A stretch of DNA of 40,735 nucleotides from Pseudomonadota bacterium (lineage in GTDB: Bacteria; Bdellovibrionota; UBA1018; CAIMNF01). Location of the stretch: NCBI GenBank assembly GCA_027491115.1, contig JAIXWV010000023.1, positions 1 to 40,735 on the forward strand, given 5' to 3'. Positions 1 through 40,735 of this stretch are shown one piece after another. The translations under genes and the position numbers were made by a program. Each line of letters begins with the position of its first letter. Positions within the stretch are counted from its first letter, which is position 1. Below the pieces are notes generated by a model, which saw only the letters and a list, made by a program, of their open reading frames with translations, made no database searches and was not told where the DNA came from.

Positions 1-315
1 GATTGGACCACACCGGTTCCTGAAAATCTGTTATCCAAAGGTCTGTTCGACTTCGTCCTGGCCAGTGATGTGCTTTACGAGAGCCGCCACCCGGCCGATC
101 TCGTCCGCGCGTTGATCCGACTCATCCCCGAAAAAGGATTCATCATTCTGGCTGATCCGGGCCGGAGCTACCTGAACCAGGCCCTCACCGAGTTCGAACA
201 ACAGGGATTCCACCGCGTCGAATTCGAATACGACGTGGAGGACAGCTCAGCCATTCCCGAGCATCGCCTCGAGCGCAAACGAAAAGTCAGGGTGTTCCAG
301 CTGTTCCGGGAGTGA
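1..315 (+). CDS. Class I SAM-dependent methyltransferase, C-terminal part (partial)
   Basis: The frame is open from base 1 to a TGA at 313-315, so only the last 104 residues are present. The segment FDFVLASDVLYESRHP followed by LIPEKGFIILADPGR matches the post-motif region of Rossmann-fold methyltransferases. The (A)SDVLY signature is typical of the METTL21/Methyltransf_16 (protein-lysine methyltransferase-like) group, where D-V-L-Y follows strand 4. The SAM-binding glycine motif would lie upstream of the window. The substrate cannot be told. The gene converges on the histidine kinase with a 3-base gap. Confidence 0.75.
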   Translation, partial: DWTTPVPENLLSKGLFDFVLASDVLYESRHPADLVRALIRLIPEKGFIILADPGRSYLNQALTEFEQQGFHRVEFEYDVEDSSAIPEHRLERKRKVRVFQLFRE

Positions 316-318
316 GTC

Positions 319-1566
319 TCATTTCTCTAATTGGGAAAATCTCATCGCAAAACAGCTGACTCCCGAATCAGGACAAATGCCCAGCTCAGCGTGGTTGGCT
401 ATCGCAAGGGAACGAGAAACACTCAATCCAAGCCCTGTTCCCTTACCGGGTTCTTTGGTAGAAAAGAAAGGCTCGAATATACGGTAGCGCAACTCTTCTG
501 GCACCCCAGGCCCAGAATCGAGGACGCGAATCCTGACAAATGAATCGATTTTTTCAAGATCAATTTCGATCCATCGATCACCCTGGAGGTCTCGAATCGC
601 ATCCTTCGCATTATTCAGTAAATTGAGCAGAATTTGTGAGATTTGGGTAGGCCGACACTGAACCATCATAGGCTCTAATGGCGCAACATAACGGAGATGA
701 ATCGAAAGATTAAAGAAGTGCTCCTGACACAACCCAAGGGAATCGCGCACCACCTGACGGAGATCACAATCTTCAAGCGGATCCGCAGAACCGTCACGCG
801 AGAACAACTGCAAGCCCCGGATGATGGTCGAAATCCTCTCGACCCCCTTTCCGATCCCGGCGACTGCGGACTCGATACGCGCATTACGATCTGAGCTCTC
901 GGGGGTTTTCAACAACATCGCAATCCGGGAAGCGTGACCCGAAATGATGGTGAGAGGGTTATTGATCTCATGGGCCATTCCGCCCGCCATCTCACCGAGT
1001 GCGGACATCTTTGAGTTGTGGATCAACCCGGACTTCTGCTGCTCGATGGTTTTGAGCGCCTCGGTCAGCTCACGGTTCTTCCGTTTCAATTCGAGTTGGG
1101 CCACCACCATGTCGGCGAGAGTGCGGAGGGCACGCCTTTTGTTTTCATCGATCGTCTGGGGTTTCTGGTCGATCACGCAAAGAGTCCCAATGGACTCTCC
1201 ATTCCAGGCCCGCAAGGGGGCACCGGCGTAAAACCGGATCTGTGGATCCCCCAGGACCAGGGGATTGTCGTGGAATCGCACGTCGGTGCCGGCGTCCTCC
1301 ACGACGAACACATCCTGCTCGAGGATGGCATGTCCACAAAATGAAACTTCGCGTGCGGTCTCTGAAACCGGCAGACCCACTTTGGATTTGAACCACTGAC
1401 GGTCGCGATCCACGAGGCTCACCAGAGCGATCGGCACTCCAAGGATGCTCGAGGCGAGTTCGGTGAGGGCGTCGAATTCAGGTTCAGGAGGCGTATCGAG
1501 AATCCGGTATTCCTCGAGAGTGCGGATCCGTTCTTCTTCAGTTTCCGGAATTCTCGGTTTGATCAT
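319..1566 (-). CDS. Soluble GAF-domain sensor histidine kinase
   Basis: 415 residues with no membrane segment, so probably a cytoplasmic sensor kinase. Residues about 20-165 form a GAF domain of the type with L-V-D-R-D-R-Q-W-F-K, common in light, redox or small-molecule sensors. A short coiled linker follows. The HisKA H-box GGMAHEINNPL places the phospho-accepting His near residue 199. The HATPase domain has an N-box (LLNLLNNAKDAI, about 312-325), G1 (DSGPGVPE), an F-box (FEPFFSTK) and G2 (GTGLGLSVS), so it looks catalytically intact. No receiver domain or response regulator is adjacent, so the partner is elsewhere. The start at 1566 has a TAGAGT element 6 nt upstream, in line with a leaderless transcript. 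The signal sensed is unknown. Confidence 0.88.
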   Translation of the reverse strand: MIKPRIPETEEERIRTLEEYRILDTPPEPEFDALTELASSILGVPIALVSLVDRDRQWFKSKVGLPVSETAREVSFCGHAILEQDVFVVEDAGTDVRFHDNPLVLGDPQIRFYAGAPLRAWNGESIGTLCVIDQKPQTIDENKRRALRTLADMVVAQLELKRKNRELTEALKTIEQQKSGLIHNSKMSALGEMAGGMAHEINNPLTIISGHASRIAMLLKTPESSDRNARIESAVAGIGKGVERISTIIRGLQLFSRDGSADPLEDCDLRQVVRDSLGLCQEHFFNLSIHLRYVAPLEPMMVQCRPTQISQILLNLLNNAKDAIRDLQGDRWIEIDLEKIDSFVRIRVLDSGPGVPEELRYRIFEPFFSTKEPGKGTGLGLSVSRSLAIANHAELGICPDSGVSCFAMRFSQLEK

Positions 1567-1677
1567 CCCTTCACTCTACCGTGAAACATCGCGACCCGCA
1601 CATGAGAAAGTATGTCCCTTGATTTGGATTGATGTGAGGACAACGCACGGTCACATGCGAATTTTCAGTTCAAAAAC

Positions 1678-1707
1678 TTGACTCTTCTCTGTGAAACAGG
1701 CTAGTTC
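1678..1707 (+). promoter_or_regulatory. Candidate sigma70 promoter of the TQ-repeat gene
   Basis: TTGACT at 1678-1683 is followed after 18 bases by TAGTTC at 1702-1707. The -35 is good and the -10 is weak. It would give a leader of about 38 nt containing the AAGGGGGG ribosome-binding region before ATG 1751. Confidence 0.3.
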
Positions 1708-1750
1708 TCGCGCTCCGAAAACCACTCCAACTAAGGGGGGAGTAAGACCT

Positions 1751-2563
1751 ATGCAGAAACTACTGAGTCCGATTTTGATTCTGATGTTGATCCTGGGCGG
1801 AAGCTCGCTGAACCCGGGGCAAGCCCGAGCCGGGAACGAAAGCCAATCCACAAAGATCAACGAAGCCTTCGAAAACTTCCGATACCGCTTGAGCGTGATG
1901 CCGACCTTCACATCCTCAGATCGCGAGCAAGCGGCCGAGGCACTGAAGCAGGACCTGGAGCGCCTGACGGGCGAGGGAATTCCGGCTTGGACCATTCTCG
2001 ACCACTTGAAGCAGGAAATGCTCGATCGTGAGACCCGCGAGGACTTCGGATTCTGGCTCGGCTCGATCGACCCGGACTCGGTCACTCCCGAACAAGCGGC
2101 CGATCTGGCGTCGAGATTCATGGAGAAAAGGCACCCTGAAGGAGCCCAGTTTTCGGGTGGCGGAAAACCCAACCAGCGACTGATCTGGATCGTGGCCGGA
2201 ATCCTCGCCGCAGGCGTCGTGACGTGGCTCTGGATCCGCCACTGCAGGGCCGGAGACGATCGCACGATCACGCTCACCCGCACGGAAACCCAAACCGATA
2301 CCCAAACCGATACGCTGGTCAACACCGAGACTCTGACTCTGACCCAAACCCAAACCCAAACTCAAACTCAAACCCAAACTCAAACTCAAACCCAAACTCA
2401 AACCCTGACCCAAACCTTCACTCAAACCGTGACACAGACCCATTACGGTTACTGCTGCAATAAAAAAACCGGGAATATCGTGTCGGCAAGCCCCACTGGC
2501 TGTGCCAACGGGCAGGCCCTCTACTGGGTCCCGAGTCCTGAACTTTGCGTCGAGATCGACTGA
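1751..2563 (+). CDS. Membrane-anchored protein with C-terminal Thr-Gln repeat tract
   Basis: I do not recognise a family. The start at ATG 1751 is preferred because a G-rich ribosome-binding site lies about 10 nt upstream and the N-terminus then becomes a signal peptide (MQKLLSPILILMLILGG, probable cleavage after QARA). The roughly 270-residue protein has a helical, charged region at about 25-135, one membrane segment near 140-160 (LIWIVAGILAAGVVTWLWI) and then a low-complexity tract made almost wholly of TQ dipeptides, with TD/TE/TL variants, at about 175-240. It ends in a small Cys-containing tail (CCNKKTG...ELCVEID). The TQ tract may be an extended surface stalk. It is encoded by a hexamer-like DNA repeat. 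The gene lies 105 bases before the glycosyltransferase cluster. Confidence 0.7.
   Translation: MQKLLSPILILMLILGGSSLNPGQARAGNESQSTKINEAFENFRYRLSVMPTFTSSDREQAAEALKQDLERLTGEGIPAWTILDHLKQEMLDRETREDFGFWLGSIDPDSVTPEQAADLASRFMEKRHPEGAQFSGGGKPNQRLIWIVAGILAAGVVTWLWIRHCRAGDDRTITLTRTETQTDTQTDTLVNTETLTLTQTQTQTQTQTQTQTQTQTQTLTQTFTQTVTQTHYGYCCNKKTGNIVSASPTGCANGQALYWVPSPELCVEID
2335..2412 (+). repeat. In-frame CAAACY/CAAACT hexanucleotide tandem repeat
   Basis: CCCAAA and CTCAAA units alternate in phase, each encoding Thr-Gln. The unit length is a multiple of three, so slippage would lengthen or shorten the TQ stalk without a frameshift. Confidence 0.85.
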
Positions 2564-2583
2564 TCCCACGGTAAATTTCACGC

Positions 2584-2620
2584 GAGAACCCCGGTTCCGG
2601 TCTCCGGTTCCGGGGTTCTC
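2584..2620 (+). terminator. Strong hairpin after the TQ-repeat gene, no U-tract
   Basis: GAGAACCCCGG (2584-2594) pairs perfectly with CCGGGGTTCTC (2610-2620) around a 15-base loop that itself contains CCGG...CCGG. No T-run follows, so it may be a Rho-type or partial terminator, or an mRNA-stabilising stem between 2563 and the next gene at 2669. Confidence 0.5.
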
Positions 2621-2668
2621 CCCCACCTCAACCCCCACCCACCCTCACCATCCGGAAACCCCCGCACC

Positions 2669-4330
2669 ATGACTCTTCTTTCCTGGCTCCTGTTCCTCGT
2701 TGTCTTATTCCAATCCCAACGGAATCCCGAGTTCGCACGGGGGACCTTGTTGCACTTCGCTTATCCACTCACTCTTTTGACGGCCATTCTGTGTTTCTCG
2801 GGACTGATCCCGTGGGCACGGCGCTTTGTGAAAGGAAAACGGACGGGCGTCGTTCTTTGTCTGCTGTTGACCCTGGCCGTATTCATCGCAGTACCTCCAG
2901 GATACCGGGTGCTGAGTGACGAAACCAACCTGCTTTCGGTTTCGCAGTCCATGCACCGCGACCGCAGCATCCTGAATGTCACGGAAGCGAAAAGCGTCCA
3001 TGGGAGTCTTCAGGCCCTGAACGGCGGGATCCCGACCCGCCCTCTGTTATTTCCCTTCCTCACCAGCTTGATTCACACCGCAACCGGGTACCGCTACCAA
3101 AACGTATTCTTCCTGAATTTCCTCGTCCTTTGGGCAATCTTGATTCTGGCTTGGATTCCCATCGAGGAGAGGCGGGGCAAGATCGTTGCCTTTTCTGCAG
3201 GCTTGCTCCTACTTTCGATTCCGACCCTTGCCCTCTCGGGCACTTCAGCAGGATTCGACGCCTGTGCCCTGCTTTTCGTATTCCTCGGAGTCGTTCTCCT
3301 GGATCGCCTGCATCACAAACCGTCGATCGAGACCTGTCGGGCCTTCCTGCCGTCCCTGATCCTCCTGTCTCAGGTCCGCTACGAATCGATCGTCTACGTT
3401 CTCGTATTGCTCGGTCTTGCCGCTGCCCTGGGACGAACCCGGGCGATCCTCGAACACTCCTCGAGAACCTTCCTCGCGGCGGTTCCCTGGTTTTTCCTGC
3501 CGATGGTGTTGCAACGGCTCCTCACGACCGATGGGTATGAGAACCCCGTGGGGGTCCCTCCGTTTTCGCTCGATCATCTCCTCCGTCACACCCGGATCCT
3601 CCTCAGTGGAATGATCTTCCCGAAACCGGAATTCCCCTACCCGTCTCTTCTCAATCTCGTCGCAGCCGCGCTCGGAGTGGCCCTCGTCATCCTCATACGA
3701 CCCTTTTCAAAGAAAAACGCTTTATCCTTGCTTCCCTGGGCCTTCCTCCTCATCCCGACCTTCAATCTGGTCGTGGTGTTGAGCCACCATTTCGGAAGAT
3801 TCACCCATCCAACCCAGGCCCGACTGTTTTTACCTTTCCTGACCTCGCTCGTTTTGATTCCTGTGTGGGTCCACATCAAAAAGCCGGAACTCCTGTCACG
3901 TCAAGCGCTCCTCGGTCTTGCGATCGGTTCCTGGGTTCTCTATCTGCCGGTCGCAAGCGAGGCCCGCTTCACCCGCTCTCTCACCAGCATCCGGGAAACC
4001 AGTGAGGGTTACCGCTTCCTCGACACCCATGCAGATCTGAGATCTCTCATCATCACCTCCCACCCGGGCCAGTACATTGTTTCAGGGCGCGGCGCCTTCG
4101 GTTTCAGGACTGCGAACCAACGGAAGCACTCCCTGATCGGGGAACTGAAGCGCGGGTTCTTGTCGAACATCTGGGTCTTCCAGAAACACTCCTATGCGAC
4201 CGGAAAGCCCGTCGCAGGTGAGGAGCTGGACCCGGCATTTTCACTCCGGCGAGTTGAGGATTTCATGATCACACCGGAAGAATTCATCCGTTTCTCAAAA
4301 ATCGATCCTGTACGGGAGGCCACACCATGA
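2669..4330 (+). CDS. Polytopic GT-C type membrane glycosyltransferase (ArnT/PMT-like)
   Basis: 553 residues with about 11-13 hydrophobic segments. The first long extracytoplasmic loop carries LSDETNLLSVSQSM near residue 90, an acidic D-E pair in the place where GT-C enzymes of the PMT/ArnT/GT39-83 type keep their catalytic Asp. This is followed by RPLLFPFLTSLIH, typical of the same fold, and the C-terminal 120 residues are soluble and probably periplasmic. By family, such enzymes transfer a sugar from a polyprenyl-phosphate donor to a lipid or protein at the outer face of the inner membrane. The real donor and acceptor are unknown. The gene overlaps the next by ATGA (4327-4330), so they are probably translated together. 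No clear ribosome-binding site precedes ATG 2669. Confidence 0.7.
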   Translation: MTLLSWLLFLVVLFQSQRNPEFARGTLLHFAYPLTLLTAILCFSGLIPWARRFVKGKRTGVVLCLLLTLAVFIAVPPGYRVLSDETNLLSVSQSMHRDRSILNVTEAKSVHGSLQALNGGIPTRPLLFPFLTSLIHTATGYRYQNVFFLNFLVLWAILILAWIPIEERRGKIVAFSAGLLLLSIPTLALSGTSAGFDACALLFVFLGVVLLDRLHHKPSIETCRAFLPSLILLSQVRYESIVYVLVLLGLAAALGRTRAILEHSSRTFLAAVPWFFLPMVLQRLLTTDGYENPVGVPPFSLDHLLRHTRILLSGMIFPKPEFPYPSLLNLVAAALGVALVILIRPFSKKNALSLLPWAFLLIPTFNLVVVLSHHFGRFTHPTQARLFLPFLTSLVLIPVWVHIKKPELLSRQALLGLAIGSWVLYLPVASEARFTRSLTSIRETSEGYRFLDTHADLRSLIITSHPGQYIVSGRGAFGFRTANQRKHSLIGELKRGFLSNIWVFQKHSYATGKPVAGEELDPAFSLRRVEDFMITPEEFIRFSKIDPVREATP

Positions 4331-5643
4331 TCCGGATTCTCATTCTGATACTCATCCTTTGGTTGCTGAAACCAGCCGAAATCCGTGCGGAAGACGGGTG
4401 GGCCAGCACCCTCCGGAACGACAAAGAGGCAGTCAGTCACCTGTATTCGCGGGCTGAATGGAGAGGGGCCAAGCGCAGAGCGGGAAGTTACCTCGAAACA
4501 GCCCACCTCGCCTTGATTGGCGCCCTCGAATCCATGAAGGTCGGGAGCGATCTTTGTGGCGCAAACTTCATCCGGGAGTGGCATCATCGATTGGAAGTCA
4601 GTGGCCTCCCCAATAACTCCTCCGCCTCGATCGACTACCTGATCTTGCTACGAAGCGAGAATCGGATCGATGATCTATTCTTCAAGATCGTCGAAGGAGA
4701 CCTCGGACTGTTCGGGGATCCTGCACCGACCCCCACCCGACTCCCCCGGATCCACAATCGGGATCTCAAAAAAGTCACGGAGTATCTGAAGAGAGCAAAC
4801 CTGAAGGCCGAGGACCTACCCCGGGTCTTCGCCTCGTTCAAAGGCAAAAGCCCCGAGGCGCCGGGATGCACGCTTCAGGAGTACCGGAAGCTCATCGTCG
4901 CCCATTCGGATATTCCCTTACTCGTGACCGCAGGAAGGGTTTATCGGGCCATCGATGAGGGGGCGGCGCGCCTGTTGTTGGATTATGACCAATGGGGCGT
5001 GGAGACGACTGGCCTGGCACTCGAGCAGTACCTCCCCACTCTGAAGCGCGTGAAGAACCGTGAAAAACCCTCATCAGGACCGAGTCGATTCCTGTCAGAG
5101 AAACCCAAAGGCTCCGAGGGATTCACCCGTCGTGAGCTCTTGTACCTTCGCTATGATCCGACCCAGATCCGCATGTTGACGACGGTCATGAAGCGCCTCT
5201 TCACCCGGATGGACTCGACCCGAACCGATCTGGTCTTCACCCGCCCGGACGGGACGAACGAGGCCATCCCCTTGAGTCCGATGGGGCAATACTACTTTGC
5301 GAGGAAACTCCTGAAACGGGACCTCGACGACTTGTCCCGCTCTTTTTTCTTCCAAGGCCTGGCACCGGGCTTTGAGGACCTGCTGACCGCCGCACTCGAA
5401 ACAGGAATGGTCACTCCGACGGATCTGGACCCGCTCCTGGAAGTCGACGATCTCTGGAACCCGAGTGTTCCGCAATGGAAGCGGGCTTCAGATCTGGCGT
5501 TCCGGATCACGGGCTCGGCATCCCTCTTCCTGCCGCCGCCTTACAACACCCTCACTTCAGTGGCCTTGGTCCTGATCAATGGATTCATCGATCGCAAAAC
5601 CCGTACCCCTTCTCAAGGAGATTCCGGATATGATCCGTTTTGA
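4327..5643 (+). CDS. Exported protein of unknown function in the glycosyltransferase/metallopeptidase cluster
   Basis: 438 residues with no family I recognise. The N-terminus MIRILILILILWLLKPAEIRA is a signal peptide with likely cleavage after IRA, so the product is periplasmic or outer-membrane bound. The body is mostly charged and helical. Near the C-terminus a hydrophobic stretch (SASLFLPPPYNTLTSVALVLI, about 398-420) could anchor or insert in a membrane. The start overlaps the glycosyltransferase stop by four bases and its end overlaps the next start by 14 bases (5630-5643). This implies one transcript and a common process with those two proteins. Confidence 0.65.
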   Translation: MIRILILILILWLLKPAEIRAEDGWASTLRNDKEAVSHLYSRAEWRGAKRRAGSYLETAHLALIGALESMKVGSDLCGANFIREWHHRLEVSGLPNNSSASIDYLILLRSENRIDDLFFKIVEGDLGLFGDPAPTPTRLPRIHNRDLKKVTEYLKRANLKAEDLPRVFASFKGKSPEAPGCTLQEYRKLIVAHSDIPLLVTAGRVYRAIDEGAARLLLDYDQWGVETTGLALEQYLPTLKRVKNREKPSSGPSRFLSEKPKGSEGFTRRELLYLRYDPTQIRMLTTVMKRLFTRMDSTRTDLVFTRPDGTNEAIPLSPMGQYYFARKLLKRDLDDLSRSFFFQGLAPGFEDLLTAALETGMVTPTDLDPLLEVDDLWNPSVPQWKRASDLAFRITGSASLFLPPPYNTLTSVALVLINGFIDRKTRTPSQGDSGYDPF

Positions 5644-6880
5644 ATTTGTTCTGGCCTGGATTCTCGTACTTCTGATCCCGATTCAACCCTCGCAAGCAAT
5701 GAGCGACCCCGCGCCGAACCGGTTTCCGGTGTTGGTTCGAGATGCACGCTGGAGACCCGTCATCGAAGAGAAAGCGCTCTTGTACCTCGACGACTCGGGC
5801 GGATTTCAGGGAAGACACTTCAAACTGGTCCTCGGGAAATTGGAAACTCCGATCCGCCTCGATACCCAAGACCCGGATCTGCGCCTGAGAGCCGCAACGG
5901 TTTACCACCATTTGACCGAGGCTCTTCATTACTGGAATTCGCTTCCGCCCAGCACCGGATGGAGTCCTCCAAACGAACGGATCACGATTCGGCTCGAGAT
6001 CACAAACGGGTTCAGTGATCTGGCCCATTTTGAGCACGATCGCTACCGGGAGGAATACAACAACGCCCTCTCGATTCCATCAGGGACTCCGCGACCCGGG
6101 ATCGGAGTCGATCCTTGGGGAGCTGAGATCTGGTTCCGTCCGGTCAAAGTGATCGACACCCGCGAGCTCCCGGAAAGTGGACTTGCACCCGGAGAAAACC
6201 CGATCACCCAAGCCCTCGAACAACTGACGGCGCCCGTAAGGAACGCCACTCTTCAACGTCTGATCCAGAGTGGACTGTCCCGGATCTTCTACCCAGAGTT
6301 CCAGAGTCAGACCTTCCAACAGACGCTCTTCCGTCAGGCCGGCACCTTGGCCCTGATGAGCCTGCTCCTCGAACTCTCCCGACGCTCCGATCGCTTGTTC
6401 CTCGAAAAGACCTTCTACCTCGATACGGCGATGATTCCCGAAGTGATCCGGCATGAGTTCGCCCACATTGCGCTGAGCCCGCGACTCGCCCTGCTCCAGT
6501 CCACGCCGGTCATCGAGGGTTTTGCCGATTACTTCGCCGCGGATCAAGGCGCTCATCCAAAATTAGCCGACCGGATCAAGAGGTACTCGAAGTCCCTCCC
6601 GAAAAACGGACGGAATCGAAGGCGCTACGACCCGGCTTTGGAGCGTCTCCTGTACGCGAACTCGGACTTTGTGCTCTCGGTGCTGTGGCAGATCCGGGAA
6701 ACCTTCGGAGCGCAGACCAACCGGATCCTGCTCGAGTCCACGAAACACCTCGACACCCGGGAGAGCGGCATCCGTGACGGGCTGATCCGGGCGATTCTGG
6801 AAGCCTGCAGGACCGCATGCGATCAACCGGTCCGCGACCGGATGCGGCTGCGGAACCTGTTCGAGTCGAGAGGCTTCTGA
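5630..6880 (+). CDS. Exported zinc metallopeptidase-like protein (HEXXH, gluzincin type)
   Basis: The start at ATG 5630 is chosen over the upstream in-frame 5579 because AAGGAG lies at 5615-5620 and the N-terminus then reads as a signal peptide (MIRFEFVLAWILVLLIPIQPSQA). The mature protein of about 390 residues contains IPEVIRHEFAHIAL, an HEXXH zinc site near residue 280. About 25 residues later comes VIEGFADYFA, which supplies the Glu third ligand expected in gluzincins (peptidase MA clan). Zinc hydrolase activity is therefore likely, but the substrate is unknown. The start overlaps the preceding gene by 14 bases, which suggests coupling. The gene converges on the S1-domain gene with a 5-base gap and no clear terminator. 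Confidence 0.72.
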   Translation: MIRFEFVLAWILVLLIPIQPSQAMSDPAPNRFPVLVRDARWRPVIEEKALLYLDDSGGFQGRHFKLVLGKLETPIRLDTQDPDLRLRAATVYHHLTEALHYWNSLPPSTGWSPPNERITIRLEITNGFSDLAHFEHDRYREEYNNALSIPSGTPRPGIGVDPWGAEIWFRPVKVIDTRELPESGLAPGENPITQALEQLTAPVRNATLQRLIQSGLSRIFYPEFQSQTFQQTLFRQAGTLALMSLLLELSRRSDRLFLEKTFYLDTAMIPEVIRHEFAHIALSPRLALLQSTPVIEGFADYFAADQGAHPKLADRIKRYSKSLPKNGRNRRRYDPALERLLYANSDFVLSVLWQIRETFGAQTNRILLESTKHLDTRESGIRDGLIRAILEACRTACDQPVRDRMRLRNLFESRGF

Positions 6881-6885
6881 AGCTC

Positions 6886-8160
6886 TTACTTCTTCTTCTG
6901 CAAAGCGGCTGCGAACTTAGAGCCCAGGGTCCCGAGAGAAGCGGCGGAATCCGTCTTGTAATCGAGTCTCCAGTCGTCTTCGCCCGCCACACCCGGAAGG
7001 CCCAGGCTGATCTGACGTTCGGCGCCCTTCACCTCGACCACTTGGACGCGGATCGTGTCGTTCACGCGGAGCTTTTCGAACTGGATTTCCTTCGAGTCGC
7101 CGATGCGGGACTTGTGCAGGAGTCCGTTCAGACCCGGCTCGAGCTGGACGAATACGCCGTAGACTTCCTTGCGGGTGACCTTTCCGTCGAAAAGTTGCCC
7201 GATCGAGATCTTGGAAGAGAGGTCTTCTTTGGGGGCGCGCTCGCCTTTTTTCACTTCCGTTTCTTCGCGCGGGTTCACCTGCTTGATAGAGAGAGAAATC
7301 TTCGCGCGTCCGTTCAGCACTTCACGCTTCAGGAGTTTGACTTGCACTTCCTGTCCGGGAGTGAGCACCTCGGAAGGGGCGCCGATCCGGCTCCAGGCGA
7401 TCTCGGAAATGTGAACCAGACCCTCCACCCCGGGAGCGAGCTCCACGAAAGCTCCGAAGATCTCGAGGCGGGTCACTTTTCCGCTCACCACTGCGCCATC
7501 CTGGGTGTCGGCCAAAAAGGAAGTCATGCCGGTTTCACGCTCGACATCGAGGAGCTTGCGACGGGACACAACGATGTTCTTCCCGCCCTCTGAAAACTCG
7601 GTGATCTTGAATTCGAGACTGCGTCCGATGAACTCCTCGCCGCTTTCGACCCGGGCCGAGTCGAGCTGGCTGATCGGACAAAAAGCGAGCTTGCCCTTGA
7701 TGTTCACGCGAACACCGCCCTTGCACACTTCGACCACGCGCCCTTGGATCGGACGGTCCTGATCGAAGGCCTGCTTCAGATCTTCGGCCAGGTTGCGGTC
7801 CGTCGGGTTGCGGGACAAGCGGATCTCGCTCCCCTTCACCAGGGTCACAAACAAATCCACAGTATCGCCCACTTGGAAAAGGGCTTTGCCCTCCTCGTCG
7901 AAGAACTCCTTGCGCTGGACGATCCCTTCATGGCGGGTGCCGGTGGTGACGAACACCTCTTCGGATCCGAGGTTCAGGATTTTTCCGCGAATCTTGTCAC
8001 CGACCTTGAGTCGCTTGCTTTGATTCTTGAAGGACTCCGAGAGCAAGGATCCGAAGTCTTCTTCCGACTTTTGAACGCTCTGTTCAAATTCTTCGTCCGT
8101 TCCGGAGTTGAAATCGTTCATGTAATCGGTATTGGCTTTGGATCCCTTGGTTTTGCTCAT
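6886..8160 (-). CDS. S1-domain RNA-binding protein, four S1 repeats (ribosomal protein S1-like)
   Basis: The start at 8160 (MSKTKGSKAN) is preferred over the upstream in-frame 8196 because a promoter-like -10 lies 6 nt upstream. The 424-residue product has an acidic N-terminal tail of about 50 residues, then four S1 OB-fold repeats. They begin at about 53 (GDKIRGKILNLGSEEVFV), 135 (QGRVVEVCKGGVRVNIKG), 220 (VVSGKVTRLEIFGAFVELA) and 325 (LFDGKVTRKEVYGVFVQLE). Repeats 3 and 4 have the canonical G-x-FV-L-PG-GL-H surface. Bacterial S1 usually has six repeats (about 550 residues) and binds mRNA on the 30S subunit. This four-repeat form resembles shorter S1 variants or accessory S1 proteins, so I do not assign rpsA. 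Confidence 0.85.
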   Translation of the reverse strand: MSKTKGSKANTDYMNDFNSGTDEEFEQSVQKSEEDFGSLLSESFKNQSKRLKVGDKIRGKILNLGSEEVFVTTGTRHEGIVQRKEFFDEEGKALFQVGDTVDLFVTLVKGSEIRLSRNPTDRNLAEDLKQAFDQDRPIQGRVVEVCKGGVRVNIKGKLAFCPISQLDSARVESGEEFIGRSLEFKITEFSEGGKNIVVSRRKLLDVERETGMTSFLADTQDGAVVSGKVTRLEIFGAFVELAPGVEGLVHISEIAWSRIGAPSEVLTPGQEVQVKLLKREVLNGRAKISLSIKQVNPREETEVKKGERAPKEDLSSKISIGQLFDGKVTRKEVYGVFVQLEPGLNGLLHKSRIGDSKEIQFEKLRVNDTIRVQVVEVKGAERQISLGLPGVAGEDDWRLDYKTDSAASLGTLGSKFAAALQKKK

Positions 8161-8166
8161 CCGGTC

Positions 8167-8196
8167 ACCATAACCGCTCCAGGGGCATCCCGGCAA
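8167..8196 (-). promoter_or_regulatory. Leaderless-type promoter of the S1-domain gene
   Basis: On the minus strand TTGCCG (8196-8191), an 18-base spacer and TATGGT (8172-8167) are followed after 6 bases by ATG 8160. Transcription would begin at or next to the start codon. GGTGA in the same stretch could also act as a weak ribosome-binding site on a longer transcript. Confidence 0.5.
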
Positions 8197-8255
8197 GACT
8201 CGAACCGATCTTGGTGCACTGCATTGACCGGCTCCGAGCCCCGCTCCGTGATACG

Positions 8256-8792
8256 ATGCTCTCGATGACCCAAATGTGGGAACGATTTCTCCAATTTTGC
8301 AAGCGCCTGCCGTCCTACACCGAACGGATGTGGTTTGCTCCTGTGGTGGCCTTGCTCGCTTTCCTCGACTTTTTCATCTTCATCGTTCCCCTCGATGCCA
8401 TTGTGGTCGGAGCCTTTCTTGCCGCTCCGAAACGGCGCTTTCGGGTGGCCTGGATGACCGCTCTGGGCTCCACTCTCGGTGCGGTCTGCTTTGCTCTTTT
8501 GATCCGCGAGCATGGCATGACGTTTTTGAATGCGGTTTTGCCCGGGGTCCTCGAAGACGATTGGGCCCGAACGCTCGGGCACTGGATCCAGGATTACGGA
8601 TTCTGGGCCTTGGCAGGAAGTGCGGCGGTCCCGATCTACCAGCACCCGGCCGTCGCCTTGGCCGCACTCTCGCCTTTACCATTAATCTGGATCTTCTGGG
8701 GAATGCTCCTCGGCCGGGCCGTCAAGTTCGGCGCCTACGCCCTCCTCACCCACCATGCCCGCGGGGGCATGGAGCGCTGGTTCCGGGAATAG
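8256..8792 (+). CDS. DedA/YqaA-like (VTT-domain) inner-membrane protein
   Basis: About 178 residues with hydrophobic segments near 25-50, 65-85, 115-140 and 145-165. The arrangement FLDFFIFIVPLDAIVVGAFL, then GSTLGAVCFALLIREHG, with a final WIFWGMLLGRAVKFGAYALL, resembles short DedA/YqaA (SNARE-associated/VTT) proteins. Those are thought to scramble or transport lipids or act in envelope homeostasis. The acidic and proline residues in the first segment fit, but identity is only moderate. The start is uncertain: ATGs at 8256, 8265 and 8274 are in frame, and none has a good ribosome-binding site. Confidence 0.6.
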   Translation: MLSMTQMWERFLQFCKRLPSYTERMWFAPVVALLAFLDFFIFIVPLDAIVVGAFLAAPKRRFRVAWMTALGSTLGAVCFALLIREHGMTFLNAVLPGVLEDDWARTLGHWIQDYGFWALAGSAAVPIYQHPAVALAALSPLPLIWIFWGMLLGRAVKFGAYALLTHHARGGMERWFRE

Positions 8793-8818
8793 ACGGGATC
8801 CGGATCCCCGTGTAGTCT
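8790..8818 (+). promoter_or_regulatory. Leaderless-type promoter of the APC permease
   Basis: TAGACG (8790-8795), a 17-base spacer and TAGTCT (8813-8818) lie 6 bases before ATG 8825. Confidence 0.4.
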
Positions 8819-8824
8819 CGGGGC

Positions 8825-10105
8825 ATGAACACCGCTTCCGGATCCCAAAAGCTGCTCCCATCGCTCGGTCTCCTGGCTTTGATCGCTTCTTGTTTCAACT
8901 GCACGGTCGGCGGGGGGATCTTCCGGCTGCCCCAAAGTGTTTACGCCATTTCGGGCCAAGCCTCGCTTCTGGTGTACCTGCTGTGCTTTCTGGTTATGCT
9001 TTCGGTGGCGGGAGTGTTCATCATCGTCGGTCGGACCATCCGGGTCAGCGGCGGACCCTACGCGTATGTGAAACCCGTGCTCGGTGAGTTCACCGCCTTT
9101 CTTTCGGGAGTGCTGCTCTGGTTCCTGGCCACCTTTGCTTTTGCCTCGGTATCGAACGCCTACGCCCATTTTGCAGGAATGCTGATCCCGGGGGGCACCG
9201 GCCCGATCGGTGAAGCGATCATTCTCGCCCTCAGTCTGACGGCGCTGGCACTCTTCAATGTGCGGGGAGCGAAGGCCGGTGGAGGCGTCAGCACCGCCAT
9301 TGCCTTGATCAAGATCCTTCCGTTGCTGCTTTTGTTCGGAGCCGGCGTGGGGAGCCTCAAGGCCGAAGCCTTGGCTCTTCCATCTGAGTTGCCTATCGAC
9401 TCGATCGCGCGGGCCGCGATGGTGCTGATCTTCGCGTTCACGGGAGTCGAAAGCGCGCTCATCCCGAGTGCCGAGATCCAGAACCCCGAAAAGAACCTGC
9501 CGCGGGCCCTGTTTCTTTCGTCATTCTTGGTGCTCGTGCTGTATCTCGGAGTCCACTCGGTGAGCCAGAGCGTGCTGGGAGAAGGCCTCGGTCGGCCGGG
9601 AATCGCGCCCCTGGCAGAAAGTGCCGGGATCCTGCTCGGCCCGGTCGGAGAACGGATCTTGGCTTTTGGCGCAGTGTTTTCGACCTTGGGGTACCTGAGC
9701 GCGATGACCCTCAGTCTGCCCCGGAGCCTGCTCGCCTTCGCCGAAGACGGGTTCTTGCCGAAACCACTTGCGCGACTCTCTGAACGTCACCATGCTCCGG
9801 TGAATGCGATTTGGATCCAGGTCTTGATCGTATACCTTTTGGCTGTCTCGAGTCAGTTCGAGAAACTCGCCGTTCTCGCCAATCTTTCTGCGATTCTCAT
9901 GTACCTGCTGTGCGCCTTCGCGGCGATTCTTCTCCTCAGACGGGAAAACAAAACCCCTTGGCTACCGGTACCGGTTCTGGCCATGCTCATGATGAGCTTC
10001 TTGCTCACGAGTGTGACCTCGACCGAATGGTTCTCGGTCACGGGACTCCTGGTACTCTCCTCGCTTTTGTATTATTGGAAGCGCGGCAGGAAAACGAGCC
10101 CGTAG
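8825..10105 (+). CDS. APC-superfamily amino acid permease
   Basis: 426 residues with about 12 membrane segments. The first segment carries CTVGGGIFRLPQSVY, the G-(G/S)-G-I-F unwound-helix motif that binds the substrate carboxyl and amino groups in APC transporters. GGPYAYV in segment 3 and FAFTGVESALIPSAE in segment 6 are also family hallmarks. It probably imports or exchanges an amino acid or related amine across the inner membrane. Specificity cannot be read from the sequence. Its last 34 bases overlap the end of the anti-sigma candidate on the other strand. Confidence 0.9.
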   Translation: MNTASGSQKLLPSLGLLALIASCFNCTVGGGIFRLPQSVYAISGQASLLVYLLCFLVMLSVAGVFIIVGRTIRVSGGPYAYVKPVLGEFTAFLSGVLLWFLATFAFASVSNAYAHFAGMLIPGGTGPIGEAIILALSLTALALFNVRGAKAGGGVSTAIALIKILPLLLLFGAGVGSLKAEALALPSELPIDSIARAAMVLIFAFTGVESALIPSAEIQNPEKNLPRALFLSSFLVLVLYLGVHSVSQSVLGEGLGRPGIAPLAESAGILLGPVGERILAFGAVFSTLGYLSAMTLSLPRSLLAFAEDGFLPKPLARLSERHHAPVNAIWIQVLIVYLLAVSSQFEKLAVLANLSAILMYLLCAFAAILLLRRENKTPWLPVPVLAMLMMSFLLTSVTSTEWFSVTGLLVLSSLLYYWKRGRKTSP

Positions 10106-10608
10106 GCCACCGCCATCGCGGCACCGATCCAGGCGAGCACGAATTCCGGATGCAGGTGCGGAATGCCTCCTCCAATCATGAAAGAAATGAACAGGAGTAC
10201 GCCGAGCGACGTCAGGGTGAGGGCGCCGGCCATCGCCAGGGGATTCCGAGCGAGCACCCGACGCATTGATGGACCGAGCCAGAGCGGCGCCAGAATTGCT
10301 GTCAGACTCATGAAGATCCCGCCGCAAAACAGGCCACAGGCCACATGTCCGTAAGCCTCGACAAACCCCATGAGCCCCTTCCCGCCTCCGATCGGCCCGA
10401 GTCCGAATTGCGGGCACACGGCCAAGGTCAGCGCTCCTGAAACCGCATGAAGCGCAAGCGTTCGACCGAGTGTCGCGCCCACCCCGGGGTTCAGGTCTTT
10501 CTGAAGCTCGGTCTTGATGTGAAGACTCAGTGTCTTTGGTGGGATGACTCCTGGATCTTGCTTAAATTGCTGATACTCTTGTTTGAGCTGTTTTTCCTCT
10601 GAACTCAT
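10072..10608 (-). CDS. Integral membrane anti-sigma factor candidate (NrsF-like)
   Basis: 178 residues: a soluble N-terminus of about 45 residues, then four hydrophobic segments (about 46-65, 84-107, 120-144, 150-170). Its start overlaps the ECF sigma stop by ATGA (10605-10608), and AGGAGG lies upstream, so the two are made together. This is the normal arrangement for a sigma/anti-sigma pair. Cysteines occur in or near the membrane segments (CPQF and ACGLFCGG). In NrsF (DUF1109) of Caulobacter, membrane cysteines matter for heavy-metal sensing. NrsF has six membrane segments, so this would be a shorter relative. The function rests mainly on gene context. A decayed copy of its C-terminus is at 13402-13493. 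Confidence 0.6.
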   Translation of the reverse strand: MSSEEKQLKQEYQQFKQDPGVIPPKTLSLHIKTELQKDLNPGVGATLGRTLALHAVSGALTLAVCPQFGLGPIGGGKGLMGFVEAYGHVACGLFCGGIFMSLTAILAPLWLGPSMRRVLARNPLAMAGALTLTSLGVLLFISFMIGGGIPHLHPEFVLAWIGAAMAVAYGLVFLPRFQ

Positions 10609-11141
10609 ACCGGGGTCCTCCTGATTTTTTGGAGCAGACGGCTCAGGCGCTTCCGGACTCCGGCTTCGCTGAGCTTCAGTTCTTGAGCAAGCCGCTCAAA
10701 GCTCCAGTCGTTCAAATAGCGGTCTTCCAATAACTTCACATCTTCGGGCGGAAGCCCATGGGAGAGTTCGGCCCAAGATGATTCCTGCACCTGTTCGCCT
10801 GTGGATTCTGGCGAAGCCCCTGCCCACTGTTCGAGCGCCTCTGGTTGCACCGGAGTCTCGAGGGTCCGACCTCGCTTCCGGAAGTGGTCCATGAGCACGG
10901 ATCGGGTCAGGGTGAAGACCCAAGGAAGTGCCGGATACCGGGGATCAAACGAAGCCCGGGTCTTGTGGAGCTTGGTCCACACCTCCTGATAGACTTCCTC
11001 GGTGAGCTCGGAATTCCCGACCCGCTTCAAGAGATACCCCCAAATCTTGGGAGAAAGTGCGTCATACAGGCGCGAAAAGCTCTGATCTTCTCCACGCGCA
11101 TAGGCCCGGAAAAGCTCGTCGAGTTCAGAGGTGTCGTGCAT
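10605..11141 (-). CDS. ECF-family RNA polymerase sigma factor
   Basis: About 178 residues. Region 2 spans about 6-80: it starts LDELFRAYARGEDQSFSRLYDAL and includes EEVYQEVWTKLHK and the DNA-melting/-10 segment WVFTLTRSVLMDHFRKRGR. Region 4 lies at about 120-175 (LSHGLPPEDVKLLEDRYL, then the helix-turn-helix WSFERLAQELKLSEAGVRKRLSRLL). No region 1 or 3 is present, as in other ECF factors. GGAGGTGAT (11160-11152) is a perfect ribosome-binding site. ATG 11141 is chosen as the start, with 11153 and GTG 11162 as alternatives. The paired anti-sigma and the divergent cysteine-rich gene suggest a metal or oxidative envelope stress response. Confidence 0.88.
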   Translation of the reverse strand: MHDTSELDELFRAYARGEDQSFSRLYDALSPKIWGYLLKRVGNSELTEEVYQEVWTKLHKTRASFDPRYPALPWVFTLTRSVLMDHFRKRGRTLETPVQPEALEQWAGASPESTGEQVQESSWAELSHGLPPEDVKLLEDRYLNDWSFERLAQELKLSEAGVRKRLSRLLQKIRRTPV

Positions 11142-11179
11142 CACGGGAGCCATCACCTCCACAATACGCTGAATATTCT

Positions 11180-11204
11180 TTTTTGTGACTTCCGGTCACA
11201 AAAA
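11180..11204. promoter_or_regulatory. Perfect 10-bp-arm palindrome in the sigma/Cys-rich intergenic region
   Basis: TTTTTGTGAC (11180-11189) and GTCACAAAAA (11195-11204) are exact reverse complements around TTCCG. The core TGTGA-N7-TCACA resembles a CRP/FNR-family site with one extra spacer base. It lies 38 bases upstream of the sigma start used here and 40 bases before the divergent cysteine-rich gene, so it is well placed to control both. Confidence 0.6.
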
Positions 11205-11244
11205 TCCTACCGGTGCGTATTCCTAGCTGAGGAGAAGCGAATCT

Positions 11245-11469
11245 ATGACCAAACGGAAAATACTAAGTGCCCTCTTGTTCTCGAACCTCTTGGCCTTCGC
11301 CCCGTCGATCAGTCAGGCAGGGCAATGCTCTTGCTCCGAGGCTTGCCAGGCCGCCTGTGCGGAGGGCAAGGGCGAAGCCTGCACCTGCAAGGAATGCGAT
11401 TGCAAGAAAAATCCCTGCAAGCATGGCAAGTGCAAGCATCACCAGAAAGATAAACCGAAGGAAGGCTGA
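11245..11469 (+). CDS. Small exported cysteine-rich putative metal-binding protein
   Basis: 74 residues. MTKRKILSALLFSNLLAFAPSISQA is a signal peptide. The mature part of about 49 residues has ten cysteines, arranged C-x-C, C, C, C-x-C-x2-C-x-C and C-x4-C, followed by a His/Lys-rich tail (KHGKCKHHQKDKPK). GAGGAG precedes the ATG by about 11 nt. The density of Cys and His, with no enzyme motif, suggests a periplasmic metal chelator, like a metallothionein or the small bufferin-type peptides often controlled by NrsF/SigF pairs. No DUF692 (MNIO) peptide-modifying enzyme is in the window, so a true bufferin assignment is not supported. It is divergent from the ECF sigma gene across a palindrome. 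Confidence 0.75.
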   Translation: MTKRKILSALLFSNLLAFAPSISQAGQCSCSEACQAACAEGKGEACTCKECDCKKNPCKHGKCKHHQKDKPKEG

Positions 11470-11470
11470 A

Positions 11471-11515
11471 CTCGAAGCTTTCGAGCCCACCGGGGGGGCG
11501 TTCCCCCTGGTGGGC
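11471..11515. terminator. Two tandem hairpins between convergent genes
   Basis: CTCGAA-GCT-TTCGAG (11471-11485) is followed by a very strong stem: GCCCACC (11485-11491) pairs with GGTGGGC (11509-11515), extended by an inner GGGGG/CCCCC. It sits between the Cys-rich gene end (11469) and the GNAT gene end (11522) and probably stops transcription from both sides. There is no U-tract. Confidence 0.6.
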
Positions 11516-11521
11516 CTGCAT

Positions 11522-12079
11522 TCACTCGACCCACTTTGCAATGGTGTACTCGTCTTCGAACTGACCGTTGATCCACGCGGCTTTCTCGCGCGTTCCTTCG
11601 ATCTTGAAACCGGCATTCAGATAAAGCCGGACGCCCCGCTCGTTTTTGACCCGGACTTCGGCCTCGATCCGATGGATGCCCGTTTTTTTCGCGTGATTCT
11701 CCAAGATCATGAGCAAGGCCTTACCGAGTCCTTCTCCCCAGACCTCCCGCACCAACATCATCGCAAAACGCCCCACATGGCGGGTCCACGGGTGATCGTC
11801 ACTCCGCGAGGGCATGAAAATGGCATGCCCGACCATATGGCCGCGATCATCCAAAACCGCCAGGGCGAGATTCACCGGCTGCTCCAACCACTCCCGCCAC
11901 ATCCTCTCGACCCGTTCCACAGCAGGAGGCCTTCCGACCACCATCAGGGTATGAGTGGTCTCGGCCGCAATCGTTTCTTGAAACGGAATAAAGAGATCCA
12001 CCCAGGAGGGATCACAGTTTCGAATCTCGAACACCCTACCGCTCTTGCCGACGAATGACTCCGGTCCGAATACCGCCAT
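11522..12079 (-). CDS. GNAT-family N-acetyltransferase
   Basis: 185 residues. The core motif A is LVREVWGEGLGKALLMILENHA (about 115-136), the acetyl-CoA pyrophosphate loop (V-R-x2-W-G-x-G-x-G/A) and following helix. The preceding strand HVGRFAMML and the final RLYLNAGFKIEGTREKAAWI are typical of RimJ/RimL-like and SpeG-like GNATs. It should acetylate an amine on a small molecule or a protein N-terminus, target unknown. The start at 12079 is supported by GAGGAA 6 nt upstream. Confidence 0.88.
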   Translation of the reverse strand: MAVFGPESFVGKSGRVFEIRNCDPSWVDLFIPFQETIAAETTHTLMVVGRPPAVERVERMWREWLEQPVNLALAVLDDRGHMVGHAIFMPSRSDDHPWTRHVGRFAMMLVREVWGEGLGKALLMILENHAKKTGIHRIEAEVRVKNERGVRLYLNAGFKIEGTREKAAWINGQFEDEYTIAKWVE

Positions 12080-12254
12080 GCTTTGTTCCTCAAAAAGAAA
12101 GCCTAGTGGAATTACCGATCAAAACCAAACCAGAGGGACCCAAGCATTCTAATTAGATTCCAATCTTAAAGTCCGGCATACCGCGATTGAGGAATCACGA
12201 CCGAAGCTCACTTCACATGAAGCAGGAAAAGTGCGTTTGACGCCAATCTTGTAG
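12080..12254. other. Intergenic stretch, nothing recognised
   Basis: No ORF with coding character, repeat or stem was seen. With the startless ORF that follows, it makes up a 525-base gap between genes at 12080-12604. Confidence 0.5.
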
Positions 12255-12596
12255 CGAGGCAAGAGTATTGCAAAAAGCGACTACGGTCCTGAGAACTATT
12301 CCACAGCCCTCGCTCTGTTTCCTGAGGACACGCAGTTCACCCATGACTTCATCGATCCGAAGACCGTAAACGAGAGAACTAGCATTGAATTCTTCAACTC
12401 AAGATTCCCGATAGAGCGCCTGAATCAGCGTGTTTTCAGGAATCTTGTAGAGGCAAGAGAAGGACCACCACCTAGCTTAGGAACAAATGACCTGGTTCAA
12501 ACATGGACCACCACAGAAGATCAAGCACTACAATTTTTTCTTGGGCCACGGCCATACCATGCTATCCCGAAAAGGCGATTTCAATCCCTCAGTTAG
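12255..12596 (+). pseudogene. Startless ORF, probably a 5'-truncated gene remnant
   Basis: After an in-frame TAG at 12252 the frame stays open for 113 codons to TAG 12594, with no ATG, GTG or TTG start near its beginning. The translation looks protein-like rather than random, for example SDYGPENYSTALALFPEDTQ and later SIEFFNSRFPIERLNQRVF. I do not recognise it. The best explanation is the 3' remnant of a gene whose beginning has been lost. Its stop codon overlaps the ribosome-binding site of the next gene. Confidence 0.4.
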
Positions 12597-12604
12597 GAGA
12601 AACT

Positions 12605-13324
12605 GTGATTTTATCAAGTGTACGTTTGTTGTCGGTGATGTTTGCTTTTCTCGCTTTTGAAGCCGGGGCAGGGGTGATCTGTGCAGACCCTCATCATTCT
12701 CCCCCCTACAATGTTTCGAGCACCAACTCGAACAATGTCCCGATCAACCAGTGTTATCTCAATTCCGCTGGTGAGTGCCTCTACAATAACCATCCCGTAG
12801 GTACTGCTGGTGGCTGGAATACGGGGTGTCCTCCTCAGGTTGCGGGGCCAAATTGTTGCGGGTGGCGAGGTGGAGCTGCCTCGGGCGGCGGAGCCGCTGA
12901 TGGTTGCAGTCCACCCAACCAACTGGTTGCGACTCCTTTCCAATCCTTACTCCCCGGAAATCCGCAGGACTATGATCGATGCAAGAAAGAGGCGGCTTCG
13001 TCGAACAACCCGAGTCGATACAGGTGTTGTGCGCGAGTGCCCACCCCTCCCACCGGTTGTTCCCCGCCGAGCATCGGAGTCCCTTTCCCTTTCCAGACCT
13101 TGGCCTCGAACCCAGCACTAGCGACTGAGTATGCCCGCTGTAAACAGGCTGCAGGCTCGAACAGCTCTTATGTGTGTTGTGTGAAGCCGACCGAATCTTG
13201 TTCTCGGAGCGGGGGATCCCTGCTCAATGTCACTGTCACGAGTGCATCAGCCGGATGTCCGACCGGTATGACGCTTGTTTTCGGACCAGTCCAGAACAAA
13301 GTCTGCTGTAAAAAGAATCGCTAA
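12605..13324 (+). CDS. Secreted cysteine-rich protein with tandem repeats
   Basis: GTG 12605 is taken as the start because AGGAG (12595-12599) lies 5 bases upstream and the product then starts with a signal peptide (MILSSVRLLSVMFAFLAFEAGAG). The 239-residue protein has many Cys, Pro, Ser and Gly residues. Two repeats of 45-50 residues follow one another from about residue 98: GCSPPNQLVATPFQSLL...YDRCKKEA...YRCCARV, then GCSPPSIGVPFPFQTLA...YARCKQAA...YVCCVKP. A third, weaker Cys module ends the protein (SCSRSGGS...GCPTGM...VCCKKN). Each repeat has one single Cys, one R-C-K and a C-C pair, so disulfide-stabilised small domains are likely. No known family was recognised. Confidence 0.75.
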   Translation: MILSSVRLLSVMFAFLAFEAGAGVICADPHHSPPYNVSSTNSNNVPINQCYLNSAGECLYNNHPVGTAGGWNTGCPPQVAGPNCCGWRGGAASGGGAADGCSPPNQLVATPFQSLLPGNPQDYDRCKKEAASSNNPSRYRCCARVPTPPTGCSPPSIGVPFPFQTLASNPALATEYARCKQAAGSNSSYVCCVKPTESCSRSGGSLLNVTVTSASAGCPTGMTLVFGPVQNKVCCKKNR

Positions 13325-13346
13325 AATAGGTTTGAGCAAACTCTTG

Positions 13347-13390
13347 AGGTCCCTCGGGTGTACTTCACCCGGGGGACCTTTCGCTTTTGT
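13347..13390 (+). terminator. Rho-independent terminator
   Basis: AGGTCCC-T-CGGGTG (13347-13360) pairs with CACCCG-G-GGGACCT (13366-13379) around TACTT. TTCGCTTTT follows. It closes the Cys-rich repeat gene. Confidence 0.85.
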
Positions 13391-13401
13391 GCGAGCTCAA
13401 C

Positions 13402-13493
13402 TCCTCGCCTGCACAACGGGAAAACGAGCGCGTAAGACAAGGCCTTTGCTGAACAGATCCCGGCCAACACGGACACCAGATGCAGTAGCGCAA
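13402..13493 (-). pseudogene. Decayed C-terminal fragment of an NrsF-like anti-sigma gene
   Basis: Read on the minus strand, this stretch gives LLHLVSVLAGICSAKALSYA followed by LVFPLCRR. That aligns with the C-terminus of the intact protein at 10072-10608 (LHPEFVLAWIGAAMAVAYGLVFLPRF). The DNA also matches, sharing GGAAAACGAGC and GATGCAG in the same order and spacing. There is no start and no upstream part, because the next gene's end lies at 13505. It is a relic of a second, lost sigma/anti-sigma locus or of a local duplication. Confidence 0.5.
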
Positions 13494-13504
13494 AGAATCA
13501 ATCT

Positions 13505-14074
13505 TTACTCATCAAAAACAAAGCCCACACTCAGCATGAGCAAGTCCGTAAAGTCCTGGCGTCTCCCTAAAGTATCCGGGGTTTGCTCGGTAGCCAAGTG
13601 TGCAAAACTGAGGCGCGCGAAAGCCTGATTCAAGAACCGGGTCATGACAAAAAACTCAGAACTCAAAAAGCCTTTATCGTTTTTCCCGCCCAATAAAAGA
13701 TTTAACCGCTCTGAAGTGCTGTTTCCAAAAGAAAAACCGATCGTGTCGATGTTCATTCCGAGCTCTAGGCCTGGAATTCCGCCAAAGAGGGCCTGAACTC
13801 CGGCATTCAAAGCTGTGACGCCAAAAGGAGATCCGAGTATTTGATCTGCACTGAAATGAGTCAGTCTCAGACCATAACCCAAACGAAACACCCCGACACT
13901 GGGAAACACAGGATGAAGCCGTACGGCATGAAACTGAACCGCTTGTTCACCCACTTCTTGACTTGCAATTCCGAACCCCTTACCTACCGACAAATGAATC
14001 TCTGGATTTTCAGATGCCATCACAACGAGAGGCATACACAGCGCCCCCATCCAGAACAAAATCTGCATTCTCAT
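13505..14074 (-). CDS. Exported, possibly outer-membrane, protein paired with YceI-like protein
   Basis: 189 residues, starting MRMQILFWMGALCMPLVVMA, a signal peptide. The rest is rich in short alternating hydrophobic/glycine strands (HAVRLHPVFPSVGVFRLGYGL, LNAGVQALFGGIPGLELGMN, LLMLSVGFVFDE) and ends in Phe-x-x, so a small beta-barrel or porin-like fold is plausible. No named family was recognised. The ATG overlaps the stop of the YceI-like gene (ATGA, 14071-14074), so the two are co-translated. Confidence 0.6.
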   Translation of the reverse strand: MRMQILFWMGALCMPLVVMASENPEIHLSVGKGFGIASQEVGEQAVQFHAVRLHPVFPSVGVFRLGYGLRLTHFSADQILGSPFGVTALNAGVQALFGGIPGLELGMNIDTIGFSFGNSTSERLNLLLGGKNDKGFLSSEFFVMTRFLNQAFARLSFAHLATEQTPDTLGRRQDFTDLLMLSVGFVFDE

Positions 14075-14751
14075 TTGGTTTTCTCCTCAGGTGCGAATTG
14101 AATATCCCATTCGGCCTCAATCTGATCTTGAACCGAGATAAACAAAAACTTTTTCACCACAATTCCAAAGTCTTTAAGCGAAAAGGTTTGCTTACCATGA
14201 ACTCGATAGCCTTTAGAGTTTCTTTGGATCTTGATTTGAACCGGAGCCTCACGACGAACTCCGTGCAAGGTCCAAGCACCGGGGACCTCAATGAGGGTTT
14301 CCTGATCAGTTAATTTGGATAGATCGACATTCAGCGCATCAAGTGTCTTGAACTGAATGCGTTCATAAACAACCGCATTCTTTCCTTCAGAGGGAAGCCA
14401 ATCCTGAGTGCAAACATGACTGTCCGGAAAATCACTCTGAGTGTAGTCAAGCCCAAGGGACTCCTGCAAATGGCAATCCAGAGTCCTGTCATTGGACTTG
14501 AAGCCTGCGATCAGAAATGAAACTTCAGCCGATTTGAGTTTTACCGTGGATTCCTGGGACTGATCGAGATTCATGAATCCGGCAGCCTGAGTATTGGGGA
14601 TGTTGTAGGTTCCGAAGGTGTATTTGACTCGGACTAAGGACTTGCCCACCTCTGGCACGACCCTCAATAAATGCTCAGCATGAGCATCCATAGGCAAACC
14701 AGAGACAACAGAGAGAAAAAGGAGAAGAGCGTGCATTTCTCTACGGTACAC
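14071..14751 (-). CDS. YceI-like periplasmic protein
   Basis: About 226 residues. With the GTG start at 14751 the N-terminus MYRREMHALLLFLSVVSGL has a positive n-region and a hydrophobic core, ending at AHA. ATG 14736 is an alternative. GGGGGAG lies close upstream. The mature domain has the YceI layout: a strand with SLVRVKYTFGTY, a mid region (KLKSAEVSFLIAGFKSNDRTLDCHL), then WTLHGVRREAPVQIKI and a closing HGKQTFSLKDFGIVV. YceI proteins are lipocalin-like beta barrels that bind isoprenoids or other lipids in the periplasm. Two Cys (DCHL and HVCTQDW) may form a disulfide. Confidence 0.72.
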   Translation of the reverse strand: MYRREMHALLLFLSVVSGLPMDAHAEHLLRVVPEVGKSLVRVKYTFGTYNIPNTQAAGFMNLDQSQESTVKLKSAEVSFLIAGFKSNDRTLDCHLQESLGLDYTQSDFPDSHVCTQDWLPSEGKNAVVYERIQFKTLDALNVDLSKLTDQETLIEVPGAWTLHGVRREAPVQIKIQRNSKGYRVHGKQTFSLKDFGIVVKKFLFISVQDQIEAEWDIQFAPEEKTK

Positions 14752-14865
14752 TAACTCCCCCTGCCTTTCCCGAAAGATTCATACCGAACTCCCGCCACAC
14801 AGTGGATCCGAAAAAGGTTCAATTTTATTGTGGAAACAAGCCTGACGAATCAGTATGCTTTGCGC

Positions 14866-15273
14866 ATGAGAAACGGCATGGTGCGGAAGGTGGCTTTAGG
14901 GTTGATGACGGCGGGAACCATTTGGGCTCAGGAGTCTTTTGCCACATGCAAGGTGCATGTACCTGTTCACGAGTACCTTCATTCGTCCGGGTACTCGATC
15001 TATTTCGATTTTTCATCGATTTTGGTCAAAAAAGGATACGAAGAAGTGGACGACCCTGCTCTTGCGGACCAAGTGTTGAAACTCGAGGGGAATGAAATCG
15101 AAGGACGAGTACATCGGGCAGAAGCCCGCTTCGTAATCGGCGAGATCGAGGTGGTCCAACGACGCTGGTGCTTCACCCAATACTGCGCCATTTCCGATTA
15201 CGCTTCCGCCTTCAGAAAAGCATACAAGAGATTGGACCGGGAGCTTCCAGTTTGCGTCACCGGTCGCGACTGA
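14866..15273 (+). CDS. Small exported protein of unknown function
   Basis: 135 residues from ATG 14866. MRNGMVRKVALGLMTAGTIWAQESFA is a signal peptide. The mature part has four cysteines (CKVH, RRWCFTQYC, VCVTGRD) and a central DPALADQVLKLEGNEIEGRV segment that resembles the variable domain of small periplasmic/outer-membrane proteins computing to a beta-alpha fold. No family is claimed. A TATGCT element lies 6 bases before the ATG (14854-14859), so a leaderless transcript is likely and no ribosome-binding site is seen. ATG 14878 is an alternative start. Confidence 0.6.
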   Translation: MRNGMVRKVALGLMTAGTIWAQESFATCKVHVPVHEYLHSSGYSIYFDFSSILVKKGYEEVDDPALADQVLKLEGNEIEGRVHRAEARFVIGEIEVVQRRWCFTQYCAISDYASAFRKAYKRLDRELPVCVTGRD

Positions 15274-15311
15274 CCCCCTACGCATCCAGCAGTCTACTTC
15301 CCGAGTCCGTC

Positions 15312-16502
15312 TCAGGTCCATTTTGTGAAAGGATCGGGAAACTTTCTCCAAACGGCTTTTCCCAAAGCAATTTCATCTTCACGCAGCAAACATTCATTGA
15401 GCGCAGCTCGTAAATTCCGCTCATGGATATCTTTCCCGATGATCACCAGTTCTTGCTGACGATCACCGAACAAGGGATGCCAAAAGGCTTTGATCTGCTG
15501 CTTCAACATCTCGTCTCCACCCCACTGTTCTTCAGGCAGAACAGCGCGCCAAGCACCCGCTGGTCCGAATTGCCAAACCGAACCCGCCATTGAAAAAAGA
15601 CCAATATGCTCAAGACGGCTCGCAAGATACAGAAAACCCTTTGCCCTCAACACACCTTTCCACTCACGACTCAGTAGAGTCGCAAACCGTTCAGGATGCA
15701 ATGGGCGTCGATCCTGGAAGACAAAGCTCGAGATCCCATACTCCAGTGACTCAGCCCTAACCTCTCCCCTAAGGTTTTTCATCCAGCCAGCCGACTGACT
15801 TGCTCGTTCGAAACTAAATAAGCCAGTATTCATGATCTCAGAGAGTTCAACTTTAGCGTATTCAGCTCGAATCACTCGTGCATCCGGATTCAAGGTTTTA
15901 AGGATGCCTTCTAACTCGGCGATCCTCATTCCACCCATGAGATCGGTTTTATTCAAGATTAATACATTCGCAAACTCCACCTGCTCAACCAGCAATTCGA
16001 CAACTGTTCTTTGATCCGATTCATTTATGGCGAGGCCTCGTTTTTTTAACTCCACACCTTCCCGGTAATCATTAAGAAACCGTGGCCCATCCACGACTGT
16101 CACCAGCGTATCGAGGCGCGAAAGATCCGACAGCGACTCACCCAGCTCGTCCTGAAAACTAAAAGTTTCGGCCACGGGCAAAGGTTCGGAAATCCCTGTG
16201 GACTCAATCAATAGATAGTCAAAGCGTCCTTCTTTCGCGAGAGCAGCAACTTCCTTCAAAAGATCCTCACGCAGAGTGCAACAAATACAACCATTGCTCA
16301 TTTCTACAAGCTTCTCTTCACTACGACTGAGAAACATTCCGTCTTTTTTTACAAGCTCAGCGTCAATATTGACTTCACTCATGTCATTGACAATAACGGC
16401 CACTCTCAACCCTTCTCGATTGTTGAGAACATGATTCAACAATGTTGTTTTACCCGCACCCAGAAAACCTGAAAGCACGGTAACCGGCAGCCTTCGCGAC
16501 AT
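15312..16502 (-). CDS. COG0523 metallochaperone GTPase, ZigA-type (copy 1)
   Basis: 396 residues from ATG 16502, with GAGGAGAGGG upstream. The G3E GTPase domain has Walker [16 protein letters not shown] (about 11-25), the metal-binding [12 protein letters not shown] near 80, the Walker B-like [15 protein letters not shown] and the base-specificity motif LNKTDL. The C-terminal CobW_C domain (about 250-380) includes the [10 protein letters not shown] region. It closely resembles the product of 18414-19631. Long (about 400 aa) members of this group are GTP-dependent zinc chaperones of the ZigA/YciC class, induced by zinc starvation. It is coupled by TGATG to the 76-residue protein upstream and driven from the inverted-repeat promoter at 16739-16766. 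Confidence 0.88.
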
Positions 16503-16732
16503 CAGACCCTCTCCTCTTCTTTGGCCCTGAGTAGCCATCCTCGTACATTATTGAAATGCTCGATACTGTACAAGGCGATGAATCGCTTTGCGTCATCGGT
16601 CTCGGGAGTGCGATAGGCACTCAAACGCTCGTTGATAAAACTGTCCGTCAATTTGATTTTACACTTTTCAGTGATACAGAACTTCCAACTTTCATATGAA
16701 GTGGGGATGACTTCAGAGCCTTGATTCTTCAT
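16502..16732 (-). CDS. Small protein translationally coupled to the ZigA-type GTPase
   Basis: 76 residues. Its TGA shares a base with the ATG of the GTPase (TGATG), so the two are made together. The sequence is compact and hydrophilic: [20 protein letters not shown], then [20 protein letters not shown] and [20 protein letters not shown]. The C-x5-C pair could bind metal. I recall similar short ORFs beside ZigA-type genes but cannot name the family. The -10 TATGCT lies 6 bases before ATG 16732, so it is probably leaderless. By position it belongs to the proposed zinc-responsive unit. Confidence 0.7.
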
Positions 16733-16738
16733 TCGACA

Positions 16739-16766
16739 AGCATACCCCTTTCAAATACAAATGCAA
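16739..16766 (-). promoter_or_regulatory. Leaderless-type promoter of the small protein/GTPase operon
   Basis: On the minus strand TTGCAT (16766-16761), a 16-base spacer and TATGCT (16744-16739) are followed after 6 bases by ATG 16732. The -35 is one arm of the inverted repeat. Confidence 0.5.
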
Positions 16767-16779
16767 CCAGTTTGCATTT
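16759..16779. promoter_or_regulatory. Zur-box-like inverted repeat, site A
   Basis: AAATGCAAC-CAG-TTTGCATTT is a near-perfect palindrome with one C/T mismatch. The core ATGCAAC-N3-TTTGCAT is identical in both arms to site B at 18367-18383. It covers the predicted -35 of both divergent genes (starts 16732 and 16806). The 7-3-7 form and size fit a Fur/Zur-family operator. The sequence differs from the classical ATGTTAT-N3-ATAACAT. Confidence 0.65.
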
Positions 16780-16799
16780 ACTCCAAAAATCTTTAGACT
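16772..16799 (+). promoter_or_regulatory. Leaderless-type promoter of the small exported protein
   Basis: TTGCAT (16772-16777), a 16-base spacer and TAGACT (16794-16799) lie 6 bases before ATG 16806. Confidence 0.45.
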
Positions 16800-16805
16800 A
16801 CCTAG

Positions 16806-17147
16806 ATGCATCCAATGATTGCCATTGCTTTGGCTTTTTTCTCTACATCCGCTTCCGCTGAAGACAACATGGTCAGAATCTACGGAGCAAAGCCATTAGA
16901 ACGGAGGCTTCACTCTAAACTCGTCACCTTGGATCACAGGATTGAAATCACTTTGGATTGCTCAAGCTTTTTTCAGCATCTATCGATCAGCACGGTCAGT
17001 TTTCAAAAAATGTATCATCTTACAGACACCGAGTGTCTTGAGACTCACTTCTTTTTCAGGAAACTATCTTTGCGCTCGAAATGCCTGAAATTCAACCACA
17101 GTGGATTCACCTACGACTTCTGCAACGAATTCAGGACTGATCCCTGA
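16806..17147 (+). CDS. Small exported protein in the proposed zinc regulon, possibly frameshifted
   Basis: 113 residues. MHPMIAIALAFFSTSASA is a signal peptide. The mature part has several Cys (LDCSSFF, TECLETH, SKCLKF, DFCNEF) and His residues, so metal binding is possible. No family was recognised. It is divergent from the GTPase operon and shares its inverted-repeat promoter. The frame stops at 17147. However, the +1 frame then runs open to TAA at 17254 with plausible protein sequence (GLIPEFLKACTRSLHETKF...), so the gene may have suffered a frameshift near 17130 and once been about 150 residues long. Confidence 0.5.
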   Translation: MHPMIAIALAFFSTSASAEDNMVRIYGAKPLERRLHSKLVTLDHRIEITLDCSSFFQHLSISTVSFQKMYHLTDTECLETHFFFRKLSLRSKCLKFNHSGFTYDFCNEFRTDP

Positions 17148-17260
17148 ATTTCTCAAGGCATGTACCAGATCTCTTCATGAGACTAAGTTCAATCCGAGTT
17201 TCGACGAAACCTTTCTCGAGGCGGTAAGCGTCGATGTTGGTCAATGGCTGCCTTAACTGC

Positions 17261-18304
17261 TCAAAACGAATGTTTAACCTTCTCCATTTTTTCGCGCCAG
17301 TGATCGCTTACGCGGGCGACTTCCAGCCATTCGGCGAACATCGGAAAAAGGGCTTCTGATCTAGCAATCAAAACGAAGCGATTGAGCACTTCCTCGTTGC
17401 GAGGAACATGACCAGGCTCCACCATCATCACATGCCTGACCACCTGTATCACATAACACTCATCTTGGCCTTTCAACCGAACGATCCCTTTCATCCGGTA
17501 AAAGAACTTTCCGAACATCTGAACGAACATATTCAAAAAAGTCTCAAGTCTTACAGGATCCATTTCTCCATCTATTTCAAAAACACGACTGTAAACCTGA
17601 GAATGCCGATGCTCCTCCAAGCCCTGCCGCAGAGGAAGCCTCATGGTGTGACTCGTTTTTTTTGCAGGCGCTAACTGAAACGGCCTGCCTTCGAACAGTG
17701 ACCTTCCGAAGATCCTGTCTATAGGAGCTACTTCAGCGGTCACTTTGATGACTTCAGGCAGTGCATTTAAGCAGTGAATCTTCTCTTCAATGGCGGACAC
17801 CTCAGGGACAGTGAGCGCATCGGTCTTACTTAAAACCACTAAATCTGCGTATGCAATCTGAGACTGAAACTCAGGCAATGTCTCAGACATGTTGAGATCA
17901 TACTGAGTTGCGTCCACTACGGTTACAATCGCCTGAAGCTTGACCAAATTTTTGACGTCTGGGTCAGCAGCCAATGTTTGAACGATCGGCACAGGATCAG
18001 CCAAACCCGTTGTTTCGATCACGATTGAATCAAACCCATCTCGTGTAAGTGACAGCGACTGAATCGCATCGACCAAATCCGTCCTAATCGAACAGCATAT
18101 GCAACCGTTTTGAACAATGATGATGTTCTCATCCACATGCTGAATCAACTCATGATCAAGACCAACCGCGCCAAACTCATTTTCAATTACGGCGATACGC
18201 TCGTGATGCCTGTCTTGGAGAATTTTCTTTAGAAGCGTTGTTTTGCCAGACCCTAAAAACCCTGTCAGGACCGTCACCGGAATCCGATTATCGATTTCGT
18301 GCAC
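17261..18304 (-). CDS. COG0523 GTPase, YjiA/CobW-type
   Basis: 347 residues from GTG 18304, with GAGGTGG 4 bases upstream. The G3E domain contains GFLGSGKTTLLKKIL (about 15-29), the metal-site motif NGCICCSIRTDLVDA near 70, SIVIETTGLADPVPI and the guanine-specificity motif LSKTDAL. A CobW_C domain follows HRHSQVYSRVFEIDGEMDP and includes FYRMKGIVRLKG. The shorter length and E-N-E-F motif after strand 2 (VIENEFGAVGLD) place it with YjiA/YeiR-like proteins rather than the 400-residue ZigA type. By family it hydrolyses GTP and handles zinc or another divalent metal. It is divergent from 18414 across site B. Confidence 0.88.
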   Translation of the reverse strand: MHEIDNRIPVTVLTGFLGSGKTTLLKKILQDRHHERIAVIENEFGAVGLDHELIQHVDENIIIVQNGCICCSIRTDLVDAIQSLSLTRDGFDSIVIETTGLADPVPIVQTLAADPDVKNLVKLQAIVTVVDATQYDLNMSETLPEFQSQIAYADLVVLSKTDALTVPEVSAIEEKIHCLNALPEVIKVTAEVAPIDRIFGRSLFEGRPFQLAPAKKTSHTMRLPLRQGLEEHRHSQVYSRVFEIDGEMDPVRLETFLNMFVQMFGKFFYRMKGIVRLKGQDECYVIQVVRHVMMVEPGHVPRNEEVLNRFVLIARSEALFPMFAEWLEVARVSDHWREKMEKVKHSF

Positions 18305-18366
18305 TCAACCACCTCGCATCGACCCAAGAGTGGGACCGACTCAGATTCTCACACCCCATTGTACAG

Positions 18367-18383
18367 ATGCAACTCATTTGCAT
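18367..18383. promoter_or_regulatory. Zur-box-like inverted repeat, site B
   Basis: ATGCAAC-TCA-TTTGCAT has the same arms as site A and differs only in the three-base spacer. It lies between the divergent GTPase genes (starts 18304 and 18414) and overlaps the -35 TTGCAT of the plus-strand gene. Confidence 0.65.
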
Positions 18384-18406
18384 TAATCAAGAAGATACGA
18401 TATAAC
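18378..18406 (+). promoter_or_regulatory. Leaderless-type promoter of the second ZigA-type GTPase
   Basis: TTGCAT (18378-18383), 17 bases, then TATAAC (18401-18406, 5 of 6 consensus). Seven bases later is ATG 18414. Confidence 0.6.
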
Positions 18407-18413
18407 CTGGAAA

Positions 18414-19631
18414 ATGAAACAAATTCCAGTGACCGTCCTCTCGGGCTTCCTTGGTGCAGGCAAGACCACTCTCCTGAATCACATCCTTTCCAATCGACAA
18501 GGGCTAAAGGTTGCGGTGATCGTGAATGACATGAGTGAGGTCAACATTGACTCAAAGCTCGTCGGTACCGGTGATGCATCGTTGAGCCGGACCGAGGAGA
18601 AACTGGTCGAGATGCAGAACGGATGCATCTGTTGCACCCTACGAGAGGATTTGTTGGTAGAAATCAAGAAATTGGCGGCGGAAAAGAAATTTGACTATTT
18701 ATTGATTGAATCGACGGGAATTTCAGAACCTCTCCCAGTTGCTGAGACATTTGTATTTGAAGATGAACAGGGTCAAAGTCTCTCGACATCTGCCAGACTC
18801 GATACATTGGTTACGGTGGTGGACGGCTACAACTTCCTAAAAGACTATCAGGCGGCAGAGGACCTGAAATCGCGAAAACTGGAAGTGAGCGAAGAAGACG
18901 AACGTACCATCACCGATTTGCTGATTGATCAGATTGAATTCGCCAATGTGATTCTTCTGAACAAAACCGATTTGATGAAGCCTGAAGAAATAGAGACCTT
19001 GTCCTCTATTTTAAATAAACTCAATCCAGAAGCAAAACTACTGCAGACGGTGAGAGGAAAAATAGACCTGAATGAGATCTTAAACACCGGGCTGTTTGAT
19101 TTCGAGAAGGCCAGTTCTGCGGCCGGTTGGATGAAGACGCTTCGAGGTGAAGAAAAATCGGAATCAGATGAATACGGGATTTCAAGTTTCGTCTATCGCG
19201 CGCGTAAGCCTTTCCATCCGGATCGCTTGTGGGGCATTTTCAACGAGGTTTGGCCCGGGGTAGTGCGATCAAAAGGGTTTTTTTGGATCGCCACCCGACC
19301 TACACAAATTGGTGTTTGGTCACAGGCTGGAGGCATCAGTTCAGTTGAAGGTGGGGGCAGCTGGTATGCGACCTTAGAGCAAGACGAATGGGACGCAGAC
19401 GACGAAGAACTCAAACGCATTCAGTCGATCTGGGACGAAACTTTCGGTGATCGCATGCAGGAAATCGTATTGATCGGTCAAGATATGGATAGAGAAACCC
19501 TCACGGCAATGCTTGACCAGTGCCTGCTGACGGATCAGGAGCTCTCCAAAGGTAAATCTTATTGGTCTCAAGCAAAAGATCCATTTCCTGCTTGGTTGAA
19601 TGAGGCAGAAAACTCCGACTCCACATCTTGA
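18414..19631 (+). CDS. COG0523 metallochaperone GTPase, ZigA-type (copy 2)
   Basis: 405 residues. The domain order matches copy 1: [15 protein letters not shown] (about 11-25), the [15 protein letters not shown] switch region, [15 protein letters not shown] near 78, [15 protein letters not shown] and LNKTDLM, then a CobW_C domain with [11 protein letters not shown] and [13 protein letters not shown]. The two copies are closely similar through the GTPase half, including [10 protein letters not shown] and E-E-K-L-V-E-M, so they look like paralogues kept in one locus. The tail here is longer and acidic ([11 protein letters not shown]). No ribosome-binding site precedes the ATG, and the promoter position predicts a leaderless mRNA. 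The role is probably zinc delivery under zinc limitation. Confidence 0.88.
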
Positions 19632-19924
19632 GCTGCACTGAGGCCAAGTTCCAGACCACCCTCACCTCCGCGCATGCGCGCCCGGGAGCGACCAATCAAG
19701 AGATCCTACCATAGGGCAGTCAGGCCACTTCCGACGCCCTGCGCGTCCAGTCAACTCGTGCTAAGTACACATCCCTAAGTACAAATATAAACCTATTCGT
19801 TCCTTCCCGAAAGCAATCTCAACTTGAAAACAGTTTCCATTTTCTGGGGAAAGTAATTATGCCCTTCACCACTCGTATTCACCAACAAATCTTCCTTTAC
19901 GAAACGATGCTCTTGCTTTCCGAT
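19632..19924. other. Gene-free stretch with an echo of the dnaE2 3' end
   Basis: No gene was found. At 19659-19706 the sequence resembles the end of dnaE2 (20461-20507). Both read PGAHARR-stop on the minus strand, and both share CCTCACCTCC and GCATGCGC. A direct repeat CTAAGTACA occurs at 19761-19769 and 19775-19783. The rest is AT-rich and featureless. Confidence 0.45.
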
Positions 19925-20070
19925 TGTAGTAGCCCCTGTTTAGACCGGACCACCTGGTCCTGAGCTAAGAGGTAGGAATATTACTAGGAATATGACTAAC
20001 ACTAAACAAGAGAAGATCGAGGTAGTGACCTCAAGGGAGCGCAGAAGACGTTGGGCTCCGAGTGGTTAGA
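19925..20070 (+). mobile_element. Remnant of an IS3-family (IS2-like) element
   Basis: TGTAGTAGCCCC at 19925 resembles the terminal repeat of IS2-like elements. ATG 19992 begins a peptide, MTNTKQEKIEVVTSRERRRR then WAPSG and a stop at 20067-20069. The S-R-E-R-R-R-R-W segment is the conserved N-terminus of IS3/IS2-group OrfA transposases, which normally continues into a helix-turn-helix. Everything after W-A-P is missing. Only the left end and the first 25 codons survive, so it cannot move itself. The right end was not found. Confidence 0.6.
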
Positions 20071-20460
20071 GCGCCTTTTTTCGAGAAGGGTATGAGTCTC
20101 GAGTTACCATTTCCTGTCACCAGTCAAAGGGGCGCTCTGGGATGAATTCCACTTTCATGAGCGTCGGGTACCTTGTGCGACTGAAATGTCTGAAATGGGG
20201 TGTAACCCTGGCAACTGTGTTCGACATCTTGGGTCGCAACAAAGAAATGAACGATATTCATGTTAAGATTCTCTCGATGAAGTAAATACGCGAAGCTCTG
20301 AGCCAGGTCGCCAACGGATATTCCTTGCACAGTAATTTGCACAGCTCTCAGTACAATTAGAGCAAACTGGAGTAGCCCAATGCAATCGGATGTAAAATCA
20401 CCTTGTTGATGTAAAGTGAGATTCAGTGTCCCAGCATCTAATAAGGTGTAACTTCCCCCC
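20071..20460. other. Gene-free stretch between IS remnant and dnaE2
   Basis: An 8-base inverted pair AGAGCGCC (20068-20075) and GGCGCTCT (20131-20138) brackets the point where the transposase frame ends. A 47-codon ORF at 20142-20285 has no ribosome-binding site and no recognisable product. I see nothing else, and the area is probably debris from the mobile element. Confidence 0.4.
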
Positions 20461-20462
20461 CC

Positions 20463-23400
20463 TCACCTCCTTGCATGCGCACCCGGTGCAACCGGGAGCT
20501 CGAGATCCGAAAAAATCGGTGCAATCCCCTTCACCACCACCTGAACCGCTTCACGATCCCGCTGAAGTACGCCCCGGACCAAGAGAAAAGCCTCATCCCG
20601 GATCGTATCGCGGCACTTCTCGAACACTTCCCGGTGCAGAATCAAATCCAGGATCCCGCTCTCGTCTTCGATGGTCGCAAAGGCCGTTCCTTTTGCGGTT
20701 GGTGGCCGCTGGAGCACGACCGAGAGCCCCGGGATGGTGATCTCCGTCCCGTGTCGGAAGGTCTTCGCCTCTGCAGTGGTGAGATTTGCATGGCGCCTGA
20801 GCCTCGGGTGCCTTCTTAAGCGATCGCGCAGGAACTTCATCGGATGCCCACGCGCCGAGAGTCCGGTGGCATCGTAGTCCTGGATCACGGCCTCTTCTGC
20901 GCTCATCCGTGGAAGCAAGGTGGAAGGAAAGAGCTCGACCTGGACACCCTCCTGACTGAAGAGCCCGTCATGCAAGGTGAGCACGCGGAAGAGAGCCTCC
21001 CTGAGCGAGATCCCAAGCGAAGCAAAGGCGTCACTCCGGGCCAGCGCACGGAGGTCCTTGAGTCCGAGGTCCGACCGGTTCACCACATCCTGAAAACTCA
21101 AGAACGCGCGCTTCCTCCGGGCCTCGATCAGCGATCGCGCCCCCGCTTCGGACAGGCCTTTCACAAAGCGGAGCCCGAGCCGCAGGGTTTTCACTCCATC
21201 CAGTGTGGAATCCCACTCGGATTCCGTCACACTCACCGGCAGGACCTCGACCCCGTGGCGTTTGGCATCGTCGACCAAACTGTGAGGCGAATAAAAACCC
21301 ATGGGCTGCGAGTTCAAAAGCGCACAGAGGAACTCGGCCGGATGGTGGCACTTGAAGTACGAGGACACATAGGTGAGGAGCGCAAACGAGGCCGCATGCG
21401 ATTCTGGAAATCCGTATTCCGAGAACCCCTGGATCTGCTCGAAGATCCGGGCGGCAAAGGCGTCCGGAATCCCGGCACGCCTGAGCCCCGCTTGCAACTT
21501 CCGACCCATCTCCCCGATCGAACCCTCGGCGCGCCAGGCTCCGATGGCTTTCCGGAGCCGGTCGGCCTCGCCCGGCGTGAAGCCCGCAAGGGTCACCGCC
21601 ATCCTCATCACTTGCTCCTGGAAGATCGGCACCCCGTAGGTCCGTCCTAAGATCGGAACCAATCTCGGATCGGGGAGCCACACCGGCTCCTCCCCTCGCC
21701 TGCGCTTCAGGTACGGATGCACCATGTTCCCCACGATGGGGCCGGGTCGAACCAGCGCCACCTCGACCACGAGATCATAAAAGGTGCGAGGCCTGAGCCT
21801 GGGCAGCATCGACATCTGGGCGCGCGACTCGATCTGAAAGACGCCGATGGTGTCGGCCCGGCAGATCATGTCGTAGGTGGCGCGGTCCTCGGCCGGGATT
21901 TGGTGCAGCTTCCGGCCCGTGAACTCGAGGCACTTCTGGATCGCGGTCAGCATCCCGAGCGCCAGCACATCGATTTTGAGCAGCCCCAAGATGTCGAGGT
22001 CGTATTTGTCCCACTGGATGATGGTCCGGCCTTCCATGGTGGCAGGCTCGATCGGAACCAGAGTATCGAGTGGTTCACTGGAGAGCGTGAAGCCGCCGGA
22101 ATGGATCGAGAGGTGCCGGGGAAAACCCTCCAGTCGCTCGACGACTTCGAGGATCTTCTCGCGCTTCTTCTCCGGGAGATCAGGACTTTGAATCAGCTCG
22201 TTCTGCACCTTCCGCGCCGAGAGGGTTCCGACCGGAAGAGAAAAGGCTTTGGCCACCTCGCGGATCGCAGAGCGGGACCGGTAGGTGACCACCGCCGAAA
22301 CCATAGCCGCGCGGTCGCGCCCGTATTTCTGGTACAGGTACTGGATCACCTCCTCGCGACGCTCGTGCTCGAAGTCGACATCGATGTCAGGGGGTTCTCC
22401 GCGCTCGGCCGAGATGAAGCGCTCAAACAGCAGATTCATCCGCACCGGGTCGATCGCCGTGATCCCGAGCACGAAGCACACGACCGAATTCGCAGCCGAG
22501 CCCCGGCCCTGGCAGAGGATTCCGCGTTTTTTGGCAAAGTCGACGATGTCTTGCACGGTCAAGAAGTAGTCGGCATACGAGAGCTCCCGGATGAGCTTCA
22601 GTTCATGCTCGAGCTGTTTGCGAACCGCGGGTGATTCGCCTTCCGGATAGCGCTCCTTGATTCCGGCCTCACACAAGGTCCGAAGCCAACTCTCGGCCGA
22701 ATGGGGTTTCGGGATCCACTCGTTCGGATAGCGGTAACGGAGCTCGGAGAGTGAGAACGCACACCGCTCGCGCACCTCCATGGTGCGGGTCAGTGCGTCT
22801 GGTAAATCGGAAAACAAGCGGGCCATCTCGGCTCCACTCTTCAGCACCCGCTCGGAGTTCCGGGCAAGCCGGAAGCCGAGCTCCTTCAAGGGGGCCCCTT
22901 CGCGCACCGAAGTCAGCACATCCTGAAGCAGGCGATCCTTCCGCTCGGCAAAGCACACACCCTGGACCGCCGTGATCGGAGCCCCGAGCTCCTGCGAAAG
23001 CTGACGGGCACAGGCGCTGCGCTCGGCATCTAGCCCGTCGAGACTGCGCCTCAAGGGCAAATACAGCGGATTCTGAAGGACCCGGAGCGGTTCCCAATCG
23101 AGGAGCAAGCGCGAGGCGTCGCGCTCCTGAAAAAACCGTTCCTGCCACTCCGGAAACAAGAGCAGCTCCGAGCCGCCCGGGATTTCGCTCAATCCGCGCA
23201 CGAGTTCCTGGGTACTCAGCGCCCCCGTGCCCTTTGCCTCGCCTGCGTGCGAGCGGGTCAGGAGCCGGCACATCGCTCCGTAGGCGAGACGGTTCGGGGC
23301 CAGAAGCGAGATCGAAAGCCCGGGTGCGTCCTTGAGCAGGATCTCGCTTCCTGAGATCAATCGAAAATCAGGGACGCCCGCTTCACGCAGGGCCTGGTAG

Positions 23401-23549
23401 GCCTTCGGAAGCCCGTACACGCCCCCCACATCGGTGAGCGCAAGCCCACGGAGCCCGAGCCGGACGGCGGTCCGGATCAGCTCCGCGGGAGGGCTCGCGC
23501 CCCGGAGGAAGGAATAGTACGACCAGGACTTGAGCTCAGTATAGTCCAT
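20463..23549 (-). CDS. dnaE2: Error-prone DNA polymerase III alpha-like subunit DnaE2 (ImuC)
   Basis: 1028 residues from ATG 23549, chosen because the family N-terminus begins there (MDYTELKSWSYYSFLRGAS) and GGAAAG lies upstream. The PHP domain spans about 1-210. The palm follows, with GILCQGRGSAANSVVCFVLG and the catalytic PDIDVDFEHERREEV plus the second-site LLKIDVLALGML. The tail has helix-hairpin-helix and OB regions (GLSVVLQRPPTAKGTAFATI...). The usual DnaE2 N-terminal L-x-x-x-SNFSFLRGAS is altered to WSYYSFLRGAS here, so the PHP metal site is probably inactive, as in many DnaE2. It carries out translesion synthesis with ImuA and ImuB. It overlaps imuB by 14 bases and ends the SOS operon. 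Confidence 0.93.
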   Translation of the reverse strand: MDYTELKSWSYYSFLRGASPPAELIRTAVRLGLRGLALTDVGGVYGLPKAYQALREAGVPDFRLISGSEILLKDAPGLSISLLAPNRLAYGAMCRLLTRSHAGEAKGTGALSTQELVRGLSEIPGGSELLLFPEWQERFFQERDASRLLLDWEPLRVLQNPLYLPLRRSLDGLDAERSACARQLSQELGAPITAVQGVCFAERKDRLLQDVLTSVREGAPLKELGFRLARNSERVLKSGAEMARLFSDLPDALTRTMEVRERCAFSLSELRYRYPNEWIPKPHSAESWLRTLCEAGIKERYPEGESPAVRKQLEHELKLIRELSYADYFLTVQDIVDFAKKRGILCQGRGSAANSVVCFVLGITAIDPVRMNLLFERFISAERGEPPDIDVDFEHERREEVIQYLYQKYGRDRAAMVSAVVTYRSRSAIREVAKAFSLPVGTLSARKVQNELIQSPDLPEKKREKILEVVERLEGFPRHLSIHSGGFTLSSEPLDTLVPIEPATMEGRTIIQWDKYDLDILGLLKIDVLALGMLTAIQKCLEFTGRKLHQIPAEDRATYDMICRADTIGVFQIESRAQMSMLPRLRPRTFYDLVVEVALVRPGPIVGNMVHPYLKRRRGEEPVWLPDPRLVPILGRTYGVPIFQEQVMRMAVTLAGFTPGEADRLRKAIGAWRAEGSIGEMGRKLQAGLRRAGIPDAFAARIFEQIQGFSEYGFPESHAASFALLTYVSSYFKCHHPAEFLCALLNSQPMGFYSPHSLVDDAKRHGVEVLPVSVTESEWDSTLDGVKTLRLGLRFVKGLSEAGARSLIEARRKRAFLSFQDVVNRSDLGLKDLRALARSDAFASLGISLREALFRVLTLHDGLFSQEGVQVELFPSTLLPRMSAEEAVIQDYDATGLSARGHPMKFLRDRLRRHPRLRRHANLTTAEAKTFRHGTEITIPGLSVVLQRPPTAKGTAFATIEDESGILDLILHREVFEKCRDTIRDEAFLLVRGVLQRDREAVQVVVKGIAPIFSDLELPVAPGAHARR

Positions 23550-24927
23550 GGAGCATGAGCTTTCCGAGGAGCTCGTCGCGGTACACCCACCACTCCTCGG
23601 GCTTTCCCTGCGGGCTCTCGACCGAAACCCGGAAGTAAGTCCGCTCGAAGCCCCCCGTATCCTCGACATCCCACTCATAGCCCTCGATCCGCTCTTCTTG
23701 CTGGAAGGAACAGATGCGGTAGCGCTCCTCGAACGCGCCCGACTTGCGCCTGAGCCACGGTCCGGTGCGGTTCAAGGTTTCGGGGTGTTGCAAGAGCACG
23801 ATCGGGCGCGCAGGCTCGATGCGTTTCACTGGATTCGCAGATGACGACACCAGCTCGGGCTCCGCATACCAGGTTTTTTTCCAGGCGCGCTCGGGGAGCG
23901 CGTGCTCGGTGAGTTCGGCTTGGAAAGCGCGAGGGGTTTCCCCATCAGAAGACTCGCCGTATTTGCTCCCGAGATAAGAAATGAGCTCGATCCAACGCTC
24001 GCGTTCCTCCTCGCTCCGTTCTTCCTCGGCACTGAACGAGAAGCGGGCGGTCCCGGCAGGACGGCGTTCAGTTTCGCGGATCTCGATCCGTGCCTCGACG
24101 ATCGGATCACTGAGCGGATGACGACTCATCTCGTGGGAAAGCTTTTCACGGAGGAGCTTCAGGAGCAGGGGTCTTGAGGTTTGAGGGAAAGCGAATCCGA
24201 GCTCGATCTTTCGATCCGGCACGGGGCGATCGAGCTTGAGTACGAGCTCGAGCTTCCGGATGGCGCGTCCGATCGAATAGAGTCGCGAACAGAGTCGATC
24301 GACGAGCGGCTTCAAGCGGAAGAGGAGCCCCTCGGCGTCACTCACCCACTCTTCCGCGTTCCAGCGGGTCTCTTCCGAAAGGGTCTCGCTCGGCTTCCAG
24401 GTTTTCCAGACGAAGCGATCGCCGAACTCGAAGTGTTCGAGGAAGGTGTCGAACTCTTCACCGAACCGCACGAGCCATGCGGTCTTCGGCACGGTGAAGA
24501 GGTACTCGAGGTTCTTCATCCCGAGGGAACGGAAGCATGCCAGCCGTTCGCGTTCGGGGCGGTTGCACTCGAAGTGATGGAGGGGGTCGATGTAGTCGAA
24601 GTAGGCCTCGACCGGAAGGAGTCTGGCCTCGAGCGCGCGCCAACGGGTCTGAACCCAGGCTTTCGGAATCGTGTCGGCGATCCCGTAGCGCCAGGAAGAG
24701 GCATCAAGGCCGATTCGGCGTGCGAGCACTTGAACACGCTTCAGGAAGTGGTCGGGTCTCGGGCGAACGGGAATCCGGCTCATCTCGAGGAATACGCGCT
24801 TATTCCCCGGCACCAGGTCGGGCGTGAAGCGAAGCAAGGACTCGAGCAGGCGTTCGAAGTCCTGCACCGTGATTTCAGAACTCGATCCGAGATCGAGACA
24901 CCACCATTCTTGTGTTCCGTGCTTCAT
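23536..24927 (-). CDS. imuB: ImuB, Y-family DNA polymerase-like mutasome protein
   Basis: 463 residues. The Y-family fold is present but the acidic catalytic triad of active Y-polymerases is not evident, as expected for ImuB, which acts as a hub rather than a polymerase. The order fits the family: thumb/little-finger region to about 330, then a C-terminal ImuB-C part with ARPIVLLQHPETLN, GYEWDVEDTGGFERTYFRV and EEWWVYRDEL near the end. In known systems ImuB binds the beta clamp and bridges ImuA and DnaE2. I did not see an obvious clamp-binding peptide. The start at 24927 overlaps the imuA stop by ATGA, and the end overlaps the dnaE2 start. Confidence 0.85.
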   Translation of the reverse strand: MKHGTQEWWCLDLGSSSEITVQDFERLLESLLRFTPDLVPGNKRVFLEMSRIPVRPRPDHFLKRVQVLARRIGLDASSWRYGIADTIPKAWVQTRWRALEARLLPVEAYFDYIDPLHHFECNRPERERLACFRSLGMKNLEYLFTVPKTAWLVRFGEEFDTFLEHFEFGDRFVWKTWKPSETLSEETRWNAEEWVSDAEGLLFRLKPLVDRLCSRLYSIGRAIRKLELVLKLDRPVPDRKIELGFAFPQTSRPLLLKLLREKLSHEMSRHPLSDPIVEARIEIRETERRPAGTARFSFSAEEERSEEERERWIELISYLGSKYGESSDGETPRAFQAELTEHALPERAWKKTWYAEPELVSSSANPVKRIEPARPIVLLQHPETLNRTGPWLRRKSGAFEERYRICSFQQEERIEGYEWDVEDTGGFERTYFRVSVESPQGKPEEWWVYRDELLGKLMLHGLY

Positions 24928-25475
24928 GTGAGGGTCCCTCCTTTGACCCGGGTGAACTCGACAGCGTCCGCGCCCTCGGCTTCCATGCGAACGCGGATCC
25001 CGAACGAAGACTGGCTCCGATCGGACAGAAAAAACAACAAGGCGCCTCCGTCTTCGGCTCCGAGCTGGAGCTTTCGCATCTGGGCTTCACGACCGGCAAA
25101 GGGAAGCGCCATGCCGTCAAAGATGATGGCGCCGAAGAGCGCACTGCGGAGGAGCTGAAGCGCAAGTTCGATCCCCTCGCCAGGACTCAGCCGCTCGAAG
25201 AACAGGATTCGGGACAGTGCAACGCCTTGCTGCTCGAGTGCGGGCGGGCAGAGGCGGTTCGCCTCGCCCTGGACCCAGGCGGCCCGGAGTGCCGGATGCT
25301 GACGGAGGAAGGCCGTCATCCACGCACGCCGGGCTGGGCCTAAGACCTCGATCCCCTCGCCGGCATGGAGGGTGAGGCCGCCACCGACGGACAGGGTGCC
25401 GACGGATTTCCGCGCCCGCGCCGGAGCGTGGTCTTCGATGAGGGCTTTCAGCGCTTTCAGTTCCGGGCGGGACAT
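24924..25475 (-). CDS. imuA: ImuA, RecA-like mutasome protein
   Basis: 183 residues, shorter than many ImuA proteins. The first gene of the imuA-imuB-dnaE2 operon. It has a RecA/SulA-like core with GGGLTLHAGEGIEVLGPARR near 31-50 and ILFFERLSPGEGIELALQLL, followed by an acidic segment (FFLSDRSQSS). No Walker A motif is clear, in line with reduced ImuA forms. It binds RecA and is needed for mutagenic repair in studied systems. An SOS box lies inside its promoter and the ATG is 6 bases from the -10, so transcription is probably LexA-controlled and leaderless. Confidence 0.8.
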   Translation of the reverse strand: MSRPELKALKALIEDHAPARARKSVGTLSVGGGLTLHAGEGIEVLGPARRAWMTAFLRQHPALRAAWVQGEANRLCPPALEQQGVALSRILFFERLSPGEGIELALQLLRSALFGAIIFDGMALPFAGREAQMRKLQLGAEDGGALLFFLSDRSQSSFGIRVRMEAEGADAVEFTRVKGGTLT

Positions 25476-25481
25476 GAAAAC

Positions 25482-25510
25482 AAGATACCGAACAAAAACC
25501 GAACACGCAA
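25482..25510 (-). promoter_or_regulatory. SOS-controlled promoter of imuA-imuB-dnaE2, with GTTC-N7-GTTC box
   Basis: On the minus strand TTGCGT (25510-25505), a 17-base spacer and TATCTT (25487-25482) are followed after 6 bases by ATG 25475. The spacer contains GTTC-GGTTTTT-GTTC (25504-25490), the direct-repeat LexA box known from Alphaproteobacteria. LexA bound there would cover the promoter. Confidence 0.7.
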
Positions 25511-25584
25511 GGTGCCGGCGGCCCTCTTGGCGGGAACTGGAGCCGGAATCCGGCCTAAATCCTTGCGCGGACAGGACTTTTCAA

Positions 25585-25619
25585 AACAAAAAAAGCCCCG
25601 GTCCAAAGGACCGAGGCTT
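25585..25619 (-). terminator. Rho-independent terminator of the 25647-26141 gene
   Basis: AAGCC-C-CGGTCC and GGACCG-A-GGCTT (25593-25619) form a stem with an AAA loop. Read on the minus strand it is followed by TTTTTGTTTTG. Confidence 0.88.
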
Positions 25620-25646
25620 CCAGAATCAAGAAATGCGATCAGCCGA

Positions 25647-26141
25647 TCACTGGATCGAGCAGGAACCCGTCAAATCCACAGCCCGCTCGGTGACGGTTTC
25701 AAACTTCGGATCAATCAGGGTTCCGGTGTTCTTCACCACCTGGCTCAAAAGGTTCTTCGTTGCTTCGACTTTGACGAGCTTCTTGAAGTCGGGAGTGGTG
25801 GTAAAAAGGATCGTGATCTCGGCTTTGCTCGACTCCTTAGCCATGACTTGAATCACCGGCTGGGAGAGGTCCGAACTGATCGAGATCTGAGCGTTTTCAT
25901 ACTTGATCACTGTAATGAGCTGTCCTGCGACTGCCTGATTGGAAGGACCGTTTTTGACATTCCAATTGCACTCAAAAGTGCTCTTCCGAAGCTCACTCTC
26001 AAGGGCTTGCTTGATCTTCGCGGCTTGCTCAGGCTTCACCGGTTCCCCGGCTAGCACGGATGCGAGGGTGTCCAGGTCCAGGATGGATGCGAAAGAGGGG
26101 GAGGAAACCAAAACGGCCAAAGCGATCAAAAGCGACTTCAT
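25647..26141 (-). CDS. Small exported protein of unknown function
   Basis: 164 residues from ATG 26141, with GGAG 6-8 bases upstream. The longer in-frame ORF (from 26396) has no ribosome-binding site. MKSLLIALAVLVSSPSFA is a signal peptide. The body contains an alpha-helical ILDLDTLASVLAGEPVKPEQ and a beta-rich half with one Cys near residue 55 (STFECNW) and another near the end (TGSCSIQ), likely a disulfide. No family was recognised. It ends at a strong terminator. Its start faces the TGase-like gene across a 157-base intergenic region. Confidence 0.65.
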   Translation of the reverse strand: MKSLLIALAVLVSSPSFASILDLDTLASVLAGEPVKPEQAAKIKQALESELRKSTFECNWNVKNGPSNQAVAGQLITVIKYENAQISISSDLSQPVIQVMAKESSKAEITILFTTTPDFKKLVKVEATKNLLSQVVKNTGTLIDPKFETVTERAVDLTGSCSIQ

Positions 26142-26298
26142 GAATTCTCCAGTGAGTTCGATGGAACTCGATTGAGGGTTGGGTGATTCAGCGCGAGAGA
26201 TAACATGACTGGCTTTATGCGTCAATTCTTTACTACCAACACCCCTCCGAATCCGCGTGAGTCCGGGACTTGCTAGGAACTTCAACTTGGAGGTCCAC

Positions 26299-27339
26299 AT
26301 GACTCGAATCACCGCCTCATTGACCATTCTGTTCGCCCTCTCCCCTGCCTCCTTGGCCACACCCTGGGACTCATCCAATGCCCCTTTTCGCTTCAATGAC
26401 TCCTATGAAACGCGGCTGAGTGAGCTCCCCCTCCTCGGCTCATCCGATCCCACCCGAGTCCCCTGGTCTGAGACTTATTGGCCGAGCAACGAGGGCAGCA
26501 TCAACATCCGCTGGAATGCGCCAGGGCGCCCGGGATTCGGACTCCCCTCGCCGACCTTGGAAGAACTGAGACTCATGGGACCCGCTGCCATCGCCCAGCT
26601 CTCCCCGACCGAAAAATTCGACATCTATCGGGGGAGATACGATTACCCTCTCAAAAAACTCGTCGCCTCGACCGATGCGCGCCCTCGGGCTCCCGACTGG
26701 GCCGGCATCTGCGACGGATGGAGTGTCGCTGCGATCGAGTACCGCGAGCCTCGCGCCGTCACACGCGTGAATCCGGACGGGATCGTCATCCCCTTCGGAG
26801 CCTCTGATGTGAAAGGGCTCCTCTCCTACACCGCCGCAAGACAGAAGCTCGACTCGATTGTGATCGGACGCTACTGTCCGTTTGGTATTCGACTCGGATT
26901 CCCGAATTGCCGCGATCTCAATCCGGGCAGTTACCATGTCATTCTGGCCAATGAACTCGGAATCAAGCATCAGGCCTTTCCGGCCGACATCGAGCCCGGC
27001 CGGGAGATCTGGAATCAGCCCTTGATCGGCTATGAGTTTGAAGTGGTGGGAAGCGCCGTGAGTACGGACGCGCCCCGGGCCCTCCACATCCGATCGAAAC
27101 TCCACTATGTCGATGAGCTCGATCATCCCCGCTTCGATCCCGTCACCGGAACTGCTGAATGGCGATCGGATGTCCAGGTCTCGGAATACATCCTCGAACT
27201 CGATGAGCAAGACCGGATCACCGGAGGAGACTGGCTGACAAAGTACAGCCACCCTGATATTTTTTGGCGCCCGACCCGGAACATCCGATTCGAGGGCGAA
27301 TTCGAGCGTTTGCTGGAAATCTACGAGCCCGTGGAGTGA
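26299..27339 (+). CDS. Exported transglutaminase-like enzyme of the TGase-elicitor family
   Basis: 346 residues from ATG 26299, with GGAGGT 5 bases upstream. MTRITASLTILFALSPASLA is a signal peptide. The active-site pattern is W-A-G-I-C-D-G-W-S (Cys near 135), S-Y-H-V-I-L-A-N-E-L (His near 215) and an Asp in PADIEPGREIWNQP (about 231), the Cys-His-Asp order of transglutaminases. The IWNQPLIGYEF segment and the spacing match the bacterial/oomycete TGase-elicitor group (Pfam family of Phytophthora GP42). It should cross-link or deamidate glutamines in extracellular proteins. Assignment comes from motif memory, so it is good but not proven. Confidence 0.75.
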   Translation: MTRITASLTILFALSPASLATPWDSSNAPFRFNDSYETRLSELPLLGSSDPTRVPWSETYWPSNEGSINIRWNAPGRPGFGLPSPTLEELRLMGPAAIAQLSPTEKFDIYRGRYDYPLKKLVASTDARPRAPDWAGICDGWSVAAIEYREPRAVTRVNPDGIVIPFGASDVKGLLSYTAARQKLDSIVIGRYCPFGIRLGFPNCRDLNPGSYHVILANELGIKHQAFPADIEPGREIWNQPLIGYEFEVVGSAVSTDAPRALHIRSKLHYVDELDHPRFDPVTGTAEWRSDVQVSEYILELDEQDRITGGDWLTKYSHPDIFWRPTRNIRFEGEFERLLEIYEPVE

Positions 27340-27411
27340 TTCTGAAGTGGAATCGGCAGCAGAATCCACAGTTGCCGAGCCGCACCCGGCTCGAGTATCC
27401 TCCCCTAGAGC

Positions 27412-28080
27412 ATGGCTGGGGCGCTGTTTTTCATTTCGCTGTTTTTGATCACCATCGTAGGAGGACTCCTCCTCCGACCGGAACCCCTGCAGTCCATCCG
27501 GAATTACCAGACGGTCGAAGCGACCGAGGAGCGGAAGCAAGTGACCCTCCGGATGGCGGAATTCCTGAACCGGAACCCCACCATCGTGCAGCAACCCAAG
27601 TTGAACTCCTTGCAAGTCGTGGATGCCCGAAATGTCACTCCAGGTGAGGTTGCCTCTTCCGTGCCTGACTCAGTCGCACCGCCCCCCGCTCCACCGCCCT
27701 CCGGCGTGCAAGAAAGCATTTCCATCCGTTTCCAGGGGACGGATCTACGCTTCATGAATCTGGCGGAATACGATGCCTGGCTCCACTCCACGATCCGATC
27801 TGGCGGAGACGTGCTGAAACAGGTGGATTTCGGCGGCGATCCGGACCTCCTGCTCTCCACTCTTCAAAAGTGCGTGGAAATCGATGACTCACCCGCGATG
27901 AAAACGCGGGTGAAAGAGACCTTGCTCGAACGGGCAGCCGGCTGGCTGAGCGGACCAGATGGATCCTCTCAACAGTCTGCCCAAAAGGCCCTGCAACGGT
28001 ACCTGGATCTGGAAGAGAACAAGGAACTCGGAAAAAAGACGGTCGATCAATTACTCGAAGCGAACCGGAATCCTCAGTAG
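27412..28080 (+). CDS. Membrane-anchored protein of unknown function
   Basis: 222 residues. A single N-terminal hydrophobic segment (MAGALFFISLFLITIVGGLLL) anchors it. A proline-rich linker (VAPPPAPPPSG) follows at about residue 88, then a helical C-terminal domain from about 105, with QKCVEIDDSPAMKTRVKETL and KALQRYLDLEENKELGKKTV. No family was recognised. TTGCCG-N18-TATCCT (27372-27401) lies 10 bases before the ATG, which would give a near-leaderless transcript. Its stop overlaps the end of the convergent lipoprotein gene by 7 bases. Confidence 0.6.
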   Translation: MAGALFFISLFLITIVGGLLLRPEPLQSIRNYQTVEATEERKQVTLRMAEFLNRNPTIVQQPKLNSLQVVDARNVTPGEVASSVPDSVAPPPAPPPSGVQESISIRFQGTDLRFMNLAEYDAWLHSTIRSGGDVLKQVDFGGDPDLLLSTLQKCVEIDDSPAMKTRVKETLLERAAGWLSGPDGSSQQSAQKALQRYLDLEENKELGKKTVDQLLEANRNPQ

Positions 28081-28898
28081 CAGGCGCGCTTTTCGATGTT
28101 GGCGTAAAGAGTCGACCAAGTCTTGCACCCGAGGAATCCCCAATTGCTGCAGTAAAGCAGGTATTCACGATAAGCCATGTAGCTGGCATGGGAACTCGTG
28201 GTGACCGTACGGGTCTTATTCGATCCGAAATACTCGGTGGCAGTCCCTGGACTGGTGGTGATGTACCCCGGGGAGCCGCCCAATGGCTGCCAACCGCTCG
28301 GGCAATCGGTTAAAATAGTCGGGACAATTGAGGGCGGATTGTTGATCACTCTCTTCGGAACACTACAAATCCTGCTGGTCCCGATCCATTCCACCGTTCC
28401 TCCGGCCGTGGTGCATTCGCCCGAGTAATGCTGGTTTCCATAAAGGTCTGGAGTGCAGTTCTGCTGCTCCACCGGCTTAGCGAGGCTCGGAATATTGCAT
28501 GGGCAAGTCGCGGTGCAAGTGACCGTGCGGGTCTGTTTGGTCACGCCAGGTCCACAACTGGAAGGTGTCCAAGCGCCGACGGTCCAAGGAACTTGGGCCC
28601 CGAGACAAGGATTCGGAGTTGGAGTGGCAGTTCCAACGCCACCTCCCCCGTTGGTAGTACCCGCAGTATTGGTATTGGAGCCAGTGGATGATTTTTTTCG
28701 CCAGCAGAGAATGGGCTGATCTGTGGCATTCACGGTGAACATTTCACAAGTGCCTGTACCGATATTGGCTTGGCATTCGGATTGATCTGAATAGTAAGAC
28801 AACAACTGGCAGCTCGATGTCCCCTGCACAGATGGCGTACATGCAGACGCGAAGAAGACCACCCCCAAAACCGTCAATGCTCTGAACCATGAAGTCAT
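28074..28898 (-). CDS. Exported Cys-rich lipoprotein-like protein with thrombospondin-1-like segment
   Basis: 274 residues from ATG 28898; GAGGAG lies 8 bases upstream. The N-terminus MTSWFRALTVLGVVFFASAC ends in a possible lipidation Cys, but the -3 to -1 residues (A-S-A) are only a weak lipobox. A Gly/Thr/Pro-rich linker (about 75-100) precedes W-T-V-G-A-W-T-P-S-S-C-G-P-G-V-T, with RTVTCTATCPC after it. This is the W-x-G-x-W-x2-C-x2-C-G-x-G-x3-R-x-V-x-C pattern of a thrombospondin type-1 repeat. A second, unclassified Cys-rich part follows (NCTPDLYG...GECTTAGG, CPSGWQPLGG). It is probably a surface adhesin-type protein. Function is unknown. Confidence 0.62.
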   Translation of the reverse strand: MTSWFRALTVLGVVFFASACTPSVQGTSSCQLLSYYSDQSECQANIGTGTCEMFTVNATDQPILCWRKKSSTGSNTNTAGTTNGGGGVGTATPTPNPCLGAQVPWTVGAWTPSSCGPGVTKQTRTVTCTATCPCNIPSLAKPVEQQNCTPDLYGNQHYSGECTTAGGTVEWIGTSRICSVPKRVINNPPSIVPTILTDCPSGWQPLGGSPGYITTSPGTATEYFGSNKTRTVTTSSHASYMAYREYLLYCSNWGFLGCKTWSTLYANIEKRACY

Positions 28899-28984
28899 GA
28901 TCACTGCTCCTCATCTACGGATCGGCAAAAAGCGTCAGAAACTTAACTCCTGCACCGAAAAATCTCTAAACCCCCGGAATCATG

Positions 28985-29019
28985 AAAAAAGCCCCTGCTC
29001 CCGAAGGAGAACAGGGGCT
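28985..29019 (-). terminator. Rho-independent terminator of the aminopeptidase gene
   Basis: GCCCCTG (28991-28997) and CAGGGGC (29012-29018) form the stem around CTCCCGAAGGAGAA. On the minus strand TTTTTT follows (28990-28985). Confidence 0.88.
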
Positions 29020-29055
29020 TTCCCACTCCACCTCTGTTCCGAGATGGAAATCGAA

Positions 29056-30195
29056 TTACTTAGAGAGCTCAGCCATGAAGGACAGACCGAGGCGGGCGAA
29101 GGACGACGCATGGTTGAAGTCGAGCTTCGAGATCAGATCCTGGGTCGAGTGAATCGCCTTGTTGTCGGTCGACATGGTCGCCTCGAAAGGCATGACAGAC
29201 GCGAATCCTGCGCGGGTCCAAGAAGCGTGATCGGAGCAAGCGTAGCCGCAACGATCGGTGCTCCAACGGATCTTCACGTAGGTGTCCATGAGCTTTTGCG
29301 AAAACTTCGTCAGCTCAGGACTCACGTTGTCGGTCATGAACACCACCTGGTTGCCGGCGCCCGGAAAACCGGTCATGTCGAGCTGCATGACAGCGACGAC
29401 CGACTTTTTGTTGTTCCGGTGGGCGTTGGCGATGTCCTGGCTTCCAAGAAGGCCAACTTCCTCGCCAGCGTACCCCATGAACGCCAGTGTGCGATCCGGA
29501 CGGAATCCGCTTTGGATGATGACCTGGAAGACTTCCATGAGAGTGGCGATCCCGCTCGCATTGTCGTCAGCTCCGGGAGCCACCATCTCACGATTTCCAA
29601 AACCACCCTGATTGATGGAATCCAAGTGACCGCCGATGACAACGATCTCATTCTTGTGAGGGCCCTGTCCCGCGATGGTTGCGATCACAGAAGGCTGTTC
29701 CCAAGAGTGCTTGTACAGCTCGACGGTGACATCATTCCGGCCGCGAGCCATATTCTTGAACTGATCGGCAATCCAGTTCGCCGCTTTCACGCCATGGACT
29801 GATTTGTAGTAACGATTTTTGTTGGCAGAGAGTGCCTCAACCGTGGAACGAACCCGGGACATGTCGATCAACGGGAGCGCAGAAGAAAGGTACTCTCCCT
29901 GGGTCAGAGGGCGGTCTTCGAGAGAAAGACGGAAAAACTCGACTCTCGGAGAGATCGATTCCAGAAGCGGCTTCTGACCGGTCAGATCCATGAAACCTCC
30001 GCAACGGCCTTCACCGTGGGACTTCTGTGAAAACTCGAGTGCCTGCCCGAGAGGCATCCAACGGGGAGCACTTCCATCTCCGCGATCGATGAGCCTCAAT
30101 TGAGCGAGCTCGGCCGCCTCGGGCTGAGCCATGTGGGCCTGAGCGTTATTCAAAAAAAGAGCGACAGCAATGGCAAATCCGGAAATGAATTTCAT
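29056..30195 (-). CDS. Exported M28-family aminopeptidase
   Basis: 379 residues from ATG 30195, with AGGGGGA just upstream. MKFISGFAIAVALFLNNAQA is a signal peptide. The N-terminal 100 residues are a pro-region or propeptide. The catalytic domain has GGHLDSINQGGF (zinc His), APGADDNASGIATLMEVF (bridging Asp), GYAGEEVGLLGSQDIA (catalytic Glu and zinc Glu), QLDMTG (zinc Asp) and ACSDHASWTRAGF (zinc His). The co-catalytic dizinc site is therefore complete. It resembles secreted leucine-type aminopeptidases of the M28E group, which release N-terminal amino acids outside the cell. The likely role is nutrient scavenging. Confidence 0.9.
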   Translation of the reverse strand: MKFISGFAIAVALFLNNAQAHMAQPEAAELAQLRLIDRGDGSAPRWMPLGQALEFSQKSHGEGRCGGFMDLTGQKPLLESISPRVEFFRLSLEDRPLTQGEYLSSALPLIDMSRVRSTVEALSANKNRYYKSVHGVKAANWIADQFKNMARGRNDVTVELYKHSWEQPSVIATIAGQGPHKNEIVVIGGHLDSINQGGFGNREMVAPGADDNASGIATLMEVFQVIIQSGFRPDRTLAFMGYAGEEVGLLGSQDIANAHRNNKKSVVAVMQLDMTGFPGAGNQVVFMTDNVSPELTKFSQKLMDTYVKIRWSTDRCGYACSDHASWTRAGFASVMPFEATMSTDNKAIHSTQDLISKLDFNHASSFARLGLSFMAELSK

Positions 30196-30312
30196 GTTTC
30201 CCCCTGAATCCGGTTTTAAAACCTGCAGGGCAAGCGTACCTTCTTTTTTCGCCAATTCCAGTCAAAACCGGTCCCGAGCGCCAATTTTGCGTCGCGCAAT
30301 ACCGGTAAACTC

Positions 30313-30342
30313 TTGTCAATTAAGCCTGATGTGTCGTAGATA
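30313..30342 (+). promoter_or_regulatory. Leaderless-type promoter of the pentapeptide gene
   Basis: TTGTCA (30313-30318), an 18-base spacer and TAGATA (30337-30342), 7 bases before ATG 30350. No ribosome-binding site is present. Confidence 0.45.
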
Positions 30343-30349
30343 TGGATCC

Positions 30350-31018
30350 ATGAAGAACCCCTTCTGGATGTCGACTCTTCCTGCAATTCTGATGACCTTC
30401 TCTGCCCAAGCGAACGACTTAGGATTCCGCCTTCAAGGCTACGAATGCCGGAACGATCAAGGTGCTCGAGGGATGAATCCGGGGTTTCTGGGAGAATGCG
30501 GTTACCTGGCGAATGCCCAGCTTCCGGGTCAGATGCTCCAACCTGGGACCCGGCTCAATGGCGCGGACCTGACTCGCACGAATCTCTCGAATCTTCAGGC
30601 CGAACGCGCTGACTTCACTCTGGCTAACCTCGCCTTTGCGAATCTGAATGGTTCACGCCTCCGCGGATCCCGTTTTGAGAGCGCCAGATTGATGGGCCTT
30701 ACCGCTGGATTCCGAACCGAATGCGAGGAATGCGACTTCAGCCGGGCCCAAGCGGATCAATCGGATTTCAACATGGCCTCGCTCCGTCGCACTCGATTCA
30801 GCGGAGCCCGCTTCCGCGGGGCTCGCTTCCGCGATGCGGACTTCTACTTTGCAGACCTGACCTTCGGAGATTTCAGCAATGCGGACTTCCGTGGAGCCGA
30901 CCTGTGGTTTGCGGACCTGTTTGCAGCGGACCTGAGAGGGGCGCTCTTCAATGCTTTCACGCGGCTGCCGTTTGACCGGGCTGAGGCGATCCGGCGTGGG
31001 ATGATCCTCACGAACTGA
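30350..31018 (+). CDS. Exported pentapeptide-repeat protein
   Basis: 222 residues. MKNPFWMSTLPAILMTFSAQA is a signal peptide. Residues about 55-190 are pentapeptide repeats of A(D/N)LXX type (LNGADLTRTNLSNLQAERAD, FSGARFRGARFRDADFYFAD), which fold into a right-handed quadrilateral beta helix. Unlike DNA-gyrase-protecting Qnr/MfpA proteins it is secreted, so its partner is outside the cytoplasm. Six Cys occur: YEC and GEC before the repeats (two, near 32-46), and TECEEC in the helix (about 124-127). No ribosome-binding site is visible. A strong bidirectional terminator follows. Confidence 0.82.
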   Translation: MKNPFWMSTLPAILMTFSAQANDLGFRLQGYECRNDQGARGMNPGFLGECGYLANAQLPGQMLQPGTRLNGADLTRTNLSNLQAERADFTLANLAFANLNGSRLRGSRFESARLMGLTAGFRTECEECDFSRAQADQSDFNMASLRRTRFSGARFRGARFRDADFYFADLTFGDFSNADFRGADLWFADLFAADLRGALFNAFTRLPFDRAEAIRRGMILTN

Positions 31019-31034
31019 GGTGCATGAAAATACG

Positions 31035-31070
31035 AAAGGCCGGAGGAGCATTCGCCACCTCCGGCCTTTT
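31035..31070. terminator. Bidirectional Rho-independent terminator
   Basis: AAAGGCCGGAGG (31035-31046) pairs with CCTCCGGCCTTT (31058-31069). TTTTCTCATTCT follows on the plus strand and a short T-run on the minus strand. It separates the pentapeptide gene from nrdA. Confidence 0.9.
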
Positions 31071-31096
31071 CTCATTCTATCGGCTGGTTGCTGAAA

Positions 31097-33502
31097 TCAG
31101 CTCCCGCAGGAGACGCAGGCTTCCGGATTGTCGAGCGAGCAGACCAGGTCTGCGGCCGTGGTATCCGAAATCATCCCCACCCCGACGCTTCCGTTGGCCA
31201 TGAGTACCGGAGCCGGAGCCACGGTAGCGGTCGCTTGCATCGGCTGTTCCACTGTGAACTTGGTCGCATCGGCAGCAGCCTTGGTCCGGAGGTAGTACAT
31301 GCCGGTCTTGAGACCGAGCTTCCAAGCGGTGAAGTGGAGAGCGGTCAACTTGGCCGCATTCGCACCTTCCATGTGGATGTTCAGACTCTGGGACTGGTCG
31401 ATGAACGGTGAGCGGGAAGCTGCCATTTCGACGACACGCTTCTGTTTGATTTCCCAAACAGTCTTGTAGATCTCACGGATTTCTTCAGGGATCTCGGCGA
31501 CCTTCTGGATGGAACCGTTGTGCAGGACGATCTTGTCCTTCAGCTGCTTGTTCCAGAGACCGAGTTGAATCAGATCTTCCACCAGGTGCTTGTTGATCAC
31601 GGTGAACTCACCCGACAACACGCGGCGGGTATAGAGATTCGAGGTGATCGGTTCGATGCACTCGTTGTTTCCGAGGATCTGAGAAGTGCTGGCAGTCGGC
31701 ATCGGAGCGAGCAACAGGGAGTTACGCGCACCGTGCTTGGCGAGCTTCTCCTTGAGCGCGGTCCAGTTCCAGAGTGAGGTCGGAGTCACACCCCAAAGGT
31801 CGAACTGCATCTTGCCTTCGGAGAGTGGCGACCCCTGATAGGACGCGTAAGGACCGTCTTTCTTGGCCAGGTCGATGCTCGCAGACATCGATGCGTGGTA
31901 GATGGTCTCGAAAATCTGCTGGTTGAGCAGATTCGCCGCATCCGACTCGAAAGCCAGACGGAGCTTGAAGAAGGTGTCAGCCAGTCCCTGAACGCCGATC
32001 CCGATCGGACGATGGTTCCGGTTGGAGTACTCGGCTTCCGGAACCGGATAGTAGTTCCGGTCGATCACCCGGTTCAGGTTCACGGTGACCTGGTAGGTCA
32101 CTTCGTGCAAGCGCTCGAAATCGAACTTGCCGTCCTTCACGAACTTGGGAAGTGCGATCGATGCCAGGTTACAAACCGCCACTTCTTTTTCAGAAGTGTA
32201 CTGGATGATCTCGGTGCACAAATTCGAGGATTTGATGGTTCCGAGGTTCTTCTGGTTCGACTTCTCGTTGGCCGCGTCCTTGTAAAGCATGAAAGGAGAT
32301 CCGGTTTCGATCTGGGACTCGATGATCACACCCCAGAGCTCGCGCGCCTTGATCTGCTTCTTCATACGGCCTTCGGCTTCGTACTTGGCGTAGAGTTCTT
32401 CGAACTCCTTGCCATAGACTTCGTGCAAGCCGGGAGCTTCGTGTGGACAGAACAAGGACCACATTTCGTCCTTTTCCACGCGCTTCATGAACAGGTCGTT
32501 CACCCAAAGGGCGTAAAACAGGTCGCGGGCGCGAAGCTCTTCTTTACCGAAGTTCTTCTTCAGCTCGAGAAAATCGATGATGTCTGCGTGCCAAGGCTCG
32601 AGGTAGATCGCAAATGCGCCCTTCCGCTTTCCGCCGCCCTGGTCGACATAACGGGCGGTGTCGTTGAACACCCGGAGCATCGGCACGAGGCCGTTGCTGG
32701 TTCCGTTGGTTCCCTTGATGAAGCTTCCCTTCGCGCGGACGTTGTGGATCGAAAGACCGATCCCGCCGGCACTCTGGGAAATCAACGCGCACTGCTTGAG
32801 GGTCTCATAAATCCCTTCGATCGAATCGTCCTTCATGGTGAGAAGGAAGCAAGAAGACATCTGGGCCTTGTTGGTGCCCGCATTGAACAAAGTCGGAGAA
32901 GCATGGGTGAACAACCCGGTGCTCATCTGCTCGTAGGTGCGGAACGCCTGCTCGAGATCTTCCATGTGGATCCCGAGAGCCACACGCATGATCATATACT
33001 GAGGGCGCTCGACGATCTTCTTACCCACACGCAGGAGATAGGACTTCTCCAGGGTCTTGAACCCGAAGTAGTCGTACTCGAAGTCCCGTACGTTTTTGAT
33101 CGTCTGGTTGATCTTGTCGGCGTTTTTCTGGACCAGATCGTACAGTTCCTTGGATACCAGAGGAGCGTGCTCGTGGGTGTGTTCGGACTTGTTCAGGTAC
33201 AGGAGCTCGATGCACTCGCTGAAAGTGTTCGGCGTATAACGGTGAAGGTTCGACACCAGGATCCGCGCACCGAGTGTCGAGTAATCGGGGTGGGTGCTGG
33301 ACAGGTAAGCACAAGTCTCGGCCGAGAGAACATCGAGTTCCTGGGTGGTGATCCCGTCGTACATGCCTTCGATCGTCTTTTGGGCCACGACGACCGGATC
33401 CACATACTTCTCGTTGAGCCCGATCACCAGATTCTGGATCCGGTTGGTGATTTTATCGAAACTGACGGCTTCCAATTTGCCTGAACGTGTTTTGACTTTC
33501 AT
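31097..33502 (-). CDS. nrdA: Class Ia ribonucleotide reductase, large (alpha) subunit
   Basis: 801 residues; ATG 33502 has AAGGAG 7 bases upstream. An N-terminal ATP-cone (about 1-90, with [20 protein letters not shown]) gives allosteric activity control. The catalytic barrel carries [10 protein letters not shown] (first redox Cys), SNLCTEI (Asn, thiyl-radical Cys and Glu) and a late [20 protein letters not shown] finger region with the second redox Cys. The C-terminal tail ends in ACVSCGS, the shuttle Cys pair. It reduces ribonucleoside diphosphates using the radical from NrdB. It lies directly downstream of nrdB (26 bases apart), an order opposite to the usual nrdAB. Confidence 0.96.
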
Positions 33503-33528
33503 GGTGTTACTCCTTTAATGCTGACGTT

Positions 33529-34563
33529 TCAGAATTCGGCGTTGAGGTTGAAGTCGAAGGCCTGGTGCATCTCGACGGGATTGGTATTGAGCACCCCCGC
33601 TTTTTGATACTCGGAGACCTTCTTCTCGAAAAAGTTGGTTTTCCCTTGGAGACTGATGAGCTCCATCCAATCGAAAGGATTTGTGCTGCCGTAATGCTTC
33701 GGAAGGCCGAGGCTCCGGAGCAGACGGTCCGCCACGAACTCGATGTACTGGGTCATCATCTTGCAGTTCATGCCGATCAGGGAGACCGGAAGGGCTTCAG
33801 AGACGAACTCCTTCTCGATCGACACCGCGTCGGTCACGATCTCGAGGATCCGCGCAGGAGGGAGCGCCTCGAGCATTCCGTAGAGGTGGCAGGCGAAATC
33901 GGTATGCAGGCCTTCGTCGCGGCTGATGAGCTCGTTCGAGAAGGTCAAGCCCGGCATGAGGCCACGCTTTTTGAGCCAGAAGATCGAGCAGAAGCTCCCC
34001 GAGAAGAAGATCCCTTCAACACAGGCGAAAGCGATCAGACGTTCTGCGAAGCTGTTGGAGGATTCGATCCACTTGAGCGCCCAATCGGCTTTTTTCTTCA
34101 CAGAAGGAATGTGCTTGATTGCGTTGAAAAGAATGTCCTTCTCTTTGGAGTTCTGGATATAGGTGTCGATCAGGAGTCCGTACGTCTCAGAATGGATGTT
34201 CTCCATGGCGATCTGGAATCCGTAGAAACAGCGAGCTTCGGGAATCGGAACATCCCGATAAAAGCGAAGCGCCAAGTTCTCGTTCACGATCCCGTCACTG
34301 GCGGAGAAAAAAGCTAGGACATGGGAGATATAATGACGCTCGTCCTCGGAGAGTTTATTCCAGTCATTGAGATCCTGGTATAGATCGATTTCTTCGGCGG
34401 TCCAGAACGAGGCCATGGCCTTCTTGTAAAAGTTCCAGATCTCGGAGTGCTGAATCGGCATCAGCACAAAACGTTCTTCGTCATTAAACGAAGAAAAATC
34501 CTTGAGCCCAGTGGACTCCACGGTGGGAACCGGCATCTTCTTTTCCACCCCAGTTGTTTGCAT
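33529..34563 (-). CDS. nrdB: Class Ia ribonucleotide reductase, small (beta) subunit
   Basis: About 344 residues. The ferritin-like dimetal site is complete: [10 protein letters not shown] (Asp), [14 protein letters not shown] (Glu, His, and the radical Tyr three residues after the His in H-S-E-T-Y), [11 protein letters not shown] and [12 protein letters not shown] (Glu, Glu, His). The E-N-I-H-S-E-T-Y form is the eukaryote-like variant. Three starts are in frame: 34584, 34578 and 34563. ATG 34563 is chosen for AAGGA 6-7 bases upstream. The C-terminus ([10 protein letters not shown]) is the peptide that docks to NrdA. It is transcribed with nrdA after a long leader. Confidence 0.95.
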
Positions 34564-34639
34564 CGTATTTCCTTCCATGTGCATTCCCCTTTATGATTTG
34601 ACGCAAAACGTCCCCCGGAGCCTGAATGCACTCTGTCAT
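34484..34639 (-). CDS. Possible small leader ORF overlapping the nrdB start
   Basis: ATG 34639 has a near-perfect ribosome-binding site, GGGAGGAG at 34650-34643, 3 bases away. The 51-codon frame ([20 protein letters not shown]...) runs out of frame across all three nrdB start candidates and ends 80 bases inside nrdB. If used, it would affect translation of nrdB, by coupling or by interference. The product resembles nothing known. Confidence 0.3.
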
Positions 34640-34791
34640 TCTCTCCTCCCTTAAGGGCTTCGTTTGTTTGGTTTTCCCCCGCAGACCAAAAACCCGTTTT
34701 GGGACTCCGGAAGTCCCTGGGAAGAGACCGGCACCGGACCGAAACATGGATTTTTGTACTACTGGCTCAGGTTGACCGAGGAAATTCTGGC
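34640..34791. other. Long structured nrdB leader
   Basis: About 200 bases separate the NrdR-type boxes from nrdB. Two hairpins are visible. CCAAAAACCCGTTTTGG is near 34683-34699, and GGGACTCCGGAAGTCCC is at 34699-34715 (plus-strand reading). No known riboswitch consensus was recognised. Confidence 0.45.
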
Positions 34792-34837
34792 TGTCAATTA
34801 GTAGTGGTACAAAATTTCGAGACACTAGATATTGCGG
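34792..34837 (-). promoter_or_regulatory. Pair of NrdR-box-like operators upstream of nrdB
   Basis: On the minus strand the first box, CCGCAATATCTAGTGT (34837-34822), matches the NrdR consensus acaCwATATawGtgt at 12 of the 13 central positions. A weaker second box, CCACTACTAATTGACA, lies at 34807-34792. Starts are 30 bases apart, three helical turns. NrdR represses ribonucleotide reductase genes by binding such paired boxes. Confidence 0.6.
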
Positions 34838-35055
34838 TTTTGGGACCCAAAAACACCGTGCGCACCGCGTTAAATCTTCAAGTAACGCGCCGCCAAATCT
34901 TCGGGCTTAGGCCTCCCCGAGACTGACGCATGGCTTGAAGTTTATGTAACTCCAATCGATTTCGATTCATTCCTTTCAGAATGCCAATGAGTGGCGTTTG
35001 GACATCCCCATTCGGGCTCCAGGATAGAACCAGCTGGGTTCAGCGCCTAGAACTC
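34838..35055. other. Intergenic stretch between the nrdB operator and lipoprotein promoter
   Basis: Nothing convincing was found in this stretch. No gene is seen here, and the ORF starting at 34699 is not supported. Confidence 0.4.
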
Positions 35056-35084
35056 TTGACGCACCCTCTAGATGGGAGTAAATC
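35056..35084 (+). promoter_or_regulatory. Leaderless-type promoter of the lipoprotein gene
   Basis: TTGACG (35056-35061), 17 bases, TAAATC (35079-35084). ATG 35092 follows after 7 bases. Confidence 0.5.
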
Positions 35085-35091
35085 CACCTTT

Positions 35092-35712
35092 ATGAAACAG
35101 AAAAATATGACCCGCCTAGCAGGATTCTTTCTTTTCACCCTCTCTTTGAGCGCCTGTAAGTACTCAAACGAGTTCCGTGGGAGCTACAACGGCCAAAACG
35201 CGACGCTCACCGCTTACTCCAAGAACGTAAACAAGTATTGCATCAACCTTGACCTGAGCAGTGGCGAACAGTCCTTCAAAAATGGAATCGATGCCCGCTC
35301 GGTTTATGATTCAGGGGATTTTACCCGTTCCAAGAGCTTCAACACCAAAGCTGCTGAGTGTTCAGGAAAGTACGATGAATACCTGGTGGGAACCCGTTCC
35401 ACGAAAATTCTCAATTCTTACCCTGTTTCCCGAATCGAGAATGTCGGGATCGACATGTGCCAGGTGGTCTACTACCAAGAGTACCTCTATCAAGACCTCA
35501 TTCAATTTGATGTGAAAAAGAAATTGGATGATTCCACTCTCGGATTCTTCAAGGGCGAAGGGCAGTCAGAAAGGTATCTCGACACCTCCCGTCCGTCAGG
35601 TTTCGGCCCTGTCTACTTCTGCGGTCCGGGATTTCCACGGGGTGGCTATCCTTATCCATATCCCTACCCATTCCCAGGCCAATTCCCTGGCTGGGGCCCG
35701 ATCTGGAGATAA
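35092..35712 (+). CDS. Lipoprotein of unknown function
   Basis: 206 residues from ATG 35092; the leader MKQKNMTRLAGFFLFTLSLSACKYS ends in the lipobox L-S-A-C, so it should be lipid-anchored. The body is mixed, with Cys at KYCINLD, AAECSG, DMCQVV and YFCGPGF. The C-terminus is a Pro/Tyr/Gly-rich low-complexity stretch (GGYPYPYPYPFPGQFPGWGP) that may be extended. No family was recognised. It is transcribed from a promoter of its own and shares the intergenic region with nrdB. Confidence 0.7.
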   Translation: MKQKNMTRLAGFFLFTLSLSACKYSNEFRGSYNGQNATLTAYSKNVNKYCINLDLSSGEQSFKNGIDARSVYDSGDFTRSKSFNTKAAECSGKYDEYLVGTRSTKILNSYPVSRIENVGIDMCQVVYYQEYLYQDLIQFDVKKKLDDSTLGFFKGEGQSERYLDTSRPSGFGPVYFCGPGFPRGGYPYPYPYPFPGQFPGWGPIWR

Positions 35713-35740
35713 ACCGGTTCCCTTACCCCGGGAACGGGCA

Positions 35741-35746
35741 TAAAAT
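35741..35746 (+). promoter_or_regulatory. -10 element of the acyl-CoA dehydrogenase gene
   Basis: TAAAAT (5 of 6 consensus) lies 6 bases before ATG 35753. The -35 is weak (TTCCCT at 35718). GGAG in the gap is too close to be a normal ribosome-binding site. Confidence 0.45.
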
Positions 35747-35752
35747 GGAGTC

Positions 35753-37534
35753 ATGAACTATTTCAACGACTCCGCCGAATGGAAATACCTTTTTCGAAAT
35801 GGAATCGACTGGGATTCGATCATCCCGCTCTATTTTCCTGTATTTCCCACACCCCAGGGTTTCAACAACCGCGAAGAACTGATCACGTTTTTCGAGCAAA
35901 TCCTCGAGACAACCGGGAAATGGACCGGCGAGACACTCCGAGGTCGCGCCGCCGAGCTGGACGAGGTCGGCTGTGCGAAACTGAATCCTGACGGATCAGT
36001 CGAGCTCCTGCCACCGATCCGACGCACTTACGAAGAGGCATCGAAGCTCGACCTATTCGGCATCAGTCTCGACGAGCGTTTCGGGGGCATGGGCCTTCCG
36101 ATCTCCGTGACCATGACGGCATTTGAGCAAGTCGCCCGAGCCTGCATCTCCACATCCACCCAACTGGGATTTTTCACCAGCATGGCGGACATGATCGAGC
36201 GCTTCTGCGACGAAGAGACCCGGATGAGGCTGATCCCGAAGATCATCAAGGGTGAAATCAGTGGCAGCATGTGCCTGACCGAACCCGATGCCGGTTCGGA
36301 CGTGGGGGCACTCAGAACCTCAGCGGTGAAACAGCCGGACGGCACCTATCTTCTCAATGGAACAAAGTGTTTCATCACGAACGCGGGCGGAGGATTCGGA
36401 TTCATTCTGGCCCGGATCCATGGGGCTCCTGAAGGACTCGCCGGCATTTCCCTGTTCCTGGCTGAAGAAAAGCTGAACGGGCAGCAGAATTACCGAATCA
36501 CCAAGATCGAAGACAAGATGGGCATGCACGGCTCGATGACCTGTGAAGTGGTCTACGAGAATACGGTTGCGACCTTGGTCGGCAAAGAGCACGAAGGGTT
36601 CAAGATCATGCTTCACCTCATGAACGAAGCCCGCATCTCGGTGGGACTCCAGAGCATCGGAGGGATCGAGGCCGCACTGGAGCGCGCCAAGGAATACGCC
36701 GGCGTCAGGAAGCAGTTCGGACGAACCTTGATGGACCTTCCTCTTTTTGCCAGGAACTGGACCGACTGGGAAACCGAACAGGACGCCTTCCGCGCGTTCA
36801 TGGTCGATACCATTTCCTCCTTCGACATTTTCCAGAGACTGGATCTGAAGATGAGGCACCACGGGTCTCTGACCGACCAGGAAAACGCGCTTTTCAAGAA
36901 GCACCACGAAATCACTCGGGCCCGTACCCCACTCGTCAAATACCTGGGTGCTGAGACCTATGCAGATCTCTCCATCAAGGCGATTCAGGCCTTCGGTGGA
37001 TACGGTTACATGAAGGAGTACGGCGTCGAGCGGATTCATCGGGACTGTTTCGGAGCTCTGCTTTACGAGGGCACCTCGCAGATCCAGGCACTCATGGCCA
37101 TGAAGGACTACATCAAGAAACTGATGAAGAATCCCGCCAAGTTCGTCCAATCGATGGTGAGTGCGCATCCAATCGGATCGATCGCCGGTCGTAACGAATT
37201 CAAAAAGACCTATCTGGGCATTCAATACGAATTCCAAAAGAACCTCGCAGGACTGATTCTCGATTGTTTCAGCCCGGGCACGGGACTGTTAGAGAAAATG
37301 ACCCACCTTTCGGACTACATGGACCGGGAGTACTGGCAAGACCAGGAAAAGCTCGAGAGAATGATGACTCATGCCGAAACCCTCTGTCAGGCCTTGTCGA
37401 TGATCGAAATCGTCAAGGTACTCGGGAAACAGGCAGAAAAGGACGCCTCCAGACGTCCGCTTTTCTTGAGCTACTTGAAGATCGCCAAGCCCCGTCTCGT
37501 CGCCATATACGCGGACTGGGATCAAAGGGCCTGA
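35753..37534 (+). CDS. Acyl-CoA dehydrogenase family protein
   Basis: 593 residues, about 200 longer than short-chain members, and in line with the extended acyl-CoA dehydrogenases that have an added C-terminal helical domain. FAD/substrate motifs are present: MCLTEPDAGSDVGALRTSA (about 160-180), GTKCFITNAGGGFGF and AFGGYGYMKEYGVERIHRD. The catalytic base is the Glu of LLYEGTSQIQ (about 440). It oxidises acyl-CoA to 2,3-enoyl-CoA with electrons passing to ETF. The exact chain length is unknown. TAAAAT lies 6 bases before the ATG, so it is probably leaderless. The downstream carboxylase gene suggests fatty-acid or branched-chain amino-acid breakdown. Confidence 0.92.
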   Translation: MNYFNDSAEWKYLFRNGIDWDSIIPLYFPVFPTPQGFNNREELITFFEQILETTGKWTGETLRGRAAELDEVGCAKLNPDGSVELLPPIRRTYEEASKLDLFGISLDERFGGMGLPISVTMTAFEQVARACISTSTQLGFFTSMADMIERFCDEETRMRLIPKIIKGEISGSMCLTEPDAGSDVGALRTSAVKQPDGTYLLNGTKCFITNAGGGFGFILARIHGAPEGLAGISLFLAEEKLNGQQNYRITKIEDKMGMHGSMTCEVVYENTVATLVGKEHEGFKIMLHLMNEARISVGLQSIGGIEAALERAKEYAGVRKQFGRTLMDLPLFARNWTDWETEQDAFRAFMVDTISSFDIFQRLDLKMRHHGSLTDQENALFKKHHEITRARTPLVKYLGAETYADLSIKAIQAFGGYGYMKEYGVERIHRDCFGALLYEGTSQIQALMAMKDYIKKLMKNPAKFVQSMVSAHPIGSIAGRNEFKKTYLGIQYEFQKNLAGLILDCFSPGTGLLEKMTHLSDYMDREYWQDQEKLERMMTHAETLCQALSMIEIVKVLGKQAEKDASRRPLFLSYLKIAKPRLVAIYADWDQRA

Positions 37535-37576
37535 AACGGTCCACAAGCGGCATGACGGTTGCAGTGTTTCCATTGC

Positions 37577-38281
37577 ATGAGCCTGTTGCATGGAGAACAC
37601 GCAGTCCGTATCACTGAAGGAAATCTCGTCCTGCATGGCATCACCGGAGGTCCGCCGGATCCCTTGGGTTGGGTGATCTTCGCACACGGTAGCGGTAGCG
37701 GGCGGCACAGCCCTCGAAACCATTGGATTGCATCCCGCCTTCAATCAAAAGGATTTGCGACCTTGCTGATGGACCTCCTGACAGAAAAGGAATCCGAAAA
37801 GCGTGAGAATGTTTTCAACATCGACCTCTTGTCGCAAAGGCTGCTCCTCGCCCGACATTGGATCGAGAAGCAGATCGGAAATCCGGTACCCCTAGCTTAC
37901 TTCGGATCGAGCACGGGGGCCGGTGCGGCGTTGCGCGCTGCCGCGGACGAACCCGAGCAGGTTTTCGCGGTGGTGAGTCGGGGCGGCCGCCCCGATCTCG
38001 CCAGGCGATCCCTGGGCTCGGTGGAAGCCCCCACTTTGTTGCTGATCGGTGGTCAGGACGAGGGAATTTTTGACTTCAATCGGGAGTCCTTTAAGCGGTT
38101 GAAGTGCGAAAAAGGCATCAGAATCATTCCGGGTGCCGGCCATCTGTTCGAGGAACCCGGAGCCCTGGAGTCCGTCTCCGCTTTAACTGTGGATTGGCTG
38201 CTCGAGCACGCACCGGTTAAGGTGCGATCGACGCAAAAGGAGCAAGATCGCCGGCCAGACCGTCCATCTTCGTCGGTGTGA
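37577..38281 (+). CDS. Alpha/beta hydrolase (dienelactone-hydrolase-like)
   Basis: 234 residues from ATG 37577. The core has the serine nucleophile elbow YFGSSTGAGAALRAA (G-x-S-x-G form, Ser near 121), the acid LLIGGQDEGIFDFN (Asp near 163) and the His in IPGAGHLFEEPGAL (near 186). The SRGGRPDLARRSL and HLFEEPGAL segments closely resemble the hydrolase domain found fused to phosphoribosyltransferases in some bacteria, but no such domain is present here. It should act on an ester or lactone, substrate unknown. Its last 65 bases overlap the end of the convergent ApbE-like gene. It starts 42 bases after the dehydrogenase gene and may share its transcript. Confidence 0.85.
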   Translation: MSLLHGEHAVRITEGNLVLHGITGGPPDPLGWVIFAHGSGSGRHSPRNHWIASRLQSKGFATLLMDLLTEKESEKRENVFNIDLLSQRLLLARHWIEKQIGNPVPLAYFGSSTGAGAALRAAADEPEQVFAVVSRGGRPDLARRSLGSVEAPTLLLIGGQDEGIFDFNRESFKRLKCEKGIRIIPGAGHLFEEPGALESVSALTVDWLLEHAPVKVRSTQKEQDRRPDRPSSSV

Positions 38282-39269
38282 AGTATGCTCCACTGACTCC
38301 GACTTTGGATGCCTTGCTGAAGAAATCGATGAGACTGGCATCATCCATCACAGCCGTGATGGTGGTCGCGAATTGAACCCAAGCACCTTCACGTCCGGCC
38401 ACGACGACTCCTCCGCTCCGAGAGCTCCACACCGTGGTCGGATCGAAGTTGATCCCCTTCCTTTCGATAGAAGCGGACGTACCCAGAAACAAAATGGAGG
38501 TGCCTTTACCTGGCAGAATCGACTTCAGACAATTTCCGAGTCGAGCGGGATCTTCGATACACATGATCCCGGGATCCTGAAGCGCCACTCCGGAAGCCGC
38601 AAAAAAACCGTCTGCAATGATTGCAAAGCCGGCATGGCCCTTTTCTTGAAGCAACTTTGCGGCCCGTTCGATGGCATACCCACGGATCATTCCGTTCAGA
38701 TTGATTTTGGTTCGGCGATTGTAAATCCGGATCACCAAGGGGTTCCGATCGACGATGACCCCCTTTTTACCGAATAAACGAGAAGGATTTGGACTCAAGG
38801 CCGGCTTTTCGTCCCAGTCGGTCACTTTGTTTAAATCCATTTCCGACTCTTCAGAGCCGTACTTCACCGGAACAAAGGTCACATCGAATTTACCTTCGGT
38901 GAATTGGTACATCCGATCGCTCGCGACCAGGATATCGAGGAACTCCTGGGTGATCGGTACCGGCCCTCGGTAAGCCTGTTCGTTCACTTTGGCAAGTAGG
39001 CTCGTGGACTGCCCGGCATCTGCCATGGTGGAGATCCGGTGGATCTCGGCAAGAGCTTCCTTGGCCGCCTCTTTAGCTGGCACTTTTGCACCTTTTTCTG
39101 GCCAGACCCTCACGACGATTCTTTTGCCGAACTCGGAACTGCTGGTTTGAAAATACGCTTTAGAGGTGATTTTTTGCCAAGGTCGAGGGGAGACTTCCAC
39201 TTTGGGCGCAGAGGAGCACCCGATCCCAATCAGGACAACAGCCAAAACATTAGAAAATCCGAGCTTCAC
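38217..39269 (-). CDS. ApbE-like (FAD:protein FMN transferase family) exported protein
   Basis: 350 residues from GTG 39269, with GGAG 8 bases upstream; GTGA overlaps the stop of the preceding metallo-beta-lactamase gene. The leader MKLGFSNVLAVVLIGIGCSS may be lipidated. ApbE features follow in order: EIHRISTMADAGQSTSLLAKVNE (the L-M-S-x-Y/E-L-S-x-L-N region), YQFTEGKFDVTFVPV, LNGMIRGYAIERAAKLL (normally L-G-G-I-A-K-G-Y-A-V-D) and ADGFFAASG (normally N-x-G-G-D-x-x-x-x-G). The key Gly-Gly-Asp is replaced by A-D-G-F-F, so flavin binding or transfer may be altered. It could attach FMN to Na+-pumping or other exported flavoproteins, or may have lost that activity. Confidence 0.72.
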   Translation of the reverse strand: MKLGFSNVLAVVLIGIGCSSAPKVEVSPRPWQKITSKAYFQTSSSEFGKRIVVRVWPEKGAKVPAKEAAKEALAEIHRISTMADAGQSTSLLAKVNEQAYRGPVPITQEFLDILVASDRMYQFTEGKFDVTFVPVKYGSEESEMDLNKVTDWDEKPALSPNPSRLFGKKGVIVDRNPLVIRIYNRRTKINLNGMIRGYAIERAAKLLQEKGHAGFAIIADGFFAASGVALQDPGIMCIEDPARLGNCLKSILPGKGTSILFLGTSASIERKGINFDPTTVWSSRSGGVVVAGREGAWVQFATTITAVMDDASLIDFFSKASKVGVSGAYFTPTKMDGLAGDLAPFASIAP

Positions 39270-40243
39270 AGCTGGAACTCCATCCCTTCGTATCCGAAAA
39301 CCCATTCAACTTCATGTGAAGACTGGGTTTCATCAGGCTTTTGCCTCGACTGGGATCGCTCGTACCTGGCAGTCTGCCGTGCTCCATCAGCGATCTTGGA
39401 GTCGGTGGCGGCGGGATCATGATGGACGAACACCAGCTTCTTCACGCCTTCGCGTTTGGCCAGGTCCAATCCGATGGGGGCGGCTGCGTGACCCCAATCG
39501 ACCTTTTCGACCACTTCCGAAAGGGTGTACTGGGAGTCGAAAATCATCAGGTCCACATCTTGATAGAGGGGAAGATCCTCGCCGAGCTCCTTGCGCGAAA
39601 CGCGTGTGGCTTCGGTATCCACGCAATAAGAGAAAGTCTTTCCTCCGTGGCGGATTCTGAATCCCCAACAAGGATCGGGATGATCCAACTGGTAAGGGGT
39701 CACTTCCAGATCCCCGAAAAGAACGGGGTGCCTCGGCTCGAGAGAATGGGTGCTGATCTTGGAGCCGAGCTTTTCATACGGAACAGGGAAAAAAGGCTTC
39801 TTGAATATAGTCGGGAAAACGTCTTTGAGTTCGCTTTGCACCGCATGTGCGCGGATCCGGTTTCCAGGGATGAACAAAGGAACGAAAAACGGCAGACCGA
39901 TCAAATGGTCCCAATGAAAATGAGTGAACAAGAGGTCGATCTCTCCCGCGCCCTGACCGAGAGGCCCTGAAAGAAGCTCGTAGCCGAGATTGCGGATCCC
40001 ACTGCCCGCATCGATGATCAACCGTTGCCTCGAGGTCGAAACCTCAATGCACGAAGTGTTGCCACCGAAACCGCCGAGTTGTTCGCGTGGCAATGAGGAA
40101 ATGAAGCTTTCAAGAATCTGCCGCTGCCCCCCTTGTGCGGCAAATCGTTCTAGAACATCCCGGATCCTCTGTTCCACAATCACCGGGCTGAGCGGCGCGG
40201 GAATTGAACCCCTTGCTCCCCAAATCTTGATCTTCATTCCCAT
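39266..40243 (-). CDS. Metallo-beta-lactamase-fold hydrolase
   Basis: 325 residues from ATG 40243. The signature THFHWDHLIGLPFF (H-x-H-x-D-H, about 108-121) and the later LDHPDPCWGFRI, CVDTEATR, FDSQYTL, WGHAAA and VHHDP provide the dimetal ligands and fold (ribonuclease Z/PhnP-like, COG1235 type). The first residues KIKIWGARGSIPAP and GGNTSCIEV are characteristic of that group, which includes phosphodiesterases. The C-terminus has an unusual extension of about 30 residues with S-Q-S-R-Q-K-P-D-E-T-Q-S-S. The natural substrate is unknown. The promoter TTGGAA-N17-TAAAAT sits 6 bases before the ATG. It is coupled to the ApbE-like gene by a 4-base overlap. Confidence 0.88.
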   Translation of the reverse strand: MGMKIKIWGARGSIPAPLSPVIVEQRIRDVLERFAAQGGQRQILESFISSLPREQLGGFGGNTSCIEVSTSRQRLIIDAGSGIRNLGYELLSGPLGQGAGEIDLLFTHFHWDHLIGLPFFVPLFIPGNRIRAHAVQSELKDVFPTIFKKPFFPVPYEKLGSKISTHSLEPRHPVLFGDLEVTPYQLDHPDPCWGFRIRHGGKTFSYCVDTEATRVSRKELGEDLPLYQDVDLMIFDSQYTLSEVVEKVDWGHAAAPIGLDLAKREGVKKLVFVHHDPAATDSKIADGARQTARYERSQSRQKPDETQSSHEVEWVFGYEGMEFQL

Positions 40244-40249
40244 GGAAGA

Positions 40250-40278
40250 ATTTTAGGTCGGTCAGGGCGGAGTTCCAA
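40250..40278 (-). promoter_or_regulatory. Leaderless-type promoter of the metallo-hydrolase gene
   Basis: On the minus strand TTGGAA (40278-40273), a 17-base spacer and TAAAAT (40255-40250) lie 6 bases before ATG 40243. Confidence 0.55.
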
Positions 40279-40331
40279 GGGAAATTCATCGTGCGACACG
40301 TCAATTTTATGGCTTATATGCCCGATTCAAA

Positions 40332-40360
40332 TTGAAGTTTTTCCCCGTCAGCCCTAATCT
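40332..40360 (+). promoter_or_regulatory. Leaderless-type promoter of the acyl-CoA carboxylase gene
   Basis: TTGAAG (40332-40337), 17 bases, TAATCT (40355-40360), then 7 bases to ATG 40368. Confidence 0.5.
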
Positions 40361-40367
40361 TTTGACC

Positions 40368-40735
40368 ATGTCCATCATCCAATCCCAAATTCAGGCCTCC
40401 AGCTCCGAGTTCAAAGCGAATGAAGCCCATCATGTGGCGGAGTCCAAAAGACTCGAGGAACGTTTGAAGGCCGTGCGGGAGGGGGGTGGTCCTGATCTTC
40501 GATCGAAGCATGAGTCGAGGGGTAAGCTCTTTGTGAGAGAGCGGATCCGACAGCTCCTCGATCCGGGAACCTCTTTTCTGGAATTGGGCGCGTTGGCAGC
40601 GAACGGGATGTATGAGGATGCTGCTCCTGGCGCCGGAATCGTCACGGGGATCGGCCTGGTTCACGGCCGTGAAGTCATGGTCGTGGCGAACGACGCGACA
40701 GTGAAGGGCGGCACCTACTTCCCGATGACCGTGAA
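40368..40735 (+). CDS. Acyl-CoA carboxylase beta subunit, N-terminal part (partial)
   Basis: The first 122 residues are present; the gene runs off the window. The N-terminus has RSKHESRGKLFVRERIRQLLDPG, then FLELGALAANGMYEDAAPGAGIV and VVANDATVKGGTYFPMTV, which are typical of carboxyltransferase subunits of the methylcrotonyl-CoA and propionyl-CoA carboxylase group. The A-N-G-M-Y-x-x-x-A-P-G-A-G and GGTYFPM segments favour a methylcrotonyl-CoA type (leucine breakdown). This subunit transfers CO2 from biotin to the acyl-CoA. A leaderless promoter lies just upstream. A biotin-carboxylase partner is expected beyond the window. Confidence 0.85.
   Translation, partial: MSIIQSQIQASSSEFKANEAHHVAESKRLEERLKAVREGGGPDLRSKHESRGKLFVRERIRQLLDPGTSFLELGALAANGMYEDAAPGAGIVTGIGLVHGREVMVVANDATVKGGTYFPMTV

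What the first reader, a model, noticed from the sequence alone, without database searches (positions are those of the whole stretch)
10072..11469. ECF sigma/membrane anti-sigma pair divergent from a tiny exported Cys/His-rich peptide
The arrangement resembles SigF-NrsF loci that control small metal-binding peptides, but the anti-sigma is short (four segments, with membrane cysteines) and the peptide is not a standard bufferin: ten Cys in about 49 mature residues, and no DUF692 enzyme nearby. A perfect 10-base-arm palindrome lies between. It may be a different periplasmic metal-buffering system.
Basis: partly seen in the sequence, partly recalled or inferred. Interest (0 to 1): 0.5.

Follow-up and report, generated by a model that had tools for sequence, protein, structure and literature searches.

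The report
Copper-type sigma circuit with exported cysteine peptide
A predatory-bacterium relative carries a membrane sensor and sigma factor that appear to switch on a tiny exported cysteine-rich peptide, probably a copper sponge outside the cytoplasm, built from parts unrelated to the known system of this kind.

Summary
Window 10072-11469 encodes an ECF sigma factor, a four-helix membrane anti-sigma overlapping it (ATGA) and, divergently, a 74-residue peptide with an apparent signal sequence and ten Cys. The host is in Bdellovibrionota. The palindrome is best read not as an operator but as two back-to-back sigma promoters, GTCACA-N14-16-CGT[A/T], one facing each gene: the motif lies upstream of 49 of 61 sigma genes examined (reversed control 0 of 61), and the gap between divergent copies varies widely. 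The peptide family was found in 27 of 368 phylum genomes; 21 of 30 peptide genes lie within about 1.5 kb of a sigma gene, and 20 of 22 in genomes holding the anti-sigma carry the promoter, one far from any sigma gene seen. In relatives the same promoter precedes efflux, multicopper oxidase and CsoR/RicR-type genes; two relatives hold peptide, sigma pair and Cu-type ATPase together. No NrsF, bufferin DUF2282 or metallothionein model matched; the host genome shows no MNIO and no NrsF. Best explanation: a thiol-sensing anti-sigma releases sigma on periplasmic copper stress, inducing an unmodified metal-buffering peptide. Copper and metal binding are inferred, not measured.

The parts
10072..10608 (-). 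Four-helix membrane anti-sigma factor (178 aa): two short N-terminal helices, then four membrane helices; Cys65, Cys91, Cys95 and His88, His151, His153 inferred to lie on the periplasmic side
   Evidence: ORF; 30-member alignment with the three Cys invariant, (numbered one lower there); His invariant in 4 of 4 genus members aligned; AlphaFold2 pLDDT 84.4; no Pfam or NCBIfam match; topology is inferred
10605..11162 (-). ECF sigma factor; ORF opens at GTG 11162, likely start ATG 11141 (178 aa); stop overlaps anti-sigma start (ATGA)
   Evidence: Pfam PF04542 2.2e-12, PF04545 3.3e-7; TIGR02937 1.2e-19; homologue next to the anti-sigma in relatives
11152..11160 (-). Likely Shine-Dalgarno GGAGGTGAT of the sigma gene
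   Evidence: read from sequence
11165..11189 (-). Predicted sigma-dependent promoter of the sigma/anti-sigma operon: -35 GTCACA 11184-11189, -10 CGTA 11165-11168
   Evidence: 2 matches in window against mean 0.08 in shuffles; motif in 49 of 61 sigma loci, control 0 of 61
11195..11219 (+). Predicted sigma-dependent promoter of the peptide gene: -35 GTCACA 11195-11200, -10 CGTA 11216-11219
   Evidence: 20 of 22 peptide genes in anti-sigma-bearing genomes have the motif, control 0
11180..11204 (.). Perfect palindrome, arms 10, gap 5: the two divergent -35 elements and their A/T tails
   Evidence: gap varies among loci
11230..11234 (+). AGGAG, likely Shine-Dalgarno of the peptide gene
   Evidence: read from sequence
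11245..11469 (+). Exported 10-Cys peptide (74 aa): apparent signal 11245-11319; mature part CxC-x3-C-x3-C-x7-CxC-x2-CxC-x4-C-x4-C, His/Lys-rich tail
   Evidence: alignment A2, 16 members; no Pfam or NCBIfam match; AlphaFold2 model disordered, pLDDT 50
11485..11515 (.). GC-rich inverted repeat after the peptide gene, possible terminator (no T run)

Best explanation
An ECF sigma/anti-sigma switch for envelope copper (thiophilic metal) stress whose effector is a small exported metal-buffering peptide. At rest the anti-sigma, through its short cytoplasmic N-terminal helices, holds sigma at the membrane (inferred). Excess metal in the periplasm binds the cluster of three Cys, in this genus helped by His residues, at the outer ends of the membrane helices; the shape change frees sigma (inferred). 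Sigma then reads GTCACA-N14-16-CGTA and fires two back-to-back promoters: one renews sigma and anti-sigma, the other makes the peptide (promoters supported by comparative sequence, not by experiment). The peptide is exported and holds Cu(I) or a similar ion in its ten thiols, without MNIO modification (inferred).
For: Motif upstream of sigma in 49 of 61 sigma loci, divergent copy in 36 of 61, reversed control 0 of 61 for each. Motif before 20 of 22 peptide genes in genomes with the anti-sigma against 1 of 7 in genomes without (that one, L083, has an adjacent sigma gene and an anti-sigma fragment), control 0 of 30. Trans case: in G046 the peptide has the motif but no sigma in the 9 kb read. Rarity: 4 hits in the host genome, 2 of them this pair, the other 2 inside genes; with the longer motif 13 of 16 hits in five sigma-bearing genomes are at these loci. 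Of 20 promoter-linked proteins of relatives scanned, 6 are OEP efflux channels, 3 haem-binding, 3 DUF3347 (one just under its cut-off), 1 multicopper oxidase, 1 CsoR-type repressor and 6 without a family; one OEP gene is followed by a CusB-like adaptor with heavy-metal-binding domain and a CusA/CzcA pump. Two relatives have peptide, sigma pair and Cu-type P-ATPase in one stretch, one also a CusA/CzcA pump. Three invariant Cys in 30 of 30 anti-sigmas, at membrane-helix ends in the model. MNIO not found in the host.
Against: No expression, metal-binding or mutant data. The window's own neighbours are not copper genes. The L054 pump may be Czc-like, and the P-ATPases also pass the cadmium-family cut-off, though with lower scores. 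Nine of 30 peptide places are not shown to be near a sigma gene (one undecidable, several on short contigs), and five genomes (G028, G040, G053, G327, G336) have the peptide with neither anti-sigma nor motif found, so the peptide can be under other control. Only 20 of the 193 anti-sigma-bearing genomes have a detected peptide. Five Bdellovibrio-like members of the anti-sigma family (L193-L197) lack the motif. L113 (Desulfuromonadales) lacks Cys91. Six of 20 promoter-linked proteins gave no family. Thiol oxidants could be the signal.
Confidence: 0.66

Rival explanations
1. Same circuit, but the signal is thiol oxidation or electrophile stress (hypochlorous acid, chromate) and the peptide is a sacrificial thiol or redox buffer.
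For: Cys-based sensor site; an ECF sigma/anti-sigma system is reported for hypochlorous acid in Brucella (title and abstract start of PMC8315932 in the listing), and SigF-NrsF responds to chromium and cadmium in Caulobacter (passages of PMC3511200).
Against: Cargo with the same promoter in relatives includes metal efflux, a multicopper oxidase and a CsoR/RicR-type repressor; no oxidant-repair gene was recognised among the 20 promoter-linked proteins scanned, 6 of which gave no family.
Confidence: 0.15
2. Same circuit, but for zinc, cadmium or cobalt rather than copper.
For: CusA and CzcA share one model (TIGR00914); the P-ATPases also pass the cadmium-family cut-off (393-410 bits against 313.5); a CobW-type GTPase lies at 15312-16538 of the window; L054's pump looks Czc-like by a recalled motif.
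Against: The P-ATPases in L054, L058 and L187 score higher on the copper model TIGR01511 (601-610 bits, cut-off 397) and highest on the CopA model NF007952 (652-724 bits, but under its cut-off of 1316); multicopper oxidase and RicR-like repressor in relatives.
Confidence: 0.12
3. The palindrome is the operator of a separate dimeric regulator, and the sigma factor does not control the peptide.
For: Perfect 10-base arms; 19 of 35 two-sided loci have arms only 2-6 bases apart (10 exactly 3).
Against: In 15 of 35 the arms are 12-92 bases apart and in 1 the two sites overlap; 14 sigma loci have the sigma-side motif without a strict divergent one; each half is followed by CGT[A/T] at a nearly fixed distance; a single copy sits before an unlinked peptide.
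Confidence: 0.05
4. The peptide is a signal or metallochaperone for the anti-sigma (feedback sensor part) rather than a bulk buffer.
For: Tight linkage and a tiny apparent regulon in the host.
Against: 173 of 193 anti-sigma-bearing genomes have no detected peptide, so the switch seems to work without it; ten thiols suit storage.
Confidence: 0.07

Closest known systems
Caulobacter SigF-NrsF with a DUF2282 bufferin operon next to it
   Same: sigma plus multi-pass Cys anti-sigma, highly similar promoter motifs before both transcription units, small Cys metal peptide gene as target; SigF motif GTAACC-N16-CGAA (passages of PMC3511200)
   Different: anti-sigma unrelated by profile, 4 not 6 membrane helices, 3 conserved Cys; motif GTCACA-N14-16-CGTA; peptide not DUF2282; no MNIO found in the host
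Bufferins Buf1/Buf2/Buf_EGKCG (MNIO-modified)
   Same: small exported Cys peptides that sequester copper in the periplasm; sigma and NrsF genes found in Buf1 clusters (passages of PMC12452194)
   Different: no MNIO found in the host; no DUF2282 match; Buf2 and Buf_EGKCG profiles not tested; Cys pattern CxC/CxxxC
CorE copper sigma factor of Myxococcus
   Same: copper-responsive ECF sigma (passages of PMC3107203); here copper is inferred
   Different: CorE senses copper by its own Cys-bearing domain and has no linked anti-sigma; the sigma here has no Cys and a linked membrane anti-sigma
Bacterial metallothioneins
   Same: small Cys- and His-bearing peptide
   Different: no metallothionein model among the Pfam matches of 16 members; apparent secretion signal

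Membership tests
ECF (group IV) sigma factor | sigma-70 regions 2 and 4 only | tested here: met
   PF04542 and PF04545 above cut-off; TIGR02937 above cut-off. The numbered ECF group was not tested
NrsF (PF06532, DUF1109) | match to the family model | tested here: not met
   not among the matches of 30 members at E up to 1; hhalign probability 1.0 against 6 NrsF proteins; NrsF proteins over the cut-off occur in 8 of 58 genomes (10 at E up to 0.001), none in the host
NrsF (PF06532, DUF1109) | six membrane segments with two periplasmic Cys | tested here: not met
   four long membrane helices in the model, three conserved Cys; the NrsF features are from passages of PMC3511200
Bufferin system | MNIO (PF05114) enzyme in the genome | tested here: not met
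   0 in G000 at 98.7% completeness; 14 of the 58 genomes searched have it
Bufferin system | DUF2282 (Buf1) signature | tested here: not met
   not among the Pfam matches of 16 peptides at E up to 1
Bufferin system | Buf2 or Buf_EGKCG signature | not testable with these tools
   those profiles, made by the authors of PMC12452194, were not available
Metallothionein | match to a metallothionein Pfam model | tested here: not met
   none among the matches of 16 members at E up to 1
Metallothionein | metal-thiolate binding | not testable with these tools
   needs biochemistry
Zinc-binding anti-sigma domain (ZAS) | HxxxCxxC in the cytoplasmic N-terminus (recalled) | tested here: not met
   no Cys in residues 1-64 of the anti-sigma
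CorE-type copper sigma | C-terminal Cys-rich domain, no linked anti-sigma | tested here: not met
   sigma has no Cys and a linked anti-sigma

The most novel reading that the evidence does not exclude
A phylum-wide family of four-helix membrane anti-sigma factors, without a Pfam model, directly senses periplasmic Cu(I) by a three-thiol site and swaps cargo: efflux pumps in some species, and in others a free-standing exported metallothionein-like peptide that needs no modifying enzyme, a convergent counterpart of the SigF-NrsF-bufferin system. Within this genus, peptide and MNIO enzyme fall in different genomes, and the fused divergent promoters may make sigma renewal and peptide synthesis compete for one polymerase.
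Probability: 0.45. Interest if true: 0.7.

Novelty: new variant of a known kind. Interest (0 to 1): 0.57.

Why it matters
It would add a second, independently built way to place a metal sponge outside the cytoplasm under direct control of an envelope sensor, here without the iron enzyme that bufferins need. It gives an unnamed but well-delimited anti-sigma family, found in 193 of 368 Bdellovibrionota genomes searched, a testable function and a promoter motif with which its regulon can be read. The swap of cargo (pump or peptide) under one conserved promoter lets one ask how bacteria choose between exporting and buffering copper.

Tried and rejected
Read the palindrome as a CRP-like or other operator: rejected because the arm gap varies from 2 to 92 bases, with one overlap, and each arm has its own CGT[A/T] at a nearly fixed distance. 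Tested NrsF membership: rejected; one NrsF hit under the cut-off (22.6 bits) lies near the sigma pair of G019, where the ORF on that strand looks by eye like a cation-diffusion transporter. Looked for plasmid copies of anti-sigma and peptide: none. Looked for solved relatives by sequence: one hit each, E 0.21 and 0.47, taken as chance. Foldseek of the anti-sigma model against the PDB: 256 matches at E up to 10, none at 0.001 or better, best 0.83. AlphaFold2 of the peptide: mean pLDDT 50, no usable fold. Asked whether the sigma of the Bdellovibrio-like loci L193-L197 is bd0743 or bd0881 by looking for four published primer sequences in loci L185-L204: no match. Searched loci with the anti-sigma but no peptide hit for missed Cys-rich exported ORFs: four weak candidates, none convincing. 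Other regulon members in the host: two extra motif hits lie inside genes and were dismissed. One peptide hit (G038, with a stop inside) was not found again by the profile and was dropped; the profile added G053 instead. Possible mutual exclusion of peptide and MNIO holds within the genus (peptide 6 of 12, MNIO 3 of 12, no overlap) but not in the wider set (G019 and G021 have both), so it is not claimed as a rule.
Full report
What is there. Window 10072-11469 holds three genes. On the minus strand an ECF sigma factor (regions 2 and 4) overlaps by ATGA the start of a 178-residue membrane protein; on the plus strand, 82 bases away from the sigma ORF's first possible start, begins a 74-residue peptide with a hydrophobic N-terminus and ten Cys in the remaining 49 residues. 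The sigma ORF opens at GTG 11162 but probably starts at ATG 11141, behind GGAGGTGAT. The genes on either side are an amino acid permease and a GNAT acetyltransferase, not metal genes. The window is one whole contig of a 2.55 Mb genome. Thirteen named loci with an anti-sigma relative were found, most labelled Bdellovibrionales, Bacteriovorax, Halobacteriovorax or Bdellovibrionota MAGs, two as Proteobacteria and one as Desulfuromonadales; L102 has the contig length and place of G007:C18, a genome of the window's genus.

Who else has it. Among 58 genomes searched, the host included, the anti-sigma was found in 32 and the peptide in 16 (one of these, G038, was not confirmed by the profile). Over 368 genomes of the phylum, profiles found the anti-sigma in 193 and the peptide in 27, at 30 listed places; 20 genomes have both. 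At 21 of those 30 places a sigma gene lies within about 1.5 kb; at 8 none was found in the stretch read (some contigs are short, and for G001:C16 the downstream side is cut), and 1 (G001:C37) stops 8 bases upstream of the peptide. On a quick tree of 67 anti-sigmas from fetched loci, the 19 with a linked peptide need 9 label changes against a shuffled mean of 16.7 (0 of 500 shuffles as low), and well-supported branches force at least 3, so the linkage is clustered but not of one piece (27 of 64 inner branches are open).

The palindrome. TTTTTGTGAC-N5-GTCACAAAAA (11180-11204) is followed on each strand, at the same distance, by CGTATT: GTCACA-N15-CGTA both ways. The pattern GTCACA-N14-16-CGT[AT] was then looked for in 300 bases before, and 30 after, the matched start of 61 sigma genes in the fetched loci, the window included: 49 have it in the sigma direction and 36 in the divergent direction; the same pattern read backwards gave 0 and 0. 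The window supplied the motif, so without it the counts are 48 and 35 of 60. Twelve loci lack the sigma-side copy, five of them the Bdellovibrio-like group L193-L197. In the 35 loci with both, the gap between the arms is 2-6 bases in 19 (exactly 3 in 10), 12-92 in 15, and in 1 the sites overlap; 14 loci have only the sigma-side copy. This is the layout of two divergent promoters, often pressed together, not of a dyad with fixed spacing. The loci are related to each other, so these counts are not independent events.

The peptide is in the regulon. In up to 250 bases before the peptide start the motif GTCAC[AG]-N14-16-CGT[AT] is present at 20 of 22 places in genomes that have the anti-sigma; of the two misses, L142 has it with a one-base longer spacer and L147 lacks it. 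In genomes without a detected anti-sigma it is present at 1 of 7 (L083, where a sigma gene and an anti-sigma fragment are adjacent); one further place had only 8 bases; the control was 0 of 30. In G046 the peptide is on another contig from the sigma pair and still has the motif, which argues for regulation in trans rather than mere neighbourhood. In the host genome GTCACA-N14-16-CGTA occurs 4 times, two being this pair and two inside a dehydratase-like gene and an MltD-like gene (gene names by eye); its reversed control occurs 7 times, so the other two are at chance level. With the longer GTCACAAA form, 13 of 16 hits in five sigma-bearing genomes (G000, G002, G007, G009, G011) are at these loci, with 2 control hits; seven related genomes without a detected anti-sigma gave 3 hits and 13 control hits.

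Which stress. Ninety-nine strict motif copies in the fetched loci were assigned to a following ORF: 46 sigma, 19 peptide, 3 anti-sigma, 30 other, 1 none. Of these other genes, 20 proteins from promoter-linked sites were scanned (19 from that list, one, L068, from a looser motif): 6 outer membrane efflux proteins, 3 haem-binding-domain proteins, 3 DUF3347 (L076 just under the cut-off), 1 multicopper oxidase (L072), 1 CsoR-type repressor (L080, best NCBIfam match RicR but under its cut-off), and 6 without a meaningful family (L068, L186, L189, L199, L201, L204). Two more of the 30 were scanned elsewhere (L058 haem-binding; L070 TolC-like, under cut-off) and 9 were not scanned. In L067 the efflux channel is followed by a CusB-like adaptor with the heavy-metal-binding domain PF19335 and a CusA/CzcA pump at 1112 bits. 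Two peptide loci are themselves metal islands: L054 and L058 hold the sigma pair, a haem-binding protein, the peptide with its own motif copy and a P-ATPase that passes the copper model (601 and 610 bits, cut-off 397; the cadmium-family model also passes, 393 and 410 bits, cut-off 313.5); L054 also holds a CusA/CzcA pump. The host has no pump over the CusA/CzcA cut-off (best 404 bits, cut-off 701) and only partial matches under the cut-off of the copper ATPase model (best 198 bits, at the start of contig C39). Copper is therefore the best guess; zinc, cadmium or oxidants are not excluded.

The sensor. The window's anti-sigma has no Pfam or NCBIfam match; in 30 members scanned, no family was shared by two members and NrsF was not listed. 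Its model (14 sequences, pLDDT 84.4) has two short N-terminal helices and four membrane helices. Cys65, Cys91 and Cys95 are invariant in 30 of 30 (Cys91 is missing in L113) and, with the N-terminus in the cytoplasm, all would face the periplasm, as would His88, His151 and His153, invariant in four members of the genus. A basic loop between helices 2 and 3 fits the positive-inside rule. NrsF proteins over the cut-off exist in 8 of 58 genomes but are different proteins: profile comparison gives probability 1 per cent. In Caulobacter NrsF, two Cys probably directed to the periplasm matter for holding SigF (passages of PMC3511200), which is the basis for the inferred mechanism.

The peptide. Sixteen members share CxC-x3-C-x3-C-x2-G ... 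CxC-x2-C and usually further Cys, many with His/Lys tails. Pfam gave only scattered weak matches, at most two members each; no solved relative, no plasmid copy. MNIO was not found in the host, so bufferin-type modification is unlikely. The model is disordered, as apo metal-thiolate peptides often are (recalled).

Literature. Eight searches (bufferin/MNIO/sigma, NrsF, copper ECF sigma, Bdellovibrio with copper and ECF, exported Cys peptides, ECF classification, Bdellovibrionota copper resistance, bacterial metallothionein) showed, among the titles and abstract starts listed (4 to 20 per search, lists capped), no paper on this peptide or this anti-sigma family. Of four papers I saw passages only; most subscription papers are not held. 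PMC3464611 (passages) describes two Bdellovibrio group IV sigmas without recognised anti-sigmas; four of its primers did not match the loci searched.

Judgement. Supported by sequence comparison: the gene set, its conservation, the shared divergent promoters, the peptide's membership in the regulon, the absence of NrsF and MNIO matches. Inferred: export, topology, sensing by Cys, release of sigma, copper as the signal, and buffering. It works like SigF-NrsF-bufferin but is not a member of that family.

Noticed in passing
L193-L197 (genomes of 3.7-4.1 Mb, one contig each; G190 is 3,782,950 bases): Bdellovibrio-like genomes carry the same sigma/anti-sigma pair without the GTCACA-CGTA motif; the length of G190 equals that recalled for B. 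bacteriovorus HD100, so a cultured model may hold this pair.
   Followed up: partly
loci: Arms of the divergent promoters prefer gaps of 2-6 bases (19 of 35, exactly 3 in 10); the reason is unknown and could mean mutually exclusive polymerase loading.
   Followed up: partly
G010:C2:58331-58355 (L220): A single long-motif hit lies about 2.3 kb from a CusA/CzcA pump gene (G010:C2:52822-56037) in a genome where no anti-sigma of this family was found.
   Followed up: no
G001:C37 end and G001:C16 start (L088, L089): Two copies of the peptide gene, both at contig ends, in a genome where no anti-sigma was found; possibly a repeat that broke the assembly.
   Followed up: no
window 12503-13324 (+): 273-residue Cys-rich ORF with a repeated motif and no Pfam match, possibly secreted.
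   Followed up: no
window 10072-10105: The amino acid permease gene and the anti-sigma gene overlap tail to tail by 34 bases.
   Followed up: no
L080:7558-7890 (-): A CsoR/RicR-type repressor gene has its own sigma-type promoter motif, suggesting crosstalk between cytoplasmic and envelope copper sensing.
   Followed up: no
L083:7283-7411 (-): The anti-sigma next to this peptide and sigma seems broken or truncated (profile match E 9e-5 over 43 residues).
   Followed up: no
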